Shown here piece by piece: positions 1 through 64,000 of a DNA stretch of 64,000 nt. The position numbers and the translations under genes were made by a program. The notes beneath the pieces are model-generated. The model made no database searches. It was not told where the DNA came from and saw only the letters and a list, made by a program, of their open reading frames with translations. How positions within the stretch are numbered: the stretch's first letter is position 1; each line of letters starts with the position of its first letter. The stretch covers positions 22,630-86,629 of the forward strand of contig VGLJ01000012.1 of NCBI GenBank assembly GCA_016866775.1, written 5' to 3'. This stretch comes from Candidatus Rokuibacteriota bacterium. Its GTDB lineage: Bacteria > Methylomirabilota > Methylomirabilia > Rokubacteriales > CSP1-6.

Positions 1-873
1 AAGATCCGAATCGGAGTGGGCGGGGCGTCCTCGACGCCCGAAGGCTTCCACGAGCTCGTCACCGGGCTCGACGACTTCGGCTTCGACTCGCTGTGGCTCT
101 CGGAGGTGCTGACGGGCCCCGGCCTCGATCCGATCGTCGGGCTCTCGTGGGCGGCGGCGACGCGGCCGCGGCTGAAGATCGGAACGACGGCGCTCTTACC
201 CGGTCGCAACGTGCTGCGGCTCGCGAAACAGCTCGCGAGCCTCGACGTCCTCTGCCAGGGACGGTTGCTGGTCACGCTCGTCCCCGGGCTCACCTTCTCG
301 CCGGAGCGCGAGGCGATCGGCGGCGATCCGAAGCGGCGCGGCGCCTTCATCGACGAAGCGCTGCCGCTGCTGCGACGGCTCTGGGCCGGCGAGACCGTGA
401 CGCACGAAGGCGCGGCCGGCTCGCTGCGCGACGTGAAGCTCTCGCCCTTGCCGGTGCAGCGGCCGCTCGAAGTCTGGCTCGGCGGCAACGTGCCCGCCGC
501 GCTCGAGCGCTGCGGCCGCCTGTCGGACGGCTGGCTGCCGTCGCAGTGCACGCCCGAGGAAGCCGCCGCCGGACGCACGGTGATCGAAGAGGCGGCCGCG
601 CGCGCGAATCGCACGATCAGCCCCGAGCACTTCGGCTTCAGCGTGGGCTACGCGACGGCGCCGATCGATCCGGCGGCGGCGAAGCGCCTCGTCGCGCGCA
701 GCCCGCGCGCGCTCGAGCTGACGCCGGTCGGGTTGCCGGCGCTGCGCGCGAAGATCGAGAGCTTCATCGACGTCGGCTTCTCGAAGTTCGTCGTCCGTCC
801 GCTGGTCACGCCGAAGTCGTGGCGCGCGGAGCTCGAGACGCTCGCCGGCGCCGTCGGCAATCTCCAGACCTGA
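1..873 (+). CDS. LLM-class flavin/F420-dependent oxidoreductase, start just outside the window
   Basis: The frame is open from base 1 and begins KIRIGVGGASS, the usual first strand of a luciferase-like TIM barrel. Probably only the start codon lies upstream of the window, so the protein is about 290 aa and nearly complete. Family signs are FGFDSLWLSE near residue 27, a conserved LKIGTTALLPGRN stretch and LEVWLGGNVPAALERCGRLSDG in pieces around residues 150-170. Members bind FMN or F420 and oxidise or reduce small organic substrates; the substrate cannot be read from sequence. It converges on the CoA-transferase, with 3 nt between stop codons. Family call is firm, cofactor is not. Confidence 0.88.
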   Translation, partial: KIRIGVGGASSTPEGFHELVTGLDDFGFDSLWLSEVLTGPGLDPIVGLSWAAATRPRLKIGTTALLPGRNVLRLAKQLASLDVLCQGRLLVTLVPGLTFSPEREAIGGDPKRRGAFIDEALPLLRRLWAGETVTHEGAAGSLRDVKLSPLPVQRPLEVWLGGNVPAALERCGRLSDGWLPSQCTPEEAAAGRTVIEEAAARANRTISPEHFGFSVGYATAPIDPAAAKRLVARSPRALELTPVGLPALRAKIESFIDVGFSKFVVRPLVTPKSWRAELETLAGAVGNLQT

Positions 874-876
874 GCG

Positions 877-2073
877 TCAAATCGCGCCGTCGCTTTTCAG
901 CTGAGCCAGCTCCGCGGCGGAGAGCCCGAGGAGGCGGCCCAGCACCTCCGCGGTGTGCTCACCCAGCAGCGGGGCGCGACGCACGTCGGTCGGCGAGTCC
1001 GACAGCCGGATCGGGTTGCCCAGCATCGGGAAACGGCCGCGGTCGGGATGTTCGAGGTCCACGACCATCCCGCGCTGGCGCAAATGCTCGTTGGCGAGCA
1101 GCTCGGCGGAGTCGAGCACGGCGCCGCACGCGACGCCCGCACCCGCGAGGATCTCCATCGCCTCGTGCTTCGTGTGCTTCTCCGTCCACGCCTCGATCAG
1201 CGCGTCGATCTCGTCGACGCGCGCGAAGCGGCCGGCGCGCGTCTTCAGCGTCGGATCGTCCGCGAGATCGGGACGGCCGATGATGCGCATGAGCGCCTGG
1301 AACATCTCCGGCAGCACGCCGTGCACGAAGAGGTAGTCGTTGGGCCCGCCGGGCCGGCAGCGGTAGCAGTTGACGGGCGCGTTGCCGAACTGATGATTGC
1401 CCCGGCGGGCGACGGGCTCGCCGTTCATGTACTGCTCGCGGATGTGCACGCGCGTGAGATTGGCGACCGCGTCCTGCTGCGCGACCTCCACCTGCTGGCC
1501 CACGCCGGTGGTCTGGCGGTGCACGATCGCGGCGAGGATGCCGATGCCGAGGTGGAGGCCCGCGCCGGTGTCTCCGAGGCCCGCGGGCACCTTGAGCGGC
1601 GGGCCGTCGACCTCGCCGTTCAGGCTCATCGCGCCGCCCATCGCCTGCGCGACGAACTCGAAGCTCTTGTAGCCCGCGTAGGGCCCGCTCGATCCGAAGC
1701 CCTTGACGGACGCCGCGATCAGCCGCGGGTTCAGCGCGTGCAGCGCCTCCCAGCCGAGGCCGAGTCGCTCCATCGTCCCGGGTCCGAAGTTCTCGACGAC
1801 GACGTCGGCGCGGCGGAGGAGGTCATCGAGCATGGCGCGCCCGCGCGGATGCTTGAGGTTCAGCGTCACGCTCTTCTTGTTGGCGTTGAAGAAGAGGAAG
1901 CCCCAGCTGTCGACGCCCGGCTTGTCGCTGATGCCGAGGCGGTTCGCCTCTCCGGTGAGCGGCTCCACCTTGATCACCTCGGCGCCGAGCCACGCGAGGG
2001 TCTGCGTGCACGAGGGCCCCGCCTCGAACTGCGTCAGGTCGATGATGCGGATGCCTTCCAGCGCCTTCGTCAT
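877..2073 (-). CDS. CaiB/BaiF family III CoA-transferase
   Basis: 398 aa, the normal length for family III CoA-transferases, which move CoA between carboxylic acids. It starts MTKALEGIRIIDLTQFEAGP, followed by LAWLGAEVIKVEP, the nucleotide-binding N-terminal block. The catalytic Asp is expected near residue 170 in the GDTGAGLHLGIG segment. The ATG overlaps the stop of the PLP gene upstream by 4 nt (ATGA), so the two are translationally coupled and this is the last gene of the importer operon. Substrate unknown. A second paralogue lies at 8847-10055 on the other side of the importer, which suggests imported acids are activated as CoA esters (inference). Confidence 0.9.
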   Translation of the reverse strand: MTKALEGIRIIDLTQFEAGPSCTQTLAWLGAEVIKVEPLTGEANRLGISDKPGVDSWGFLFFNANKKSVTLNLKHPRGRAMLDDLLRRADVVVENFGPGTMERLGLGWEALHALNPRLIAASVKGFGSSGPYAGYKSFEFVAQAMGGAMSLNGEVDGPPLKVPAGLGDTGAGLHLGIGILAAIVHRQTTGVGQQVEVAQQDAVANLTRVHIREQYMNGEPVARRGNHQFGNAPVNCYRCRPGGPNDYLFVHGVLPEMFQALMRIIGRPDLADDPTLKTRAGRFARVDEIDALIEAWTEKHTKHEAMEILAGAGVACGAVLDSAELLANEHLRQRGMVVDLEHPDRGRFPMLGNPIRLSDSPTDVRRAPLLGEHTAEVLGRLLGLSAAELAQLKSDGAI

Positions 2074-3344
2074 GGTGTGTCTCCCAGGATCATTCTGCTC
2101 GCACCGTCGAGATCGCGGCGCGCGCGCGCGAGCCGAGCGAACGCGCGCTCGAGCGACTGCGCGATGGCCTCGGCGCCGAGGCGGTGTCCGTCCGGATACA
2201 TCATCAGCCGCACGACCGGCGCGCTGCCCGGCATCGACACCGCCGAGATCGTCAGCACGCCGTCGGCACGCAGCATCTCCATCGCGACGATCGTGTTGGC
2301 TTCGACGGGAACGAGCGTGGAAGCCTCACCACCGCCGCCGAGCTCACGCGCGATGTCCAGCGCGTCCTCGCCGGTGATCGACACGCCGGGCCCGCCGAGA
2401 TAGACGCGCTCCTTCCCGTAGCGCGCCTGCAGCAGGCGGAGGACCTCGGTGGCCAGCTCACCCGCCCGCGCGATCGCCTTCGGCTCGAACTGGCGCAGCG
2501 CGTTCGCGACGCCGACGTACTGGCTCGTCTGCGCCTCGAGCCCGAGCTCGAAGGCGCGCGAGCGCAGGTCGCGGACGAGGTCTCGGCGCCCCACGAGGAT
2601 GCCCGCGCGCGGACCCGCGACGTGCTTGTCCGCCGAGCACACGGCGAGATCGATCGGGCCGAGCGCGAACGTCGGCGGGTCGCCGAAGAACCCGATGCGC
2701 GAGGCGAGGTGCGCGTCGTCGACGAAGATCAGGGTGCCCGGACGGCGTGGGAGCGCGAGCGCGTTGCGGAAAGCGTCGAGGTCGAGGTGCCGCTTGGAGG
2801 CCGTGATCGGCGTGATGACGAGCATCCGCGGCACCACGCCGCTCGTCCACGCCTTGACGAGCTCGTCGATCGCGTGGAGCTCCTCGAGCGACGCGCCCGC
2901 CATCTCGACGGGGCGCGTGACGGACGGATGGCTGACGCCGCCGGCCGGGGCCAGCGCGAGGACCCGATCGCCGCGCTCGAGCAAGGTCGTGAGCGCGAGG
3001 AAGTTGGCGGCGGACACGCGATTGAGGATGAGCGCGTCGTGCACGGCCGGGTCGCCGCCCATGTGGCGGATGGCGATCGGCTCGGTCTCGCCTTCGAAGC
3101 CCGCGAAGAACGCGACGTGACTCGTGAGCTGCTTCGCGTCCTCCGGCGAGAGCCCGGCGCCGCGGTTCATTCCGGTGAGGTCGTAGATCGCGTCCCCCCC
3201 GCGGGCCTCGATGCGCTCGCGCACGAGGCGGCGCGCGTGGAGCGTCTTCGCGACTTCTTCGTCGGTGCCACGGAGGATGGTCCCGCGCGCGTAGCCGACC
3301 GCGGAATCGATCGCATTGCCGAACCGGTCGTGGGTGACCCCCAT
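2070..3344 (-). CDS. SelA-like / aminotransferase class V-fold PLP-dependent enzyme
   Basis: 424 aa, fold-type I PLP enzyme. The segment FVDDAHLASRIGFFGDPP carries the Asp that pairs with the PLP ring nitrogen. SADKHVAGPRAGILVG contains the likely Schiff-base lysine, in the arrangement seen in SelA and its relatives (S/GDK-x-GGPQAGI). It lacks the N-terminal tRNA-binding domain expected of true selenocysteine synthase. Most SelA-like paralogues are amino-acid lyases or aldolase-like enzymes, so I do not call it SelA. It overlaps the CoA-transferase by 4 nt and follows the ABC ATPase by 10 nt. Role unknown, perhaps processing an imported amino acid derivative. Confidence 0.75.
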   Translation of the reverse strand: MGVTHDRFGNAIDSAVGYARGTILRGTDEEVAKTLHARRLVRERIEARGGDAIYDLTGMNRGAGLSPEDAKQLTSHVAFFAGFEGETEPIAIRHMGGDPAVHDALILNRVSAANFLALTTLLERGDRVLALAPAGGVSHPSVTRPVEMAGASLEELHAIDELVKAWTSGVVPRMLVITPITASKRHLDLDAFRNALALPRRPGTLIFVDDAHLASRIGFFGDPPTFALGPIDLAVCSADKHVAGPRAGILVGRRDLVRDLRSRAFELGLEAQTSQYVGVANALRQFEPKAIARAGELATEVLRLLQARYGKERVYLGGPGVSITGEDALDIARELGGGGEASTLVPVEANTIVAMEMLRADGVLTISAVSMPGSAPVVRLMMYPDGHRLGAEAIAQSLERAFARLARARRDLDGASRMILGDTP

Positions 3345-3354
3345 GGATGCCTCG

Positions 3355-4320
3355 CTAATAAAGGTGGCAGGCGACCTCGCCGCCGCCGTCGCGCGGTTGC
3401 AGGACCGGCTCGACCTGCGAGCAGATCGGCATCGTCGCGGGGCAGCGCGGATGGAAGCGACAGCCGGACGGCACGTTCATGGCGCTCGGGACCTCGCCCG
3501 CCACCGCGGTCGCCGCGTGGCGGTCGTCGGGGTGTGACGGCAGCGCCGCCTCGAAGAGCGCCTTCGTGTACGGGTGCATCGGGCGCGCGCACAGCGCGTC
3601 GCTGTCCGCGTGCTCGACGATCTTGCCGAGGTACATCACCGCGATGCGATGGCTGATGTGCGCCACCGTCGCGAGGTCGTGGCCGATGAAGAGGTAGCTC
3701 ACACCGAGCGTCCGCTGCAGGTGCTCGAGCTGGTTGATGATCTGCGCGCGCACCGACACGTCCAGCGCGGACACCGGCTCGTCGAGCACGATCAGCTTCG
3801 TGTCCGTCGCGAGCGCGCGCGCGATGGCGACGCGCTGACGCTGGCCGCCGCTGAACTCGTGCGGGAACAGCGGTGCGACGTCGGAGGGCAGGCCGACCAG
3901 CTCCAGCACCGCGGCGACGCGCTGCCGGATCGCGGCGCGCTCGAGATCGGTGTGGATCTCCAGCGGCTCCGCGATGATGTCCTCGACGCGCATCCGCGGG
4001 CTCAGCGAGCTGAACGGATCCTGGAAGACGACCTGCACCGCGCGGCGGTACGCCATCAGCGCGGCGCCGGCGAGGCCGGTGATGTCACGGCCCTGGAACA
4101 TGATCGAGCCCTCGGTGGGCGGCTCCTGCAGCAGGATGAGCTTCGACGTGGTCGTCTTGCCGCAGCCGGACTCGCCGATGAGCCCGAGCGTCTCGCCGGC
4201 GTGGATCGCAAAGTCGACACCGTCGACGGCCTTCACCCACCCCCGCGGGCGCCCGAACAGGCCGGCGCGCGCGGGAAAGCGCTTCTTCAGCCCGCGGACT
4301 TCAAGAATGCGATCGGCCAT
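3355..4320 (-). CDS. Peptide/nickel-type ABC importer ATPase, second subunit (DppF/OppF-like)
   Basis: 321 aa cytoplasmic ATPase. Walker A is GESGCGKTT at residues 49-57, the ABC signature is SGGQRQRVAIARAL, and Walker B is LIVLDEPVSALD. The C-terminus has the oligopeptide-transporter extension with clustered cysteines (CRFHPRCPATMPIC). It pairs with the ATPase encoded just upstream, whose 3' end it overlaps by 20 nt, to drive import through the two permeases at 5299-7175. Substrate class (di/oligopeptides, nickel or other) cannot be decided from the ATPase. Confidence 0.93.
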   Translation of the reverse strand: MADRILEVRGLKKRFPARAGLFGRPRGWVKAVDGVDFAIHAGETLGLIGESGCGKTTTSKLILLQEPPTEGSIMFQGRDITGLAGAALMAYRRAVQVVFQDPFSSLSPRMRVEDIIAEPLEIHTDLERAAIRQRVAAVLELVGLPSDVAPLFPHEFSGGQRQRVAIARALATDTKLIVLDEPVSALDVSVRAQIINQLEHLQRTLGVSYLFIGHDLATVAHISHRIAVMYLGKIVEHADSDALCARPMHPYTKALFEAALPSHPDDRHAATAVAGEVPSAMNVPSGCRFHPRCPATMPICSQVEPVLQPRDGGGEVACHLY

Positions 4321-5302
4321 GCGAAGCGGCGGCGTGCTCGTCGAGACGCCAGCAGCGGGCGGCGTGTCCCGCGCCCGGATGGAAGTCGATCGGCTCTTCG
4401 TCCGCGCAGCGCGGCAGCGCCTCGGGGCAGCGCGGGTGGAACGCGCAGCCGGACGGAAGGCTCGCGAGGTTGGGCGGCTGCCCGGGGATCGCGTAGAGCG
4501 GGTCCTTGTTGCCGAGCTTCGGCACGGACCCGAGCAGCGCGCGCGTGTACGGGTGCTTCGGGTCGTCGAACAGCTCGCGCACCGGCGCCTGCTCGACGAT
4601 CTTCCCCGCGTACATCACCGCGACGCGGTCGCACATCTTCGCGACGATGCCGAGGTTGTGCGTCACGAAGATCAGCGCGACGCCCGTCTCCCGCTGGATG
4701 TCCTTGAGGAGGTCGAGGTACTGCGCCTGGATGGTGACGTCGAGGTTCGTCGTCGGCTCGTCGGCGATGACCAGGCTCGGCCCGCCCGCGAGCGCGATCG
4801 CGCCGACAATGCGCTGGCGCATGCCGCCGCTCATCTGGTGCGGGTACTCGCGCATCCGCCACTCCGGCGACGGGATGCGGACGGCCTTGAGCAGATGCTG
4901 CACGCGGCTCCTGAGCGAGCGCCCGCGGAGCCGCTGGTGGAAGAACGCGGGCTCCGCCACCTGACGGAAGATCGTGAAGAGGGGGTTCAGCGACGCCATC
5001 GGGTCCTGGAGGATCATCGCGATGCGGCGGCCGCGGATCGCCCGCAGCTCGCGCTGGCTCTTCGTCGTGAGCTCCTCGCCCTCGAAGAGGACGCTGCCGC
5101 CGACGATCCGCGCGGCGCGCGGCAGGAGCCCGACGATCGACATGCACGTCGTGGTCTTGCCGCTCCCCGACTCGCCGACGAGGCCCAGCGTCTCGCCCGC
5201 GCGCAGCGCGAAGCTCACCCCGTCGACCGCCTTGACGATGCGTGTTCCGCCGAAGGTGAAGAAGTGCGTCTGGAGATTGGAGACGGTCAGGACGTCCGTC
5301 AG
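4301..5302 (-). CDS. Peptide/nickel-type ABC importer ATPase, first subunit (DppD/OppD-like), CTG start
   Basis: 333 aa when started at CTG 5302. Walker A GESGSGKTT lies near residues 43-51, the signature is MSGGMRQRIVGAIAL, and Walker B is LVIADEPTTNLD. The N-terminus (LTDVLTVSNLQTHF) is where family members begin. No ATG, GTG or TTG exists in frame until well inside the nucleotide-binding fold, so the start is most likely the CTG that overlaps the permease stop as CTGA. AGAGGA sits a few bases upstream. A sequencing error is possible but the overlap geometry fits the rest of the operon. Confidence 0.9.
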   Translation of the reverse strand: MTDVLTVSNLQTHFFTFGGTRIVKAVDGVSFALRAGETLGLVGESGSGKTTTCMSIVGLLPRAARIVGGSVLFEGEELTTKSQRELRAIRGRRIAMILQDPMASLNPLFTIFRQVAEPAFFHQRLRGRSLRSRVQHLLKAVRIPSPEWRMREYPHQMSGGMRQRIVGAIALAGGPSLVIADEPTTNLDVTIQAQYLDLLKDIQRETGVALIFVTHNLGIVAKMCDRVAVMYAGKIVEQAPVRELFDDPKHPYTRALLGSVPKLGNKDPLYAIPGQPPNLASLPSGCAFHPRCPEALPRCADEEPIDFHPGAGHAARCWRLDEHAAASHGRSHS

Positions 5303-6249
5303 AGGTTCCTCTGTTGCGGATCCAGCTTCACGCGCAACCAGTCGCCGAAGAGCTGGGTCGCGAGCACGATCAGCAGGATGCAGACACCGGGAAAGACGGT
5401 CAGCCACCACTGGCCGGCGAGGAGCGTCGGCCGCGCCTCGGACAGCATCAGACCCCACGCCGGCTGCGGCGGCGGCACGCCGACGCCGAGGAAGCTGAGC
5501 GACGCCTCCGCGATGATGACGACGCCGACCGTGAGGCTGGCGAGCACCATGGCCGTGTTCGCGACGTTCGGCAGGATGTGGCGCTTGATGATGCGCAGCT
5601 TGCTCGCGCCCGCGATCTCCGCCAGCTTCACGAACTCGCGCTCGCGCAGCGTCAGCACCTCGCCGCGGATCACGCGCGCGTAGCGCGTCCAGTACACCGC
5701 GCCGAGGATCACGATGATGTTCCACATGCTGGGCCCGATCATCGCGGCGAGGAAGATCGCGAACACGATGGCCGGCAGCGCGAGCCACGCGTCGGTCACG
5801 CGCATGATGACCTGGTCGACCCAGCCGCCGATGTAGCCCGAGAGAATCCCCATCAGCGTGCCGATGGCGCCCGCGACCAGCGTGCCCATCAGGCCGACGA
5901 TCAACGACACGCGCGTGCCGTAGATCAGGCGGCTCAGGATGTCGCGCGCCTGGAAGTCGGTGCCGAGCGGCGCGGCCGTCGAGCCGCCTTCCATCCAGAA
6001 CGGCGGGTCGAAGACGTTCGCGCCCGGGACGGGCAGCGTCGGATCGTGCGGCGCCAGCAGATCGGCGAAGATCGCCACCAACACCAGCGCCGCCAGGATC
6101 ACGACCGCGGCGAGCGGAGCCTCGCGCCGCGACCTGATCGACATGGGGGGTGCGAGGCGCACCCCCCAAGCCCCCCGCGCTCCGGGCGCGGAATCAATCC
6201 GCGCCCTCCGCGACTGCCGACCGGCCTCGCCGCCTCGCAGGGTCGCCAT
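5299..6249 (-). CDS. Peptide/nickel-type ABC importer permease (DppC-like) with repeat-encoded N-terminal extension
   Basis: The conserved permease starts MSIRSRREAPLAAVVIL at 6144 and has about six membrane segments with the inner-membrane EAA-type loop (ALREREFVKLAEIAGASK region). No Shine-Dalgarno precedes 6144. An in-frame ATG at 6249, five bases after the upstream permease stop and preceded by GAGGTAGGA, gives 316 aa. The extra 35 residues are then almost entirely translated from the double-hairpin repeat at 6143-6219. I prefer 6249 on RBS and spacing grounds; starting at 6144 gives 281 aa. Third gene of the importer operon. Confidence 0.85.
   Translation of the reverse strand: MATLRGGEAGRQSRRARIDSAPGARGAWGVRLAPPMSIRSRREAPLAAVVILAALVLVAIFADLLAPHDPTLPVPGANVFDPPFWMEGGSTAAPLGTDFQARDILSRLIYGTRVSLIVGLMGTLVAGAIGTLMGILSGYIGGWVDQVIMRVTDAWLALPAIVFAIFLAAMIGPSMWNIIVILGAVYWTRYARVIRGEVLTLREREFVKLAEIAGASKLRIIKRHILPNVANTAMVLASLTVGVVIIAEASLSFLGVGVPPPQPAWGLMLSEARPTLLAGQWWLTVFPGVCILLIVLATQLFGDWLRVKLDPQQRNL
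6143..6219 (+). repeat. Dispersed double-hairpin repeat, copy A (inside dppC 5' end)
   Basis: First of three copies. Hairpin 1 has G6 and C6 arms around a GCG-rich loop, followed by AAGCCCCCCGCGCTCC. Hairpin 2 is GGGCGCGGA / TCCGCGCCC around ATCAA, a perfect 9-bp stem. The block ends CTCCGCGACTGCCG. It lies between the dppC ATG at 6249 and the family start at 6144 and keeps the frame open. Compare 29667-29742 and 59771-59846. Confidence 0.8.
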
Positions 6250-6254
6250 TGGTC

Positions 6255-7175
6255 CTACCTCGTGAGCCGGATCCGCGGGTCGATCACCGCGTAGGCGATG
6301 TCCACGACCAGGTTGATGCCGACGATCATGAAGCCCGCCAGGATCACGACGCCCTGCACCAGCGGGAAGTCGCGCTGGAAGATCCCCTCGTAGAGCAGCC
6401 GCCCGATGCCGGGCCACGCGAAGATCACCTCGATGATCACGGCCGCGTTGACCATGACCACGAGGTTCACGCCCGCGAGCGTGAAGACGGGGATCAGCGC
6501 GTTCTTGAACGCGTGCATCGCGATGACGACCACGTCCGGCAGCCCCTTGAGGCGCGCGAGCTTGATGTACTCGCTGCCGAGCACCTCGAGCATGCTCGAG
6601 CGCGTCAGCCGGAGCATCGACGCCGCGAAGTACCATCCGAGCGCGACGGCGGGCATGAGCACGTGCCGCCAGTCACCGGCCCCGGAGGTCGGCAGCCAGC
6701 GCAGGGACACGGAGAACACGAGGATCAGCACCAGGCCGAGCCAGAAGCCCGGGATCGAGAGCCCGAGCAGCGCCACGCCCTTGGCGATGCTATCCCACCA
6801 CGTATTCACCTTCACCGCCGAGACGATCCCGGCGGGGACGCCGATGAGCAGCGAGATCAGCGTCGCGAAGAGCCCGAGCTGCAGCGAGTTCGGCAGGCGC
6901 TGGAAGTAGAGCTCGCTCACCGGCAGGCGGTAGTTGAACGACTTGCCGAGCTCGCCGGTGAGCGCGTTCTGCATGAACGTCACGTACTGCACGGCCCACG
7001 AGCGGTCGAGCCCCCACTGCTGGCGGATGCGCGCGAGGTCTTCCGTGCTCGCGCCGGCTTCGGCCATCAGCAGCACCGGGTCACCCGTGAGACGGACGAT
7101 CAGGAAGATCGTTCCGCTCAGGATGACGAGCGTGACGACGCTGTAGAGGATGCGCCGGGCGATGAACGCGGCCAC
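6255..7175 (-). CDS. Peptide/nickel-type ABC importer permease (DppB-like)
   Basis: 306 aa integral membrane protein with six predicted segments, first at about residues 8-28 (ILYSVVTLVILSGTIFLIV). The family markers GDPVLLMAE early and FKNALIPVFTLAGVN in the cytoplasmic loop are present. It starts at GTG 7175, sharing one G with the TAG stop of the binding protein (TAGTG), which fixes the start. Acts with the neighbouring permease as the channel of the importer. Confidence 0.92.
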   Translation of the reverse strand: MAAFIARRILYSVVTLVILSGTIFLIVRLTGDPVLLMAEAGASTEDLARIRQQWGLDRSWAVQYVTFMQNALTGELGKSFNYRLPVSELYFQRLPNSLQLGLFATLISLLIGVPAGIVSAVKVNTWWDSIAKGVALLGLSIPGFWLGLVLILVFSVSLRWLPTSGAGDWRHVLMPAVALGWYFAASMLRLTRSSMLEVLGSEYIKLARLKGLPDVVVIAMHAFKNALIPVFTLAGVNLVVMVNAAVIIEVIFAWPGIGRLLYEGIFQRDFPLVQGVVILAGFMIVGINLVVDIAYAVIDPRIRLTR

Positions 7176-8740
7176 TAGTCTCTGACCTTCAGATCCTCCC
7201 AGGGATACGCGTAGCCGGTCGTGATCGTCGGGAAGACGTCCTGCCACTTCTGCGCGGCGACCTTCGGCCCGATCGCGTTCACGAAGGCGTGACGGTAGAC
7301 GGGCACGAGGTAGTGGTTCTCGAGGATCGCGCGCTGGATCTCCTCCGCGAGCTTCTTGCGCTCCGCCGGGTTGACCGACTTCTCGTAGCGGTCGAACTTG
7401 TCGTCGAGCTCCTTCACGCAGATCCGGTCGCGCGAGTTCGAGCCGCCGCACTTCATGTACGCCTCGTACCAGAACGACCAGCTCCCGGCGATCCGGACGC
7501 CGTGCAGAATGAGCTGCACGCCCGGGAACTCCTTGAGCCCGCCGCGGAGCTTCTGGAAGAAGATCCCGCGCTCCATGGTCTGGAGCCGGCCGCGGATGCC
7601 GACCTCGCGGAGCTGGGCGATGACGCGCTCGCCGCGCGAGTAGAACGCGGGCAGCGGCGTCACCCAGTCGACGTCGAAGCCGTTCGGATAGCCGGCCTCG
7701 CGGAGGAGCTGCTTGGCCTTCTCGACGTTGCGCGGGAACTCCGGCCAGTCGAGCGCGTACAGCACGTCGTCGTTGATCCAGTTGCCGGACACCTTGCCGA
7801 GCCCGCCGGACTCCACCTGATTCATCCCGCGCCGGTCGATGGCGAGGCTCACCGCCTCACGCACGCGCGTGTCGCGGAACGGGTTCTTCGGGTCCTGGAA
7901 GTTGACGAACTCGAGGAAGAACGAGCCCGAGAGCACGGGCGCCAGCGTCACGCCCTTCATGCTCTTCACCTTGTTGATGAGCTCGCCGGGCACGTTGTAG
8001 ATGATGTCGGCCTCGCCGCGCTCGAGCATCGCCACGCGCGTCGCCGCCTCCGGCACCGCGACCATGACGAGCTCCTTCGTGTGCACCGGGCGGTAGTAGC
8101 CGTCGAACGCCTCCATCTCGACCTTCACGCCCGGCTCCTGCCGCACGAGCTTGTAGGGGCCGGCGCCGATCGGCTTCTGCTTGAAGGCGTCGGGCCCGAC
8201 CTGCTTGTAGTACTTCTCGGGCACGATCCAGCCGGGCGCGGCGACGTTCGACGTTCCGAAGAGGATGCCGAAGTCGAGGAACGGCTCCTTGAAGACGAAG
8301 CGGATCGTGCCGGCGTCGACGATCTCGACCCGTTCTGTTCGGTTCTTGAAGACGTCGGCCTTGGCGCCGCGGTAGCTCTCGTAGCTGAATTTCACGTCCT
8401 GCGCCGTGATGGGGTCGCCGTTGTGGAACTTGACGCCCTTCCGGAGCGTGAACGTGGCGCTCTTCGCGTCGGCCGCGATCGAGAACTTCTCGGCGAGCGC
8501 CGGATGGTCGAAGAGCTTGGTCCCCTGGTTCTTCACGAGGCCGTCGTGGAGGGCCCAGAAGAAGTTGTCCGGCGTCGCGGTGCCGTCGTGCTCCTGCGGA
8601 TCGAGCCACCGGGAGGCGAACCCGGCGTGCCAGGCGAGGACGATCTTGCCTTTGGCCGCGGCGGCTGCCGACGGCACGTAGGGCAGCGCGGCGGTGACCG
8701 CCGCGAGCAGGACCAGCGCGAGGGTGAACACGCGAATCAT
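7175..8740 (-). CDS. ABC importer substrate-binding protein, family 5 (SBP_bac_5)
   Basis: 521 aa. A signal peptide covers about residues 1-28 (MIRVFTLALVLLAAVTAALP then an alanine-rich cleavage zone). The fold markers of extracellular family 5 solute-binding proteins follow: ATFTLRKGVKFHNGDPITA near residue 100, VREAVSLAIDRRGM mid-protein, and a C-terminal lobe. It is exported and delivers ligand to the permeases. The RBS GGAGG lies 7 nt before ATG 8740. First gene of the minus-strand operon reaching at least to 3355 and probably to 877. Confidence 0.92.
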   Translation of the reverse strand: MIRVFTLALVLLAAVTAALPYVPSAAAAAKGKIVLAWHAGFASRWLDPQEHDGTATPDNFFWALHDGLVKNQGTKLFDHPALAEKFSIAADAKSATFTLRKGVKFHNGDPITAQDVKFSYESYRGAKADVFKNRTERVEIVDAGTIRFVFKEPFLDFGILFGTSNVAAPGWIVPEKYYKQVGPDAFKQKPIGAGPYKLVRQEPGVKVEMEAFDGYYRPVHTKELVMVAVPEAATRVAMLERGEADIIYNVPGELINKVKSMKGVTLAPVLSGSFFLEFVNFQDPKNPFRDTRVREAVSLAIDRRGMNQVESGGLGKVSGNWINDDVLYALDWPEFPRNVEKAKQLLREAGYPNGFDVDWVTPLPAFYSRGERVIAQLREVGIRGRLQTMERGIFFQKLRGGLKEFPGVQLILHGVRIAGSWSFWYEAYMKCGGSNSRDRICVKELDDKFDRYEKSVNPAERKKLAEEIQRAILENHYLVPVYRHAFVNAIGPKVAAQKWQDVFPTITTGYAYPWEDLKVRD

Positions 8741-8789
8741 ATCGGCGCCTCCACTCGGGAGATCGGTGTCGCTGCTCGAAAAGTGCCGT

Positions 8790-8819
8790 AGGCTAGCCCG
8801 AAGCCGCGCGACAGGTCAA
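8790..8819 (-). promoter_or_regulatory. Candidate sigma70-type promoter for the first ABC importer operon
   Basis: On the minus strand TTGACC (8819-8814) and TAGCCT (8795-8790) are separated by 18 nt, placing the transcript start about 43 nt before the ATG at 8740. The -10 is a weak match; treat as a candidate. Confidence 0.35.
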
Positions 8820-8846
8820 GCGGCGACGGCTGTCAAGGAGGGTAAC

Positions 8847-10055
8847 CTGAGCGATTCCGCGCTCGGCGACGTGACGGTGCTGGACCTCGGCCAGGTCATC
8901 GCGATGCCGTTCTGCACGATGCTGCTCGCGGACCTCGGCGCGCGCGTGATCAAGGTGGAGTCGCGCGAGCGCGGCCGCGAGCGGGTGTCGCTCGGGGTCA
9001 AGCGGGTGCGCGACGGCGTCGAGGAGCGCGTCCCCGTCGCGCAGTACCGCGACCGCAACAAGCTCGGGGTCACGCTCGAGCTGAAGTCCGCCAGGGGCGT
9101 CGATCTCTTCAGGGAGCTGGTGAAGCGCGCCGACGTCGTCACCGAGAACTTCAGCGTCGGCACGATGGACCGGCTCGGCCTCGGCTACGACGAGCTGAAG
9201 AGGGTGAACCCCGCGATCATCTACGCGTCGGTCACCGCGTTCGGCCAGCACGGCCCGTACGCGCCGCAGCGCGGCTACGACATGCTCGCGCAGGCGATCA
9301 GCGGCTACATGAGCATCACGGGCGAGCGTGGCGGGCCGCCGATGCGCTCGGGCCAGTCGATCTCCGACTACTACGCGGGGATGCTGTGCGCGTTCAGCAT
9401 CGTGTCGGCGCTGCACTACCGGCATCGGACCGGCCGCGGGCAGCGCGTGGACATGGCGCTGCTCGACAGCCTGATCGTCGCGCTCGACAATCTCGGCGAG
9501 CGCTACACGGTGGGCGGCGAGATCCTGACGCGCGCGGGCAACGTCTCGTTCGCCGGCTCCGCGACCGGCATCTACCCGGCAACCGACGGCCACGTCGCGG
9601 TCGCCGCCGCCGCGAGCAACGCGGTGTGGGCACGCTTCTGCGCGATCATCGGGCGCGACGACCTCATCACCGACCCGGGCTTCGCCACGGCCGCCGCGCG
9701 CCGCGATCGTCGCGACGAGATCGCGGCGATCATCGCGGGCTGGACGGGCCGGCGGACGAAGGCCGAGATCGTGAAGGTGCTGACTCCCGCGGGCGTGCCG
9801 GCGGCGCCGGTGAACAACGTGGCGGAGATGGTCGCGGACCCGCAGGTGCAGGCGCGCGAGATGTTCGTCGAGCTCGAGCATCCGGTCTACGGCCCGGTGA
9901 AGACCACGGGCACGCCGCTGAAGATGCCGGAGACGCCGGGGCGCGTGCGCTGGCTCGCGCCGATGCCGGGCGAGCACAACGAGGACGTCTTCGTGGGGAT
10001 GCTGGGCTACACGCGCGAGGACCTCGCGCGCTGGCGCGAGGAGGGTGTGATCTAG
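8847..10055 (+). CDS. CaiB/BaiF family III CoA-transferase, probable CTG start
   Basis: 402 aa from CTG 8847. The N-terminus reads LSDSALGDVTVLDLGQVI, as in homologues that start with Met at that first Leu. AAGGAGG stands five bases before the CTG, an excellent Shine-Dalgarno. The next candidate, GTG 8871, would cut into the first conserved strand and has no RBS. Family blocks LGARVIKVESRERG and ENFSVGTMDRLGLGYDEL are intact. It diverges from the importer operon, whose last gene is a paralogue. Substrate unknown. Confidence 0.88.
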   Translation: MSDSALGDVTVLDLGQVIAMPFCTMLLADLGARVIKVESRERGRERVSLGVKRVRDGVEERVPVAQYRDRNKLGVTLELKSARGVDLFRELVKRADVVTENFSVGTMDRLGLGYDELKRVNPAIIYASVTAFGQHGPYAPQRGYDMLAQAISGYMSITGERGGPPMRSGQSISDYYAGMLCAFSIVSALHYRHRTGRGQRVDMALLDSLIVALDNLGERYTVGGEILTRAGNVSFAGSATGIYPATDGHVAVAAAASNAVWARFCAIIGRDDLITDPGFATAAARRDRRDEIAAIIAGWTGRRTKAEIVKVLTPAGVPAAPVNNVAEMVADPQVQAREMFVELEHPVYGPVKTTGTPLKMPETPGRVRWLAPMPGEHNEDVFVGMLGYTREDLARWREEGVI

Positions 10056-10454
10056 CCGTATCCACGCGTCTCCGGTGAACCGGTGCATGAGATCGGCGTT
10101 GCCTCGTCGTGCCGAGAAGGCTATGGTTTCGGCGACTCGCTATGGGTGTCGCGCATCCGGCGCCCGCTCTGCGGTACGAACCGGTGACTGATCATGCCGC
10201 CGGAACGGCGGTTCGCGAGGACGTGCCGCCAAGCTCACCGGAAACATGACAATCCCGCAACGGCCATTCGTGGTCGCCGTGCCGATACCCCGACCGACGC
10301 CGTCGAGATATCTGCTTCCAGATGGATAACGTTAGCCCCACCGCCGCGGGGCGGTGCCTGCGTCGACGCCGCTTGGCTGGCGACGCGCAGGTCCGAGTCG
10401 CGCGTGAGAAAGGGACGGTCATCGACGAGGACGGAAAAGAAGTGGGGGCAAAGC
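10056..10454. other. Non-coding stretch, no gene recognised
   Basis: About 400 nt between the CoA-transferase and the SPFH-like remnant. The open frames here show no family motif, consistent RBS or amino-acid pattern of a real gene, and I see no RNA gene. Confidence 0.5.
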
Positions 10455-11004
10455 ATGGTTACGATCCTCAGCGAGCACCAGCGGCGCGTTGTCTTCCGTC
10501 TCGGACGAGTGACGCGAGTCGCGGGCCCGGGCGCGGTGTGGCGCATTCCCATGGTCGACCGCGTCATGGTCGTCGACCTGAATCGGACTCTTCCCGGATG
10601 GCGGGGCCTATCCGAACGGGAGATCGAGCAGCGAGTCCAATTCATCGTCTTGCACTATCCCGAAGTCCCGGTGGGGCTCTCCGAGAGCGAACTCTCGCAG
10701 GCGATGGAGCGTGAAGCGCACGGGAACCAGCAGCTTCGCAGCGCTATCGAGAGCCGGGCAGGTGGATCGGGCGATCGAGGTCCTGATCGCACGCGAGCCG
10801 GGCCTCAGCAAAGACAGCGGCATCGCAGCTGTTCAGCTGCGGTTCCTCGCCCTTCCCTGCGACAACACGGATCTCGAAGAGGTCATGCGCTTGGCGCTCG
10901 CCGGTCAACGGGAGAAGGCATTGCCGGGTCTGTGCAGGGCCCTGGGCATTGACGAGGATCGCGGCCGCCGGGTGCTCGAGTTCTTCTTGAGAGGAAGGGC
11001 ATGA
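10455..11004 (+). pseudogene. Degraded SPFH/band-7 N-terminal fragment joined to an unrelated helical C-terminus
   Basis: From ATG 10455 the frame gives LSEHQRRVVFRLGRVTRV then VAGPGAVWRIPMVDRVMVVD, a good match to the start of stomatin/slipin-type SPFH proteins. The rest of that domain is missing. A second frame (about 10711-11004) then carries a plausible helical tail ending RRVLEFFLRGRA. The two can only be joined by a frameshift near 10745. It could instead be two small unknown genes. No strong RBS. Confidence 0.4.
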
Positions 11005-11073
11005 CTGCTACTCGAACTCCGTCGACGGTGGGGCGCGGTCGCGAGGTTCGACACACGCTGGGCCTGCGAGGGG

Positions 11074-11109
11074 CTCAAGCCGTTCCACGAAAGGCGACGA
11101 CGGCTTGAG
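11074..11109. terminator. Inverted repeat between convergent genes
   Basis: CTCAAGCCG (11074-11082) and CGGCTTGAG (11101-11109) form a perfect 9-bp stem with an 18-nt loop between the convergent ends at 11004 and 11120. There is no T-tract, so termination function is only suggested by position. Confidence 0.4.
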
Positions 11110-11119
11110 TCGCTTCGGG

Positions 11120-11995
11120 CTAGACTTGCGCCGTCGTCGGCGCCGAGCCCGCCAGGGTCGTGCGCCGCATGTCGCGCGGCTGGCTCTCGTCGTAGCGGCG
11201 CACGCGGTGCATCGTGCGCTGGTTGTCCCACATCACGAAGTCGCCCGGGCGCCAGACATGCGCGTACACGAACGCCGGCTGCGTCGCGTGCTCGGTGAGA
11301 TCGCGGAGGAGCACGCGCGCCTCGGGCGTCGGCATCCCGATGATCTTGCCGGCGTGTGAGGAGAGATACAGCGACTTCCGTCCGGTCACCGGATGCGTGC
11401 GCACGAGCCGCTGGCGGACCGGCTTGAACATCGCGCGCTCGTCGTCCGTGAAGTCCTCCTGGCCGAGCGAGCCGCGCGAGTAGAGCAGCGAGTGCTCGCA
11501 GATCAGGCCCTCGATCTCCGCCTTCGTCGCGGCGTCGAGCGCCTCGTACGCGGCCCGCATGTCGGCGAACTCGGTGTTGCCGCCGCGCGGATTCACCACG
11601 CGAGCCGAGAGCAGCGAATACTTCGCCGGCACGGCGCGGTAGGAGCTGTCGGAGTGCCAGAGCATGTTGCCGAGGTTGAACAGGCGCTGGCGCGACTCGC
11701 GCTCGTGCAGCGCCCCGTCCTTGCGGATGTTGGAGACGTCCGCCATGCCGGGCTGGAGCCGCCGCTCCTCCGGCTTCGTGATGTTGCCGCCGCGCGCGGT
11801 CTCCAGTGTGCCGAAGTTGACCGTGAACGCGATCTGCTGCTCGTCGGTCAGGGACTGGTCGTGGAAGACGAGCACGGCGTGGCGATTCATCCCGTCGTCG
11901 ATCGCCGCGACCTCTTCGGGCGAGAGCGGCTTGCTGATGTCGACGCCCGACACCTCGCCCACGAACACCGGGTGGATCTGACGGATCGCGATCAT
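11120..11995 (-). CDS. TauD/TfdA-family Fe(II)/2-oxoglutarate dioxygenase
   Basis: 291 aa. The metal triad is readable as WHSDSSY (His and Asp) near residue 105 and the distal His in MHRVRRYDE near residue 268; the 2-oxoglutarate-binding Arg is expected in RDMRRTTLAG. Family members hydroxylate taurine, phenoxyacetates, alkyl sulfates and similar compounds; the substrate is not evident. ATG 11995 is chosen over the upstream in-frame start because GGGAG precedes it and it lies 4 nt after the phosphatase stop. Confidence 0.92.
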   Translation of the reverse strand: MIAIRQIHPVFVGEVSGVDISKPLSPEEVAAIDDGMNRHAVLVFHDQSLTDEQQIAFTVNFGTLETARGGNITKPEERRLQPGMADVSNIRKDGALHERESRQRLFNLGNMLWHSDSSYRAVPAKYSLLSARVVNPRGGNTEFADMRAAYEALDAATKAEIEGLICEHSLLYSRGSLGQEDFTDDERAMFKPVRQRLVRTHPVTGRKSLYLSSHAGKIIGMPTPEARVLLRDLTEHATQPAFVYAHVWRPGDFVMWDNQRTMHRVRRYDESQPRDMRRTTLAGSAPTTAQV

Positions 11996-11999
11996 CGCT

Positions 12000-12599
12000 T
12001 CACTCCCGGATCTCGACACCGAGGCGCCAATCCTGGTTCCAGACCTGGACGACCCGCGTCTCCCGCTCGTAGCCGAGCACGCTGATCGAGGCGGTGCCCA
12101 GCGTCAGGTGGCGCCCGTGGATCGGCGCCAGCCCCATCCAGCACGCGCCGAGGATCCTGAGGAAGTGCGCGTGCGCGAACAGCGCGACGTCGCCCTTCAT
12201 CGCGTCGACGCGCTCGATGACGCGCCGGGCGCGCTCGCCGACCTGGTCGACGGTCTCGCCTTCGGGCACCGGTGACGTCCAGATCGTCCACCCCGGCTGC
12301 TGTTCGCGGACCGACGCCGTGGTGACGCCTTCGTAGATGCCGTAGTTCCACTCGCGCAGGTCGTCGGAGACCTCGGCGACACCGTCGAAGCCGGCGAGCC
12401 GGCACGTCTCGCGCGCGCGAGAGAGCGGGCTCGTGAGCACTTGCGCGAACGTGTGGCCGGCGAGATGCCGCGCGAGCGCTTGGCCCTGCCGCTCGCCGGT
12501 CGGCGTCAGCGGAATGTCGGTACGGCCGGTGTGCTGGCCGCTCTTGCTCCACTCGGTCTCGCCGTGGCGCACGAGGAAGATGCGATGAGGGTGCGCCAT
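12000..12599 (-). CDS. Histidine phosphatase superfamily protein (phosphoglycerate-mutase-like)
   Basis: 199 aa. The phosphorylated histidine is in IFLVRHGETEW near residue 11, the second catalytic His in LFAHAHFLRIL near residue 148, and the acidic residue in REWNYGIYEG. Such proteins dephosphorylate small molecules or sugar phosphates. The ATG overlaps the stop of the LLM enzyme by ATGA, and the dioxygenase follows after 4 nt, so the three form a unit. A second member of the superfamily is at 24901-25506. Confidence 0.9.
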   Translation of the reverse strand: MAHPHRIFLVRHGETEWSKSGQHTGRTDIPLTPTGERQGQALARHLAGHTFAQVLTSPLSRARETCRLAGFDGVAEVSDDLREWNYGIYEGVTTASVREQQPGWTIWTSPVPEGETVDQVGERARRVIERVDAMKGDVALFAHAHFLRILGACWMGLAPIHGRHLTLGTASISVLGYERETRVVQVWNQDWRLGVEIRE

Positions 12600-13630
12600 C
12601 AGGCCGCCAGCTTGGCCATCAGCTCCATCGCCTCGGGCTGATCCGTGGTGATCGTCAGCCCCGTGATGCCGGCGTCCGCCCACGCGCGGTAACGCTCGGT
12701 GATCCGCGCGACCGGGCCCACGAGCGACATCTCGTCGCAGAACTCGTCGGGCACGGCGGCCACCGCTTCGTCCTTGCGCTTCGCGAGATAGAGCTCCTGG
12801 ATCTTCTGCGCGGCGCCGCCGAAGCCGCGGCGGACCATCATGTCCTTGTGGAAGTTCTTGTCGCGATGGCCCATGCCGCCGACGTAGAGCGCGATGTTCG
12901 GCTTCATGCGCGCGAACGCGCCCTTCGTGTCGTCGGTGATGATCACGGTGGCGCGCGGCTGGATCTCGAAGTCCGCGTAGCCCTTGCCGCCGCCGGCGCG
13001 CCGAAACCCTTCCTCGAGCCACGGGCGCAGCATCGGCATCAGGCGCGGCACGAAGCCGAGCGGCAGCCAGCCGTCGGCGATCTCCGCCGTGAGCTTCACG
13101 TTCGCCTCGGTGCCGGTGCCGAGCCAGATCGGGAGCCGCGGGTTCATGTGGAGGATCGACGTGAGCGGCTTGCCGACGCCGAGCGCGCCGGGCCCCCTGT
13201 ACGGCAGCGAGATCTCGCGCCCCTCGTGCGCGACGGGATCCTTCCGCTCGAACACCTTGCGCATGATCGCGACGTAGTCGCGGATGCGCCAGTACGGCTT
13301 GCCCCACGGCTGGCCGTACCAGCCTTCGACGATCTGCGGCCCGGACACGCCGAGTCCGGCGATCACACGGTTGCCGCCGGCGAGCGCGTCCACGGTGCCC
13401 GCCGCCATCGCGGCCGAGGCCGGCGGCCGCGCGGCGAGCTGCATGATCCCGGTGCCGAGCCGGATGCGCTTCGTCAGCGCGGCGAGATACGCGAGCGGCG
13501 TGATCGCGTCCGATCCGTACGCTTCCGCCGTCCACACGGAGTCGAAGCCGAGCTTCTCCGCGAGCAGCACTTTCTCGACGGGGAGCTTCAGCTCCGCGCC
13601 CGAATACCCGATGCTGAGCCCGAGCTTCAT
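12599..13630 (-). CDS. LLM-class F420/flavin-dependent oxidoreductase
   Basis: 343 aa, the length of F420-dependent members of the luciferase-like superfamily. It begins MKLGLSIGYSGAELKLPVE and has LGFDSVWTAEAYGSDAITPL, a typical F420-type active-site segment, plus IRLGTGIMQLAARPP. The ATG follows AGGAGG with 6 nt spacing, but that RBS lies beside and partly in the left arm of a 15-bp inverted repeat (13637-13684). Overlaps the phosphatase gene by 4 nt. Substrate unknown. Confidence 0.92.
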   Translation of the reverse strand: MKLGLSIGYSGAELKLPVEKVLLAEKLGFDSVWTAEAYGSDAITPLAYLAALTKRIRLGTGIMQLAARPPASAAMAAGTVDALAGGNRVIAGLGVSGPQIVEGWYGQPWGKPYWRIRDYVAIMRKVFERKDPVAHEGREISLPYRGPGALGVGKPLTSILHMNPRLPIWLGTGTEANVKLTAEIADGWLPLGFVPRLMPMLRPWLEEGFRRAGGGKGYADFEIQPRATVIITDDTKGAFARMKPNIALYVGGMGHRDKNFHKDMMVRRGFGGAAQKIQELYLAKRKDEAVAAVPDEFCDEMSLVGPVARITERYRAWADAGITGLTITTDQPEAMELMAKLAA

Positions 13631-13636
13631 GTCGCC

Positions 13637-13684
13637 CTCCTGGCTGGCCGCACTGTAGCCGATTCGATGGCGGCCAGCCAGGAG
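13637..13684. promoter_or_regulatory. 15-bp perfect inverted repeat flanking the RBS of the LLM gene
   Basis: CTCCTGGCTGGCCGC (13637-13651) and GCGGCCAGCCAGGAG (13670-13684), loop 18 nt. On the minus strand the second arm ends in CCAGGAG, part of the AGGAGG RBS for ATG 13630. It can act as terminator of the cupin gene upstream, as an RBS-masking hairpin, or as an operator. No T-tract follows. Confidence 0.6.
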
Positions 13685-13694
13685 AGCGGGGGTG

Positions 13695-14161
13695 CTAGTT
13701 CTTCTTGCGCGGGTCGTCGGCCGGATTCACGAACGTGAGGTCCGTGGGGCCCACGCCGTGGACCTGCACCATGGTCTCCTGCGTGCCCGCCCACGCGAAG
13801 TGCGCGTGCTTCGGCGGAAGCGACACGAACCCGCCGACGGGCAATTCCTGGCCCGAGCCCTGATCGACTTCTCGCCGAGCCCGACGAAGAAGACGCCGGA
13901 CAGCACGGTGACGTTCTCGCTCGCCTTGTGCGTGTGCGGCGGGATCTTGTAGCCCGCCGGCATCTTGACCCGATAGACGAAGAGCCCCTCCTTGCTCGGG
14001 TCGCCGTGCACGATCGCAAGACGCGCGCCCGGAAGTGTCGCCGGCTCGACCCACTTCAGCGTGTCGGGCATGGCCACGTGGTGCGGCTGGTGCGGCTGCG
14101 CGAGGACCGGAAGCACCGCGACGACGGCGATCAGCAACGCTCCGGGAATGAGACGGCGCAT
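13695..14161 (-). pseudogene. Exported cupin-domain protein, single-base frameshift
   Basis: From ATG 14161 (AGGAGG six bases upstream) the frame gives a signal peptide (MRRLIPGALLIAVVAVLPV, then AQ) and the first cupin motif PPHTHKASENVTVLSG. The frame is lost near 13866-13869. The second half, GGFVSLPPKHAHFAWAG, the second cupin motif, is in the next frame and ends at 13695. Adding one base, giving K-F-D at the junction, restores a normal cupin of about 155 aa. Either a recent pseudogene or a sequencing indel. Confidence 0.8.
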
Positions 14162-14310
14162 CGTCATCCTCCTGAGAGACGTTTGGCTCCGAGGCGGGAG
14201 CAAGCGCCGTGCCTCGCCTAAACATCCGATTTTTCGCGAGGAGGACGACGACGAGCGCAAGGTGACGATGCGGCCGCGCAAGCTCACATGGCGGGAATCC
14301 TCATGCGCCG

Positions 14311-14601
14311 CTACCGGCACACGTCGAGCGGCTTGCCACGCTCGGCCCGGCGCCACGTCGTCTCATCGACGGGAGTCCAGTCGCCGTCGGCGGCGCGCAC
14401 CCAGCAGCTGCGCTCGACGGCGTCGCGACGGACCGCCTCGGGGCGGCCGCTCACCGGGTGGGGACGGACCGACTCGACGCGCGACTCGAGTCGCTCCTGC
14501 TGCTGCATCTCGGCCACGACGATCGTCGCCGGCACACAGGTGAGGACGGTGCAGCCCGCGAGCAGCAGGGCGGCGAGGACCGCGAAGAAGACGCGCGTCA
14601 T
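14311..14601 (-). CDS. Small predicted lipoprotein
   Basis: 96 aa. It begins MTRVFFAVLAALLLAGC, with the lipobox LAGC at residues 14-17. The mature part is polar (QQQERLESR, VDETTWRRAERG) with four cysteines including the lipidated one, and no recognised domain. The ATG overlaps the SDR stop by ATGA, so it is the last gene of the long minus-strand operon. About 150 nt separate it from the cupin gene. Confidence 0.75.
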   Translation of the reverse strand: MTRVFFAVLAALLLAGCTVLTCVPATIVVAEMQQQERLESRVESVRPHPVSGRPEAVRRDAVERSCWVRAADGDWTPVDETTWRRAERGKPLDVCR

Positions 14602-15344
14602 TCCATCAGCACTCCGCCGTCCACGTTGAAGCTCTCGCCGAAGACGAAGCTCGCGGCGTCGGACAGGAGGAACAGGACGGCGTTGGCGATCTCTTCCGGG
14701 CGGCCGAAGCGGCCGAGCGGGATGCGGCCGGCGACCATCTCGCGCTGCGACGGCGTGAGCGGCGCGTGCATCGGCGTATCGCACGGGCCGGGGTTGACGC
14801 AGTTGATGCGCACGCCCGTGCCGGCGAGCTGGCGCGCGAAGCCTTTCGTCATCGTCACGACCGCGCCCTTCGTCGCCGCGTACGGAATGTTCGCGATGCG
14901 GCCGCCGCCGAGCTTGTAGCTGTCCGATCCGATCGTCACGATCCGGCCGTGCTTGCGCGGCAGCATCCGCTTCAGCGCGGCCTGCACCGCGAAGAACGTG
15001 CCCTTCGCGTTCACCGCGAAGACGCGGTCCCACTCCTCGGACGTCACCTCGAGCAGCGGCAGCGTCGTGATGATGCCGGCGCACGTGACCAGGCCGTCGA
15101 CGCGGCCGAGCTCGCGCTCGGCCAGGTCGAAGACCGCATCGATCTCGGGAAGCCTGGTGACGTCCGCGCGCAGCGAGCGGACCTCTCCGCCGAGCTCGCC
15201 GGCCGTCGTCTTCAGCCGTGCCTCGTCGAAGTCCGACAGGACGAGCCGCGCGCCCTCGCCGCTCGCGGCGCGCGCGATCGCGCGTCCCATCCCCGAGGCC
15301 GCGCCGGTGATGACGATGACCTGGTCGCGAAGATTCAGGTCCAT
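14598..15344 (-). CDS. Short-chain dehydrogenase/reductase (SDR, 3-oxoacyl-ACP reductase type)
   Basis: 248 aa, classical SDR. NAD(P)-binding GAASGMGRAIARA near residues 14-26, CAGI in place of NNAG near residue 90, catalytic Ser in TIGSDS, and YAATKGA with Tyr and Lys near residue 157. The C-terminus NVDGGVLME is standard. It starts 2 nt after the deacetylase stop and overlaps the lipoprotein gene, so it belongs to the Mo-hydroxylase operon, where it probably oxidises or reduces an alcohol/ketone intermediate (inference). Confidence 0.93.
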   Translation of the reverse strand: MDLNLRDQVIVITGAASGMGRAIARAASGEGARLVLSDFDEARLKTTAGELGGEVRSLRADVTRLPEIDAVFDLAERELGRVDGLVTCAGIITTLPLLEVTSEEWDRVFAVNAKGTFFAVQAALKRMLPRKHGRIVTIGSDSYKLGGGRIANIPYAATKGAVVTMTKGFARQLAGTGVRINCVNPGPCDTPMHAPLTPSQREMVAGRIPLGRFGRPEEIANAVLFLLSDAASFVFGESFNVDGGVLME

Positions 15345-15346
15345 GC

Positions 15347-16270
15347 TCAGCGGCTCCCGGGGACGATGCCCGCCGGCAACGACTCGATGTGCGCGCAGAT
15401 GTCGCGCGGACGCGTCAGCCAGACCCGGTCGCGGTGCGTCGTGATGTGTTCGAACGCGCGACGCAGCCGGCGGACACGATACGGGCGGCCGGTGACGAAC
15501 GGGTGCAGCGAGATCGGGCAGACGAGCGGCTGACGCTGCGACTGCGCCAGCATCTCGTCGAACTGGTCGACGATCATGTCCGCGAACTCGTCGGCCGTGT
15601 AGCGGTACCAGACGATCCCGCGCGTGTCGTTGACCTCGATCGGGTACGGCATCGCGAGGATCCGTCCCTTGCGCGTGCGGATCCAGATCGGCTGGTCGTC
15701 CATCGTCCAGTCCATGAAGTAGCGATAGCCGGCCTCCTGGAGCAGGTCGGCCGTGCGCCCGCTGTTCGAGAGCCACGGGCTCATCCAGCCGGCGGGCGGG
15801 GCACCCTCGTGCTGCGCGATGGTCTTCGTCACCTGCGCGATCAGCGCGCGCTCCGCCGTCTCCGAAAGGTGACCCTGCTCGTCGGAGTTCGTGACGCCGT
15901 GGCCGAGGATCTCGTCGCCGCGCTTGCGGAGCCGCTCGGGGATGTCGGGCGCCACGCCGTAGATCGCGGTGTTCATCTGGGCCTCGGCCGGAATGCCGAG
16001 GTCGTCGAGCAGCTCGAAGAGGCGCCAGATGCCCACGCGATTGCCGTAGTCGCGCCAGCTGTAGATGCTGTGGCTCTGCGCCTGGTCCGGCGGCGCGATG
16101 GCCGCGCCTTTCCCCTTGCCGAACCGGAAGGCCTCGATGTTGAGCGCGACGTAGACGGCGAGCCGTCGACCATCCGGCCAGCTGTAGTCGGGCCGCGCGG
16201 TGACGTTCGAGTACTCGTAGCGTCCGTGGGTCTCGAGCGCGTCGCTTCGCTTCCGCACCGGCTTCTTCAT
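15347..16270 (-). CDS. NodB-homology polysaccharide deacetylase / PuuE-allantoinase-like hydrolase
   Basis: 307 aa with no signal peptide, so cytoplasmic. It resembles the PuuE group: YSWRDYGNRVGIWRLFELLDD, then the zinc-ligand regions ILGHGVTNSDEQGHLS and PISLHPFVTGRP. Members open ureide or amide bonds (allantoinase, peptidoglycan or formamide-type deacetylases). Its place beside a Mo hydroxylase and a lyase favours a role in nitrogen-heterocycle or ureide breakdown, but that is inference. ATG overlaps the MoaD-like stop by 4 nt. Confidence 0.85.
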   Translation of the reverse strand: MKKPVRKRSDALETHGRYEYSNVTARPDYSWPDGRRLAVYVALNIEAFRFGKGKGAAIAPPDQAQSHSIYSWRDYGNRVGIWRLFELLDDLGIPAEAQMNTAIYGVAPDIPERLRKRGDEILGHGVTNSDEQGHLSETAERALIAQVTKTIAQHEGAPPAGWMSPWLSNSGRTADLLQEAGYRYFMDWTMDDQPIWIRTRKGRILAMPYPIEVNDTRGIVWYRYTADEFADMIVDQFDEMLAQSQRQPLVCPISLHPFVTGRPYRVRRLRRAFEHITTHRDRVWLTRPRDICAHIESLPAGIVPGSR

Positions 16271-16530
16271 GGGACGTCCTCCAGCGATCCGCCCGCGATC
16301 TGCGGCAGGATGAACACCTCGCTGTCCGCGCCGATCGGCTCGAGCAGCGCGTCCTGATAGATCTGGCCGTCGATGGCGACGGCCACGCCTTCTTCGAGGT
16401 GCGGCGCGATCTCCGGGTGCAGATCGGCGAGCTGACGGAAGAGCTGCCTCACGGACGTCGCCGAGAGGTCGAACTCGGCGACGCCGCCCGTGAGCTGCGT
16501 GAGGTTACCGACCAGCACCACCCGCGCCAT
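16267..16530 (-). CDS. MoaD/ThiS-like beta-grasp protein with residues after the GG
   Basis: 87 aa beta-grasp protein: VSSLR-type strand pattern, VAVAIDGQIYQDALLEPI then GADSEVFILPQIAGG. In true MoaD and ThiS the GG is the extreme C-terminus; here SLEDVP follows. The protein would need trimming to be adenylated, or it works in another way. It starts 26 nt inside the 3' end of the Mo-hydroxylase large subunit, so its expression is tied to that enzyme. It may help make or sulfurate the Mo cofactor (inference). Confidence 0.8.
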   Translation of the reverse strand: MARVVLVGNLTQLTGGVAEFDLSATSVRQLFRQLADLHPEIAPHLEEGVAVAIDGQIYQDALLEPIGADSEVFILPQIAGGSLEDVP

Positions 16531-18793
16531 ACTTCTCCTTGAGCGCTTTCAGCACCTTCGGCGGCGACATCGGCAGCTCGGTGAACCGAATGCCCGTCGC
16601 GTTCTCCATCGCGTTGGCGATCGCGCCGAGCGGCGGCACGATCGGCGTCTCGCCGACCCCGCGCACGCCGTACGGGTGCCGCGGGTTCGCCACCTCGACC
16701 ACGATCGCGTCGATCTTCGGCACGTCGGAGGCCACCGGCATCCGGTAGTCGAGGAAGCCCGCGTTCTGGAGCTTGCCGTCGGCGCCGTAGATGTACTCCT
16801 CGTTCAGCGCCCAGCCGATGCCCTGCACGGCGCCGCCCTGGAACTGCCCCTCGACGTACGCGGGGTGCAGCGCCTTGCCCGCGTCCTGCGCCACCGTGTA
16901 GCGCAGGATCGTCACGCGCCCGGTCTCCGGATCGACTTCGAGGTCGACCAGGTGCGTGCCGAGGCTCGGCCCCGCGCCCTGCGCGTTGATGCGGCCGACG
17001 CCGCCGATCGGGCCGCCGGTCTTGCCCGCCACCTTCGCGAAGTCGACGAGCGACATCGGCGTGACCTTCTCGCTGGCCACCTTCGGCTTCACGTGCCCGC
17101 CGGCGTACTCGATCTCGTCGGGCTTCATCTCCCACAGCTTCGCCGCGCGCGCGCACAGCTCCGACTTGATCTGCTTCGCCGCTTCGACGATCGCCATCGA
17201 GCCGGAGAACGCGGAGCGGCTGCCGCCGGTGAGGAAGTTGAAGCCGAGCGAGCCCGTGTCGCCGATGATCGGCCGCACCTTGTCGTACGGGATGCCGAGC
17301 TCGTCCGCCGCCACGGCCGCGAGCGACGCGCGCAGGCCGCCGATGTCCGGCGTGCCCGCCATCAGCGACACCGTGCCGTCCTCGTTCACCGTGAGCGACA
17401 CGCACGTCTCGCCGCCGATGTTGAACCAGAACCCGGACGCGACGCCGCGGCCCTGCCACTTCCGGAGCGGCGTGTTCCAGTGCTCGGTCTTCTTGATCGA
17501 GTTGAGCGTCTCCTCGAGCCCGAGCGGGCCGAACTTCGGGCCGTACGCGGCCTTCGTCCCTTCGTGCGCCGCGTTCATCATGCGGAGCTGGATCGGATCG
17601 ATGCCGAGCTTCTTCGCGATCTCGTCGACGACGCTCTCGACCGCGTACTCGGAGATCGGCGCGCCCGGCGCGCGATAGGCGGCGACCTTCGGGCGGTTCG
17701 AGACCACGTCGTACCCGACGACCTTCACGTGCTCGATCTCGTACGGCGCGTAGGCGCACATCACGCCCGGCTGCACCGGCGAGCCCTGGAACGCGCCGGC
17801 CTGGTACTTCAGCTCCGCCCAGCCCGCGACGAACTTGCCGTCCTTCGTCGCGCCCATCTTCACTTTCACGACCGCGCCCGACGTCGGGCCCGAGGCCTTG
17901 AAGACTTCCTCGCGCGACATCACCATCTTCACGGGCCGCTTCGCCTTGCGCGAGAGCGCGAGCGCGAGCGGCTCGAGGTACACGACGGTCTTGCCGCCGA
18001 ACCCGCCGCCGATCTCCGCCGCGTTGACGCGGATCTTGCCGATGTCCATGCCGAGCAGGCGCGCGCAGTGCGCGCGGACGATGTAGTGGCCCTGCGTCGA
18101 GACCCAGACCTCGGCCGAGCCGTCTTCGGAGACGGTGGCGAGCACCGCGTGAGGCTCGATGTAGCCCTGATGCACCGGCGCGGTCTTGAACTCGCGCTCG
18201 ACGATGACGTCCGCCCGCTTGAAGCCCGCGTCGATGTCGCCCTGCGAGATCTCGACGCGCTTGGCAACGTTCGACGGCCGGTCGGGCTTCGGCTCGACGC
18301 CCACGGTGAACAGGTCGTCGTGCAGGATCGGCGCGCCGGGCTGCATCGCCTCGACGACGTCGATGACGTGCGGCAGGACGTCGTACGTCACGTCGATGAG
18401 CTTGAGCGCCTTCTTCGCGATCACCGCGCTCGTCGCCGCGACCGCGGCCACCGCGTGGCCCTCGTACAAGGCCTTCTCGCGCGCCATCACGTTCCGGGTG
18501 ACGTCCTTGTAGTTCATCATCATCTCGCCGGCCGGGATGAACTCCGACGGCATGTCGGCGAAGTCGTCGCGCGTGATCACCGCCTTCACGCCGGGCAGCG
18601 CCTCGGCCTTCGACGTGTCGATCGAGACGATGCGCGCGTGCGGATGCGGGCTGCGCAGCACCTTCCCGATGAGCTGGCCCGCGAGGTTGTAGTCGGCGCC
18701 GAAGCGTGCGCGTCCCGTGACCTTGTCCGCGCCGTCCGGCCGGATCGTGCGGGTACCGACGTACTGCTGTCCGTTCGTGCCGTTCCCGGCCAT
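16505..18793 (-). CDS. Molybdenum hydroxylase large subunit (xanthine dehydrogenase/CoxL family)
   Basis: About 762 aa. Binds the Mo-pterin cofactor and substrate. Visible blocks: DKVTGRARFGADYNL at the N-terminus, the GGGFGGKT motif near residue 240, AYRAPGAP near 350, and GVGETP near 725 holding the catalytic Glu. The AYRAPGAP form is not the CODH active-site loop (AYxCSFR), so it is a hydroxylase for an aromatic or heterocyclic substrate. Two ATGs are possible: 18799 overlaps the upstream stop, 18793 has AAGGG at better spacing and is used here. Confidence 0.93.
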   Translation of the reverse strand: MAGNGTNGQQYVGTRTIRPDGADKVTGRARFGADYNLAGQLIGKVLRSPHPHARIVSIDTSKAEALPGVKAVITRDDFADMPSEFIPAGEMMMNYKDVTRNVMAREKALYEGHAVAAVAATSAVIAKKALKLIDVTYDVLPHVIDVVEAMQPGAPILHDDLFTVGVEPKPDRPSNVAKRVEISQGDIDAGFKRADVIVEREFKTAPVHQGYIEPHAVLATVSEDGSAEVWVSTQGHYIVRAHCARLLGMDIGKIRVNAAEIGGGFGGKTVVYLEPLALALSRKAKRPVKMVMSREEVFKASGPTSGAVVKVKMGATKDGKFVAGWAELKYQAGAFQGSPVQPGVMCAYAPYEIEHVKVVGYDVVSNRPKVAAYRAPGAPISEYAVESVVDEIAKKLGIDPIQLRMMNAAHEGTKAAYGPKFGPLGLEETLNSIKKTEHWNTPLRKWQGRGVASGFWFNIGGETCVSLTVNEDGTVSLMAGTPDIGGLRASLAAVAADELGIPYDKVRPIIGDTGSLGFNFLTGGSRSAFSGSMAIVEAAKQIKSELCARAAKLWEMKPDEIEYAGGHVKPKVASEKVTPMSLVDFAKVAGKTGGPIGGVGRINAQGAGPSLGTHLVDLEVDPETGRVTILRYTVAQDAGKALHPAYVEGQFQGGAVQGIGWALNEEYIYGADGKLQNAGFLDYRMPVASDVPKIDAIVVEVANPRHPYGVRGVGETPIVPPLGAIANAMENATGIRFTELPMSPPKVLKALKEKYGAGGAGR

Positions 18794-18795
18794 GG

Positions 18796-19272
18796 TCATC
18801 CCTTTCTCATCGCGCCGGCGGCGTCCTGCACGGCGGTGATGATCTTGTCGTAGCCGGTGCACCGGCAGAGGTTGCCGGCGAGCCAGTAGCGAATCTCGGT
18901 CTCGGTCGGATTCGGGTTTCTCTCGAGCAGCGCCTTGCTGGCGACGAGAAAGCCCGGCGTGCAGATGCCGCACTGGAGCGCGGCGTGCTCGAGGAAGCGT
19001 TGCTGGAGCGGATGGAGCGTCTCGCCCTTCGCCATCCCCTCGATCGTCTCGATCGTGCGTCCGCCGACCTCGCAGCCGAGCACGAGGCACGAGCAGACCA
19101 GGCGGCCGTCGAGCGTCACGCTGCAGGCGCCGCAGTCCCCGGACGAGCAGCCTTCCTTGCTCCCGGTGAGATGCAGCGTGTCACGCAGGACGTCGAGCAG
19201 CGTCTCCTCGGTCTCGCAGAGGAACTCGACCGGGTCTCCGTTCACGATCGCTTCGACGTGGTGCTTGGCCAT
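18796..19272 (-). CDS. Molybdenum hydroxylase [2Fe-2S] subunit (CoxS/XdhC-type)
   Basis: 158 aa, the standard small subunit. Plant-type cluster ligands are in GCSSGDCGACSV plus a Cys some 20 residues on. The second cluster has CGICTPGF and the CRCTGY motif near residue 140. It passes electrons from the Mo site to the FAD subunit. The ATG shares one base with the stop of the FAD subunit (TGATG), and its stop touches the large-subunit start, the M-S-L order usual for this family. Confidence 0.95.
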   Translation of the reverse strand: MAKHHVEAIVNGDPVEFLCETEETLLDVLRDTLHLTGSKEGCSSGDCGACSVTLDGRLVCSCLVLGCEVGGRTIETIEGMAKGETLHPLQQRFLEHAALQCGICTPGFLVASKALLERNPNPTETEIRYWLAGNLCRCTGYDKIITAVQDAAGAMRKG

Positions 19273-20132
19273 CAGCGCGTCCTCGCTCGGTCCATCGCGA
19301 TCAGCGCCGCGCGGCGTGCGAGCACGCCCGCGACGTCGACGCGGAATTCGGTCGTGCCTCGCTTGTCGTCGATCGGCCGGCACGCGGCGCGCGCCGCGGC
19401 GGCCAGCCGCTCCTGCGCGGCGTCGTCCAGCCGGCTCCCGATGATCGCCTGCGCCGCCTCCGCGACGAGCAGCACGCGCGGCGCGACCGCGCCGAGCGAG
19501 ACACGCGCGGCGGTGATCGTGCCGGCGCCGTCGACCGCGATGCTCACGCCCGCGCCCACGACGGCGATGTCCATCTCGGTGCGCGGGATGAAGCGCAGGT
19601 AGGCATCGGCGGAGCGCGGCGGGCGCGGCGGCAGGAGGAACGAGACGACGAACTCGCCGGGGCGCAGCGCCAGCGTGCGCGGCCCGAGCATCACGTCCTC
19701 GACGGGCAGGTCGCGCTGGCCGTGCGGCCCGGCGAGCTTCGCGACGGCGCCCGCCGCGATCAGCGCGGGCACGCTGTCCGCCGCCGGTGAGCCGTTGCAG
19801 AGGTTCCCGCCGAGGGTCGCGCGTCCCTGCACCTGCGTGGAGCCGATCAGGTTCGCCGCCTCCACCACGCCCGGCCACGCCTGCTTGAGCGGCGCGTGCT
19901 CCTTGAGCTCGGCGCCCGTGACCGCGGCGCCGATGCGCCACCCGCCGTTCTCCTGCGTGACCGCGCGGGTCTCGCGGATCCGCTTGATGTCGACGATCAG
20001 CTCGGGCTCGACGACGTCGGCGCGCATCTGGACCAGGAGGTCGGTGCCTCCCGCCAGCACGCGCGCGTCGCCGTTCGCCGCCGCGAGCAACGCGACCGCT
20101 CCCTGCACCGATTCCGGGGCCTCGTATCGCAT
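19272..20132 (-). CDS. Molybdenum hydroxylase FAD-binding subunit (CoxM-type)
   Basis: About 286 aa. FAD-binding motifs AGGTDLLVQMR near residue 27 and QGRATLGGNLCNGSP near residue 105 are intact. It takes electrons from the [2Fe-2S] subunit and hands them to an external acceptor. Start choice is between ATG 20138, which overlaps the lyase stop, and ATG 20132, which is better spaced from AAAGGA; the same double-start layout occurs at the large subunit. Confidence 0.94.
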   Translation of the reverse strand: MRYEAPESVQGAVALLAAANGDARVLAGGTDLLVQMRADVVEPELIVDIKRIRETRAVTQENGGWRIGAAVTGAELKEHAPLKQAWPGVVEAANLIGSTQVQGRATLGGNLCNGSPAADSVPALIAAGAVAKLAGPHGQRDLPVEDVMLGPRTLALRPGEFVVSFLLPPRPPRSADAYLRFIPRTEMDIAVVGAGVSIAVDGAGTITAARVSLGAVAPRVLLVAEAAQAIIGSRLDDAAQERLAAAARAACRPIDDKRGTTEFRVDVAGVLARRAALIAMDRARTR

Positions 20133-20134
20133 GG

Positions 20135-21496
20135 TCATCCTTTCGACGTGATCGAGCGGGCGGTCTCACGCGCGGCAGCGGCAGCGCGCTCCGCGAACTG
20201 GCGACAGAGCCCGGTGTATTGCGCGGGATCGAGCAGCGCGTCCACCTGCGCGGGCGAGAGCGTCGCGCTGACGTGCGCGTCCTCGGCGAGGAGGTCGCGG
20301 AACGGGCGCGACGCGGTGACCGAGGCCTGCGCGGCGTCGTAGATCGCGTCGTGCGCGCGCTGGCGGCCGATCTGCTTGCCCAGCTCGAGCATGAGCGCCT
20401 CGGCCATGATCAGGCCGCCGGAGAGATCGAGGTTCTCGCGCATGCGCTCGGGGAAGACGTGCAGCCCGTCGAACAGCGCGATCATCCGCTGCAGCATGTC
20501 GCCGGTGAGCTCGCACGCCTGCACCACCGCGCGGCCCATCATGATGCTCGTCGTCCGGTCCGCTTCGTGCTCGGTCTGCATCGCCTCGAGCGCGAGCGGC
20601 ACCATCGCGCGGATCTGCGCGCCGGCCGCGATGATGTCCTGCGAGAGCTTCGGGTTCCGCTTCTGCGGCATCGTGCTGCTGCCGACGGTGCCGGGCGGCA
20701 CCGGCTCCTCCACCTCGCCGAACTCCTGCTTCATGAGCGTGTAGATCTCGCGCCCGACCTTGCTGCACGTGGACGCGAGCATCCCGAGGAGCAGCACGTA
20801 CTCCGCCTGGTGATCGCCGATCGTGCGCGCGGGCACGGGCATGGGCCGCATGCCGAGCGCCGCGGCCATCTTCTCCTGCGTCGCGAGCCCCGCTTCACCG
20901 AGCGAGGCGAGCGTGCCGGCGCCGCCGCCGAGCATCGCGACGAACACGCGCCCCTCGCAGCCGCGTAGACGCTCCACGTGGCGGCCCAGCTCGTCGATCC
21001 ACACGGCGACCTTGTATCCGAAGGTGGCCGGCACCGCGTGCTGGCCGTGCGTGCGCCCCGGCAGCAGCATGTCCTTCGTGCGCTCGGCGAGACCGGCCAG
21101 CGTGACCAGCAGCGTGGCGAGCTGGCGCAGGAAGATCGCGTGCGCCTTCCGCACCTGGAGGAGCTGGCCCGTCTGCGTGATGTTCTGCGTCGTGGCGCCC
21201 CAGTGCACGTAGCCGCCCGCGTCGCCGTCGCACGCCTTGTCGAGCGCCCAGACGACGGGCACGATCGGATGGCCGGTCTTCGCGAGTCCGGCGCGGATGG
21301 CGTCGAGATCGAGAAACTTCAGATGCGCCTTGCGCCGGATCTCCTCCGCGGCGTGCTTGGGAATGATGCCGAGCCCGGCCTGCGCGTCCGCGAGCGCGGC
21401 CTCGACGTCGAGCCACGACTGGAAGCGCGCGTGCTCGGTGAAGAGCGCGCGGATGCCGGGATCGTCGATCCGGAGGGAGGTCGGCTCTTCAAGCAT
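20135..21496 (-). CDS. Fumarase/aspartase-superfamily lyase (adenylosuccinate lyase / carboxymuconate cycloisomerase type)
   Basis: 453 aa. The superfamily signature GSSTMPQKRNP lies near residue 275 with the mobile-loop catalytic Ser, TTQNITQT near residue 105, and GRTHGQHAVPATFG near residue 150. Superfamily members eliminate fumarate or ammonia from succinyl-type substrates. In a Mo-hydroxylase operon it is as likely to be a catabolic lyase (3-carboxy-cis,cis-muconate cycloisomerase-like) as a purine enzyme. Overlaps the amidohydrolase gene by 8 nt. Confidence 0.9.
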   Translation of the reverse strand: MLEEPTSLRIDDPGIRALFTEHARFQSWLDVEAALADAQAGLGIIPKHAAEEIRRKAHLKFLDLDAIRAGLAKTGHPIVPVVWALDKACDGDAGGYVHWGATTQNITQTGQLLQVRKAHAIFLRQLATLLVTLAGLAERTKDMLLPGRTHGQHAVPATFGYKVAVWIDELGRHVERLRGCEGRVFVAMLGGGAGTLASLGEAGLATQEKMAAALGMRPMPVPARTIGDHQAEYVLLLGMLASTCSKVGREIYTLMKQEFGEVEEPVPPGTVGSSTMPQKRNPKLSQDIIAAGAQIRAMVPLALEAMQTEHEADRTTSIMMGRAVVQACELTGDMLQRMIALFDGLHVFPERMRENLDLSGGLIMAEALMLELGKQIGRQRAHDAIYDAAQASVTASRPFRDLLAEDAHVSATLSPAQVDALLDPAQYTGLCRQFAERAAAAARETARSITSKG

Positions 21497-22631
21497 GGGC
21501 GGTCAGCCTCGGGACGTCGAAACGGTAGACGCGCGCGGTGTTGGCGCCGACGATCTTCGCCTGCTCGTCCGCGGGCACTCCCGCGAGGATCTCGCTCAGG
21601 ATCTTCCGCGACTGCGGAAACGTCGACTCGCTGTGTGGATAGTCGGAGCCCCACATCATGGTGTCGACGCCGATCACGTCGCGCAGCCGGATGCCGATCG
21701 CGTCTTCCTGGAAGCTCAGCACGATGTTCCGGTGGAAGAAGTCGCTCGGCCGCATCTCGCCCTTGAAGCGATAGATCGCCTCTTCGGTCCGCTCGCGGTA
21801 CGTGTAGTCCATCGTGTCGAGCAGGTGCGGCACCCACGAGAGCTCGAACTCCACGATGGCGACGACGAGACGCGGATAGCGCTCGAAGACGCCGGAGAAG
21901 ATCAGGTCGCACATCGACGTCGCGGGTCCGAAGGCTTTCGTGGCGCGGCTGCTCGCATCGCGCAGCGTCTGCCCGGGCGCGCCGCGAATCCGGCCCTGGC
22001 GGCGCGTCGCGGTGTGCAGGCTCAGCGGCATCTCGAGCGCTTCGGCCGTGGCCCAGAAGCGCTCGTACTCCGGCTGGTCGTAACGGCGCTCGTCGAGCGG
22101 CAATTCGGTGATCATCGCGCCCGCGAGGCCGAGGCGCGCGGCGCGCTCCAGCTCCTCGATGCCATCGCCGACGTCGTCGAGGTTGACCATGGCGATGCCC
22201 TTGAGCCGGGACGGATCCGTGCGGCAGAACTCCGCGAGCCAGTCGTTGTACGCGCGGAACACGGCGGACATCAGCGCCGAGTCCTTCAGGCGGAAGTAGA
22301 AGAGGCCCTGCGACGGGTAGAGCACCTCGCCCGCGACGCCGTCGAGCCGCATGTCCGCGAGGTGCTGCTCGGGATCGTAGCCGCCGCGCGGCACGTCCTC
22401 GAAGCGCCCGCGTCCCGAGATGGTCTCCGGCGCCTCGAACCGCGCGCCGGCGTTGGAGATGAGACCGATGCCGGACAGGACCTGGCCGGCTTCGACCACG
22501 ATCTGGTCGGCGCCGTCGATACGCTGGATCCGCGGCGCGCGGGCGCGAAAGGCCTTGTCGATGCGGGTCGCCCAGAGATCGGGCGGCTCGAACACGTGCG
22601 AGTCGGAGGAGAGGATCAGGCCCGGCAGCAT
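21489..22631 (-). CDS. Amidohydrolase family 2 (ACMSD-like) metal-dependent hydrolase/decarboxylase
   Basis: 380 aa. Start ATG 22631 gives LILSSDSHVFEPPDLW, with D-S-H in place of the D-x-H metal pair. Later blocks are SLHTATRRQ near residue 200 and WGSDYPHSE near residue 315 with the catalytic Asp. Family members hydrolyse amides or decarboxylate aromatic acids. It heads the operon 14311-22631 and diverges from an SDR only 25 bp away. No Shine-Dalgarno; TACCCT seven bases upstream of the ATG suggests a leaderless transcript. Confidence 0.88.
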   Translation of the reverse strand: MLPGLILSSDSHVFEPPDLWATRIDKAFRARAPRIQRIDGADQIVVEAGQVLSGIGLISNAGARFEAPETISGRGRFEDVPRGGYDPEQHLADMRLDGVAGEVLYPSQGLFYFRLKDSALMSAVFRAYNDWLAEFCRTDPSRLKGIAMVNLDDVGDGIEELERAARLGLAGAMITELPLDERRYDQPEYERFWATAEALEMPLSLHTATRRQGRIRGAPGQTLRDASSRATKAFGPATSMCDLIFSGVFERYPRLVVAIVEFELSWVPHLLDTMDYTYRERTEEAIYRFKGEMRPSDFFHRNIVLSFQEDAIGIRLRDVIGVDTMMWGSDYPHSESTFPQSRKILSEILAGVPADEQAKIVGANTARVYRFDVPRLTAHA

Positions 22632-22642
22632 GGGCGAGAGGG

Positions 22643-22648
22643 TATCAT
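22643..22648 (+). promoter_or_regulatory. -10-like hexamer TATCAT of a leaderless promoter
   Basis: TATCAT ends 8 nt before ATG 22657, with no Shine-Dalgarno in between. The whole divergent gap is 25 bp, so both genes must start transcription essentially at their start codons. Confidence 0.45.
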
Positions 22649-22656
22649 CCTCGGTC

Positions 22657-23415
22657 ATGGGAAAGCTCGACGGCAAGGTGGCGCTGATCAGCGGCGGGTC
22701 GCGGGGCCAGGGCGCGGCGGAGGCGGAGACGTTCGTCAAGGAAGGCGCGAAGGTCGTGTTCGGCGACATTCGCGACGCGGACGGCCAGAAGGTCGAGGCC
22801 GCCATCCGCGCGAGCGGCGGAGCGGCGACGTACGTGCATCTCGACGTGACCAGCGAGGACGACTGGAAGCGCGCGGTGCAGACCGCGGTCGATCGCTACG
22901 GCAAGCTCGACGTCCTCGTCAACAACGCGGCGATCACGATCAAGCGCGTCCCGATCGAGGAGCGCACGGTCGCGGAGTGGGACCAGGTGATGGCGGTGAA
23001 CGCGAAGGGTGTCTTCCTCGGCACCAAGCACGCCATCCCGGCCATGCGGCGCGCGGGCGGCGGATCGATCGTGAACATCTCGTCGATCGCCGGCATCGGC
23101 CAGTCGCTCATGCAGGAGCCGGCCTACGCGGCGAGCAAGGCCGCGGTCCGGATCTTCACGAAGGTGACGGCGGCGCAGCACGCGAAGGACGGAATCCGCT
23201 GCAACTCCGTGCACCCGGGGCCGGTCGACACGGAGATGTTCCACAACGCGTTCCCCGACAAGGACGTCATGGCGCGCCGGCTCGCGCGCATTCCCCTCGG
23301 CCGCATGGGGACGGTCTCGGAGATGGTGAGCCTCGTCCTCTATCTCGCGTCCGACGACTCCGCGTACATGACCGGCAGCGAGATCCTGATCGACGGCGGC
23401 GCGATGGCCATGTAG
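22657..23415 (+). CDS. Short-chain dehydrogenase/reductase
   Basis: 252 aa classical SDR: SGGSRGQGAAEAETF near residues 12-26, NNAAI near 88, catalytic Ser in VNISSIAG, and YAASKAAV with Tyr and Lys near 154. The C-terminal LIDGGAMAM is typical. The ATG lacks a Shine-Dalgarno. Divergent from the amidohydrolase operon. Substrate unknown. Confidence 0.94.
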   Translation: MGKLDGKVALISGGSRGQGAAEAETFVKEGAKVVFGDIRDADGQKVEAAIRASGGAATYVHLDVTSEDDWKRAVQTAVDRYGKLDVLVNNAAITIKRVPIEERTVAEWDQVMAVNAKGVFLGTKHAIPAMRRAGGGSIVNISSIAGIGQSLMQEPAYAASKAAVRIFTKVTAAQHAKDGIRCNSVHPGPVDTEMFHNAFPDKDVMARRLARIPLGRMGTVSEMVSLVLYLASDDSAYMTGSEILIDGGAMAM

Positions 23416-23464
23416 ACCGCGCTCAAGGTTCCCCGGGCCGGGCCGATCCTCTCGAAGAGGACTC

Positions 23465-24019
23465 ATGATGGCCCTGCCCGTCGACGTGCCGCTGCTCAGC
23501 TCATCCCGGTTCTCCACGGCTCCGTTCTTCGCCGCCGTCGGGTACGTGCTCTTCGGGCTGGTCGCCGCCGCCCTCGTCGCGTTCGTTCTCGTCAAGGTGC
23601 TGCGACGGCGCGGCGTCGTCAGATACTGGCGCATCGCGCTCAAGACGAGCGTGGTCGTCTTCCTGTTGATCACGAGCTGGGCCTGGGTGACGTCGAAGCA
23701 CTACACCGTCGTGAGGGTCACGGCCGATGCGGTCGAGCTGCGGTTCGCGAACTGGCCGTGGCCGGCGCAGCGCTTCACCTTCGACGAGATCGAATCCGTG
23801 TCGCTGTCGACGTCGACGCGTCGGGGGCGCGCCGTCGGGCACGGGCTCGTGATCATGACCAAGCCCACGAGTCTCTTCGCCAGCACGTACTGGCCGTCAG
23901 CGCCGGCCGAACGTGAGCACGTCATCCCCGCGATCCAATGGGTCGAGCACGCCAGCGGCGGGCGCCTCACGCGCTCGGCACGCGCCCGCGACATGCTGAC
24001 GTCCACGCCCCAACGCTAA
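23465..24019 (+). CDS. Small membrane protein with C-terminal PH-like domain, unknown function
   Basis: 184 aa. Two hydrophobic segments at about residues 21-44 (FFAAVGYVLFGLVAAALVAF and on) and 60-75 (VVVFLLITSWAWV), then a soluble domain of about 100 residues with an alternating strand pattern (ELRFANWPWPAQRFTFDEIE). GAGGA lies close upstream. Its TAA overlaps the TAG of the convergent LLM gene as CTAA (24016-24019). No family recognised. Confidence 0.7.
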   Translation: MMALPVDVPLLSSSRFSTAPFFAAVGYVLFGLVAAALVAFVLVKVLRRRGVVRYWRIALKTSVVVFLLITSWAWVTSKHYTVVRVTADAVELRFANWPWPAQRFTFDEIESVSLSTSTRRGRAVGHGLVIMTKPTSLFASTYWPSAPAEREHVIPAIQWVEHASGGRLTRSARARDMLTSTPQR

Positions 24020-24876
24020 AGCAGCGCGCGCGCGACCATCTCCATGCTCGACCGCGCCTCGCGCAGGTCGCTCGTGTTGCCGGAGACGATCAGCGTGTCG
24101 ACGCCGAGCGCGGCGAACGCCTTCGCGTTGGCGGCGATCTCCGAAGGCTCCGCCCCGAGCGCGTAGCGTCCGGGGCGCGACGCCGCCAGCGAGAGCGCGA
24201 TCGACACCGGGATCTTCGTGACGTCGCGTCCCGCGGCGTCGGCTTCCTCGCGCAACGCGGCCATGCCCTGCGCGAGCGCGTCGGGTGACAGGCCGAGCGG
24301 CTGCCAGCCGTCGCCGAGCCGCGCGGCCCGCCGGATCGCGGCGCGGCTGACGCCGCCGATCACGACCGGAATGTCCTGACGCGGCTTCGGCGAGAACGTC
24401 ATCCCGTCGAAGTGCGAGAACGTGCCCTCGAAGCTCGGATCCTCGTCGCGCCACAGCGTGCGCATCACCGCGATCGCCTCGTCCGTGAAGGCGCCGCGCA
24501 CCTTGAACGGCGTGCCCAGCGCCTCCATCTCTTTCTGGATCGCGCCGACGCCGATGCCGAGGATGAGACGGCCGCCGCTCAGCACGTCGAGCGTCGCCGC
24601 CGTCTTCGCGAGCCGGATCGGGTTGTGGTACGGCAGCACGAGCACCGACGTGCCGAGACGGATACGCCGCGTGCGGGCCGCCACGAAGCTCAGCACCGTC
24701 AAGGGCTCGTAGTACGGGCGGCCGCCGATCCGGTCGAAGACGTGGCCGACATTGAAGACGTGGTCGTGCGCCCACACCGAATCGAAGCCGAGCGCCTCGG
24801 CCCGCACGCCGAGCTCGACGACGGCCTCCGGGTCTTCGAGGCCCCAGTTGTTGAGCAGCGAGATCCCGATCCGCAT
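24016..24876 (-). CDS. LLM-class F420-dependent oxidoreductase
   Basis: 286 aa. It starts MRIGISLLNNWGLEDPE and contains ALGFDSVWAHDHVFNV, where the His-rich segment is typical of F420 members, and RIRLGTSVLVLPYHNP. Divergent from a phosphatase gene across 24 bp. Reaction unknown. It probably reduces or oxidises a small organic compound with F420 or FMN. Confidence 0.92.
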   Translation of the reverse strand: MRIGISLLNNWGLEDPEAVVELGVRAEALGFDSVWAHDHVFNVGHVFDRIGGRPYYEPLTVLSFVAARTRRIRLGTSVLVLPYHNPIRLAKTAATLDVLSGGRLILGIGVGAIQKEMEALGTPFKVRGAFTDEAIAVMRTLWRDEDPSFEGTFSHFDGMTFSPKPRQDIPVVIGGVSRAAIRRAARLGDGWQPLGLSPDALAQGMAALREEADAAGRDVTKIPVSIALSLAASRPGRYALGAEPSEIAANAKAFAALGVDTLIVSGNTSDLREARSSMEMVARALL

Positions 24877-24887
24877 GGGTTTCGCGC

Positions 24888-24893
24888 TATCGT
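24888..24893 (+). promoter_or_regulatory. -10-like hexamer TATCGT of a leaderless promoter
   Basis: TATCGT ends 7 nt before the GTG at 24901; no Shine-Dalgarno. Same geometry as at 25949, 37476 and 49730. Confidence 0.4.
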
Positions 24894-24900
24894 ACTCCAC

Positions 24901-25506
24901 GTGATCTACCTCATCCGTCACGGCGAGACTCCGGGCAATGCCGCGCGCATCGTGCAACGACCTGAGATTCCGCTCTCGGCGCGTGGCGAGGCGCAGGCCG
25001 AGCGGCTCGCGCGCCGCCTCGCGAGTGCTCCGATCGCCGCGATCCTCTCGAGCGATCTGAGGCGCGCGGCGATGACCGCCGAGCCTCTCGCGCGCGCGAC
25101 CGGTACCGGCATCACGTTCGAGCCGCTGCTGCACGAGCGCAACTTCGGCGACATCCGCGGGACGGCGTACGCGGACCTCGGCCTGGATCCCTTCGATCCC
25201 GATTACGCGCCGCCGAACGGCGAGACGTGGCCCGTCTTCCACGCGCGCGTCGACCGCGCGTGGGCGCGGATCCGCGAGATGGCGGCGGCCACGCGGGGTG
25301 ATCTCGCCGTGGTCACGCACGGCCTCGTCTGCAAGTCGCTGGCGGGCCGGTATCTCGTGCTCCCCGACGGCGAAGGCGTCCCCGAGCGCTGGGAGAACTG
25401 TTCCGTGACGCTCGTCGAGGCGGACGCGCCGTGGCGCGTTCAGCTGCTCAACTGCTGCGCGCACCTCGACGGCCTCACGGCCACGCCGCCGGCCGGCATC
25501 GCGTGA
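24901..25506 (+). CDS. Histidine phosphatase superfamily protein
   Basis: 201 aa from GTG 24901. VIYLIRHGETPGN at the N-terminus holds the phospho-accepting His, VVTHGLVCKSL near residue 138 the second His, and LHERNFGDIRGTAY the acid. GTG is chosen because the RHG strand begins directly after it and no earlier start fits the 24-bp divergent gap. Substrate unknown. Confidence 0.9.
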   Translation: MIYLIRHGETPGNAARIVQRPEIPLSARGEAQAERLARRLASAPIAAILSSDLRRAAMTAEPLARATGTGITFEPLLHERNFGDIRGTAYADLGLDPFDPDYAPPNGETWPVFHARVDRAWARIREMAAATRGDLAVVTHGLVCKSLAGRYLVLPDGEGVPERWENCSVTLVEADAPWRVQLLNCCAHLDGLTATPPAGIA

Positions 25507-25507
25507 C

Positions 25508-25948
25508 GTCGAAGAGCTGACCCGTCGCGTCGCGCATGGATGCGTCCTGTGCCTCGCCCGGCGGAACCGTCCCGACGGTGCCGGATACGAGGTCGTCGGC
25601 TACGAGCTTGCCGAGCTCGGCGTGTTCTCCGCGCTCGGGCGCCGCATGGCCGTCGCGACGGACGTCGTGTTCTCGCACTGGGCGGAGGTCGTCCCGGCGC
25701 ATCGCGGCCGGCGCATTCACGGGCTCCTCTTCGCGGCGCGCGACGCCTACTTCCGCCCCCGCGGCGGCCGGATCGTCGTCGGCGTCTGCGCGCGGCGCAA
25801 TCGCGCGTCGCTGCGGGCCCTGCGCCGTGACGGCGCCGTCGTCGTGGGCTGCGTCGGGCAGCTCGCGGTCTTGTCGCTGATCGTGTGGGACACGCCGTGG
25901 CCGCCGAGGGTCTCACGCCGACTCACGCGTAGCACCGCGCGCAGCCGG
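25508..25948 (+). pseudogene. GNAT-like acetyltransferase remnant without a good start
   Basis: The frame is open from before the phosphatase stop through to 26356. It shows a GNAT-like order: YEVVGYELAELGVFSALG, then the acyl-CoA pyrophosphate loop-like HRGRRIHGLL, then VCARRNRASLRALRRDGAV. The first usable start (GTG 25622) would remove the leading strands. The region is read here as a 5'-eroded acetyltransferase fused in frame with the downstream gene. Confidence 0.4.
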
Positions 25949-25954
25949 TATAAT
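25949..25954 (+). promoter_or_regulatory. Consensus -10 box TATAAT of a leaderless promoter
   Basis: A perfect TATAAT in very GC-rich sequence ends 6 nt before ATG 25961, so transcription should start at or next to the A of the start codon. No clear TTGACA-like -35. Confidence 0.65.
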
Positions 25955-25960
25955 CCGGCC

Positions 25961-26356
25961 ATGCAGATCCGTCTGACGCGTGATGTCGAAGCGCAGGTGC
26001 GCGCCTCCAGCCCCCTGAGCGTCGACCGCTTCCTCGCACGCTTCCCCGAAGTGCCGCGCGACTTGCGCGACGAGCCCATCCTGACGCAGTTCGTCCGCGC
26101 GTTCGGCCCGCAGCTCGACGTGGCCGAGAAGCCGTCGCCGTGCGTCGCCCGCGACGGCGGAGGCGACGCGCCGCACCACTTCTACACGCGGCTCGTCAAC
26201 GACCTCGCGATCTACGGCGTCGGTCTCGCGAAGCGCGACCGCACGCTGCAGCGCCTCGAGCGCCTGCTCGCCGAGTATCGCGCGCAGCCCGCCACGTTCG
26301 CGTGCACGCTCGTCCCGCGCAAGGCCCCGGGCGCTCCGCGCCCCCAGTGCGGCTAG
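25961..26356 (+). CDS. Hypothetical protein, about 131 aa
   Basis: It starts MQIRLTRDVEAQVRASS. Predicted mostly helical with a conserved-looking core (DRFLARFPEVPRDLRDE, FYTRLVNDLAIYGVGLAKRD) and a basic C-terminus ending PRPQCG. No family recognised. The start is chosen because a consensus -10 box lies six bases upstream. The frame is also continuous with the GNAT-like remnant, so a 244-aa fusion from 25622 cannot be excluded. The amidohydrolase follows 23 nt later with its own RBS. Confidence 0.6.
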   Translation: MQIRLTRDVEAQVRASSPLSVDRFLARFPEVPRDLRDEPILTQFVRAFGPQLDVAEKPSPCVARDGGGDAPHHFYTRLVNDLAIYGVGLAKRDRTLQRLERLLAEYRAQPATFACTLVPRKAPGAPRPQCG

Positions 26357-26379
26357 TCACGAACCTTCCGGAGGATGTC

Positions 26380-27396
26380 ATGAGCGACGTCGTGTTCACG
26401 ATCTGCGGCGGATCCGATGCGCCCCGCACGCGCCGGCGGGAAGTCGTCGTCAACGGCAGGCGCGTGAAGACCGTCGACATCCACGCGCACTGCGCGGTGC
26501 CCGAGGCGAACGCGATGATGGGCCTCGAGGTCGAAGCGCAAGGCCTGCTCCAGTCGCGCATGGAGGACCGGCTCCGCGCGATGGACGAGCAGGGCATCGA
26601 CGTCGAGGCGCTCAGCATCAACCCGTACTGGTACAGGGCGGAGCGCGACGTCGCCGCGAAGCTCATCCAGCTCCAGAACGAGAAGCTCGCGGAGCTCTGC
26701 GCGGCGCATCCCGACCGCTTCGTCGCGTTCGCCACGGTGGCGCTGCAGCATCCGGACCTGGCGGCGCAGCAGCTCCAGGACGCGGTGAAGAAGTACGGGC
26801 TGCGCGGCGCGGGCACGGGCGGCAGCGTGGCCGGGCTCGAGCTGAGCGACCCGAAGTTCCACCCGTTCTGGGCGAAGGCCGAGGCGCTCGGGGTCCTCGT
26901 CTTCATCCACCCGCAGGGCACGCCGGAGCTCGAGGCGACGAGCCGGCTCGGGGGCAACGGACTCCTGACGAACACGATCGGCAACCCGCTCGAGACGACG
27001 ATCGCGCTCTCGCACCTGATCTTCGAGGGCACGCTCGACCGGTTCCCCGGTCTCAAGATCTGCGCCGCGCACGGCGGCGGCTACCTGCCCTCGTACGCCG
27101 CGCGCTCCGACGCGGTGATGCAGACGTTCCCGCAGCGCATGACCGGCACGATGAAGCAGCGGCCGACCGAGTACGTGCGCCAGCTCTACTACGACTCGAT
27201 CGTGTTCACGCCGGAGGCGCTGCGCCACCTCGCCGCCGAGGCGGGGCCCGGCCAGATCGTGATGGGCACCGACTATCCGTTCCCGTGGACGTCGACGTCG
27301 GTGGACCACATCCTCGGCACGCCGGAGCTGAGCGACGCGGAGAAGATCGCGATGCTCGGCGGCACGGCGGCGAAGCTGCTCGGCCTCACGAGCTAG
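26380..27396 (+). CDS. Amidohydrolase family 2 (ACMSD-like)
   Basis: 338 aa. Metal-binding VDIHAHCAVPEAN near residue 33, the second-half His in VFIHPQGTPE near 180, AAHGGGYLPSYAARSD near 230, and the catalytic Asp in VMGTDYPFPW near 290. GGAGG lies five bases before ATG 26380. This set fits decarboxylase/hydrolases of the aminocarboxymuconate-semialdehyde decarboxylase group. Its TAG shares CTAG with the stop of the convergent gene. Confidence 0.92.
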   Translation: MSDVVFTICGGSDAPRTRRREVVVNGRRVKTVDIHAHCAVPEANAMMGLEVEAQGLLQSRMEDRLRAMDEQGIDVEALSINPYWYRAERDVAAKLIQLQNEKLAELCAAHPDRFVAFATVALQHPDLAAQQLQDAVKKYGLRGAGTGGSVAGLELSDPKFHPFWAKAEALGVLVFIHPQGTPELEATSRLGGNGLLTNTIGNPLETTIALSHLIFEGTLDRFPGLKICAAHGGGYLPSYAARSDAVMQTFPQRMTGTMKQRPTEYVRQLYYDSIVFTPEALRHLAAEAGPGQIVMGTDYPFPWTSTSVDHILGTPELSDAEKIAMLGGTAAKLLGLTS

Positions 27397-27998
27397 GGCC
27401 GAGGTAGCGATCGAGGACGGCCGAGCGTGGTGCCGTCGGCGAGCCACAGCGTGAGCCAGTAGCGCGGCGTGCCGAACCCCTGCGGACGCGGCGGCCGCAC
27501 TGCGCCGCGCGTGAGGATGCCGACGAGCGCCTCGACGTCCTCGGACGACGTGATCCGCACCGGTGTTCCCGGCGCCGCCGGAGTCGGCTCACCGCGCTCG
27601 ACGTCGATCGCCCGGACTCTGCCGGCGACGTCGTAGAGGTCGGCGCCGACTTTCGCGCGCGCGTTCCGCCACGCCTGGTAGAGGAAGATCCGGTCGTTGA
27701 CCACGGCCGCGAGCCGGAAGCTGGTCCGATAGCCACGGACGGCGTACACCCGTGTGCCGGCCGGCATGAACGCGGCCGCCGCGTCGAGGCCGAAGGCGCA
27801 GTGGCGTCGATCCTCGGCCATCGAGCATTCGACGGCGGCGAACTCCATCCCGAGGTCTTCCCTCGTGAGCGCGCGCCCGGGCTCCTGCGCCCATCGGAGG
27901 TAGTGGATGCCGTCGAACGTCACGAAGTCGAGGGGGCTTTGCGCGGAGGCGGGCGCCGCGACGAGGACGAGCATGAGCGCGACGGCCACGCGGGTCAC
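27393..27998 (-). CDS. Exported hypothetical protein
   Basis: 201 aa with a clear signal peptide (MTRVAVALMLVLVAAPASAQ) and a mature domain of unknown type containing FVTFDGIHYLRW, RHCAFGLDAAAAFMPAG and YWLTLWLADGTTLG. GTG 27998 overlaps the hydrolase stop as GTGA, so the two are coupled. Located in the periplasm or outside. No catalytic motif seen. Confidence 0.75.
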   Translation of the reverse strand: MTRVAVALMLVLVAAPASAQSPLDFVTFDGIHYLRWAQEPGRALTREDLGMEFAAVECSMAEDRRHCAFGLDAAAAFMPAGTRVYAVRGYRTSFRLAAVVNDRIFLYQAWRNARAKVGADLYDVAGRVRAIDVERGEPTPAAPGTPVRITSSEDVEALVGILTRGAVRPPRPQGFGTPRYWLTLWLADGTTLGRPRSLPRP

Positions 27999-28852
27999 GC
28001 GATGAACTCGCGGATCACGGCCAGCGCGCGCTCGGGCGCATCCGTCAGCACGCCGTGGCCGCAGTCGGCGAAGCGCTCGAAGCGCACGAGCTCGGCCGGC
28101 AGCGCCCTGGCGATATCGATCTGGCATTCGATCGGAACCATCGGATCGTCCTCGCCGCCCATCACGAGCGTCGGACAGCGGATGCGGGAGAGCGCGGGGA
28201 AAAAGTCGAACGTCTGCCCCTCGCCTCCCGGCCGCGTGAACCACTGCGTCACCTCGGGCCGGCGGACCACACGCTGCGCGACCATCGGATCGCGCGGCTT
28301 GCGCGTGTAGTGCGGAAACGCGAGCCGGACCCACGCGTCCAGCGTCGCCGCGTCCGTGTGACCCTCGATGAACCGCCGGCGCGCGAGCGCGCCGACCTCC
28401 GGACCGCCGAGGCGCTCGAAGAGCTCCACGCGCCGCTCGCGATACGAGGTACCCGCGGCTTCCGTGCTCACGAGGATCAGCTTCGCCGGATGCTCGGGAT
28501 GGCGTGTCGCGTACGCGAGCGCGGCCATGCCGCCGAACGACACGCCGAGCACGATCGGACGCTCGATGCCGAGCGCCTCGCAGAACGCGCGCACGTCGTC
28601 GCCCCACTGCGCGAGCGTCCACGAGTCGCGCGGCCCGGCCTCGCTCCGGCCGTTGCCGCGGTGATCGAGGTAGACTACCTGCGCGACGGCGCCGAGCGCC
28701 GAGAACGCCGGCTTGTACGCGGAGTGATCGAAGCCGGGCCCGCCGTGCCGCAAGACGAGCGTCGGCTCCTCGCGCATCGTCGCGCCGTCGGGCACGAGGC
28801 CCGCGCCATCGACGTCGAAGTAGAGCCGCACCCCGTTCACGCGCACTCGCAT
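27995..28852 (-). CDS. Alpha/beta hydrolase, proline-iminopeptidase-like
   Basis: 285 aa. LVLRHGGPGFDHSAY carries the HGGPG oxyanion motif of prolyl aminopeptidases, GVSFGGMAALAYA near residue 115 the nucleophile elbow, and FADCGHGVLTD near 265 the catalytic His. It could cleave N-terminal proline or hydrolyse amides/esters of small molecules. ATG 28852 is favoured over an in-frame start at 28870, with AAGGAAG upstream. Confidence 0.88.
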   Translation of the reverse strand: MRVRVNGVRLYFDVDGAGLVPDGATMREEPTLVLRHGGPGFDHSAYKPAFSALGAVAQVVYLDHRGNGRSEAGPRDSWTLAQWGDDVRAFCEALGIERPIVLGVSFGGMAALAYATRHPEHPAKLILVSTEAAGTSYRERRVELFERLGGPEVGALARRRFIEGHTDAATLDAWVRLAFPHYTRKPRDPMVAQRVVRRPEVTQWFTRPGGEGQTFDFFPALSRIRCPTLVMGGEDDPMVPIECQIDIARALPAELVRFERFADCGHGVLTDAPERALAVIREFIA

Positions 28853-28901
28853 CACCAACTTCCTTAGCACGACTTTTGCGAGAGGGAGTGGGGGAGGAGC
28901 C

Positions 28902-29666
28902 GTGTTCCCTTATCACGACGAGAACCGCACGCTGCGCCGCCCGGTCGTGACCTGGGCGCTCATCGGGGCCAACGTCGCGACGTGGCTGATGGTTCAGGGC
29001 GCCGGCACCAGCCCGGCGCTGCCCGCGTCGGTCTGCAACTTCGGCCTCATCGCGGGCGAATTGACGGGCGCGGTTCCGCCCGGGACGGCGGTCGAGATCG
29101 GCGAGGGGCTCGCGTGCGTCACCGAAGGCCGCGCCCAGCTCACCGACGTCTTCACGTCGATGTTCATGCACGGCTCGTGGCTCCACCTCCTCGGCAACAT
29201 GTGGTTCCTCTATCTCTTCGGGAACAACGTCGAGGATTCGATGGGACGCGGACGCTTCGCGGTGTTCTACCTGTTGTCCGGCGTGGCCGCCGCGATGCTC
29301 CAGGTGATGCTCGACCCGGCCGCGCCGGTGCCGATGGTCGGCGCCTCCGGCGCGATCAGCGGCGTGATGGGCGGCTACCTCGTGCTCTATCCGACCGTGC
29401 GGGTCTACACGTTGATCCCGATCGGGTTCTTCGTGACGACGATGAAGCTGCCCGCGTGGACGATGCTGGTCTACTGGCTCGTCATCCAGGTCGCCGGCGG
29501 CTTCGCGGCGATCGCGGGCGCGAAGAGCGGTGGCGTCGCGTTCGGCGCGCACGTGGGCGGCTTCATCGCGGGCGCGATCCTCGTCAAGCTCTTCGCGCGG
29601 GGCGACTACGTCGCGCAGCACCGCGCGGGCACGTACGTCCCCACGAACGTCCGCCGGGTCGCGTAG
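28902..29666 (+). CDS. Rhomboid-family intramembrane serine protease
   Basis: 254 aa with about six membrane segments. Catalytic Ser in MVGASGAISGVMGG near residue 150 and His in FGAHVGGFIAG near 212. The loop-1 region has FMHGSWLHLLGNMWFLYLFG, as in bacterial rhomboids. GTG start with GGAGGAG close upstream. It cleaves membrane proteins within the bilayer; target unknown. Its stop abuts copy B of the double-hairpin repeat. Confidence 0.93.
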   Translation: MFPYHDENRTLRRPVVTWALIGANVATWLMVQGAGTSPALPASVCNFGLIAGELTGAVPPGTAVEIGEGLACVTEGRAQLTDVFTSMFMHGSWLHLLGNMWFLYLFGNNVEDSMGRGRFAVFYLLSGVAAAMLQVMLDPAAPVPMVGASGAISGVMGGYLVLYPTVRVYTLIPIGFFVTTMKLPAWTMLVYWLVIQVAGGFAAIAGAKSGGVAFGAHVGGFIAGAILVKLFARGDYVAQHRAGTYVPTNVRRVA

Positions 29667-29742
29667 CCGGCACTCGCGAAGCGGCACGGCTTCGCCGGGC
29701 CGCGGAGCGTGGGGGGCTCGGGGGGCGCCCGGAGCCCCCCAA
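29667..29742 (-). repeat. Dispersed double-hairpin repeat, copy B, exactly filling a convergent gap
   Basis: It begins directly after the rhomboid TAG (29664-29666) and ends at the TGA of the LLM gene (29743-29745). Hairpin 1 has G6/C6 arms. Hairpin 2 has GCGGC/GCCGC and CGGC/GCCG pairs around GAA, different in sequence from copies A and C but still folding. Likely doubles as a bidirectional terminator here. Confidence 0.78.
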
Positions 29743-30750
29743 TCAACAATGTCGCAGCACGCGCTCGCCGAAGAGCCGGATCGCCTCCATGATCTTCTCG
29801 TGCGGCGGTCCGCCCGAATGCGCGTGGCGCAGCCGCAGCAGGAAGTAGTCCGCGCCGGTCGCCTTCTGCCAGCGCTGGAACTCGCGCACGCACGTCTCGG
29901 GATCGCCGAGCACCAGCCGATCGGGCGCCAGGTTCTCGAGCGTGAACGGCGTGCCCGCCGGCAACGACCGGAACTCCGCGAGCTTGTTCTCCCAGTAATA
30001 CCGGTACGCGGTCATCACGTGCGGGCCGTACACCGCGTCCGCCTCCGCGCGCGTGGCGGCGACCCACGCGTCGCGCATCTGGATCACCTGCGCGGGGCGC
30101 CCGGCCTCCCGCGCCGCCGCCGCGTAGATCGTCGCCAGCGCGCTCGCATTGGCCATGCTCGTGCTCGGCGTGCCGACGAAGCCGTCGGCGATGCGCCCGG
30201 CGCGGCGCGCCGCCGCCGGCACGCTCGCGCCGATCCACAGCGGCGGCCCGGACTTGTGGTACGGGCGCGGCATGACGCGCACGTCGTCGAGCACATAATG
30301 CTTGCCACGGAACGAGAACGGCTCCCCCGCGAAGCACAGGCGGAGGAGCTCGAAGCTCTCCTCGAAGCGCGCGAGGCGCTCGTCCATCGGCACCGCGAAC
30401 GCCTGGAAGTCCGCGGGCTGATAGCCGATGCCGACGCCCAGCACCACGCGCCCCTTCGACACGAGATCGAGCGTGATGACGTCCTCGGCGAGGCGCACGG
30501 GATGATGGAGCGGCAGCAGGATGACGGTGGTGCCCACGCGCAGCGTGCGCGTGCGCGCCGCCACCGCCGCGGCGACGATCAGCGGCGACGGCAGGAAGCC
30601 GTCCTTGTCCTGGTGGTGCTCGCCGAAGAAGCAGGAGTCGAAGCCGACGGACTCCGCGAGCTGCGCCTCGGCGATGGTCTCGTCGATCGCGCGGTCGAGG
30701 TGCTCGCCGCGCGGCGGGTTGGCGATGGACGCGTAGAGCCCGAATTTCAT
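29743..30750 (-). CDS. LLM-class flavin-dependent oxidoreductase
   Basis: 335 aa. It starts MKFGLYASIANPPRGEHL and has SVGFDSCFFGEHHQD with the EHH motif of bacterial-luciferase-like monooxygenases, then LRVGTTVILLPLHHP. The EHH segment separates it from the F420-type members elsewhere in the window and points to an FMN-dependent monooxygenase. It follows the carboxymuconolactone-decarboxylase-like gene after 7 nt. Confidence 0.92.
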   Translation of the reverse strand: MKFGLYASIANPPRGEHLDRAIDETIAEAQLAESVGFDSCFFGEHHQDKDGFLPSPLIVAAAVAARTRTLRVGTTVILLPLHHPVRLAEDVITLDLVSKGRVVLGVGIGYQPADFQAFAVPMDERLARFEESFELLRLCFAGEPFSFRGKHYVLDDVRVMPRPYHKSGPPLWIGASVPAAARRAGRIADGFVGTPSTSMANASALATIYAAAAREAGRPAQVIQMRDAWVAATRAEADAVYGPHVMTAYRYYWENKLAEFRSLPAGTPFTLENLAPDRLVLGDPETCVREFQRWQKATGADYFLLRLRHAHSGGPPHEKIMEAIRLFGERVLRHC

Positions 30751-30757
30751 CGCCGCC

Positions 30758-31306
30758 TCACGCGGGCAGCTTGTCCCCGTCGGGCGGCGCGGGGACGTCG
30801 AACGCGTTGACCACGCCGGAGAGGAACCCGAAGTAGTTCGCGGCCGCCGTGAGCTCGACCATCCACTGCTCGTCGTGCCGGCTCTTCAGCGCGTCGAACG
30901 TCTTCTGGTCGACGCGGTTGCTGCGCAGGAGCTGGCGGACGTAGTTCACGACGTCGCGTTCTTCGGCGCCGAGCTTGCCCGCGCCCCCTTTCGCGCGGAG
31001 GACGTCGATCACGTCCTCGCCCAGCCCGTTGCGCCGGGCGGCGCCGACTTGCGCCGCCCACACGTACGCGGCTTCGCGCTCGCGCACGGCGGCGAGAATC
31101 GCGACGGAGCGGAGCTTCGCGTCGACCACGCTCTCCTCGCGGAAGAACGTCACGAGCGGCAGCACGCGCTCGGCCAGCTTCGGGCTGTGGAGCAGCATGC
31201 TGAACGGGCCGCGCACGTTGCCGAACACTTTCTGGACGGCGTCGACGACCGCGTGGTGCTCGGGCTTCACGTCGGACTTGCTGGAGACCTGGGCGATGCG
31301 GGGCAT
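30758..31306 (-). CDS. Carboxymuconolactone decarboxylase (CMD/AhpD-like) family protein
   Basis: 182 aa. An all-helical CMD domain with LRSVAILAAVREREAAYVWA then AARRNGLGEDVIDVLRA, but without the CxxC of AhpD peroxidase-reductases, so a thiol-peroxidase role is unlikely. Start ATG 31306 has AAAGGAG well spaced. It precedes an LLM monooxygenase, a pairing that suggests a small aromatic or lactone substrate (inference). Confidence 0.85.
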   Translation of the reverse strand: MPRIAQVSSKSDVKPEHHAVVDAVQKVFGNVRGPFSMLLHSPKLAERVLPLVTFFREESVVDAKLRSVAILAAVREREAAYVWAAQVGAARRNGLGEDVIDVLRAKGGAGKLGAEERDVVNYVRQLLRSNRVDQKTFDALKSRHDEQWMVELTAAANYFGFLSGVVNAFDVPAPPDGDKLPA

Positions 31307-31364
31307 GACGGGCTCCTTTCCGGCGGTCAATGGGCGTACCCTACTCCACCGGGAGGGCGAGCGC

Positions 31365-31766
31365 ATGGCCATTCAGCTCGACCACGTCATCGTTCCGTCG
31401 CACGACCGGCTCGCGGGCGCGAAGTTCCTCGCGGAGCTGCTCGACGTGCCGTGGGCGGAGTCGCAGGGCAGCTTCACGCCCGTGTACGTCAACGAGAACC
31501 TCACGCTCGACTTCGCCGATCGCGAGCGCTTCGAAGGCCACCATTTCTGCTTCCGCGTGAGCGACGAGCAGTTCGACGCGATCCTCGGCCGCATCCAGGC
31601 GCGGAACGTGCAGTACCGGAGCCGCCCGCGCGGCGAGACCGACATGCAGATCAACCGGCGGCTCGGCGGCAAGAACCTCTACTGGGAGGACGCCGACAGC
31701 CACCTCTGGGAGATCCTGACGATCAGCTACGCGCGGCCCGAGTCGGCCTCGCTCAGCGCGGTGTAG
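31365..31766 (+). CDS. VOC/glyoxalase-fold protein
   Basis: 133 aa, one VOC module pair. Metal-ligand positions: IQLDHVIVPSHD (His) near residue 6, HHFCFRVSDEQFD mid-protein, and HLWEILTISY (Glu) near the end. Could be a small dioxygenase, an isomerase or a resistance-type protein; no more can be said. GGGAGG precedes ATG 31365. Its TAG is directly followed by the reverse-strand TAG of the cupin gene (TAGCTA). Confidence 0.88.
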   Translation: MAIQLDHVIVPSHDRLAGAKFLAELLDVPWAESQGSFTPVYVNENLTLDFADRERFEGHHFCFRVSDEQFDAILGRIQARNVQYRSRPRGETDMQINRRLGGKNLYWEDADSHLWEILTISYARPESASLSAV

Positions 31767-32243
31767 CTAACCCTCCGCACGGAGGATCTTGCCGCCGGCC
31801 TCCACCGACTTCGCGTCGATGAGGATCACCGCGAGCACGCACGGCGCCGTGCCGCGGTTGATCCAGTTGTGGATCGTCCCGCGCTGGACCATCACGTCGC
31901 CCGCCTTCAGGTGGACGACGGTGTCGTCCAGCTCCATGTCGATCTCGCCGGACATGCAGACGATGTAGTCGATCGAGTCGGTGCGGTGGTTGCGCGGCGC
32001 GAGCCCCGGCGCGAACTCGAGGATCCGGAAGATCGTGCCGTTCGGAATGGTCGTGCCGACCTTGCGCAGTCCGGCGTCCTCGCTGCCGTCGTTGTCGGCC
32101 GGAAACCCTTCCGTCGTCCAGACGTTGCACACCGTCGCGCCGGGCCGGCCCTCGTGGAGATGCTTCGCGACCTCGTCGATCTTGACCACGGCCTTGCCGT
32201 TCGCGTCGTGCCCCGTGATCACCCGTCGCACCTTCAGTGCCAT
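31767..32243 (-). CDS. Cupin-domain protein
   Basis: 158 aa, single cupin. Motif 1 is RTDSIDYIVCMSGEIDMELD and motif 2 GDVMVQRGTIHNWINRG. The first motif has no canonical HxH pair, so metal binding may be weak or altered. Cytoplasmic. The RBS GGGAGGGAG lies before ATG 32243. Often an oxygenase or a small-molecule-binding regulator; no partner in context. Confidence 0.87.
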   Translation of the reverse strand: MALKVRRVITGHDANGKAVVKIDEVAKHLHEGRPGATVCNVWTTEGFPADNDGSEDAGLRKVGTTIPNGTIFRILEFAPGLAPRNHRTDSIDYIVCMSGEIDMELDDTVVHLKAGDVMVQRGTIHNWINRGTAPCVLAVILIDAKSVEAGGKILRAEG

Positions 32244-32301
32244 GTGGTCTCCCTCCCGAGAATCCAATCCTAGTATGCTGGCGGCGGCGAAGGAGGCGGG
32301 C

Positions 32302-32532
32302 ATGGGTTGGGTGATCGCCGAGTTCCCCGAGACACGCGAGATCCTCGTCGACGACAAGCCGCAGGGTCCCAATCGCTGGCCGAACGGAGAATACCGCACC
32401 ATCATCATCGACGACGGCGACCACACGTTCCGTCTCGGCCCGCCGCCCGACGGCACTCCGGCCGCGCAGAAGCTCGTCGTCGAGAAGACGAGCGTCCTCG
32501 CGCCCCTCCACGTCGTCTTCACGAAAGTCTAG
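32302..32532 (+). CDS. Small hypothetical protein (PEGA-like fold)
   Basis: 76 aa from ATG 32302, chosen because GAAGGAGG lies five bases upstream. The pattern EILVDDKPQG ... IIIDDGDHTFRLGPP resembles one PEGA-type beta module, but this is a weak pattern call. One base separates its stop from the GTG of the patatin gene, so both are probably one transcript. Confidence 0.6.
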   Translation: MGWVIAEFPETREILVDDKPQGPNRWPNGEYRTIIIDDGDHTFRLGPPPDGTPAAQKLVVEKTSVLAPLHVVFTKV

Positions 32533-32533
32533 C

Positions 32534-34009
32534 GTGCGCGCGAGCGCGGTCGTCGCCGTGGCGCTGCTCCTCGCCGGCTGCGCGACGCCGCGGGTGAACA
32601 ACAAGCTCGCGACGTTCGACGGCACGAGCGGCTACCGCTACGACACGCTCTCGAAGGACGGCACCGGCGACGACCTGTTCGTGATCCTCGCGTTCTCGGG
32701 CGGCGGCACGCGCGCCGCCGCGTTCTCCTACGGCGTCATGGAAGCGCTGCGCGATGCGCGGCACACGACCAACCGGCCGTTGCTCGACGACGTCGACGTC
32801 ATCTCCTCCGTCTCGGGCGGAAGCTTCACCGCGGCGTACGACGCGCTGTTCCGGGACGCGATGTTCACCGACCAGGGACGCGAGGTCTATCTCCACGAGA
32901 AGATCCACCCGCAAGATCAGCTCGTGCGGCGCGCGCTCTGGCCGGCCTCGTGGTTCAAGCTGCTGTCGCGCGACTACGATCGCATCAACCTCGCGGCCGA
33001 CCTCTACGACGAGACCATCTTCGAGGGCAAGACGTTCGCGGCGCTCATGGGCAAGAAGCCGTACCTCATCCTCAACGCGACCGACATGTCGCTCGGGCAG
33101 CGGTTCGAGTTCACGCAGGACCAGTTCGACCTGCTGTGCTCGGATCTGTCGTCCGTCAAGGTCGCGAGCGGCGTGGCGGCGTCGTCGGCGTTTCCCGGCC
33201 TCCTGAGTCCGCTGACGCTCGAGAGCTTCGCGGCGGAGGGCTGCAGCTACAGGGAGCCGCTGTGGCTCACGAACGCGAAGTCACCCGACAATCCCGCGCG
33301 GCGATGGAAGCGCGGGCTCGATGCCGCGTCGTACCAGGACGAGAAGGCGGATCGCCGGTTCATCCACCTCCTCGACGGCGGCCTCGCGGACAACATCGGG
33401 CTGCGCGGGCCGTACGTCGCGCTCACGAGCAACGACAGCGGCTGGGGCGTCATCCAGAAGATCAACCAGGGCGTGATCAGCCGCGTGGTCGTGGTCACCG
33501 CCAACGCGAAGACGAAACACAAGACCGCCTGGGACCAGCGCCGCGACGCGCCGGGCCTGCTGTCCGTGCTGGGCTTCGTCACCAGCGGTCCCATGGACAA
33601 CTACTCGTTCGACAGCGTGCAGCTCGTCACCGACTACTTCGACCGCCTGCGCGAGTCGTTCCAGGACTTCACGGCGTGCAAGACCCTGCTCGAGGCTCGG
33701 TGCCCCGGCGCCACGCTGCCCGGCCTTGCCCGGCCGGCCGACTTCCACGCGATCGAGATTTCGTTCGAAGGCTTCCGCGGCGCGGACGATCGCGTCCGCC
33801 GGTGCCTGGAGGAGCTGCCCACGACGTTCAAGCTCAGCCGCGATCAGGTCGAGCTGCTGCGCCGCGCGGCGTACGTCCTCGTCACGACATCGGCGTCGTT
33901 CAACGCCGCGATGAAGGCGATCGACGCGCGGTGGACGCCGCGCGACGCGGCGATCGATCCGGCGCTGGTCGCGCGCGCGTGCGCCGCTACGACGTCCGGA
34001 ACGCGTTGA
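32534..34009 (+). CDS. Patatin-like phospholipase lipoprotein
   Basis: 491 aa. Signal peptide with lipobox LLAGC near residue 16, so membrane-anchored. Oxyanion loop AFSGGGTRAAAFS near residue 53, nucleophile SVSGGS near 93 (first Gly of GxSxG replaced by Ser), and the dyad Asp in LLDGGLADNIG near 280. It hydrolyses acyl esters of lipids. The last 23 nt overlap the convergent CMD gene. Confidence 0.9.
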   Translation: MRASAVVAVALLLAGCATPRVNNKLATFDGTSGYRYDTLSKDGTGDDLFVILAFSGGGTRAAAFSYGVMEALRDARHTTNRPLLDDVDVISSVSGGSFTAAYDALFRDAMFTDQGREVYLHEKIHPQDQLVRRALWPASWFKLLSRDYDRINLAADLYDETIFEGKTFAALMGKKPYLILNATDMSLGQRFEFTQDQFDLLCSDLSSVKVASGVAASSAFPGLLSPLTLESFAAEGCSYREPLWLTNAKSPDNPARRWKRGLDAASYQDEKADRRFIHLLDGGLADNIGLRGPYVALTSNDSGWGVIQKINQGVISRVVVVTANAKTKHKTAWDQRRDAPGLLSVLGFVTSGPMDNYSFDSVQLVTDYFDRLRESFQDFTACKTLLEARCPGATLPGLARPADFHAIEISFEGFRGADDRVRRCLEELPTTFKLSRDQVELLRRAAYVLVTTSASFNAAMKAIDARWTPRDAAIDPALVARACAATTSGTR

Positions 34010-34295
34010 CGGCGGTCACGAGCGCCGGCGTGCCCCCGAAGAGATAAGCGACCTCGACAGCCTCGTTGATCTCCGCCTCCGACGCGCCGGCGGCCCGCGC
34101 CCGGTTGGCGATGGTCGTCACGCCGTCGGGATGCGCGAGCAGCGCGTCGACGATCATCGTCATCAGGATCTTGTACTTGGCGGGGATGGCGCCGTCGGCG
34201 AGGATGCGCTCGCGCTGCGCCAGGTAGGACTTCGCGAACTCGGGATCGCGCTGCTGCAGCGACTGGATCCACGGCGGCAGGGTCGGCTGGGCCAT
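33987..34295 (-). CDS. Small CMD/AhpD-like family protein
   Basis: 102 aa. The CMD core ILMTMIVDALLAHPDGV then GASEAEINEAVEVAYLFGG is present with no CxxC. AAAGGAGG precedes ATG 34295. A second, shorter relative of 30758-31306. Function unknown. It overlaps the patatin gene tail-to-tail by 23 nt. Confidence 0.85.
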   Translation of the reverse strand: MAQPTLPPWIQSLQQRDPEFAKSYLAQRERILADGAIPAKYKILMTMIVDALLAHPDGVTTIANRARAAGASEAEINEAVEVAYLFGGTPALVTAVNAFRTS

Positions 34296-34352
34296 GTGGT
34301 TGCCTCCTTTGGCCCGGAAGGGTATCAGTAGGACGCCCGCAAGGAGGACGCG

Positions 34353-35117
34353 ATGATCGATCCGGCATTCAGCCTCGAGAAGAAGGTCGCCCTGGTGGTC
34401 GGCGCCGCGAACGGGATCGGACGGGCGACGTCGCTCGCGTTCGCCGCGGCCGGAGCGGCGGTGGTGTGCGCCGACATCGAGGACGCGAAGCCCACGGTGG
34501 CCGGCATCGAGAAGGGCGGCGGCCACGCGATGGCCGTGCATCTCGACGTCACCGACGGCGGAAGCTGCCGCGGCGCGGTCGCGGCCGCGGTCGAGCGGTT
34601 CGGCGGCCTCGACGTGCTGATGTACGGCGCGGCCGACAGCGACATGGCGGCCAAGGTCCCCGACATCGACGACGCCGTGTGGGACCGCGTGATCCGGATC
34701 AACCTCACCGGCGCGTTCCTGATGACGAAGGCGGCGATCCCGGCGATGATCGCGCGCGGCGGCGGCAGCATCATCCTGATCGCGTCGCAGCTCGGCCGTG
34801 TGGCGCGTCCGGGCCGCGCCGCGTACTGCGCGACCAAGGGCGCGCTGGTGCAGTTCGCGAAGGTCCTCGCGACCGATCACGCGGCGGACGGGATTCGCGC
34901 GAACACCTTGTCGCCCGGCGCGATCGAGACACGACGCATGCTGCGCCAGTGGAAGAGCATGGAGGACGCGCGGAAGGGCATGGGGCCGCTGCACCTGCTG
35001 GGCCGCATCGGCCGCCCGGAGGAGATCGCGCGCGCGGCCGTCTACCTCGCGAGCGACGCGTCGTCGTTCATGACCGGCAGCGACCTGCTGATCGACGGCG
35101 GATACACGGCGACCTGA
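34353..35117 (+). CDS. Short-chain dehydrogenase/reductase
   Basis: 254 aa classical SDR. VVGAANGIGRATSLAF near residues 15-30, GAADSD in place of NNAG, ILIASQLGR with the catalytic Ser, and YCATKGALV with Tyr and Lys near 160. AAGGAGG precedes ATG 34353. The last 76 bp overlap the 3' end of the convergent PAP2 gene. Confidence 0.93.
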   Translation: MIDPAFSLEKKVALVVGAANGIGRATSLAFAAAGAAVVCADIEDAKPTVAGIEKGGGHAMAVHLDVTDGGSCRGAVAAAVERFGGLDVLMYGAADSDMAAKVPDIDDAVWDRVIRINLTGAFLMTKAAIPAMIARGGGSIILIASQLGRVARPGRAAYCATKGALVQFAKVLATDHAADGIRANTLSPGAIETRRMLRQWKSMEDARKGMGPLHLLGRIGRPEEIARAAVYLASDASSFMTGSDLLIDGGYTAT

Positions 35118-35899
35118 CGGACCCGCGCGAACGCCGCACGCCGGAGCATCGCGAAGCCGGCATCGAGCGGGCCGCCGAGCGTGAACGCGCCGAGCCACAC
35201 CGTGCCCACGGCGACGCCGGCGATGACGTCGGACAGCCAGTGCACGCCGAGCACCATCCGCGAGGCGCCGGACAGCACCGCGAGCACGAAGGCGAGCGCG
35301 TACAGCACCGCGCGTGACCGGACCGTCGCTGACCGCGCGAGGATGTGGACCAGAAGCCCCGCCGCGACGAGGGTGACCAGCGTGTGGCCGCTCGGAAAGC
35401 CGTAGCGGTCGAGCGAGCCGGGGCGTGGAACCGCGAACACGGCCTTGAGCAATCCTCCGAGCGCCCACGCGCTGATGGTGCCGGCGGCGAACAGCAGGGC
35501 ATCGCGCGAACGTCGGGTGCCGGCGAGGCAGAGCGTCGCCGCGAGAACGCCGGTGGCGAGCCCGATGCCCGTCAGGCCGCTGATCGCCGTGGCCGCGCTC
35601 CGAATCGACGGATGCGCGGCGGCGCTCGTCACCCAGTCGCGGGCGAGGACGTCGAGCACCGAGATGAGCTCGGCCGGCTCGCGTTCGAGCACGTCCTCGG
35701 CGACGACGAACAGCGTCGCGAGACCGAGCGCGATGAACAAGGCCTGCGTGGCGCCCGGGCGTCCCCACTGTCCCGCGAGAACACGCGCACCCGAGGATCG
35801 GCGGTCGACCAGAGGCCAGAACCGCAGCACGAGCAGGACCCAGAAGAACGCGGTACAGGCCGTGTCCAGCGTCTCGTACCAGGGCGGCAGCGCGAGCAT
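35042..35899 (-). CDS. PAP2-family membrane phosphatase
   Basis: 285 aa, about six membrane segments. The three PAP2 motifs are in order: KAVFAVPRPGS, FPSGHTL and SRMVLGVHWLSDVIAG. It acts on lipid or undecaprenyl pyrophosphates at the membrane. The C-terminal 25 residues run antisense into the SDR gene, an unusually long overlap (76 bp), so the native stop may have been lost. Divergent start 27 bp from the amidohydrolase; TACAGT eight bases before the ATG suggests a leaderless transcript. Confidence 0.9.
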   Translation of the reverse strand: MLALPPWYETLDTACTAFFWVLLVLRFWPLVDRRSSGARVLAGQWGRPGATQALFIALGLATLFVVAEDVLEREPAELISVLDVLARDWVTSAAAHPSIRSAATAISGLTGIGLATGVLAATLCLAGTRRSRDALLFAAGTISAWALGGLLKAVFAVPRPGSLDRYGFPSGHTLVTLVAAGLLVHILARSATVRSRAVLYALAFVLAVLSGASRMVLGVHWLSDVIAGVAVGTVWLGAFTLGGPLDAGFAMLRRAAFARVRQVAVYPPSISRSLPVMNDDASLAR

Positions 35900-35926
35900 C
35901 GTGTCTGACTGTACTCTATGCCCGCC

Positions 35927-36892
35927 ATGATCACCGACATCCACGCGCACTATTTTCCGCAGGCGTACAACGAGACGCTCCTCCGCATCGGCGGCCGGAG
36001 TCTTCCGGAGGCGGCGCGGGCGATCACCGCGCGGGCCATCCGCCACGATGATCCGTCGCAGATTCCGACACGGCTCGAGCAGATGGACGACGCCGGCGTG
36101 GGGATGCAGGTGCTGTCGCCGGCCGCGAGCCCGCCGTACGCGGAGAAGGAGCCGGACGCCGTCGCCGCCGCCCGGCTGATCAACGACGCCTACGCCGAGA
36201 TCGCGCGGAAGTACCCCGGGCGGTTCAACGCGGTGGTGTCGTTGCCGCTGCCGCACATCGACGCGTCGCTGCGGGAGATGGAGCGCGGCCTGGACCAGCT
36301 CGGGATGCTCGGCGTGTCCATGACCTGTTCCTGTGTCGACCGCTCGACGGCGGAGGCGGAGTTCGAGCCGCTCTACGCGGAGATGAACCGCCGGCGCACG
36401 GTGCTGAACTACCACCCGATCCAGAACGGCATCTGCTCGCCGTTCATCAACGACTACAAGTTCACGGTGGCGGTGGGCGCGTCCCTCGAGGACACCGCGA
36501 TCGTCCTGCATCTGATCGCGCGCCGGATTCCCGAGCGCTACCCGAACATCACGTACGTGATCCCGCATCTCGGCGGCATGATCCCGATGCAGCTCCAGCG
36601 GCTCGACAACCAGGTGCCGAGCCGCCTGCCGGATCTGCCGGAGCGTCCGAGCGAGACCGCGCGCCGCTTCTTCTACGACATCGTGGGCCACGGCTCGCAC
36701 GCCGCGCTGCTCTGCGCGTGGAAGGCGTTCGGGGCGGATCATCTCGTGGCGGGCAGCGACTATCCGGTGCTGATGGCGTTCGAGACGTACCGCCAGACGT
36801 TCCACTACGTGGCGGAGTGCGGGCTGCCTGCGGGCGATGTCGACAAGATCCTGAACCACAACTCGCAGATCGTCCTGCGCCTACCGCACTGA
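35927..36892 (+). CDS. Amidohydrolase family 2 (ACMSD-like)
   Basis: 321 aa from ATG 35927 (324 aa if ATG 35918 is used). It begins MITDIHAHYFPQAYN with the DxH metal pair. VIPHLGGMIPMQLQRLD near residue 220 and LVAGSDYPVLMAFE near 270 supply the remaining ligands and catalytic Asp. Decarboxylase/hydrolase of a small carboxylated or amide substrate. No Shine-Dalgarno. Confidence 0.91.
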   Translation: MITDIHAHYFPQAYNETLLRIGGRSLPEAARAITARAIRHDDPSQIPTRLEQMDDAGVGMQVLSPAASPPYAEKEPDAVAAARLINDAYAEIARKYPGRFNAVVSLPLPHIDASLREMERGLDQLGMLGVSMTCSCVDRSTAEAEFEPLYAEMNRRRTVLNYHPIQNGICSPFINDYKFTVAVGASLEDTAIVLHLIARRIPERYPNITYVIPHLGGMIPMQLQRLDNQVPSRLPDLPERPSETARRFFYDIVGHGSHAALLCAWKAFGADHLVAGSDYPVLMAFETYRQTFHYVAECGLPAGDVDKILNHNSQIVLRLPH

Positions 36893-36922
36893 GTCAGACG
36901 ACAGCCACGGGCGAATCGTCTC

Positions 36923-36951
36923 TTGACACGGTCGCCACCGCTGCGTAGGGT
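36923..36951 (+). promoter_or_regulatory. Sigma70-type promoter upstream of the IS630-like HTH gene
   Basis: TTGACA (36923-36928), a 17-nt spacer and TAGGGT (36946-36951). Perfect -35 and spacing; the -10 keeps T1, A2 and T6. The leader to GTG 37022 is about 64 nt. Confidence 0.6.
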
Positions 36952-37021
36952 GCGCCAGAAGCCGGCCTCGAAACCAATAAGTCTCTTTCCACGATCCGGC
37001 CGCCTCGTGGAGAGGTAATGG

Positions 37022-37777
37022 GTGGCAGACACGCCGAGCCGATTCGTCCGAGCCCTCAGCGCCGCCGAGCGCGCAGAGCTCCGGCAGATGCGCCAGCAGC
37101 AGCCCCGGGCGCGGCGCGGGCGCGCGGAGGCCGTCCTCCTCTCCGAGCAACAGGTGCCGGTCGCGGAGATCATGCGACGCCTCGGCCTCTCGCGCCCAAC
37201 CGTCACGAGCTGGCTGACCCGGTTCGAGCGCTCGGGAGTGCCGGGACTCCTGCCGCGGCCTCGTTCCGGACGGCCGCCGAAGATCACCGCCGACGTGTTG
37301 CGCCGCATCGTCACGGCGGCCGGCGCGGAGCCGCGCGCGCTGGGCGTGGGCGAATCCTCGTGGACGCTCCAGAAGCTCCGGACGTACCTCGTGCGCGCCG
37401 GTGTCGTTTCGACGATCTCCCGGGAGTCTCTCCGGCTTTCGCTTCGGAAGGCCGGGCTCAGGATCCGCATGCGCGTACACTTACCACGTGTCCAAGGCCT
37501 TCACGAACGAAGACACGCCGATCCCCGACGACGCGGACGCGCTGCCGCCTCGCACCGCCGCGTTGCCAATCACACCCGCCGGGCTCGCACGACTGCAACG
37601 AGAGCTGGCGGACCTCACACGCGCCGGCGCATCCGAGCTCGGCGTGCGACGGGCACGCGTCATCGCGCAGGCGCTGGAGTCGATCTACGTGCTCGAGCCG
37701 TCGGCGCCGGACGGCCGGGTGGCGTTCGGTGCTCGGGTCGTGCTCGAAGACGAGACCGGTCAGCTCATCGCCTATGA
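37022..37777 (+). pseudogene. Truncated IS630-type transposase N-terminus (helix-turn-helix region)
   Basis: From GTG 37022 the first roughly 148 residues form the double HTH of IS630-like transposases: SEQQVPVAEIMRRLGLSRPT, VTSWLTRFERSGVPGLLPRP, and a second winged-helix part ending RESLRLSLRKAGLRI. The DDE catalytic domain is absent. After about 37465 the frame only runs antiphase to the Gre-like gene and loses all protein character. It may persist as a DNA-binding protein. A related HTH start is at 63850. Confidence 0.65.
37476..37481 (+). promoter_or_regulatory. -10-like hexamer TACACT of a leaderless promoter
   Basis: TACACT ends 6 nt before GTG 37488, inside the tail of the truncated transposase frame; no Shine-Dalgarno. 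Same spacing as the TATAAT at 25949. Confidence 0.5.
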
Positions 37778-37937
37778 GATCGTCGGCCCCGACGAGATGG
37801 ACGTCGCCGCCGGCCGGATCAGTATCGCCTCGCCCGTCGCCCAGGCGCTGCTCGGCAAACGCGCCGGCGACGCGGCGGTGCTTCGCCGACCCAAGGGCAA
37901 CGCGGAGGTGACGATCGTATCGGTGGCGCTGCCGTGA
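37488..37937 (+). CDS. GreA/GreB-family C-terminal domain protein (transcript-cleavage factor-like)
   Basis: 149 aa. TPAGLARLQRELADLT is the start of a Gre N-terminal helix, then the C-terminal FKBP-like domain with GARVVLEDETGQLIAYEIVG and ISIASPVAQALLGKRAGD. The coiled-coil is shorter than in GreA, as in Gre-like and Rnk-type factors that bind RNA polymerase without full cleavage activity. GTG 37488 is set by the hexamer at 37476. Overlaps the asparaginase start as GTGA. Confidence 0.85.
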   Translation: MSKAFTNEDTPIPDDADALPPRTAALPITPAGLARLQRELADLTRAGASELGVRRARVIAQALESIYVLEPSAPDGRVAFGARVVLEDETGQLIAYEIVGPDEMDVAAGRISIASPVAQALLGKRAGDAAVLRRPKGNAEVTIVSVALP

Positions 37938-38935
37938 CACTCCCGCGCGTCGCGATCATCGGCACGGGCGGCACGATCTCGTCGGTCGGGAAGGATTCGC
38001 TCGACGTCTGGCAGTACATGGACCACGGGACGAAGCTCGAAGCCGACGAGCTCGTCGCCGACATCCCGGAGCTCGCGAGCGTCGCCGACGTCGTTCCCGT
38101 GCGCCATCGCGCGATGTCGAGCCCGGCGATCGGTCCGAAGGACTGGCTCGAGCTCGGCACGCTGGTGGAGGACGTCGCGGCGCGCTCACCGCGAGTCGAC
38201 GGCATCGTCATCACGCACGGGACCGCCACGCTCGAGGAGACCGCGTACTTCCTCACTCTCACCTCGAAGGTGAGCGTGCCGATCGTGGTGGTCGGCGCGC
38301 AGCGGCCGTTCTCGGGGTTGAGCTCGGACGCGCGCATGAACCTCGTGAGCGCCACGCGCGTGGCCGGCTCTGCCGAGGCGCGCGGGCTCGGCGTGCTCGT
38401 GCTCCTCAACGACGAGATCCAGGCGGCGCGCGAGGTGACGAAGAGCTCGACGCTCCGGCTGGAGACGTTCCGCAGCCACGACCTGGGGATGCTGGGCTAC
38501 GCCGATCCCGACGGCCGCGTCGCCATCTACCGCCGGCCGACCCGCCGCCACGCGCCGGACACGGAGTTCGACGTCCGCGGGGCGTCCGACCTGCCGCGCG
38601 TCGACATCGCGTACTCGTACGCGGGCGCCGACGCGACGGCGATCGCGGCGTTCGTCCAGGCGGGCGCGCGGGCGATCGTCTCCGCGTCGATGGCGCCGGG
38701 GATGACGACCTTGGCCGAGATGACCGCCCTGCTGGAGGCGCGCCGTCGCGGTGCCCTGGTCGCGATCTCGAGCCGGGCGGGCAGCGGCCGCGTGCTCCTG
38801 CGCACGCGGTTCCGCGAGCAGGGCCTGCTCGTCGCCGACAATCTCTCGCCGCAGAAGGCGCGCATCCTGCTGATGCTCGCGTTGACGGTCACGGACGACG
38901 TGACCCGCGTCCAGCGCATGTTCGACCAGTACTAG
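37934..38935 (+). CDS. Asparaginase-family protein with altered substrate motif
   Basis: 333 aa. First catalytic Thr in IIGTGGTISS near residue 12; second Thr in VITHGTATLEET near residue 95; the Lys in TKSSTLRLETFRS near 170. In type I/II asparaginases the second motif is HGTDT, where the Asp binds the substrate alpha-amino group; here it is Ala. Fold and nucleophiles are kept, so a different amide substrate is plausible. GTG start coupled to the Gre-like gene. Confidence 0.85.
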   Translation: MTLPRVAIIGTGGTISSVGKDSLDVWQYMDHGTKLEADELVADIPELASVADVVPVRHRAMSSPAIGPKDWLELGTLVEDVAARSPRVDGIVITHGTATLEETAYFLTLTSKVSVPIVVVGAQRPFSGLSSDARMNLVSATRVAGSAEARGLGVLVLLNDEIQAAREVTKSSTLRLETFRSHDLGMLGYADPDGRVAIYRRPTRRHAPDTEFDVRGASDLPRVDIAYSYAGADATAIAAFVQAGARAIVSASMAPGMTTLAEMTALLEARRRGALVAISSRAGSGRVLLRTRFREQGLLVADNLSPQKARILLMLALTVTDDVTRVQRMFDQY

Positions 38936-39126
38936 AGGCCGTCGCCGAGTGCCGCGCCGGATGGCAGCGCGCCGCGCGCCGCCGCTTTCCTGAGCAGCCT
39001 CATCCGGCGGTGTCCCGCGAGTGCGCGCCAATGCGTCGCCGCACCCGGGGGCACGGCGCTTGCTTTCCTCTACGGCTCCCATGCCGAATCCTGTACGATG
39101 ACGGCGCCGCTCGGCGGCACAGACGC

Positions 39127-40146
39127 ATGTCACTCCTGAGCGTGCGCGACCTCAGCGTCGAGTTCGCGACCCGGGACGGCGCGGTCCGCGCCGTCAACGC
39201 GGTCAGCTTCGAGCTACGCCCGGGACAGGTCCTCGCGCTGCTCGGCGAATCGGGGTCCGGCAAGAGCGTCACGCTGCGCTCGATCCTGGGTCTGCATCCG
39301 CCCGTGCGCACACGCGTCGGCGGCGAAGTGCTGCTCAAGGGCCGCGACGTGAATCGCCTGGACGAGCAGGCGCGACAGGCGCTTCGCGGCGGTGTCGTGT
39401 CGATGGTCTTCCAGGAGCCGATGACGGCGCTCGATCCGGTCTACACGATCGGCCGCCAGATCGAGGAGACGCTCGTCCAGCACCGGGGCCTCGACCGCGC
39501 CGCCGCGCGTCGCCGCGCCCGCGAGCTGCTCGACCTCGTGCAAGTCCCGTCGCCCGAGCGGTGCCTCGCCAGCTATCCGCACGAGATCTCCGGCGGCATG
39601 CGCCAGCGCGCGATGATCGCGATCGCGCTTGCCTGCGAGCCGGAGCTGCTCCTCGCGGACGAGCCCACGACGGCGCTCGACGTCACGGTGCAGGCGCAGA
39701 TCCTCTGGCTCCTCCGGGACCTCCAGCGCCGCCTCGGTCTCGCGGTGATCTTCGTGACCCACGATCTCGGCGTGGCCGCCGAGATCGCCGACGACGCGGC
39801 GGTCATGTACGGCGGGCGCATCGTCGAGCAGGCGCCCGTCCGCGAGCTCTTCCGCGCGCCGGCGCATCCGTACACCGAAGGGCTCATGCTGGCGACGGTC
39901 CGGCGCGGCCAGAAAGGCCGCGCGCTCGTCCCGATTCCGGGCGCGCCGCCGAATCTCGTCGCGCTGCCCCCGGGCTGCGCGTTCGCCCCGCGGTGTCCGC
40001 ACGTGAAGCCGCCATGTCTCGAGACGCTTCCCCCGCTCCACGTGGTCGCCCCCGGCCACGGTTCACGCTGTCACCTCGTGCCCGCACGGTTCGCGTCGTC
40101 GCCCGCGCTCGCATCCAGCGCCACAGGCAGAGGAGGATTGTCATGA
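39127..40146 (+). CDS. Peptide/nickel-type ABC importer ATPase (DppD/OppD-like)
   Basis: 339 aa. Walker [10 protein letters not shown] near residues 39-47, signature [16 protein letters not shown], Walker [13 protein letters not shown], and the C-terminal cysteine extension [14 protein letters not shown]. First gene of a plus-strand importer operon whose gene order (ATPase, binding protein, two permeases, ATPase) differs from the importer at 3355-8740, so the two were not made by a simple local duplication. Confidence 0.93.
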
Positions 40147-41741
40147 ATCGCTTCGTCTCTTCACTCGTCGTCGTGATGCTGACCCTCGCGCTCGCGAGCG
40201 GAGCGTCGGCGCAAGGCACGCTGCGGATCGGGATGACCGCGGCCGACATCCCCTACACCGGCGGCCAGCCCGACAACGGCTTCGAGGGCTTCCGATTCGT
40301 CGGCTACCAGGTGTACGAGCCGCTCATCAACTGGGACCTCTCACGCAGCGACAAGCTCCCCGCGCTCGTGCCCGGGCTCGCGGAGTCGTGGGAAGTGAGC
40401 AAGGCCGACCCCAAGAAGTGGATCTTCAAGCTGCGCAAGAACGTGAAGTTCCACGACGGCAGCCCGTTCAACGCCGACGCGGTCGTGTTCACGTTCGACT
40501 CCGTGAAGAACAAGCAGTCGCCGCAGTACGACACGTACGGCGGCGCGCAGCTCTCGTGGCGGCTCGCGGCGCTGAAGGCGATGCGCAAGATCGACGACTC
40601 CACGGTCGAGATCGAGACGCCGACGGTCTCCAGCTTCGTGCCGTACCAGGTCGTGTACATGCTGATCGTGTCGCCTACGCAGTGGAACAAGGTGAAGGAC
40701 TGGCGCAAGTTCGCCGAGCAGCCGTCCGGCACCGGGCCGTTCAAGGTCACGCGCCTCGTGCCGCGCGAGCGGCTCGAGCTCGACGCGAACAAGGAGTACT
40801 GGGACCCGAAGCGGAAGCCGAAGGTCGACAAGCTCGTGCTGCTCCCGATGCCCGAGCCGACCACGCGCCTCGCCGCGCTGCGCAGCGGGCAGGTCGACTG
40901 GATCGAGGTGCCACCGCCGGACTCGATCCAGCAGCTCAAGGGCGCGGGCTTCCAGATCGTCACCAACAAGTACCCGCACAACTGGGCCCACACGCTCCGG
41001 CTCGACAAGGAGCCGTGGAACAACAAGACCGTGCGCAAGGCGGCGAACTACGCGATCGACCGCGTGGGCATCTGCAAGAACCTCCTCAACGACACGTGCG
41101 TCCCCAGCACGGGCGTGGCGTACAAAGGCCACCCGTGGTTCGGGAATCCCAAGGAGACCTACGAGTACAACCCGGCGAAGGCGAAGGAGCTTCTCAAGCT
41201 GGCCGGGTTCGACGGCGCCTCGAAGCGGCCCGCGAAGGCCGTCGCGCTGATCTCCACGTCGGGCTCCGGGCAGATGCTCCCGCTCGCGATGAACGAGCTC
41301 GTGCAGAAGAACCTGAAGGACGCGGGCATCGACGTCGACCTGCAGCCGATCGAGTGGAACTCGCTCACCCAGCGCTTCCGCTCCGGGTTCACCGGAGAGA
41401 ACGCGGGGCTGAACGCGTGGAACATCTCCTGGAACTTCGTGGAGCCGTTCAGCGCGTTCGGGCGCTTCTTCCACTCGAAGTCGGTGCCGCCGACGTCGGT
41501 CAACACGATGCCGTTCATCAACCCCGAGGCGGACCGGCTCCTGGACGAGGCGGAGCGGACGTTCGACCTCGCGAAGCAGGACGCCATCCTCGCGAAGCTC
41601 CACGAGCTCGTCGTCGACGAGGCGCCGTGGATCTTCATCGTCCACGACCTGAACCCGCGGGCGATGTCCGCCAAGGTGAAGGGCTTCGTGCCGCCGCAGA
41701 GCTGGTTCGTCGACCTCACGCAGGTGAGCGTCACGCGATGA
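40143..41741 (+). CDS. ABC importer substrate-binding protein, family 5
   Basis: 532 aa, signal peptide [20 protein letters not shown] then ASAQ. Family 5 blocks: FKLRKNVKFHDGSPFNA near residue 95, RKAANYAIDRVGI near 300, and a C-terminal lobe rich in aromatics. GGAGG precedes ATG 40143, which overlaps the ATPase stop as ATGA. Ligand unknown. Confidence 0.92.
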   Translation: MNRFVSSLVVVMLTLALASGASAQGTLRIGMTAADIPYTGGQPDNGFEGFRFVGYQVYEPLINWDLSRSDKLPALVPGLAESWEVSKADPKKWIFKLRKNVKFHDGSPFNADAVVFTFDSVKNKQSPQYDTYGGAQLSWRLAALKAMRKIDDSTVEIETPTVSSFVPYQVVYMLIVSPTQWNKVKDWRKFAEQPSGTGPFKVTRLVPRERLELDANKEYWDPKRKPKVDKLVLLPMPEPTTRLAALRSGQVDWIEVPPPDSIQQLKGAGFQIVTNKYPHNWAHTLRLDKEPWNNKTVRKAANYAIDRVGICKNLLNDTCVPSTGVAYKGHPWFGNPKETYEYNPAKAKELLKLAGFDGASKRPAKAVALISTSGSGQMLPLAMNELVQKNLKDAGIDVDLQPIEWNSLTQRFRSGFTGENAGLNAWNISWNFVEPFSAFGRFFHSKSVPPTSVNTMPFINPEADRLLDEAERTFDLAKQDAILAKLHELVVDEAPWIFIVHDLNPRAMSAKVKGFVPPQSWFVDLTQVSVTR

Positions 41742-41758
41742 GGGCGTAGGCGGCGTCG

Positions 41759-42697
41759 ATGTGGCGGTACGTCGGCCGGCGTCTCGTGCTCGCGATCCCG
41801 ACCCTGCTCGGGGCGAGCATCATCGTGTTCGCGATGGTGCACCTCGCCCCGGGCGATCCGATCGCCGCCGTGATGCCGGTCGACGCGAGCAAGGAGCAGG
41901 TCGAAGCCGTCAAGAAGGCGTACGGCTTCGACCAGCCGCTGCCGGTGCAGTATCTGAAATGGCTCGGCCGCGTCGTCACGGGCGATCTGGGGAAGTCGAT
42001 CGCCACGCGGCGCGCGGTCATCCTCGACGTGCGCGACGCCCTCGCGAACAGCCTCGTGCTGGCGGCGTCGTCGTCGCTGATGGCGTTCGTCGCGGGCATC
42101 GCGCTCGGTCTGCTCGCCGCGTTCCGGCAGGGCCGCGCGCTCGACAAGATCGCGAGCGGCATCGCCGTGATCGGCGTCTCCGTGCCGCACTACTGGGCGG
42201 GCATCATCCTCATCATCATCTTCTCGGTGCAGCTCAACTGGCTGCCGGCGATGGGGGCCGCGTCCGACGGCGGCGTCGTCGACTATGCGAGACACATGGC
42301 GCTGCCGACGATCGCGCTCGCGCTGATCCCGCTCGGCGTCATCGCGCGGGTCGTCCGATCGGCCGCGCTCGACGTCCTCGCGCAGGAGTTCGTGCTCGCG
42401 CTGCGCGCCAAGGGCCTCGCGCACCGCCGCGTCTTCACGCACGTCGTGAAGAACGCCGCGCCGCAGACCATCACCGTGCTCGGCTTGCAGTTCGGCTTCC
42501 AGCTCGGCGGCTCGGTGCTCGTCGAGGCCGTCTTCTCGTGGCCGGGGACGGGCTACCTGCTGAACCTCGCGATCTTCCAGCGCGACATCCCCGTGCTCCA
42601 GGGCGTCATCCTCGTGCTCGCGACCTTCTTCGTCCTGCTGAACCTGCTGGTCGACGTGCTGCAGACGTTCATCGACCCGCGGATCGCGCGCCACTGA
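41759..42697 (+). CDS. ABC importer permease (DppB-like)
   Basis: 312 aa, six membrane segments, starting MWRYVGRRLVLAIPTLLGAS. HLAPGDPIAAVMP and VKNAAPQTITVLGLQFG mark the DppB subfamily and its cytoplasmic loop. It follows the binding protein by 17 nt and shares a base with the next start (TGATG). Confidence 0.93.
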   Translation: MWRYVGRRLVLAIPTLLGASIIVFAMVHLAPGDPIAAVMPVDASKEQVEAVKKAYGFDQPLPVQYLKWLGRVVTGDLGKSIATRRAVILDVRDALANSLVLAASSSLMAFVAGIALGLLAAFRQGRALDKIASGIAVIGVSVPHYWAGIILIIIFSVQLNWLPAMGAASDGGVVDYARHMALPTIALALIPLGVIARVVRSAALDVLAQEFVLALRAKGLAHRRVFTHVVKNAAPQTITVLGLQFGFQLGGSVLVEAVFSWPGTGYLLNLAIFQRDIPVLQGVILVLATFFVLLNLLVDVLQTFIDPRIARH

Positions 42698-43584
42698 TGT
42701 CGGTCGTCGCCCTTCCGCAGGAGGTCTCGACGGTTGCCGGCGCGCCGATGTCGTACTGGCGTACCGTCGCGTGGCGGCTCGCGCGCGATCGCGCGACGCT
42801 CGTCGCGGGCGCGATCCTCCTGCTCATCGCGGTCTCGGCCCTCCTCGCGCCGTGGATCGCGCCCCACGACCCCAACGCGGGCTCGATCCGCCTCAGGCTC
42901 GCGCCGATTGGCGGGGCGACACACCCGCTCGGCACCGACGAGCAGGGCCGCGACATGCTCAGCCGTCTCCTCTGGGGCGGCCGCATGACGCTGGTCGCCG
43001 GGCTCACGCCGGTCGTCGTCGCGTTCCTCGTGGGCACGGTGCTCGGCGTGATCGCGGGCTACGCGGGCGGGCTCACCAACACGCTCGTGATGCGGACGAT
43101 GGACGTCTTCTACGCGTTCCCCGCGGTCCTGCTCGCGATCGCGATCTCCGGCGCGCTCGGCCCCGGCCTGCCGAACACGCTGATCTCGCTCTCGATCGTC
43201 TTCATCCCGCGCGTGGTGCGCGTCGCAGAATCCGCGACCGTCCAGGTGAAGGGGCTCGAGTTCGTGGCCGCGGCGCGCGCGAGCGGCGCGGGTGTCTGGC
43301 CCATCCTGCGCCATCACCTGCTCGCCAACATCCTCGGCCCGGTGCTGGTGTTCGCGAGCACGCAGGTCTCGCTGTCGATCATCCTCGCCGCCGGACTGTC
43401 GTTCCTCGGGCTCGGCGTGACGCCGCCGGCCGCGGAGTGGGGCCTGATGCTGAACACGTTGCGTCAGTCGATCTACGTCAACGCGATCGTGCCGGCGCTC
43501 CCGGGCCTCGCGATCTTCGTCACGTCGATGGCGTTCAACCTCGTCTCCGACGGACTGCGCGACGCGATGGAGATCCGTTCGTGA
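42697..43584 (+). CDS. ABC importer permease (DppC-like)
   Basis: 295 aa, six membrane segments; GTDEQGRDMLSRLLWGGR near residue 78 is the DppC periplasmic-loop signature and FVAAARASGAGVWPILRHH the cytoplasmic coupling loop. No repeat-encoded extension here, unlike its counterpart at 5299. Stop overlaps the last ATPase start as GTGA. Confidence 0.93.
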   Translation: MSVVALPQEVSTVAGAPMSYWRTVAWRLARDRATLVAGAILLLIAVSALLAPWIAPHDPNAGSIRLRLAPIGGATHPLGTDEQGRDMLSRLLWGGRMTLVAGLTPVVVAFLVGTVLGVIAGYAGGLTNTLVMRTMDVFYAFPAVLLAIAISGALGPGLPNTLISLSIVFIPRVVRVAESATVQVKGLEFVAAARASGAGVWPILRHHLLANILGPVLVFASTQVSLSIILAAGLSFLGLGVTPPAAEWGLMLNTLRQSIYVNAIVPALPGLAIFVTSMAFNLVSDGLRDAMEIRS

Positions 43585-44606
43585 GCCCGACTCCGGGGCT
43601 CGAGGCGCGCGGCCGCACCGGCACGGCGCCGCTCCTGCTGACGCGCGGTCTTCGCAAGCACTTCCCGCTGCGCGGCGGCGTGCTCCAGCGCGTCCAGGCG
43701 TGGGTGCGCGCGGTCGATGACGTCACGTTCGACGTCAAGCCGGGCGAGACGCTCGGCATCGTCGGCGAGTCGGGGTGCGGCAAGTCGACGCTCGCGCGGC
43801 TGATTCTCCGGCTCGTCGAGCCGGACGCGGGCAGCGTGTGGTTCGACGGAGAAGACGTGCGGCGTGCATTGCCGGGACGGATGAAGCGCCTGCGCCGTGA
43901 CATGCAGCTCGTCTTCCAGGATCCGTACGCCTCGCTCAATCCGCGACTCACCATCGAGGCCGCGGTGGCGTTCAGCCTGCTCGTCCACGGCGTGGGGCGG
44001 GCGGAGGCGCGAGACAAGGCCCGGGCCCTGCTCGGCCGGGTGGGACTGGATCCGCGCCTGTACGGTCGCCGTTACCCGCACGAGCTGTCCGGAGGCCAGC
44101 GCCAGCGGGTGAACATCGCGCGTGCGTTGGTCCTCGATCCGAAGCTCCTGCTGCTGGACGAACCGGTCTCGGCACTCGACAAGTCGGTGCAGGCGCAAGT
44201 CCTCAACCTGCTCCAGGGGCTGAAGACCGAGCGCGCGCTCACGTACGTCTTCATCTCGCACGACCTGAACGTCATCGAGTACGTGAGCGACCGGGTACTG
44301 GTGATGTACCTGGGCCAGGTGGTCGAGACGGGCACCGCGGAGGCGCTCGCCGAAGCGCCGAAGCATCCGTACACGCAGGCGCTGTTCGCGTCGGCGCCGA
44401 GCATGGACCCCGATCGCCGGATGGAGCGGCCGCCGATCGCCGGCGACCCGCCGAACCCGATCGACCCGCCGTCGGGCTGCCGCTTCCGCACGCGCTGCGC
44501 GTTCGCGATGCCGAAGTGCGCGGAGGTTCCACCGCCGCCCGTCACCGTCGCGCCGAGCCACGACGTCGCGTGCTACCTGTATGAGCCGGCGACCGTTCCG
44601 GCGTAG
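43581..44606 (+). CDS. ABC importer ATPase (DppF/OppF-like)
   Basis: 341 aa from GTG 43581. Walker A GESGCGKST near residues 63-71, signature ELSGGQRQRVNIARAL, Walker B LLLLDEPVSALD, and the C-terminal cysteine-bearing extension CRFRTRCAFAMPKC. Final gene of the second importer operon. It converges on the E2 gene with 5 nt between the stops. Confidence 0.93.
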   Translation: MSPTPGLEARGRTGTAPLLLTRGLRKHFPLRGGVLQRVQAWVRAVDDVTFDVKPGETLGIVGESGCGKSTLARLILRLVEPDAGSVWFDGEDVRRALPGRMKRLRRDMQLVFQDPYASLNPRLTIEAAVAFSLLVHGVGRAEARDKARALLGRVGLDPRLYGRRYPHELSGGQRQRVNIARALVLDPKLLLLDEPVSALDKSVQAQVLNLLQGLKTERALTYVFISHDLNVIEYVSDRVLVMYLGQVVETGTAEALAEAPKHPYTQALFASAPSMDPDRRMERPPIAGDPPNPIDPPSGCRFRTRCAFAMPKCAEVPPPPVTVAPSHDVACYLYEPATVPA

Positions 44607-44611
44607 CGCGC

Positions 44612-45907
44612 CTACTGCAGGAGCGCGAGCGGCTCGTCGACCAGATCAGCCAGGGCGCCGAGGAATTGCGCGCCTCGCGCGCCGTCCAGTGCGCGGTGGT
44701 CGCACGAGAGCGTCAGGACCATCATGGGAACGACAGCCGGCTGGCCGTTGATCGGGACGACGCGATCCGCGATGCGCCCGACCGCCAGGATCGCCGCCTG
44801 CGGCGGGTTCACGATCGCGTTGAACGCGTCGACGCCGTACATGCCGAGGTTGGAGATCGTGAACACGCCGCCCGTGATGTCGGCCGGGCGAAGCTTGCCC
44901 GACTGAGCGCGCGCGACCAGCTCCTCACGACGCGCCGCGATCTCCGCCAGCGACAGCGTGTCCGCGCGGTGAATGACCGGGACGACGAGCCCGTCCTCGA
45001 TCGCGACGGCGAGCCCGATGTCGATGTCCGCGTGCTGGACGACCGTGCCGTCTTTCCACGAGACACGCGCGCGCGGATGCCGGACCAGAGCCGCGGCCAC
45101 GAGCTTCACCAGCAGATCGGTGTACGTGACGCCCGCCGGCGCCTTCGTGCGCCACGAGATCAGCCGGCTCGCGTTCACCTCGCGCACCAGGTAGAAGTGG
45201 GGCGCCGTCGTCCAGCTCTGCGTCATCCGCTCGGCCATGACGCGCCAGACCGTGCCGACCCCGCCGGTCGCCGCCGCGGCGGGCTGAGCCGCCGGCACGG
45301 CCGACGGCCGAGCCACGTCGACGCGCGCGGTCTCGACATCGGACGCGAGCACGGCACCACCCGGGCCGGAGCCCCGCACCGCCGTCACGTCGACACCACG
45401 CTCCGCCGCCAGACGACGCGCCTTCGGCGACGCCGCCATGAGCCGCGCGCCGTTGCCGGCGCCGCGAGCCCTCTCGACGTACGCGAGCACGTCCGCTTTC
45501 TCGACGCGCCCGCTCCTCGTCCGGATCTGCGCGATGTCGACGCCGTGCTGCTCGGCGAGCTTCCGCGCGAGCGGCGACGCCTTCACCGGTGCGCCCGGGA
45601 CGCCTTCCTCCGCTCCACGTGAGACGGGTGGCGACTCGGGCGCCGATGCGGTAGCCGCCGGCGCGGCGGCCTCCTCCGCGATCACGGCAATCGTCCGGCC
45701 GACCGGCACCACGTCGCCTTCGCGCGCGGTGACGTCACGCAACACCCCCGCCGCCGGCGACTCGATCTCCACCGTGATCTTGTCGGTCTCGATCTCGACG
45801 ATCGGCTCGCCCTTCTCCACGCGCGAGCCCGGCGTCTTGAGCCACCGGATGACCTTGCCGGTCTCCTGCGCCATCTCGAGCGCGGGCATGATGACGTTCG
45901 CGGGCAT
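44612..45907 (-). CDS. 2-oxoacid dehydrogenase E2 (dihydrolipoamide acyltransferase)
   Basis: 431 aa. Lipoyl domain at the N-terminus with the lipoylated Lys 43 in IETDKITVE, then two E3/E1-binding PSBD modules (ASPLARKLAEQHGVD and ASPKARRLAAERGVD), then the acyltransferase with the catalytic His in CDHRALDGARG near residue 400. Two PSBDs and acetoin/TPP-type features suggest a branched or acetoin-type complex. E1-beta lies at 46907; no E1-alpha or E3 is in the window. GAGGA precedes the ATG, directly after the small ORF at 45918. Confidence 0.93.
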   Translation of the reverse strand: MPANVIMPALEMAQETGKVIRWLKTPGSRVEKGEPIVEIETDKITVEIESPAAGVLRDVTAREGDVVPVGRTIAVIAEEAAAPAATASAPESPPVSRGAEEGVPGAPVKASPLARKLAEQHGVDIAQIRTRSGRVEKADVLAYVERARGAGNGARLMAASPKARRLAAERGVDVTAVRGSGPGGAVLASDVETARVDVARPSAVPAAQPAAAATGGVGTVWRVMAERMTQSWTTAPHFYLVREVNASRLISWRTKAPAGVTYTDLLVKLVAAALVRHPRARVSWKDGTVVQHADIDIGLAVAIEDGLVVPVIHRADTLSLAEIAARREELVARAQSGKLRPADITGGVFTISNLGMYGVDAFNAIVNPPQAAILAVGRIADRVVPINGQPAVVPMMVLTLSCDHRALDGARGAQFLGALADLVDEPLALLQ

Positions 45908-45917
45908 CGTCAGTTCC

Positions 45918-46037
45918 TCACGCGAAGATCTCGGCGAGCGTCGGCGTGACATCGGGGAAAGCCCGCGGCGACACCGTCGATGTCGCGCCGGTCACGCGCG
46001 TGAACCGCCGCCGTGCGACGTCGATCTCGACCGCCAT
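45918..46037 (-). CDS. 39-aa small ORF coupled to the E2 gene
   Basis: It has a very strong RBS (GGGGGAGGAG) five bases before ATG 46037 and ends in TGA 45920-45918, which overlaps the GAGGA used by the E2 gene ten bases later. The peptide starts MAVEIDVARRRFTRVTGA and ends LAEIFA. No family recognised. It could be a leader peptide coupling E2 translation, or the remnant of a longer protein. Confidence 0.5.
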   Translation of the reverse strand: MAVEIDVARRRFTRVTGATSTVSPRAFPDVTPTLAEIFA

Positions 46038-46167
46038 CGTCTCCTCCCCCATCGACCAGCGTCGAGCCGGTCCGAGGGCTCATCCGGAAGTCCATGAAAG
46101 GATACGCTCGAGATGTATCCAACAATGGACATTGACGCCCTTGAGCGCGGCCCCTATACCGTGAGCC

Positions 46168-46530
46168 ATGGCACACTTTCACAAGCGCGTCACGATCTCC
46201 GGCGACAAGTCCCTTTCGGTCCGCATGCTCGTCGACACGGGGACCACGTACTCCGTGGTCTCGAAGGCGCTCGCGCGCGCGGCCGGCATCACGCCGCTCC
46301 CGGCGGTCATGATGACGCTCGCGGACGGGCGCCGGCGGAAGCTGCGTCCCGCCACGGCCATCCTGCGGGTCGGTCATCGCGAAGCGCCGGCGACCGTGCT
46401 CGTCGGCGACGTGGCCGAGCCGATCCTCGGCGTCGAAGCGCTCGACGTGCTCGGGCTGGCGGTCGATCCGAGGCGGCAGCGGCTCACGCCGACGCGTCCG
46501 TACACGGTCCGGCTCGGCGGCTATCGCTAG
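46168..46530 (+). CDS. Retropepsin-like aspartic protease
   Basis: 120 aa, one retroviral-type half-protease. The catalytic MLVDTGTTYSVVS is near residue 20, VMMTLADGRRRKL forms the flap region, and VAEPILGVEALDVLGLAVD the closing alpha-turn. Active as a homodimer; cytoplasmic, with no signal peptide. TATACC lies seven bases before the ATG, without RBS. Its stop is 12 nt from the end of the extended DsrE-like gene. Confidence 0.85.
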   Translation: MAHFHKRVTISGDKSLSVRMLVDTGTTYSVVSKALARAAGITPLPAVMMTLADGRRRKLRPATAILRVGHREAPATVLVGDVAEPILGVEALDVLGLAVDPRRQRLTPTRPYTVRLGGYR

Positions 46531-46542
46531 CGGCGCGCGGCG

Positions 46543-46899
46543 TCAGTACGACACCACGCGGTCGTACTCCATCATGAGCTGCGCGTAGCGCTTGACGTCG
46601 ATGACCTGAAACGGCTCGAGGTCTTCATCCAAGACCCCCCGGGTCTTGGCTCAGCCGCCTCAGACGTAGACGGCGATGTTCTGCTCACGCGCGAACTGGT
46701 AGAGCTCCTCGAGGGGCGGCTGGCCGTGCGGAAGCACGTGCTTGCGCACGTCGGCCTTCGCCAGCACCGTCGCGTCGAGCGCGAGGACGATGCCGACGTC
46801 GATGCCCGCCTCCTTCGCGCCCTTCGCGAGGAAGAACGGCATCGTCGCGCGCGATGCGTTGTCGTGGCCGTGCGTGGCGGAGATCAGCAGCTTCGCCAT
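46543..46899 (-). CDS. DsrE-like protein, predicted selenoprotein with two in-frame TGA codons (UGGU motif)
   Basis: From ATG 46899 the frame meets TGA at 46662-46660 after 79 residues, TGA again at 46653-46651, and ends at TGA 46545-46543, giving 118 aa, the usual length of this DsrE/YchN-fold family. MAKLLISATHGHDNASRAT, PPLEELYQFAREQNIAVYV, and after the TGAs AKTRGVLDEDL and KRYAQLMMEYDRVVSY match the family throughout. Homologues have CGGC at xGGx, so both TGAs replace redox cysteines. A 9-bp hairpin follows (46629-46649). Read conventionally it would be a truncated 79-aa protein. Seven bases after the E1-beta stop, same operon. Likely a thiol/sulfur-relay or redox protein. Confidence 0.85.
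46629..46649 (-). promoter_or_regulatory. Putative bacterial SECIS hairpin
   Basis: On the mRNA CCAAGACCC pairs fully with GGGTCTTGG around a GGG loop. The stem begins one base after the second UGA; the loop starts 10 nt after it and 19 nt after the first UGA. The loop G is as expected of bacterial SECIS elements. It lies inside coding sequence and lacks a U-tract, so it is a poor intrinsic terminator. Confidence 0.75.
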
Positions 46900-46906
46900 G
46901 GCGTCC

Positions 46907-47893
46907 TCACTTCTTCTGACAGAGGTCGCGCGCGATCTCGAACACGCGCTGGTCGTTCGGCACCGTGAGGTCCTCGAGCACCGGCGAGAACGGCACCGGC
47001 ACGTCCATCGCGCCGACGCGCTTGACGGGCGCATCGAGGTAGTAGAACGCGCCGTCCGCGATCACCGAGGCGATCTCCGCCGTCACGCCATAGCGCTCGT
47101 AGCCTTCGTCCACCACGATCGCGCGCGAGGTCTTCTTCGCGGAGTCGATCAGCGCGTCCTTGTCGAGCGGCCACGTCGTGCGCGGGTCGATCACCTCCGC
47201 GCTGATGCCGACCTCGTCGAGCTTCTTCGCTGCGCCGAGCGCCACGTCTACCATGCTGCTCGTCGCCACGATCGTGACGTCGCGGCCCTCGCGCTTGACC
47301 TCGGCCACGCCGAACGGGATCGTGTAGTCGTCGTCCGGCACCGGGCCCTTGACCCGGTACATCATCTTGTCCTCGAAGATCACGACCGGGCTGTCGTCGC
47401 GGATCGCGGTCTTCATCAGGCCCTTCGCCTCGTACGGCCCTGACGGCAGCGCCACCTTCAAGCCGGGCACGTGGCTCACCCACGCGTGCAGCGACTGCGA
47501 GTGCTGCGCGGCCGAGCGCCGCGTCGCGCCCAGCGTGGTCCGGAAGACGATCGGCACCTTGATCTTGCCGCCTGACATGTAGTGCGCCTTTGCCGCCTGG
47601 TTCACCATCTGGTCCATCGTGAGCGTGATGAAGTCGCCGAACATCACGTCCACGATCGGCCGCATGCCCGTCATCGCGGCGCCGACGCCGATGCCCGCGT
47701 AGCCCGGCTCGGAGATCGGCGTGTCGATGATCCGCTTGGTGCCGAACTCGTCGACGAGGCCGAGCAGCGTCTTGAACGGATGGCCCGCCTCCGCCACGTC
47801 CTCGCCGATGAGGAACACGCGCGGGTCGCGCCGCATCTCCTCCGCGATCGCCTCGCGCACCGCCTCGCCGTAGGTCAGCTCACGCACGCCCAT
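46907..47893 (-). CDS. 2-oxoacid dehydrogenase E1 beta subunit (transketolase pyrimidine-binding type)
   Basis: 328 aa. MGVRELTYGEAVREAIAEEM then FLIGEDVAEAGHPFK with the Glu that activates TPP, IDTPISEPGYAGIGVGAAM, and the C-terminal transketolase domain with AIVVDEGYERYG. It needs an alpha subunit with the TPP diphosphate site, which is not in the window. TGATG overlap with the EthD-like gene; the DsrE-like gene follows 7 nt later. Confidence 0.93.
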   Translation of the reverse strand: MGVRELTYGEAVREAIAEEMRRDPRVFLIGEDVAEAGHPFKTLLGLVDEFGTKRIIDTPISEPGYAGIGVGAAMTGMRPIVDVMFGDFITLTMDQMVNQAAKAHYMSGGKIKVPIVFRTTLGATRRSAAQHSQSLHAWVSHVPGLKVALPSGPYEAKGLMKTAIRDDSPVVIFEDKMMYRVKGPVPDDDYTIPFGVAEVKREGRDVTIVATSSMVDVALGAAKKLDEVGISAEVIDPRTTWPLDKDALIDSAKKTSRAIVVDEGYERYGVTAEIASVIADGAFYYLDAPVKRVGAMDVPVPFSPVLEDLTVPNDQRVFEIARDLCQKK

Positions 47894-48531
47894 CACTTGC
47901 CTCCGTCCCGGACGTAGCGTCGCAGCACGAGGCGAATCCGGTCGCGGAAGTGCGGCGTGATACGCGTGGTCCACTCGCTCTGGCGCGCCACGTCCCACTC
48001 CTTCGACTCGACGACCTCGGGCCCGGTCAGGTGATAGAGCGCGACGTACTTCGGTCCGCCCACGGTCGCGCGGAAGCGGCGCGCGGACAGCACGCCGGGC
48101 ACCGCGCTCAGCGCGGCGATGTGCTCCTTGTCGTACCACGCGTTGAAGTCGGTCTCGTGCTCGGGCGGGACGGTCATCGCGTTGATCAGGAGCCCGCCGG
48201 CGTTCGCCGGCGGCAGCTCGTCGCCCGGCAGGATCTGCTCGCCCTCGTAGCGCATGATCCGCTGAACCTTCGCGACGATCCGTTTCGACCACGGCGAGAG
48301 GTTCTCGCCGCCGATAGCCTTGTAGCCCGGGCTCTGCATCACCGAGATGTCGGCGAGATCGTAGGTCGCCATCGACACGCGCGGATCGTCGGCGCCGATC
48401 CACCGCTGACACACGAGGAACCCGGGCACGCGCTGCCGCTCCGGCAGGTGCTCGGTGTCGTACCAGTCGTGGAACTCGTCATCGGCCGCGCGCCCGATGT
48501 TCATCGCGGCGATCAGAATGCCCTTGGCCAT
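47893..48531 (-). CDS. Two-repeat EthD/DUF4286-like dimeric alpha-beta barrel protein
   Basis: 212 aa made of two similar halves: FHDWYDTEHLPERQRVPGF near residue 19 and FNAWYDKEHIAALSAVPGV near 128, each followed by a strand with an Arg-rich end. The W-Y-D-x-E-H motif is shared with EthD-type ferredoxin-fold proteins, often found beside catabolic enzymes as small isomerases, monooxygenases or chaperones. Role unknown. It overlaps VOC and E1-beta genes by one base each, so it is firmly in the operon. Confidence 0.82.
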   Translation of the reverse strand: MAKGILIAAMNIGRAADDEFHDWYDTEHLPERQRVPGFLVCQRWIGADDPRVSMATYDLADISVMQSPGYKAIGGENLSPWSKRIVAKVQRIMRYEGEQILPGDELPPANAGGLLINAMTVPPEHETDFNAWYDKEHIAALSAVPGVLSARRFRATVGGPKYVALYHLTGPEVVESKEWDVARQSEWTTRITPHFRDRIRLVLRRYVRDGGK

Positions 48532-49058
48532 CACTTGCGCTCCGCCAGCGCCTCGCGATCCTCGAGCCCCAGCCGGGTCGTCGAGATCGTGAAGCGATCC
48601 TGCATCCGGGCGTCGTTGGCGTTGAGGTTGCGCGTGAAGCAGCAGTACTCGAGCTGGAGGCCGTTCGGATCCTTGAAGTAGATCGACTTCGCCCAGTCGT
48701 GGTCGACCACCTCGGTCACTTCGACGCCCTTCGCGATGAGTTCGTTGCGCTTCTCCTCGAGCCCGGCCTCCGAGCCGGCCTCGAACGCGAAGTGGTAGAA
48801 CGCGCTCGGCACGCCGAGCCCGCGCGTGATCCCGGCGTCGTACTCCGACGGCACGCCGGGCACGTCCCGCGCTTCCATGAACGCGATCAGCTGATCGCGG
48901 CCCGTGTCGAAGAAGATGTGGCGGATGCGGCCGCCTTCCTTGACCGTGATGACGTCGCAGCGCACGGCCTTGAAGCCGAGGACGCGCTCGTAGAAATCGC
49001 GCGTCTTGTCGAGGTCCAGCGTCGAGAGCCCGATGTGCGAGAAGCCTTTGTGCGACAT
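48531..49058 (-). CDS. VOC/glyoxalase-fold (extradiol dioxygenase-like) protein
   Basis: 175 aa. FSHIGLSTLDLDKTRDFYE with the first ligand His near residue 8, AFYHFAFEAGSEAGLEE near 87 with the second, and IYFKDPNGLQLEYCCFT near 135 with the Glu. The FKDPNG block is common to dioxygenases and lactoylglutathione lyase-like enzymes. First gene of the operon ending with the DsrE-like protein; GGAGG precedes ATG. Confidence 0.9.
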   Translation of the reverse strand: MSHKGFSHIGLSTLDLDKTRDFYERVLGFKAVRCDVITVKEGGRIRHIFFDTGRDQLIAFMEARDVPGVPSEYDAGITRGLGVPSAFYHFAFEAGSEAGLEEKRNELIAKGVEVTEVVDHDWAKSIYFKDPNGLQLEYCCFTRNLNANDARMQDRFTISTTRLGLEDREALAERK

Positions 49059-49291
49059 GGCGCGTCCTCCAGGGACATGATCCTACCCGCTGCCGGCGCG
49101 CTCGGCCAGCGCCTCGACGTGTTTCAAGAAGAAACGCGTTCCTTCCGGCGCCGTTCGCGCCGGCAACACCCAGCATCACCCGAGACATGGTTCGTGGTCC
49201 GCAGTCCGTCCAGCGACGGAAGGAGGAGAGGCACGATGGCGAAAAAACGGCGATGGTGCGACCCCGCCATCGCCGGCACGCCGCCCACCGA

Positions 49292-49552
49292 ATGGGCGTC
49301 CGGACCCCGACGGCCTCCAATGATCGCGCGGCTCGGGACTCCGCCGCCGTCGTCGCCGCACGCTCGCGAACCGCGCTCGACCTGTGCGCACTGGGCGAGT
49401 CGATGCGTCGAGCCCAGCTGCGCCGTGAGCATCCGTCCGCCTCCGACGACGAGATCGAAGCGCTGTTGGCTGCCTGGCTCGAAGAGCGCCCCGGTGCCGA
49501 GCACGGGGATCGCTGGGGCCGCCCGATTTCCTGGCCACCCTCACGTCGCTGA
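49292..49552 (+). CDS. Small hypothetical protein of a nucleotidyltransferase-linked pair
   Basis: 86 aa. The recognisable part is [20 protein letters not shown] then [21 protein letters not shown], a helical family that is usually encoded directly before a small nucleotidyltransferase. The start is uncertain; ATG 49292 is the last that keeps the whole block. The downstream partner survives only as fragments, so this is probably a decaying pair. Confidence 0.5.
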
Positions 49553-49724
49553 GCAGCGCCGAATCCGCGCTCCGCCGCATCTTATCGCGTTGAGAATCCT
49601 CGCGCGCGACGATCGGACACGTCCGCGAGACCGGGTCGAGCTTGCGGCGTTGCTGGCTCGTGCGGATGCCGCCGACCTCCGCGAGGCCCCTGACGTCCAC
49701 GGTGGACGAGTGAACAATCGGTGA
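49541..49724 (+). pseudogene. Remnant of a nucleotidyltransferase (antitoxin-like), internally deleted
   Basis: One frame reads [20 protein letters not shown], like the start of the partner nucleotidyltransferase. Another reads [20 protein letters not shown] then [11 protein letters not shown], like its C-terminus. The catalytic GSxxRG/DxD centre between them is gone. The whole remnant is under 200 nt. Confidence 0.45.
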
Positions 49725-49729
49725 TGCCG

Positions 49730-49735
49730 TAGAGT
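49730..49735 (+). promoter_or_regulatory. -10-like hexamer TAGAGT of a leaderless promoter
   Basis: TAGAGT ends 6 nt before ATG 49742, with no Shine-Dalgarno; the same geometry as 25949 and 37476. Confidence 0.45.
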
Positions 49736-49741
49736 GTCCGC

Positions 49742-50194
49742 ATGCAGCTCACCGAGCCCTTCTCCCTCGAGGAGCTGATCGCCTCCGAGGTCGCCGCGCG
49801 CAAGGACATCGACAACACGCCGCCGGACGAGGTCCTCGCGAACCTGCGAATCCTCGCCGCCGGGCTCGAACAGGTGCGCGCCGTGCTCGGCAAGCCGATC
49901 CACGTGTCGAGCGGCTACCGGTGCGCGGAGCTCAACGCTGCGATCGGTGGCTCGAAGGACAGCATGCACATGCAGGGCCCGGCCGCCGACATCATCTGTC
50001 CTGGATTCGGGCCGCCGCTCGAGGTCTGCCGCGCGATCGCGGCGGCCGGCATCGTGACCGACCAGATCATCCACGAGTTCGGCCGCTGGACCCACATCGC
50101 GTTTCCCGCGCCCGGCAAGCAGGCGCGCAACGCCCAGCTCACCATCGCGAACGCGGCGAAGGGGTACCAGCCCGGGTTGAATCCGAGCGCGTAG
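49742..50194 (+). CDS. Peptidase M15A-type (D-Ala-D-Ala carboxypeptidase-like) zinc peptidase
   Basis: 150 aa. The [17 protein letters not shown] block near residue 55, [11 protein letters not shown] near 76 with the first His and Asp zinc ligands, and [10 protein letters not shown] near 115 with the last His. This is the phage-endolysin-like M15A fold that cleaves peptidoglycan peptides. No signal peptide is visible, so export or substrate is unclear. Confidence 0.85.
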
Positions 50195-50239
50195 CCCGGT
50201 AGGGTTCTGGCGGTCGATCACGGTTCTCCGGGAGGGCTC

Positions 50240-51829
50240 ATGAGGCGCGCCGCGCGCTTGCTCGTCATTCCCCTGGTCGTCGCCTGCGCGACGATGCAGT
50301 CCCAAAGCCAGGACCTCGTCCGCCGCGCGGTCAACGCGGCCGGCGGCGCCGACACGCTGGCCGGCGTCATGGCGATCTACGAGAAGGGCACCGTCCGCCA
50401 CTGGGAACCGGAGCAATCGCACGCGCCGGGCGGCGAGATGCGCCTGGTCGGCGACTCGATCTTCGAGGCGACGACCGACGTGCGGAGCGGAACGACCGGC
50501 ATCGACTGGTCGCGCCGCCTCGTCTATCCCGGACCGCGCCCGTTCACGTACACCGAGATCGTCACGCCGGAGCGGGGCTACGTGGGCGGCATCGACGGCA
50601 GCAGCCGGACCAAGCAGAGCCTCGACGCCAAGCCGCCGGCGCATACCATGTCGTCGCTGCGGCTCGCCACCGCGCACCGCGAGCTCCGGCGCAGCTCGCC
50701 GTTGCTCGCGCTCGAGATGTCCAAGCATCCCGACCGCGTGACCGGCGTCGCCGACGTGACCGTGGGCGGCACCGCGTATCCCGAGGTGGAGTACCACCCG
50801 ACCACGAATCAGACGTTCACCGTGATGTTCGATCGCGCGACCGGCCTGCCCGCGCGCATCCGCACGCTCGACTACGACAACATCTGGGGCGACGTCACGT
50901 TCGATCTCGTGCTCGGCGACTGGAAGACGTTCGACGGCGTCAAGGTCGCGACGCGCCGCACGTACGAGCTGAACGGCCGCACCATCGCCGACGTGAAGAT
51001 CACCGACGCGAAGATCAACGGCGCGTTCGCCTCCGATCGCCTCGCGATCCCGGAGGCCTCCCGGAGCGGCGCGGCCAAGCCGGCCACGGGCCTCGTGCCG
51101 TACCAGTGGGTGCTGCGGCGCCAGATCGTCGGCTTCTATCTCGACTCCGACGTGCCGAGCTTCGACACCCGCGCGAGCACGGGGCTGCGGCTCGCGCAGA
51201 TCGCGCCCGGCATCCAGCACGTGGTCGGCGGCACGCATCACAGCCTCGTCGTCGAGATGAAGGACCACGTCGTCGTGTTCGACGCGCCGGTCAGCGACTG
51301 GCACTCGACATGGGTGATCGCGGCGTCGCAGAACAAGTATCCCCGCAAGAAGGTGAAATACCTCGTGCTCACGCATCACCACATGGACCACGCGGGCGGC
51401 CTCCGCGCGTACGCGGCCGAAGGCGCCACGCTCGTCGTCGGCAAGGGCGCCGCCCCGTACTACCAGCGCGTGCTGGCGGCGCCGTTCACGCGCAATCCGG
51501 ATCTTCCCGCGCGCGACCTGAGCCGCACGCCGATCATCGAGGTCGCCGACAAGCACGTGCTGAGCGACGGCACCCGCGAGGTGCACGCCTACCTCGTCGA
51601 GAACAACGGCCACTCGGACGCGATGCTGCTCGGCTACGTCCCCGCCGCACAGCTCGGCTTCGTCACCGACATCTGGACGCCGGGCGCGCCGCTCCCGGAA
51701 AAGCTGAATCCCGGGCAGGCCGCCGTCGTCGCGACGATCAAGAAGGCCGGCATCACGCCGCAGAAGTTCGCCGGCGGCCACGGCGGCGTCGCCGACTACG
51801 CGCCGCTGGCGGCGCTCGAAGGGAAGTAG
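50240..51829 (+). CDS. Metallo-beta-lactamase-fold lipoprotein
   Basis: 529 aa. Signal peptide with lipobox VVACA near residue 15. About 300 residues of a beta-rich outer-membrane-lipoprotein-like domain precede the MBL domain, whose zinc site is [15 protein letters not shown] near residue 382; [13 protein letters not shown] and KFAGGHGG provide later ligands. Probably a periplasmic or surface-attached hydrolase. The substrate is not evident. Confidence 0.88.
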
Positions 51830-51831
51830 CG

Positions 51832-52110
51832 GCTGCGAGTCCTTCGCTTTGCGCGCGGACTGGAACCACGGATGCTCGATCGACGAGTGGTTCACGACCA
51901 GGTCGACGATGACGCGCAGGCCGAGCGACTCGGCGTGGTTCATGAACTCGACGAAGTCGCCCGGCGTCCCGTGCTTGGGATGGATGCCGTAGTAGTCGCT
52001 GACGTCGTAGCCGTTGTCGCCGTTCGGCGACGGGTAGAACGGCTGCAGCCAGACGCACGTCGCGCCGAGTCTTTTACCAGAGGTCCTGGATCGCCACGTT
52101 TTTTCAACGG
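51832..52110 (-). pseudogene. Fragment of a GH13 alpha-amylase/trehalose-synthase-type gene
   Basis: On the minus strand the frame reads [30 protein letters not shown] and [14 protein letters not shown] then [13 protein letters not shown], the beta3-beta4 region of the GH13 barrel with the DLVVNH motif. Both ends are lost: the 5' side decays near 52085 and the 3' side stops at the end of the MBL gene. About 80 codons of a protein normally over 500 aa. Confidence 0.75.
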
Positions 52111-52143
52111 AGCAAGCTCCATTCCAGCGAGCGTGGCCGGTGG

Positions 52144-52149
52144 CATACT
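52144..52149 (+). promoter_or_regulatory. -10-like hexamer CATACT before a start codon
   Basis: CATACT ends 7 nt before ATG 52157; no Shine-Dalgarno. A weaker match than the others of the leaderless set. Confidence 0.3.
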
Positions 52150-52156
52150 GCCGGTC

Positions 52157-53188
52157 ATGCCACCAGCCCGCTTCGGAAGGATGACAGCGCCGCGCGAGGA
52201 CTGGCTCGCCAAGGCCCCGGCCGAGCCGATCCTCGAGCCCAACCTCCCCATCATCGACACGCACCATCACCTCTGGGACCGGCCCGATCACCGGTACTTC
52301 CTGGACGAGCTGCTCGCCGACCTCGGAACCGGCCACAAAGTGATCGCGACCGTGTTCGTCGAGTGCCACGCGATGTACCGCGCGCAGGGAGCGGCCGAGA
52401 TGCGGCCCGTCGGCGAGACGGAGTTCGTGACGGGGATCGCGGCGATGAGCGACAGCGGCTCCTACGGCCCGACGCGCGTCGCGGCCGGGATCGTCGGCTT
52501 CGCCGACCTCACGCTCGGCGATCGCGTGGAGCCCGTGCTCGAGGCGCACGTGCGCGCCGGGGGCGGCCGCTTTCGTGGCGTGCGCCACTCCGCGGCGTGG
52601 GACGCGGACCCGGTGATCGGCAACAGCCGCACCGCGAGCGACCTGCACCTGATGGCGCGCGCCGACTTCCGCGCGGGGTTGAAGCGGCTGACCGCGCTCG
52701 GGCTCTCGCTCGACGCGTGGCAGTTCCATCCGCAGCTGCCCGGGATCATCGAGCTCGCGCGCGTGTGTCCGGACGCGAGCCTCATCGTCGGCCATTGCGG
52801 CGGTCCGCTCGGCTACGGTGTCTACGCCGGCAAGAAGGACGAAGTCTTCAGCGGGTGGAAGACGAACATCGTCGAGCTCGCGCGCTGCCCGAACGTCACG
52901 ATGAAGCTCGGCGGGATGATGATGCGGCTCGCGGCGTACGACTACGGCACGCTGCCCGCGCCGCCGTCGTCGACCCAGCTGGCGGACTACTGGCGCCCGT
53001 ACATCGAGACCTGCATCGAGAGCTTCGGCGCGAGCCGCTGCATGTTCGAGTCGAACTTCCCCGTCGAGAAGATGGGCATCGGCTACGCGTCGCTCTGGAA
53101 CGCGTTCAAGCGGATCACGGCCGGGGCGTCCGCCGAGGAGAAGCAGGCGCTGTTCAGCGGCACCGCCCGGCGCGCTTATCGTCTCTGA
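52157..53188 (+). CDS. Amidohydrolase family 2 (lactonase-type)
   Basis: 343 aa. [20 protein letters not shown] near residue 33 is the THHHLW signature of the 2-pyrone-4,6-dicarboxylate lactonase/fucono-lactonase branch. [14 protein letters not shown] near 215 and [12 protein letters not shown] near 295 add metal ligands and the catalytic acid. Hydrolyses lactones or aromatic-pathway intermediates. It overlaps nothing and stands alone after the GH13 fragment. Confidence 0.9.
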
Positions 53189-53230
53189 CCCGTTTCACGA
53201 ACGGGCCCGTCCGGTGTCTCACAGGTCATC

Positions 53231-53833
53231 ATGAGCCACACCGAAGACGGGGTCCTGGTCCTGGCCGATATCTCCGGGTTCACCGCGTTCGTCACGACCA
53301 CGGAGCTCGAGCACGGGCCGCCGATCATCGCGGCGCTGCTCGAGCAAGTGATCGAGCGGCTCGCGCCCCTGCTCGAGATCCAGGAGGTGGAGGGCGACGC
53401 CGTGTTCGCGCTCGCCTCGGACCAGGCGGTCGTCCCGCCCGCCAGACTCCTCGACGTGCTCGACGACGCGTTCGCCGCGTTTTGCGCGCGACGGCGCGAG
53501 ATCGAGGCGAATCAGCGCTGCGGCTGCGTCGCGTGCCGGAACGTCGGCATGCTCGATCTCAAGATCGTCGCGCACCACGGGCGCTTCCTGCGGCAGTCGG
53601 TCGGCGGCCGCGGCCAGGTCGCGGGCGCGGACGTGATCCTCGCGCACCAGCTCCTCAAGAACCGCGTGGCCAAGCGCGCCTACGTCCTGCTCACCGAGGC
53701 GGCGGTCCGCTGGATGGGCCTCGACACCGCGCAGTCGGACCTCGCCGAGCACGTCGAGCGCTACGAGCACCTCGGCGACGTGCGGTGCTTCGTCCGCGAC
53801 GAGGCCCCGCTCACGTCGCTTGCCGCAGCGTGA
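53231..53833 (+). CDS. DUF2652 protein (cyclase-homology-like)
   Basis: 200 aa. VLVLADISGFTAFVTTTELE at the N-terminus and VEGDAVFALAS near residue 55 mirror class III nucleotide cyclase strands, but metal-binding Asp spacing is incomplete, so it is unlikely to be an active cyclase. A cysteine cluster, RCGCVACRN, sits near residue 99. Usual annotation is DUF2652; role unknown. Confidence 0.83.
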   Translation: MSHTEDGVLVLADISGFTAFVTTTELEHGPPIIAALLEQVIERLAPLLEIQEVEGDAVFALASDQAVVPPARLLDVLDDAFAAFCARRREIEANQRCGCVACRNVGMLDLKIVAHHGRFLRQSVGGRGQVAGADVILAHQLLKNRVAKRAYVLLTEAAVRWMGLDTAQSDLAEHVERYEHLGDVRCFVRDEAPLTSLAAA

Positions 53834-53860
53834 TGCCGCCGTCGACCGCGATCCGTCGGA

Positions 53861-54262
53861 TCAGCCCGCGCTGCTGCCGAGGAAGCCCGTCGCCGTGATC
53901 TCGACGTGCTGCTGCGGCGTCGCGAGCGCCGCGACCTGCACGAGCGTGGAGGTCGGGAAGTCGCCCGTGAAGACCTCCTTGCGCGCCTTCCACACCTCTT
54001 CGCGCTGCCTGATGTCCGTCACGTAGATGTCGAGCCGGATGATGTCGTTCATCACCCCGCCGGCGGCCTCGACCATGTGCTTGATCTTCTTGAAGCACTC
54101 CTGCGCCTGGCTGTACATCGAGCCGTCGCCGAGCAGGCCGCCCTTGCCGTCGTGCGCCGTCATCCCCGCGACGAAGAACTGGTTGCCGTAGACGCGGCAG
54201 TTCGACCACGTGCCGGGTGCGGGCTCGTTCAGGTTCTTGCTGATCGGGCGCTGGCTCTTCAT
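53861..54262 (-). CDS. RidA/YjgF/YER057c family protein
   Basis: 133 aa. WSNCRVYGNQFFVAGMTAHD near residue 19, FKKIKHMVEAAGGVMNDIIR mid-protein, and the Arg-bearing IYVTDIRQREEV. RidA proteins hydrolyse reactive enamines/imines from PLP enzymes; the conserved Arg position is not clear here, so this may be a non-deaminase branch. ATG 54262 with GGAGG upstream; divergent from the CoxL-like gene across 37 bp. Confidence 0.88.
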   Translation of the reverse strand: MKSQRPISKNLNEPAPGTWSNCRVYGNQFFVAGMTAHDGKGGLLGDGSMYSQAQECFKKIKHMVEAAGGVMNDIIRLDIYVTDIRQREEVWKARKEVFTGDFPTSTLVQVAALATPQQHVEITATGFLGSSAG

Positions 54263-54285
54263 GGTTCCCTCCAGGGCTGCGATTG

Positions 54286-54291
54286 TATGCT
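54286..54291 (+). promoter_or_regulatory. -10-like hexamer TATGCT of a leaderless promoter
   Basis: TATGCT ends 8 nt before ATG 54300, and no Shine-Dalgarno is present. Confidence 0.4.
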
Positions 54292-54299
54292 TACGGCCC

Positions 54300-56597
54300 A
54301 TGGCCGAGCACACCGACGCCGTCCGCCGCCGCGAAGACCCCCGGCTGATCACGGGCAGCGGCGCGTTCGTCGACGATCTCCGCATGCCCGGCTGCCTGCA
54401 CGCCGCGTTTCTCCGCTCGCCGCACGCGCACGCGCGGATCGGAGCGATCGACGTCTCCGCGGCGCTGAACGCGCCCGGCGTCGTGGGTGTCTACACCGCC
54501 GCCGATCTGGGCAGCGCGAACGCGCCGATCCCGGTCTACGCCCCGCATCCCGCGCTGCCCGTGCCGTGCCGTCTGCGGCCGCTGGCGACCGACGTCGTGC
54601 GCTTCGTCGGGGAGCCCGTCGTCGCGGTGATCGCGGACGATCCCTACCGCGCGTGGGACGCGCTCGATCTGATCGCCGTCGAGTACGACCCGCTCCCCGC
54701 GCTCGTCGACGTCGACGCGGCGCTCGCGCCGGGCGCGCCGGTCCTGCACCCCGAGATCGGCTCCAACGTCCCGGCGGAGTGGCGCCAGCAGGTCGGCGAC
54801 GCCGACGCCGCGATCCGCGACGCCGACGTGGTCGTGCGTGCGCGCATCGGCCTCGCGCGCGGCACCGCGCACCCGCTCGAGCCGCGCGGGCTCGTCGTGC
54901 GGTGGGACGACGGCCGGCTGACGGTGTGGGGCGCGATCCAGCTCGTGCACCGTCATCGGACCGTGCTCGCCGGTCAGCTCGGCGTCCCCGAGGACCACAT
55001 CCGCGTGATCGCGCCGCCCGACGTCGGCGGCGGCTTCGGCACGAAGGCGATGTACTACCCCGAATACATCGTGGTCGCGGCGCTCGCGCGCGTGCTCGGC
55101 CGGCCGATCAAGTGGATCGAGACGCGGCGCGAGCACACGCTGGTCGCGTGCGTCGAGCGGGATCAGGTCCACGACGTGGAGATCGCCGCGACGCGTGAGG
55201 GAAGGTTGCTGGCGTTGCGGGACACGTTCGTCCACGACATGGGCGCGTACACGATCTCCGGCCTCAACCTGCTGCAGAACGCGATGATCCATTCGGTCGG
55301 CCCCTACCGGATCCCGACCCTCGATCTCCGATTCCGCGGCGTCGTGACGACGACCACGCCCGTCGGTGCCTATCGCGGCGCCGGACGCCCGTACGGGACC
55401 GCGGTGATCGAGCGCGCGATGGATGCGCTCGCGCGCGAGCTCCGGATGGATCCGGTCGCGCTGCGCCGGCGCAATCTCATCGGGCCCGATGCCTATCCGT
55501 ACGTCACCGGCCTGACCGCCGCGGGCCGCGGCCCGGTGAACTACGACAGCGGCGACTACGCGCGCTGTCTCGCGCTGGCGCTCGACGCGCTCGACCTCCC
55601 CGCCGCGCGGCGTGAGCAGGCGCGACTCCGCGCGGAGGGGCGGTATCTCGGGATCGGCATCGTGAACTACGTCGAGGCGACGGCGACGGCGCCGAACGAG
55701 AGCGCGATCGTGCGCGTGGACGTCGAAGGCCGCGTCACCGTGATCAGCGGCGCGGCGCCGCAGGGCCAGGGCCACGTCACCATGTTCTCCGGCGTGGTCG
55801 GCGAGGTCCTCGGCGTGGATCCCGAAACGATCGACGTGCGCACGGGCGACACGGCGCTCGTCCCGCGCGGCGGCGGCACGTTCGGCAGCCGCACGGCCGC
55901 GATCGGCGGCAGCGCGGCGCTGCTCGCCGGGCGCGCCGTCCGTGACAAGGCGATCCGCGTCGCCGCGCATCTGCTCGAAGCCTCGGCCGCCGACGTGGTG
56001 TGCGAAGGCGGCAAGTTCTCCGTGCGTGGTTTGCCGAGCCGGGCGCTCGGCTGGCCCGAGATCGCCGCGGCCGCCCACGCCGGGAGCGTACCCGGCGAGA
56101 GCCCGGATCTCGAGGCGGACAACCTTTTCGAGGTCGGGCAATCGAGCTTCGCGAACGGCACGCACGCGGTCGTGCTCGAAGTCGATCCCGACACCGGCGC
56201 GGTCACGATCCTCCGCTGGGTCGTCGCTCACGACTGCGGGCACGTGCTGCAGCCCGGGATCGTCGACGGCCAGATCCACGGCGGCGTCGTGCAGGGCATT
56301 CCCGACGCGCTCAACGTCCAGCTCGCCTACGACGAGCACGGCCAGCGTCTGACCGCGACGCTGATGGAGTACGCGCTGGCGACGGCGGCCGACGCGCCGG
56401 CGTCGTTCGAGCTCCGGCACCTGGAATCGCCGACGCCGCTCAACCCGCTCGGCGCGAAGGGCGCGGGCGAAGGCGGCATCATGCCGGTGCACCCGCTGAT
56501 CGCGCAGGCGATCGAGGACGCGCTGGCGCCGTTCGGGGCGCGCGTCGCGCGCGTGCCGGTGACGCGCGCCGACATCGTGGGAATGACGCGGTCTTGA
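54300..56597 (+). CDS. CoxL-like molybdenum hydroxylase large subunit, form II type
   Basis: 765 aa. DVGGGFGTKAMYY near residue 240, VGAYRGAGRPYG near 358 and GAKGAGEGG near 720 with the catalytic Glu. AYRGAGR is the active-site loop of the form II, putative CODH group, distinct from AYxCSFR of true CO dehydrogenase and from the paralogue at 16505. No CoxS or CoxM gene is adjacent, so it must borrow partners or use others elsewhere. It couples to the DUF1028 gene by TTGA. Confidence 0.9.
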   Translation: MAEHTDAVRRREDPRLITGSGAFVDDLRMPGCLHAAFLRSPHAHARIGAIDVSAALNAPGVVGVYTAADLGSANAPIPVYAPHPALPVPCRLRPLATDVVRFVGEPVVAVIADDPYRAWDALDLIAVEYDPLPALVDVDAALAPGAPVLHPEIGSNVPAEWRQQVGDADAAIRDADVVVRARIGLARGTAHPLEPRGLVVRWDDGRLTVWGAIQLVHRHRTVLAGQLGVPEDHIRVIAPPDVGGGFGTKAMYYPEYIVVAALARVLGRPIKWIETRREHTLVACVERDQVHDVEIAATREGRLLALRDTFVHDMGAYTISGLNLLQNAMIHSVGPYRIPTLDLRFRGVVTTTTPVGAYRGAGRPYGTAVIERAMDALARELRMDPVALRRRNLIGPDAYPYVTGLTAAGRGPVNYDSGDYARCLALALDALDLPAARREQARLRAEGRYLGIGIVNYVEATATAPNESAIVRVDVEGRVTVISGAAPQGQGHVTMFSGVVGEVLGVDPETIDVRTGDTALVPRGGGTFGSRTAAIGGSAALLAGRAVRDKAIRVAAHLLEASAADVVCEGGKFSVRGLPSRALGWPEIAAAAHAGSVPGESPDLEADNLFEVGQSSFANGTHAVVLEVDPDTGAVTILRWVVAHDCGHVLQPGIVDGQIHGGVVQGIPDALNVQLAYDEHGQRLTATLMEYALATAADAPASFELRHLESPTPLNPLGAKGAGEGGIMPVHPLIAQAIEDALAPFGARVARVPVTRADIVGMTRS

Positions 56598-57280
56598 CCT
56601 TCTCGCTCATCGGCCGCTGCGAGCGCACCGGCATGTTCGGCATCGCGATCGCGACCGGCGAGATGGCGGTGGGCTCGCGGTGCATCCACGTGGAGCCGCA
56701 GGTCGGCGCGGTCATCTCGCAGGCGAGCACGAACCCGGCGCTCGGGCACCACGGGCTCGGGTTGCTGCGCGCGGGCTACGAGGCGCCGCGCGCGCTGGAG
56801 GAGATCGCGGCGAGCGATCAGTTCGTCGAGCGCCGGCAGCTCGGCTGCCTCGATACGAGCGGGCTCGGCGCGGCGCGGACCGGCTCCGGCAACAAGCCAT
56901 GGGCCGGGCATCGCGTCGACCGCAACGTCGTGGTCGCGGCGAACGCCGTCGTCGGCGCGGACGTCGCCGACGCGATGCTCGCCGCGTTCCAGCGCGAGCC
57001 CGCACGCCCGTTGTGGGAACGGCTGCTGAGCGCGCTCGAAGCGGGCAAGGCGGCGGGCGGCCAGCCGGACGGCGAAGTGTCGAGCGGGCTCTTCGTCGTC
57101 GACCGCGCGCCGTACGCGACCGTCGATCTCCGCGTCGATCTGCACCCGGCGCCGATCGTCGAGTTGCGCCGCCTCGCCGACGCCTACTTCCCGCTGGTCC
57201 CCTACTACACGCTGCGTCCGCGCGATCCGAACGTGCCGCCGGCGGCCGAGTGGCTCGCGCAGAAGGGCCGGACACGATGA
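56594..57280 (+). CDS. DUF1028 Ntn-hydrolase-like protein, TTG start
   Basis: 228 aa. TFSLIGRCERTGMFGIAIAT at the start, then GAVISQASTNPALGHHGLGL, the DUF1028 hallmark; the Thr or Ser after the start may be the N-terminal nucleophile once processed. TTG 56594 overlaps the CoxL-like stop as TTGA. DUF1028 genes often accompany amino-acid or aromatic catabolic enzymes. Function unproven. Confidence 0.88.
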   Translation: MTFSLIGRCERTGMFGIAIATGEMAVGSRCIHVEPQVGAVISQASTNPALGHHGLGLLRAGYEAPRALEEIAASDQFVERRQLGCLDTSGLGAARTGSGNKPWAGHRVDRNVVVAANAVVGADVADAMLAAFQREPARPLWERLLSALEAGKAAGGQPDGEVSSGLFVVDRAPYATVDLRVDLHPAPIVELRRLADAYFPLVPYYTLRPRDPNVPPAAEWLAQKGRTR

Positions 57281-57687
57281 AGATCAAACGCGTGGAGCAC
57301 ATCGCCATCGCCGTCGACTCGCTCGGACAGTCGATCGACCTGCTGCGCAACACCTTCGGCTTGCATCTCGAGTACGAAGAGCAGATCGGTCAGACGCGTC
57401 TGGCGATGCTTCCGGTCGGCGAGACGTACATCGAGCTGCTGGAAGGCCAGGGCCCCGAGTCGGGCGTGACGCAGTGGATCGGCGAGAAGGGCCCCGGGCT
57501 GTTTCACATCTGCTTCGAGGTCGAGGACATCGAGGGCGCGCTCGCGGAGCTGAAGCAGAAGGGTGTCAAGCTCCGGGACGAGACGCCGCGGATCGGCCAC
57601 GGCGGCGCGCGCATCGCGTTCATCGATCCCGCCGCCACGGGCAACGTGTTGATCGAGCTCGCCGAGCTTCCCGCCGGTCACGCCTGA
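57277..57687 (+). CDS. VOC protein, methylmalonyl-CoA-epimerase-like
   Basis: 136 aa. VEHIAIAVDSLGQSI near residue 6 with the first metal His, VGETYIELLEGQGPES near 46 with an acid ligand, LFHICFEVEDIEGAL near 76 and VLIELAELP near 125. This order is the same as in methylmalonyl-CoA/ethylmalonyl-CoA epimerases. ATGA overlap with DUF1028; third gene of the CoxL-like unit. Confidence 0.87.
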   Translation: MKIKRVEHIAIAVDSLGQSIDLLRNTFGLHLEYEEQIGQTRLAMLPVGETYIELLEGQGPESGVTQWIGEKGPGLFHICFEVEDIEGALAELKQKGVKLRDETPRIGHGGARIAFIDPAATGNVLIELAELPAGHA

Positions 57688-57984
57688 TCAGCGCGACGTC
57701 GTCACCTCGAGCCCGTTCACGACGCGCCTGACGCCGGGCGCGCCGCCCGCCAGCGTCTCGGCCCGGGCGCGCTGCTCCGGCGACGCGACCGCGCCGTTGA
57801 GGCGCACGGTGCCGTCGCGGCTCACCACGCCCACTCGGGTGAGGTTCGCGCTCTTCTCCGCGACCAGGCGCGCCTTCACCTCCGCCTCGATGCGCGTGTC
57901 CTCGAGCGGATCGAACGTGGCGCACGCTCCGAGCGCGAGCGCGATGCACGTCACGACGATGACGCGCCGCCCGCGATCAATCAT
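57688..57984 (-). CDS. BON-domain lipoprotein
   Basis: 98 aa. Signal with lipobox LGACA near residue 19, then one BON domain (DTRIEAEVKARLVAEKS, VVSRDGTVRLNGAVASPEQR, GVRRVVNGLEV). Binds membrane or periplasmic ligands and helps envelope stability. Its ATG lies 8 nt inside the 3' end of the DUF748 gene, so it is coupled to that gene. The stop abuts the VOC stop as TGATCA. Confidence 0.88.
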   Translation of the reverse strand: MIDRGRRVIVVTCIALALGACATFDPLEDTRIEAEVKARLVAEKSANLTRVGVVSRDGTVRLNGAVASPEQRARAETLAGGAPGVRRVVNGLEVTTSR

Positions 57985-60900
57985 CGACGTCCTTCAGCGG
58001 CAGACCGAATCGCCGCAGGACCTCGCGCACCTTCGACGGCCGCGGCCCTTCGGGCTCGAGCACCTCGAGCTCGACGTGCGCCTCCGCGCTCTGGCGCTCG
58101 TCCACGGCGGTCTCGCGCAGTCGATCCGCGTCGATCCCCGCCTGCTTGAACGCCGTGCGGACGGCCTCGAGGCGGCGGTCGCCGAGGTCGGGCACGGCGG
58201 ACGCCGGGACCGGCGTGCGCTCGAGCATGGCGCGCGGGAGCGCCGCGCCTTCGGCCGACGCCCGCGTCTCCCGCGCGACAGACGTCGCCGGGATGCGCTG
58301 CTTGATGGCGACGATGTCGCGCGCCGACACGACGGGCCGGAGCGTCATCCGCACGTCGGGCAGCTCATCCATGAACGCGACGAGTCGCGTGACACGCGCC
58401 CGTCCTTCAGGTGTCAGATCAGCGGTCCCCGGCTCGAACCGGATCGGATCCACCTGGATCTTCTGGATCTTCAAGTCGGCGCTGAACTGCACGCGGCCGA
58501 TCCAGCTCACGGGCAGTGTGATCGCGTTGATCGCCACCGTCCGGATCGCCGCCCACATCGTCTCGCGGAAGTCGAAGCGCGGATCGCTCAGACGGCCGTC
58601 CACCGGGAACGACAGTTTGATGTCGCCGCCGCGGTCCTTCATCAGCGACGTGATCGTCCCGAGCGGCAGTCCGATGCGTGACTGCGCCTGATCGTCCGGA
58701 CCCGCCTTGACGAGCTGCAGCCGGCTGATGCGGATGTCGCTCTTCGCGGACAGCGCGTCACCGTCGACCTTCGCGCGCAGCTTCGCGCTCAGCCGGCCGT
58801 CGCGGCTCTTCCACCCCACGTTGTTGACCAGGTAGGAGTTCGCGCGTGGGACGGCGAACTCGCGGATCTCGCCGTCGAGGTCGAGGCGCAGCGGGCCCTG
58901 CAAGACCGCGAGCGTGCCGCGGAGATCGAGGTCCGCCGTGCCGCCGACGCGCGCGGTCATGTCGAGGCGCGCGGGTTTGCCCGCGGTGCTGGTCAGGCCA
59001 TCGAGGCGGAGGCGCGCGGCGTCGACGTCGACCGCGAACGCCGGCGTGATCGCGCGATCGACGACGCGCATCCCACCGTCCTCGGCCGTCACGCGCGCGA
59101 TCGTGATCGCGGTCGCGGATGCCGTCCCGGGCTCGGACGCCGCCGGAGCCGTGCCTTTCGCCGTCCCGCTCGTGGAGGGCACGAGCGCGAGCAGCGGCAT
59201 TCCGCCCTGGTCGTCACGCTCCAGCAGCAGCCACGGCTTCGCGAGCGCGAGTCGTCCGACCGTCACGCGCTCCGGCCACGCCACGTCGACCTCGGTCGCC
59301 GTCGCGCGCTCCGCGCGCACCACCGTGCGCTGCCCATCGCGCACGTCGAGCGCCGACAGGCTCACGGTCCCGCGTGCCGTCGCGCGCCGGTCGGCGAACG
59401 AGGGCACGACGACCGCGAGATCGGCGTGCGCGGCACCGGTCACGCGCGCGGCGGTCGGAAGATACGGCTGATAGGGCGCGAGGTCGGCGTTGTTCGCGGT
59501 CAGGCGCAGATCGGCGCTCGGCGGATCGATCCCGACCTTGCCCGCGACGCGCACCTGCCCGCCGCCCGGTGGTCGGAACGACGCGCGCGTCGTCAGCGGT
59601 CCTTCGAGCGGCCACCCTGTCCCGCCGACGCCGGCGTCGATGCCCGCGATGTCGAGCCGCGCCTCCGGCTCGATGGTCGCGTCGCGCCACGCGACGGCAC
59701 CGTCACGCACGACGATCTCGCCGACATCGACGCGCACCGCCGGCGCCGGGCCTTTCAGGCGGGCTCCCACGGCACTCGCGGAGGGCCCGGATTCACTCCG
59801 GGCCCGGAGCGTGGGGGGCTTGGGGGGGCGTCTCGCACCCCCCAAAGTCCAACCAATGGGAACGTGCCGTCGCCCGCACGCTCCACGATCGTGCGAGGTC
59901 CCGTGACGACGACGCGCTTCACGCCGATGCGCGTCGGCCACTCGACCTCGAGCCCGCTCGCCTCGATGCGCTGCGCGCGCACGAGGTCCTGGCGCGCATC
60001 GGCGACCACGAGACCGCGCACGCGTGCGCCGACCGGAACGAACTGCGCCCACGCGGCGAGATTGACGTCGGTCGCACGCAGCGCGAGCTGCGTCGCGGCG
60101 GGCGGCGGCCGCACCGTCCCCGCGACCGCGAGATGACCGCCGCCCGGGATGCTCGCGTGCACGTCGACACGCCCGGGCGTGGTCGCGGGCCACGTGAAGT
60201 CGCTGACGCTCGCGCGCACCGTCGAGGGTCGCAGCGCCCGCGCCGACGGATCCCGCACGCTCATCGTTCCGTCGGTCGCCAGACGCTCGACACGCATCGC
60301 CCCCTCGCGCAACCCGAAGCCGATGAGCCGGCTCGTCAGCTTCGGGATCCGCGCGAGGACCTCGCGCCGTCCGCCGGCTTGCACGAGCACGACGTCCTCG
60401 AGCCACCCGCTCGCGTCGGCGCGCAGCCCGTGGCGCGCGTCGAGCGCGACCGTCACGGTGGTCGTCGTCCGCCCGCGGTCGATGTCGAAGGTCGTGTTCG
60501 GCGGGAAGTAGACGCGCGCGGGGGTCAGGTCGAGGCCCTCCACTTTCGCGGTCGCGTGCAGATGGATCGGACAGAGGCGCAGGCTCTTCACCTCGATCGA
60601 GAGCGGCGCGCCCGCGGTGATCGACGTCGCGACCGCGGTGCCGTCGTCCCTGACCGTCGAGAGATTGCGCGCGTCGACGTTCATGTGCTCCGACGCCCGC
60701 GTGCGCGGCTCGGCGAGCGCGCGGTCCTCGAGCGTGACACGCCCGCGCGCGACCCGGAAGCGCTCGATCGTCACGTCGCCGCCTTTCTCGTTCGACTCCG
60801 ACCGGCCGAGCAGGTCCGAGATGTTGAGCTCGTCGTTCGGCAGGCGGACGAGACGAACGATCGAATCGCTGAGGACCAGCTCGTGGATGCGCAGGTGACC

Positions 60901-61176
60901 GCTGAGGAGCCACACGAGCGAGAGATGAAGGTCGAGACGCGGCAGCTCCGCGAACGGCGTCGTGCCGTCGCGCTCCGCGAGCCGGAAGTTGTGGACGGTC
61001 ACGCGCCCGCGAAGGAGGCGCACGTCGACCGCGTCGATGCTCGCCTTGCGCCCGGTCATCGCCTGGATCTGCGCGACGGCCGCATAACGAACGATGCCGT
61101 TCAGCGCGAGGACCACGACCGCGCCGCCGACGAGGAGGAGCGCGACACCCAGGACGAGCCACCGTCGAGCGTTCAT
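57977..61176 (-). pseudogene. DUF748/AsmA-like envelope protein split by a repeat insertion
   Basis: N-terminal half from ATG 61176: one signal-anchor helix (WLVLGVALLLVGGAVVVLAL), then AsmA-like repeats including VTVHNFRLAERDG and FDIDRGRTTTTVTV. Near 59850 it runs into the double-hairpin repeat and stops at 59755 (473 aa). The C-terminal half is in another frame from about 59765 to 57977, with GDALSAKSDIRISRLQLV and VNAITLPVSWIG-type DUF748 blocks and an OmpA-like tail (PEGRARVTRLVAFMDELPDV). Removing the repeat plus a few bases restores about 1,035-1,040 aa. Either inactive or made as two parts. Envelope biogenesis role by family. Confidence 0.75.
59771..59846 (-). repeat. Dispersed double-hairpin repeat, copy C, inside the DUF748 gene
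   Basis: Hairpin 1 has the G6/C6 arms with a TGCGAGACG-type loop; hairpin 2 is GGGCCCGGA / TCCGGGCCC around GTGAA. Relative to copy A both arms of hairpin 2 change together (G to C on one side, C to G on the other). Ends with CTCCGCGAGTGCC. The insertion shifts frame within the DUF748 gene. Confidence 0.8.
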
Positions 61177-61356
61177 GACCCGACGGGAACAGGCAGCATA
61201 CGGCGCGCCAGTCAGATCGACTTTGCAAAAAGGAACAACTGCGAGTCCGCTCAAGGTTTCCGGCGGTACGGCGCGTGGCCGAGCACCTCGACCTTCTGAA
61301 ACCCCGGGCACCAGCGCGGGTGAAAGGGCATACTCTCCGCCACCACGGGAGGCACA

Positions 61357-61614
61357 ATGACGACCTGGCGCCTGATCGGAGTCTCCGTCCTCGCTCTCGC
61401 CCTGACCGTGACACCGGCGGCGGCGATGATCGGAGAGCCGCCCACGCTCGACACGCACACGACGACGGCCATCGAGAAGATCCAGGCCGTGTTCTACGAC
61501 GACGTCGGCCGCATCAAGATGGGCGACTTCTTCTCGCTGCACGCCCTGCGCGACCTCAAGGGCTTCCGGAACGGGCACGACCTCCACTCCCGGAACACGT
61601 GGCCGGCGAAGTAA
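61357..61614 (+). CDS. Small exported protein, unknown function
   Basis: 85 aa. Signal peptide MTTWRLIGVSVLALALTVTP then AAA, and a short polar mature chain with IEKIQAVFYDDVGRIKMGD. GGGAGG sits well before ATG 61357, and a TACTCT hexamer lies about 20 nt further upstream. Its last 16 nt overlap the mutarotase gene. No family recognised. Confidence 0.65.
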   Translation: MTTWRLIGVSVLALALTVTPAAAMIGEPPTLDTHTTTAIEKIQAVFYDDVGRIKMGDFFSLHALRDLKGFRNGHDLHSRNTWPAK

Positions 61615-62483
61615 CCGGCATCACGCGGGAGGTCGGCCCGGGCGGCTTCACGTTCTTCCGCATCGACACGGACCGCTGCCAGGCGCGCCTGACCGCGCAC
61701 GGCGCGCAGCTCTGCGAATGGACGCCGGCCGGGCACTCGTCCTCCGTCGTGTTCCTCAGCCCTCGCGCGATCTTCGCCGCGGGCAAGGCGATCCGCGGCG
61801 GCGTACCGCTGTGCTTCCCGTGGTTCGCGAACCATCCGACGGACCGTGCGAAACCGGCGCACGGCTTCGCGCGCACGCGCACGTGGCGCGTCGGCGACGT
61901 CACGCGCGATCCCGGCGGTGACACGCGCGTCACGATGCACCTCGCGTCGGACGTCGAGACACGCGCGCTGTGGGACGCCGAGTTCACGGCGACGCTCACG
62001 CTCTCGCTCGGCCCCTCGCTGACGATGACGTTCGAAGCCGAGAACACCGGCGCCACGGAGATCGGCTACGAGATCGCCCTCCATACCTATCTCGCGGTCG
62101 GCGACGTCGAGCGGATTCGCATCCACGGCCTCGAGCGGACGCGCTACATCGACAAGGTCGACGGCGCCAGGGAGCAGCGCGCGGGTGACGAGCCGTTGAT
62201 GCTCACCGGCGACACCGACCGCGTGTTCCTCGACACGACGGCGACCTGCACGGTCGAGGACCCGGTCCTCCGACGGCGCATCGTCGTGGCGAAGGGCGGC
62301 TCGCCGGTGACGGTCGTCTGGAATCCGGGCCGCGAGAAGGGACCCGGCGTCGCCGACATCGGCGACGCCTGGCAACGGTTCGTGTGCGTGGAGACCGCGG
62401 CGTGCACGCCGCACGCGGTGCGCCTGGCGCCCCGCGCGCGCCACGCGATCACCGCGCGGGTGGACGTCGAGCCGCTGTCCTAG
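61599..62483 (+). CDS. D-hexose-6-phosphate mutarotase / aldose-1-epimerase-like protein
   Basis: 294 aa from GTG 61599. AHGAQLCEWTPAGHSS near residue 30, RGGVPLCFPWFANHP near 68 and AHGFARTRTW near 87 are the YeaD-type active-site blocks, with the Glu expected in the second half (EIALHTYLAVGD region). Converts anomers of phosphorylated sugars in the cytoplasm. The GTG lacks a strong RBS; coupling to the overlapping small exported gene is likely. Confidence 0.87.
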   Translation: MAGEVTGITREVGPGGFTFFRIDTDRCQARLTAHGAQLCEWTPAGHSSSVVFLSPRAIFAAGKAIRGGVPLCFPWFANHPTDRAKPAHGFARTRTWRVGDVTRDPGGDTRVTMHLASDVETRALWDAEFTATLTLSLGPSLTMTFEAENTGATEIGYEIALHTYLAVGDVERIRIHGLERTRYIDKVDGAREQRAGDEPLMLTGDTDRVFLDTTATCTVEDPVLRRRIVVAKGGSPVTVVWNPGREKGPGVADIGDAWQRFVCVETAACTPHAVRLAPRARHAITARVDVEPLS

Positions 62484-62938
62484 CGCTCGAGCGTAATCGC
62501 CACGTCGCGGTCGTTTCTCCCGCGGGCGAAGATCTCGAGCGCGTCCGGCAGCTCGTAATAGATCTCGAGCGTGTTCCCGTCCGGGTCGTTGAAGTAGATG
62601 CTCTTCTGGCTCACGTGGTCGATGCTGCGCGTGATCTCGACCCCGTGCGCGCGCAGCGACGCGTTGGCGTCGATGAGATCGTCCTCGGTGGCCACGCGGA
62701 ACGCGATGTGACCGAGCCCCCGCGCGCCCGGCGTCTGCCGCTCCGCCAGCGCCGCGTCCTTCACCTGGAAGAGGTCGATGCAGTGGCTCTGCCCAGGGAG
62801 CGACATGAACGTGCCGCCGTGCTCGGGGTCTTCTTCCAGGATGTGGAAGCCGAGGACCTCCGAATAGAACTTCTTGGACCGCTCGAGATCGAGGACTCGC
62901 ACGAGAATGTGGCCCAGCTCCTTCAGACGCACCATCAT
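62480..62938 (-). CDS. VOC/glyoxalase-fold protein
   Basis: 152 aa. LGHILVRVLDLERSKKFYSE at the start, GLGHIAFRVATEDDLID near residue 77, and IYFNDPDGNTLEIYYELPD near 115 with the metal Glu. A typical dioxygenase- or lyase-like VOC. GGAGG precedes ATG 62938; CTAG stop overlap with the mutarotase. Confidence 0.9.
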   Translation of the reverse strand: MMVRLKELGHILVRVLDLERSKKFYSEVLGFHILEEDPEHGGTFMSLPGQSHCIDLFQVKDAALAERQTPGARGLGHIAFRVATEDDLIDANASLRAHGVEITRSIDHVSQKSIYFNDPDGNTLEIYYELPDALEIFARGRNDRDVAITLER

Positions 62939-62969
62939 GGCCTCCCCAAGAGAGCCTTCCCCCAGGCAC

Positions 62970-62977
62970 TATACTCT
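62970..62977 (+). promoter_or_regulatory. -10-like element TATACT/TACTCT of a leaderless promoter
   Basis: TATACT (62970-62975) or TACTCT (62972-62977) ends 8 or 6 nt before ATG 62984; no Shine-Dalgarno is present. Confidence 0.5.
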
Positions 62978-62983
62978 CTCGCG

Positions 62984-63793
62984 ATGACGACCGGTGCCGC
63001 TCCCCGGATGGCCGTGCACCGTCGGGGCAGCGGCCCCGACCTCGTGCTCTTCCACGGCGGCATGGGATCGTGGAAGCATTGGGCGCGGAACGTCGACGCG
63101 CTCGCCGCGCGCTTCACCGTTCACGCGCTCGATCACCCGTCGTACGGCGCCTCCGCGTCGGTGCCTCGCGACACGACGGGCGCGCAATATCTCGAACTGA
63201 TGCACGAGCTCATCACGGAGATGTTTCCCGGCGAGACGCCGCTGCGCTTCGGCGGCTTTTCGTTCGGCGGCGCGATCGCGACCCACCTCACCCGCCGGCT
63301 CGCGCCGCGCGTGACGCACCTGTGTCTCGTGTCCCCCGCCGGGTTTCCCGCGCGCAAGTTCGGCGGGCGGCCGATCCGCAGCTACAAGGAGGCCGCCGGT
63401 GATGACACGAAGTTCCGCGAGATCGCGCGCCACAACCTGGGCGTGAACATGCTCCACGACCCCGCGAGCATCACGGACGAGGCGGTCGACATCCAGAGCG
63501 ATGGCGTCCGGCACGCGCGCTTCGACAGCCGCAAGGTCAGCGCCGGGGGCACGTTGTTGCGCGATCTCACCGCGCTCCGCAGCGAAATGGACGCGCGGCG
63601 CTGCAAGCTCCGCGTGCTGTGGGGTATCGGCGACGACTCCGCCTTTCGGCCCGCCGACCTCCTGATCGGCGAGATCCGTGAGGCCGTCGGTGGGACCCTG
63701 GACGTCCACCGCGTGCCCCGCGCCGGCCACTGGGGCGCGTACGAGAACGCGCACGAGGTCAATCGGCTGATGCTGGAGTTCTTCTCCAGCTAA
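62984..63793 (+). CDS. Alpha/beta hydrolase
   Basis: 269 aa. LVLFHGGMGSWKHWARNVD near residue 20 holds the oxyanion region, GGFSFGGAIATHL near 92 the nucleophile Ser, and VPRAGHWGAYENAHE near 245 the catalytic His. Related to meta-cleavage-product hydrolases and esterases. Divergent from the VOC gene; that pairing fits aromatic ring-cleavage chemistry, but this is inference. Confidence 0.9.
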   Translation: MTTGAAPRMAVHRRGSGPDLVLFHGGMGSWKHWARNVDALAARFTVHALDHPSYGASASVPRDTTGAQYLELMHELITEMFPGETPLRFGGFSFGGAIATHLTRRLAPRVTHLCLVSPAGFPARKFGGRPIRSYKEAAGDDTKFREIARHNLGVNMLHDPASITDEAVDIQSDGVRHARFDSRKVSAGGTLLRDLTALRSEMDARRCKLRVLWGIGDDSAFRPADLLIGEIREAVGGTLDVHRVPRAGHWGAYENAHEVNRLMLEFFSS

Positions 63794-63849
63794 TGATTCC
63801 TGCCTAAGTAATGTCCTAGAGCGATTATGCTCTCCTGTGGGGGGACGAC

Positions 63850-64000
63850 ATGCGCCCACAGGGGAGCCCGGCTGAGCTCGAGAAGCGACGCCTGCGCGCC
63901 ATCGACCTGCTTCAGCGTGATGTCCCCGTTCATGTCGTCGCCGACCGTCTCGGGGTCGATCGCCGCTCGGTCCGTCGATGGAAGCGGACCCACCGCCGTC
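63850..64000 (+). mobile_element. IS630-type transposase, 5' end only (runs off the window)
   Basis: The ATG 63850 frame stays open to the window edge. MRPQGSPAELEKRRLRAIDL then VVADRLGVDRRSVRRWKRTH is the N-terminal helix-turn-helix of IS630-family transposases. The short region 63794-63849 may hold the left inverted repeat, which I cannot define without the other end. Confidence 0.7.

What the first reader, a model, noticed from the sequence alone, without database searches (positions are those of the whole stretch)
46543..46899. DsrE-like selenoprotein with a double-selenocysteine UGGU motif and SECIS hairpin
The DsrE-like frame passes two TGA codons, exactly where family members carry the two cysteines of CGGC, and then continues for 36 well-matching residues to a normal 118-aa length. 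A perfect 9-bp stem with GGG loop begins one base after the second TGA and lacks a U-tract. Two independent sequence errors landing on both Cys codons plus a fitting hairpin is very unlikely. Ordinary annotation would call a truncated 79-aa gene. It sits directly after E1-beta of a 2-oxoacid dehydrogenase, suggesting a redox or sulfur-relay link.
Basis: partly seen in the sequence, partly recalled or inferred. Interest (0 to 1): 0.95.

Follow-up and report, generated by a model that had tools for sequence, protein, structure and literature searches.

The report
Twin-UGA gene with two interlocking hairpins
This bacterial DsrE-family gene has two in-frame UGA codons that are predicted to be read as selenocysteine rather than stop, and its messenger holds two conserved hairpins that share one strand and so would likely take turns, one for each codon.

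Summary
On the minus strand (46899-46543) a 118-aa DsrE-family frame carries UGA at codons 80 and 83, a UGGU motif. The genome has selA, selB, selD and tRNA-Sec(UCA). Of 95 genomes of the phylum, 17 (one assembled as a single contig) keep both UGAs in a close orthologue and 2 more in a divergent gene; 100 of 111 database relatives are called as exactly 79 aa, cut at the first UGA.

I found a second hairpin (B), loop 20 nt after UGA2, whose 5' arm is A's 3' arm, so the two cannot form together. A qualifying hairpin for UGA2 exists in 19 of 19 UxxU genes and 0 of 33 UxxC relatives. B's stem codons show no synonymous change although the gene changes freely elsewhere; A is at its most stable synonymous form in 12 of 17 genes.

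Likely mechanism: A serves UGA1; translocation melts A and frees its strand for B, which serves UGA2. Against it, B alone could serve both. DsrE selenoproteins are listed as UxxC, so this is a new variant.

The parts
46546..46899 (-). dsrE-like double-selenocysteine gene, 118 codons, ATG start, UGGU at residues 80-83
   Evidence: Read-through translation; PF02635 59.7 bits; AlphaFold2 pLDDT 97.1 and DsrE fold
46660..46662 (-). UGA1 = residue 80, predicted Sec; aligns with the Cys of E. coli TusD (2d1p_A) and the first Cys of CKTC in YchN (1jx7)
46651..46653 (-). UGA2 = residue 83, predicted Sec; aligns with the second Cys of CKTC in YchN
46629..46649 (-). Hairpin A, 9 bp, GGG loop at 46640-46638, 19 nt after UGA1; predicted SECIS of UGA1
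   Evidence: covariation of the same hairpin in UxxC relatives
46618..46638 (-). Hairpin B, 8 bp, GGATG loop at 46630-46626, 20 nt after UGA2; predicted SECIS of UGA2
46631..46637 (-). Shared strand GGGTCTT: 3' arm of A and 5' arm of B, so A and B exclude each other
   Evidence: sequence
46543..46545 (-). Third TGA, read as the terminator; of the 16 other close orthologues 10 end at this place with TAA or TAG, 5 with TGA, and 1 is cut by its contig end
46905..46908 (-). GAGG, a probable ribosome-binding site overlapping the E1-beta stop codon (46909-46907)
   Evidence: sequence, (inference)
46907..47884 (-). Pyruvate dehydrogenase-type E1 beta, directly upstream; context not found around relatives
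   Evidence: NF006667 399.1 bits, cut-off 321
44612..45952 (-). Dihydrolipoyl acyltransferase (E2), downstream on the same strand
   Evidence: PF00198 241.5 bits

Best explanation
The gene has two UGA codons nine bases apart that are predicted to be read as selenocysteine, and its mRNA holds two overlapping hairpins that would likely act in turn as the insertion signals, the first hairpin for the first UGA and the second hairpin for the second. Shown from sequence: the UGGU frame, its conservation, the Sec machinery, both hairpins, their spacing (19 and 20 nt from UGA to loop), the shared strand, and the conservation of both stems at synonymous sites. Inferred: while UGA1 is in the ribosomal A site, hairpin A presents its loop to SelB with Sec-tRNA. 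Moving on three codons (9 nt) draws the 5' arm of A into the ribosome and frees GGGTCTT, which pairs with AAGACC(TC) to form B, now at the right distance for UGA2. Also inferred: the product is a DsrE/TusD-fold protein whose U80 takes the place of the sulfur-carrying Cys, with U83 as its resolving partner, so that it works as a selenol/diselenide redox or sulfur-relay protein. My confidence by step: both UGAs are Sec 0.93; B is the SECIS of UGA2 0.85; A-to-B handover 0.5.
For: Machinery in the same genome: selB 380.8 bits (cut-off 242.25), tRNA-Sec 70 bits (47) with anticodon tca, selA 592.3 (267.9), selD 335.5 (125), itself a 1-TGA gene. Both TGAs in 17 close orthologues (own included) and 2 divergent genes among 95 genomes. 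A hairpin meeting the published bSECIS criteria for UGA2 in 19 of 19 UxxU genes and at the matching place in 0 of 33 UxxC genes (28, 5). In 16 UxxU genes (G094 left out as a copy of G093) the B-stem codons 88-90, 93 and 94 are identical and codon 92 is GAA in 15 (GCA, Ala, in G085), against 0 of 45 other columns with a conserved residue; the loop codon 91 varies. With a looser choice of columns (same residue in at least 10 genes) 3 of 71 are codon-invariant, all two-fold. On the gene tree of 17 the stem codons 85, 86, 88-90, 92-94 have 0 synonymous changes; the loop codons 87 (A) and 91 (B) have 4 and 5; the other four-fold columns average 4.07, none of 29 at 0. Codon 86, which serves A alone, is ACC in 13 of 13 Thr although ACC is 25 of 65 Thr elsewhere; A sits at its most stable synonymous form in 12 of 17 genes. 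A covaries in the 15 (of 28) UxxC genes aligned: 5 of 10 pairs with two-sided changes; 0 of 500 shuffles as high on four measures, 57 of 500 on the fifth. E. coli fdhF has its loop 18 nt after UGA.
Against: In one sequence alone B is not remarkable: synonymous shuffles with the genes' codon usage do as well in 282 of 2000 cases for the window and in 48-160 of 2000 for the six others tried. At equilibrium with nt 11-50 after UGA1 free, A is the main fold in only 2 of 16 genes (own genome 0.93, G085 0.96); B wins in 14. B's loop is 29 nt from UGA1, inside the 16-37 range, and in the NF041115 family one hairpin seems to serve both UGAs. The lower part of A has a mismatch in 15 of 17 genes, and in G081 A is only -6.4 kcal/mol. 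No selB over the cut-off was found in one UxxU genome (G026, about 95% complete) and only a part in G074. The 17 orthologues form one clade, so they are not 17 independent trials. No protein or expression data.
Confidence: 0.6

Rival explanations
1. Hairpin B alone serves both UGAs (29 nt and 20 nt to its loop), as one hairpin seems to do in the UxxU metal-binding family; hairpin A is a leftover from a UxxC ancestor or a mild competitor.
For: All 18 fetched NF041115 UxxU loci have their best hairpin with its loop 31-32 nt after UGA1, 22-23 nt after UGA2. B is the equilibrium fold in 14 of 16 genes even when UGA1 is being read. In the divergent gene G077b, hairpin A in its usual register is gone.
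Against: Codon 86, used by A only, never changes synonymously while each of 29 other four-fold columns does; A is at its synonymous optimum in 12 of 17 genes; in the window's own genome A is the main fold at UGA1. G077b has another GC-rich hairpin starting just after UGA2, loop 15 nt after UGA1.
Confidence: 0.35
2. Hairpin A alone serves both UGAs, and B is a by-product of the conserved GVLDEDL peptide and codon bias.
For: Synonymous shuffles often give a hairpin as stable as B; A is the obvious strong stem in the window.
Against: The A loop is 10 nt from UGA2, so its 5' arm (nt 2-10) would lie inside the ribosome; B's codons TTG and GAA are minority codons (16 of 178 Leu, 20 of 84 Glu elsewhere in these genes) yet TTG is in 16 of 16 and GAA in 15 of 16; 0 of 33 UxxC relatives have a qualifying hairpin there.
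Confidence: 0.05
3. The gene is a decayed or truncated 79-aa gene and the UGAs are stops.
For: Standard annotation calls it so (100 of 111 hits exactly 79 aa).
Against: Protein conservation goes on to the end in 16 of 17 orthologues (G091 is cut by its contig end); the part after UGA1 supplies helices 81-86, 91-94, 102-111 and strands 98-100, 114-117 of the predicted fold; both TGAs fall on the Cys positions; the Sec machinery is present.
Confidence: 0.03

Closest known systems
DsrE-like selenoprotein (PF02635, UxxC), listed in PMC1088965, PMC2398784, PMC9312934 and PMC13188914 (passages seen)
   Same: Same Pfam family, Sec at the first motif position, a SECIS right after it
   Different: Here both positions are UGA and a second, overlapping hairpin is present; the tables list DsrE as UxxC (PMC13188914: one Sec)
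UxxU_metal_bind selenoproteins (NF041115; 'putative mercuric reductase' UxxU in PMC13188914)
   Same: UxxU with UGAs nine bases apart, in the same phylum
   Different: Unrelated protein; one hairpin 31-32 nt after UGA1 is in reach of both UGAs
Prx-like UxxU selenoproteins (PMC2398784, PMC13188914, passages seen)
   Same: UxxU redox motif
   Different: Different family; their SECIS arrangement was not examined here
TusD/DsrE/YchN sulfur-relay fold (2d1p_A, 2hy5_C, 1jx7_A)
   Different: Those chains carry Cys; YchN has CKTC, TusD a single Cys at the U80 position
E. coli fdhF SECIS
   Same: Loop 18 nt after UGA
   Different: One UGA, one hairpin, GGTC loop, bulged stem
Eukaryotic SELENOW with UxxU (PMC7539508, passage)
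   Same: UxxU in a protein whose relatives have one Sec
   Different: Eukaryotic; there the SECIS lies outside the coding region (recalled), so the spacing problem does not arise

Membership tests
DsrE/DsrF-like family (PF02635) | Profile score above the gathering cut-off | tested here: met
   59.7 bits, cut-off 22.7; 44.6 bits in the genome-wide scan
DsrE/DsrF-like family (PF02635) | DsrE fold | tested here: met
TusD/DsrE sulfur-relay proteins | Cys (here Sec) at the active position | tested here: met
   U80 aligned with a Cys in 3mc3 (E 5.6e-8), 3pnx (4.8e-6), YchN (0.0064) and TusD 2d1p_A (0.061, weak); U83 with a Cys in YchN only
TusD/DsrE sulfur-relay proteins | Partner subunits and persulfide transfer | not tested
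   No search for dsrF/dsrH or tusBC was made; transfer needs a biochemical assay
Bacterial selenoprotein | In-frame UGA aligned with Cys in homologues | tested here: met
   Both positions are UGA or Cys in 23 of 23 rows
Bacterial selenoprotein | selA, selB, selC, selD in the genome | tested here: met
Bacterial selenoprotein | Sec found in the protein | not testable with these tools
   Needs mass spectrometry or 75Se
bSECIS model (PMC13188914 Fig 2 legend) - hairpin A for UGA1 | Loop 3-9 nt, stem 4-16 bp, G in the first two loop positions, 16-37 nt, MFE <= -7.5 | tested here: met
   GGG, 9 bp, 19 nt, -14.2 in the window; with mismatches allowed 16 of 17 main-clade genes are at or under -7.5, G081 at -6.4
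bSECIS model - hairpin A for UGA2 | 16-37 nt spacing | tested here: not met
   Loop 10 nt after UGA2
bSECIS model - hairpin B for UGA2 | Same five criteria | tested here: met
   19 of 19 UxxU genes have a qualifying hairpin, window -10.3, 8 bp, GGATG, 20 nt
DsrE-like UxxC selenoprotein | UxxC motif | tested here: not met
   UGGU
NF040913 SaoD/DsrE | Score above the equivalog cut-off | tested here: not met
   20.3 bits, cut-off 152

The most novel reading that the evidence does not exclude
A translation-driven RNA switch: two mutually exclusive bacterial SECIS hairpins share one strand, and the ribosome's own nine-base advance from the first UGA to the second swaps one for the other, so that one short stretch of coding RNA recodes two stop codons in turn.
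Probability: 0.45. Interest if true: 0.87.

Novelty: new variant of a known kind. Interest (0 to 1): 0.74.

Why it matters
How one mRNA reads two nearby UGAs as selenocysteine in bacteria, where each UGA is thought to need a hairpin at a set distance, is rarely testable. Here nature gives a controlled comparison in one gene family: UxxC genes have hairpin A only, UxxU genes have A plus B, and an unrelated UxxU family has a single hairpin placed far enough away (31-32 nt) to be in reach of both UGAs. This suggests a simple reach rule (inferred): a second UGA nine bases on needs a new hairpin if the old loop lies less than about 25 nt from the first UGA. It also corrects a family that databases hold as a 79-aa fragment, and gives a compact reporter for SelB mechanics.

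Tried and rejected
Pseudogene or sequencing error: rejected. Link with the 2-oxoacid dehydrogenase: not found around relatives within the flanks held; Pfam scans of 10 flanking ORFs around four relatives gave Zn-dependent alcohol dehydrogenase, PD-(D/E)XK nuclease, RNase E/G, MlaA, EngA-type GTPase, Rieske and ABM domains, and nothing for 3. Rfam scan of the window at gathering thresholds: nothing. Profile A1 against PDB sequences: nothing at 1e-3; the wider profile A4 gave matches. Genome-contig scan: 3 loci. My contiguous-stem scan does not find the bulged E. coli fdhF hairpin (empty result), so it is stricter than nature. One of the 34 one-TGA rows (G019:C128) was fetched but its motif was not recovered, so 33 were tested (28, 5). 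G094 was dropped before the counts as a copy of G093; it was kept. The covariation count used 15 of the 28 UxxC genes. The tree used 46 of 47 genes (one too short); it puts the 17 close UxxU genes in one clade (100/100) and the two divergent ones elsewhere, but does not settle how many times UxxU arose. In print: the 10 paper searches, seen as listings, and passages of five papers (PMC1088965, PMC2398784, PMC9312934, PMC13188914, PMC7539508) turned up no DsrE UxxU and no overlapping bacterial SECIS pair; a term look-up in PMC12013277 found none of the terms. The groundwater MAG paper cited there as ref 66 (63 selenoprotein genes in one Methylomirabilota MAG) and PMC12013261 are not held and may list such genes.

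Full report

Host and machinery. The window lies in a 5.13-Mb draft genome, 97.5% complete. It has selB (380.8 bits), selA (592.3), selD (335.5, with one TGA of its own) and tRNA-Sec (70 bits, anticodon tca). Named relatives are Candidatus Rokubacteria/Rokuibacteriota and Methylomirabilota MAGs, and one labelled Patescibacteria group.

Distribution. Of 95 genomes of the phylum, 17 (own included) hold a close orthologue with both TGAs, 2 hold a more distant gene with both (G075, G077), and 34 rows have one TGA. G084 is a single contig. The 17 form one clade (100/100) apart from the UxxC genes. Among 111 protein hits 100 are exactly 79 aa; one (P0031) is 82 aa and ends VYVCGG, which suggests a CGGU variant. 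selB is over the cut-off in 83 of 94 genomes; of the 19 UxxU genomes 17 have it, G026 shows none and G074 only a part at a contig end.

Two hairpins. The published bacterial SECIS model asks for a 3-9 nt loop, a 4-16 bp stem, a G in the first two loop positions, 16-37 nt from UGA and MFE <= -7.5 (PMC13188914 Fig 2 legend, passage). Hairpin A (46649-46629, CCAAGACCC GGG GGGTCTTGG) has its loop 19 nt after UGA1 and 10 nt after UGA2. Hairpin B (46638-46618, GGGGTCTT GGATG AAGACCTC) has its loop 20 nt after UGA2 and 29 nt after UGA1. They share GGGTCTT (46637-46631) and cannot form together. A qualifying hairpin for UGA2 is present in 19 of 19 UxxU genes and absent at the matching place in 28 of 28 UxxC genes and in 5 more; the best UxxC value is -5.7. 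For the first position 28 of the 33 UxxC genes pass (23 of 28 and 5 of 5), 27 of them with the loop at 19 nt and one at 18. Of the 17 close orthologues 16 have B's loop at 20 nt and G085 at 19. The two divergent UxxU genes have a different second hairpin, loop 26-27 nt after UGA2, not built on A's strand.

Selection on the stems. For one sequence B is no surprise: 282 of 2000 synonymous shuffles with the genes' codon usage do as well for the window, 48-160 of 2000 for the six other genes tried; with uniform usage 9-47 of 2000. The case rests on comparison. In 16 UxxU genes the B-stem codons GGG GTC TTG. GAA GAC CTC are the same throughout, save GCA (Ala) for GAA in G085, while 0 of 45 other conserved-residue columns are codon-invariant, and the loop codon 91 is GAT in 10 and GAC in 6; with columns chosen more loosely 3 of 71 are invariant, all two-fold. 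Counting changes on the tree of 17 genes: codons 85, 86, 88-90, 92-94 have 0; codon 91 (loop of B) 5; codon 87 (loop of A) 4; codon 95, just after B, also 0; elsewhere four-fold columns average 4.07 with none of 29 at 0, six-fold 4.38 with none of 13 at 0, two-fold 2.35 with 2 of 20 at 0. Hairpin A in the UxxU genes: codon 86, outside B, has 0 changes, ACC in 13 of 13 Thr against 25 of 65 elsewhere, and A is at its most stable synonymous form in 12 of 17 genes. Codon 85 is also invariant, but CAG is 46 of 48 Gln anyway; codon 84, in the lower stem, has 3 changes. In 15 UxxC genes (of 28) A covaries: 92% of cells paired, 5 of 10 pairs with two-sided change; four of five measures are reached by 0 of 500 shuffles, the fifth (further pair types) by 57, and slid versions reach at most 62% paired and a covariation score of 0.081 against 0.221.

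How it probably works. With UGA1 in the A site, A stands at the usual distance (E. coli fdhF: 18 nt). Nine bases later the whole 5' arm of A (nt 2-10 after UGA2) is in the ribosome and its 3' arm is free to pair with AAGACC(TC) as B, again at the usual distance. This is inferred. Against a strict handover: with nt 11-50 after UGA1 free, equilibrium folding gives A in only 2 of 16 genes (own genome 0.93, G085 0.96) and B in 14; after UGA2, B is 0.71-1.00 in all 16. So in most genomes A would have to win by kinetics or SelB binding, or B serves both UGAs.

An instructive contrast. In the UxxU_metal_bind family (NF041115) of the same phylum all 18 fetched UxxU loci have their best hairpin with the loop 31-32 nt after UGA1, so 22-23 nt after UGA2; 17 at 32 nt, and L102 at 31 nt with -6.9, which misses the -7.5 limit. 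Two of three UxxC and two of three CxxU loci use the same place. One hairpin can therefore probably serve two UGAs if it is far enough away. DsrE's ancestral hairpin was too near, which would explain why UGA2 came with a second one.

Context. E1-beta ends at the gene's likely ribosome-binding site and E2 lies downstream, but tblastn did not find these genes in the flanks held of relatives, so the neighbourhood says little about function.

Known and new. Papers seen in passages list DsrE selenoproteins as UxxC and UxxU for Prx-like, metal-binding and FmdB proteins. UxxU in DsrE and overlapping bacterial SECIS hairpins were not met in the searches and passages named under Tried and rejected.

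Noticed in passing
L094-L122 (NF041115 loci): UxxU metal-binding selenoproteins are common in this phylum; their best hairpin lies 31-32 nt after UGA1, in reach of both UGAs (18 of 18 fetched UxxU loci).
   Followed up: yes
G000:C31:24695-25639 (L124): The genome's selD carries one in-frame TGA, so selenophosphate synthetase is itself a likely selenoprotein.
   Followed up: no
L091, G000:C30: A second DsrE selenoprotein (UGAC) in the same genome with a 10-bp hairpin A and no hairpin B.
   Followed up: yes
P0031: One database relative ends VYVCGG at 82 aa, which suggests a CGGU variant with Cys at the first position; no DNA was available.
   Followed up: no
46168-46530 (+): Small clan AA aspartic protease, convergent with the DsrE gene.
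   Followed up: no
47893-49320 (-): The long ORF upstream of E1-beta gave no E1-alpha match; its end resembles DUF4286 just under the cut-off. No E1-alpha was seen directly next to E1-beta; no wider search was made.
   Followed up: no
G026: A UxxU genome about 95% complete in which no selB over the cut-off was found: assembly gap or loss.
   Followed up: no
L074 (G077), L075 (G075): Divergent UxxU DsrE genes with their own second hairpin (CCGACCAG-GAT-CTGGTCGG in G075, much the same in G077); G077's hairpin A has shifted register, with Ile in place of Val.
   Followed up: partly
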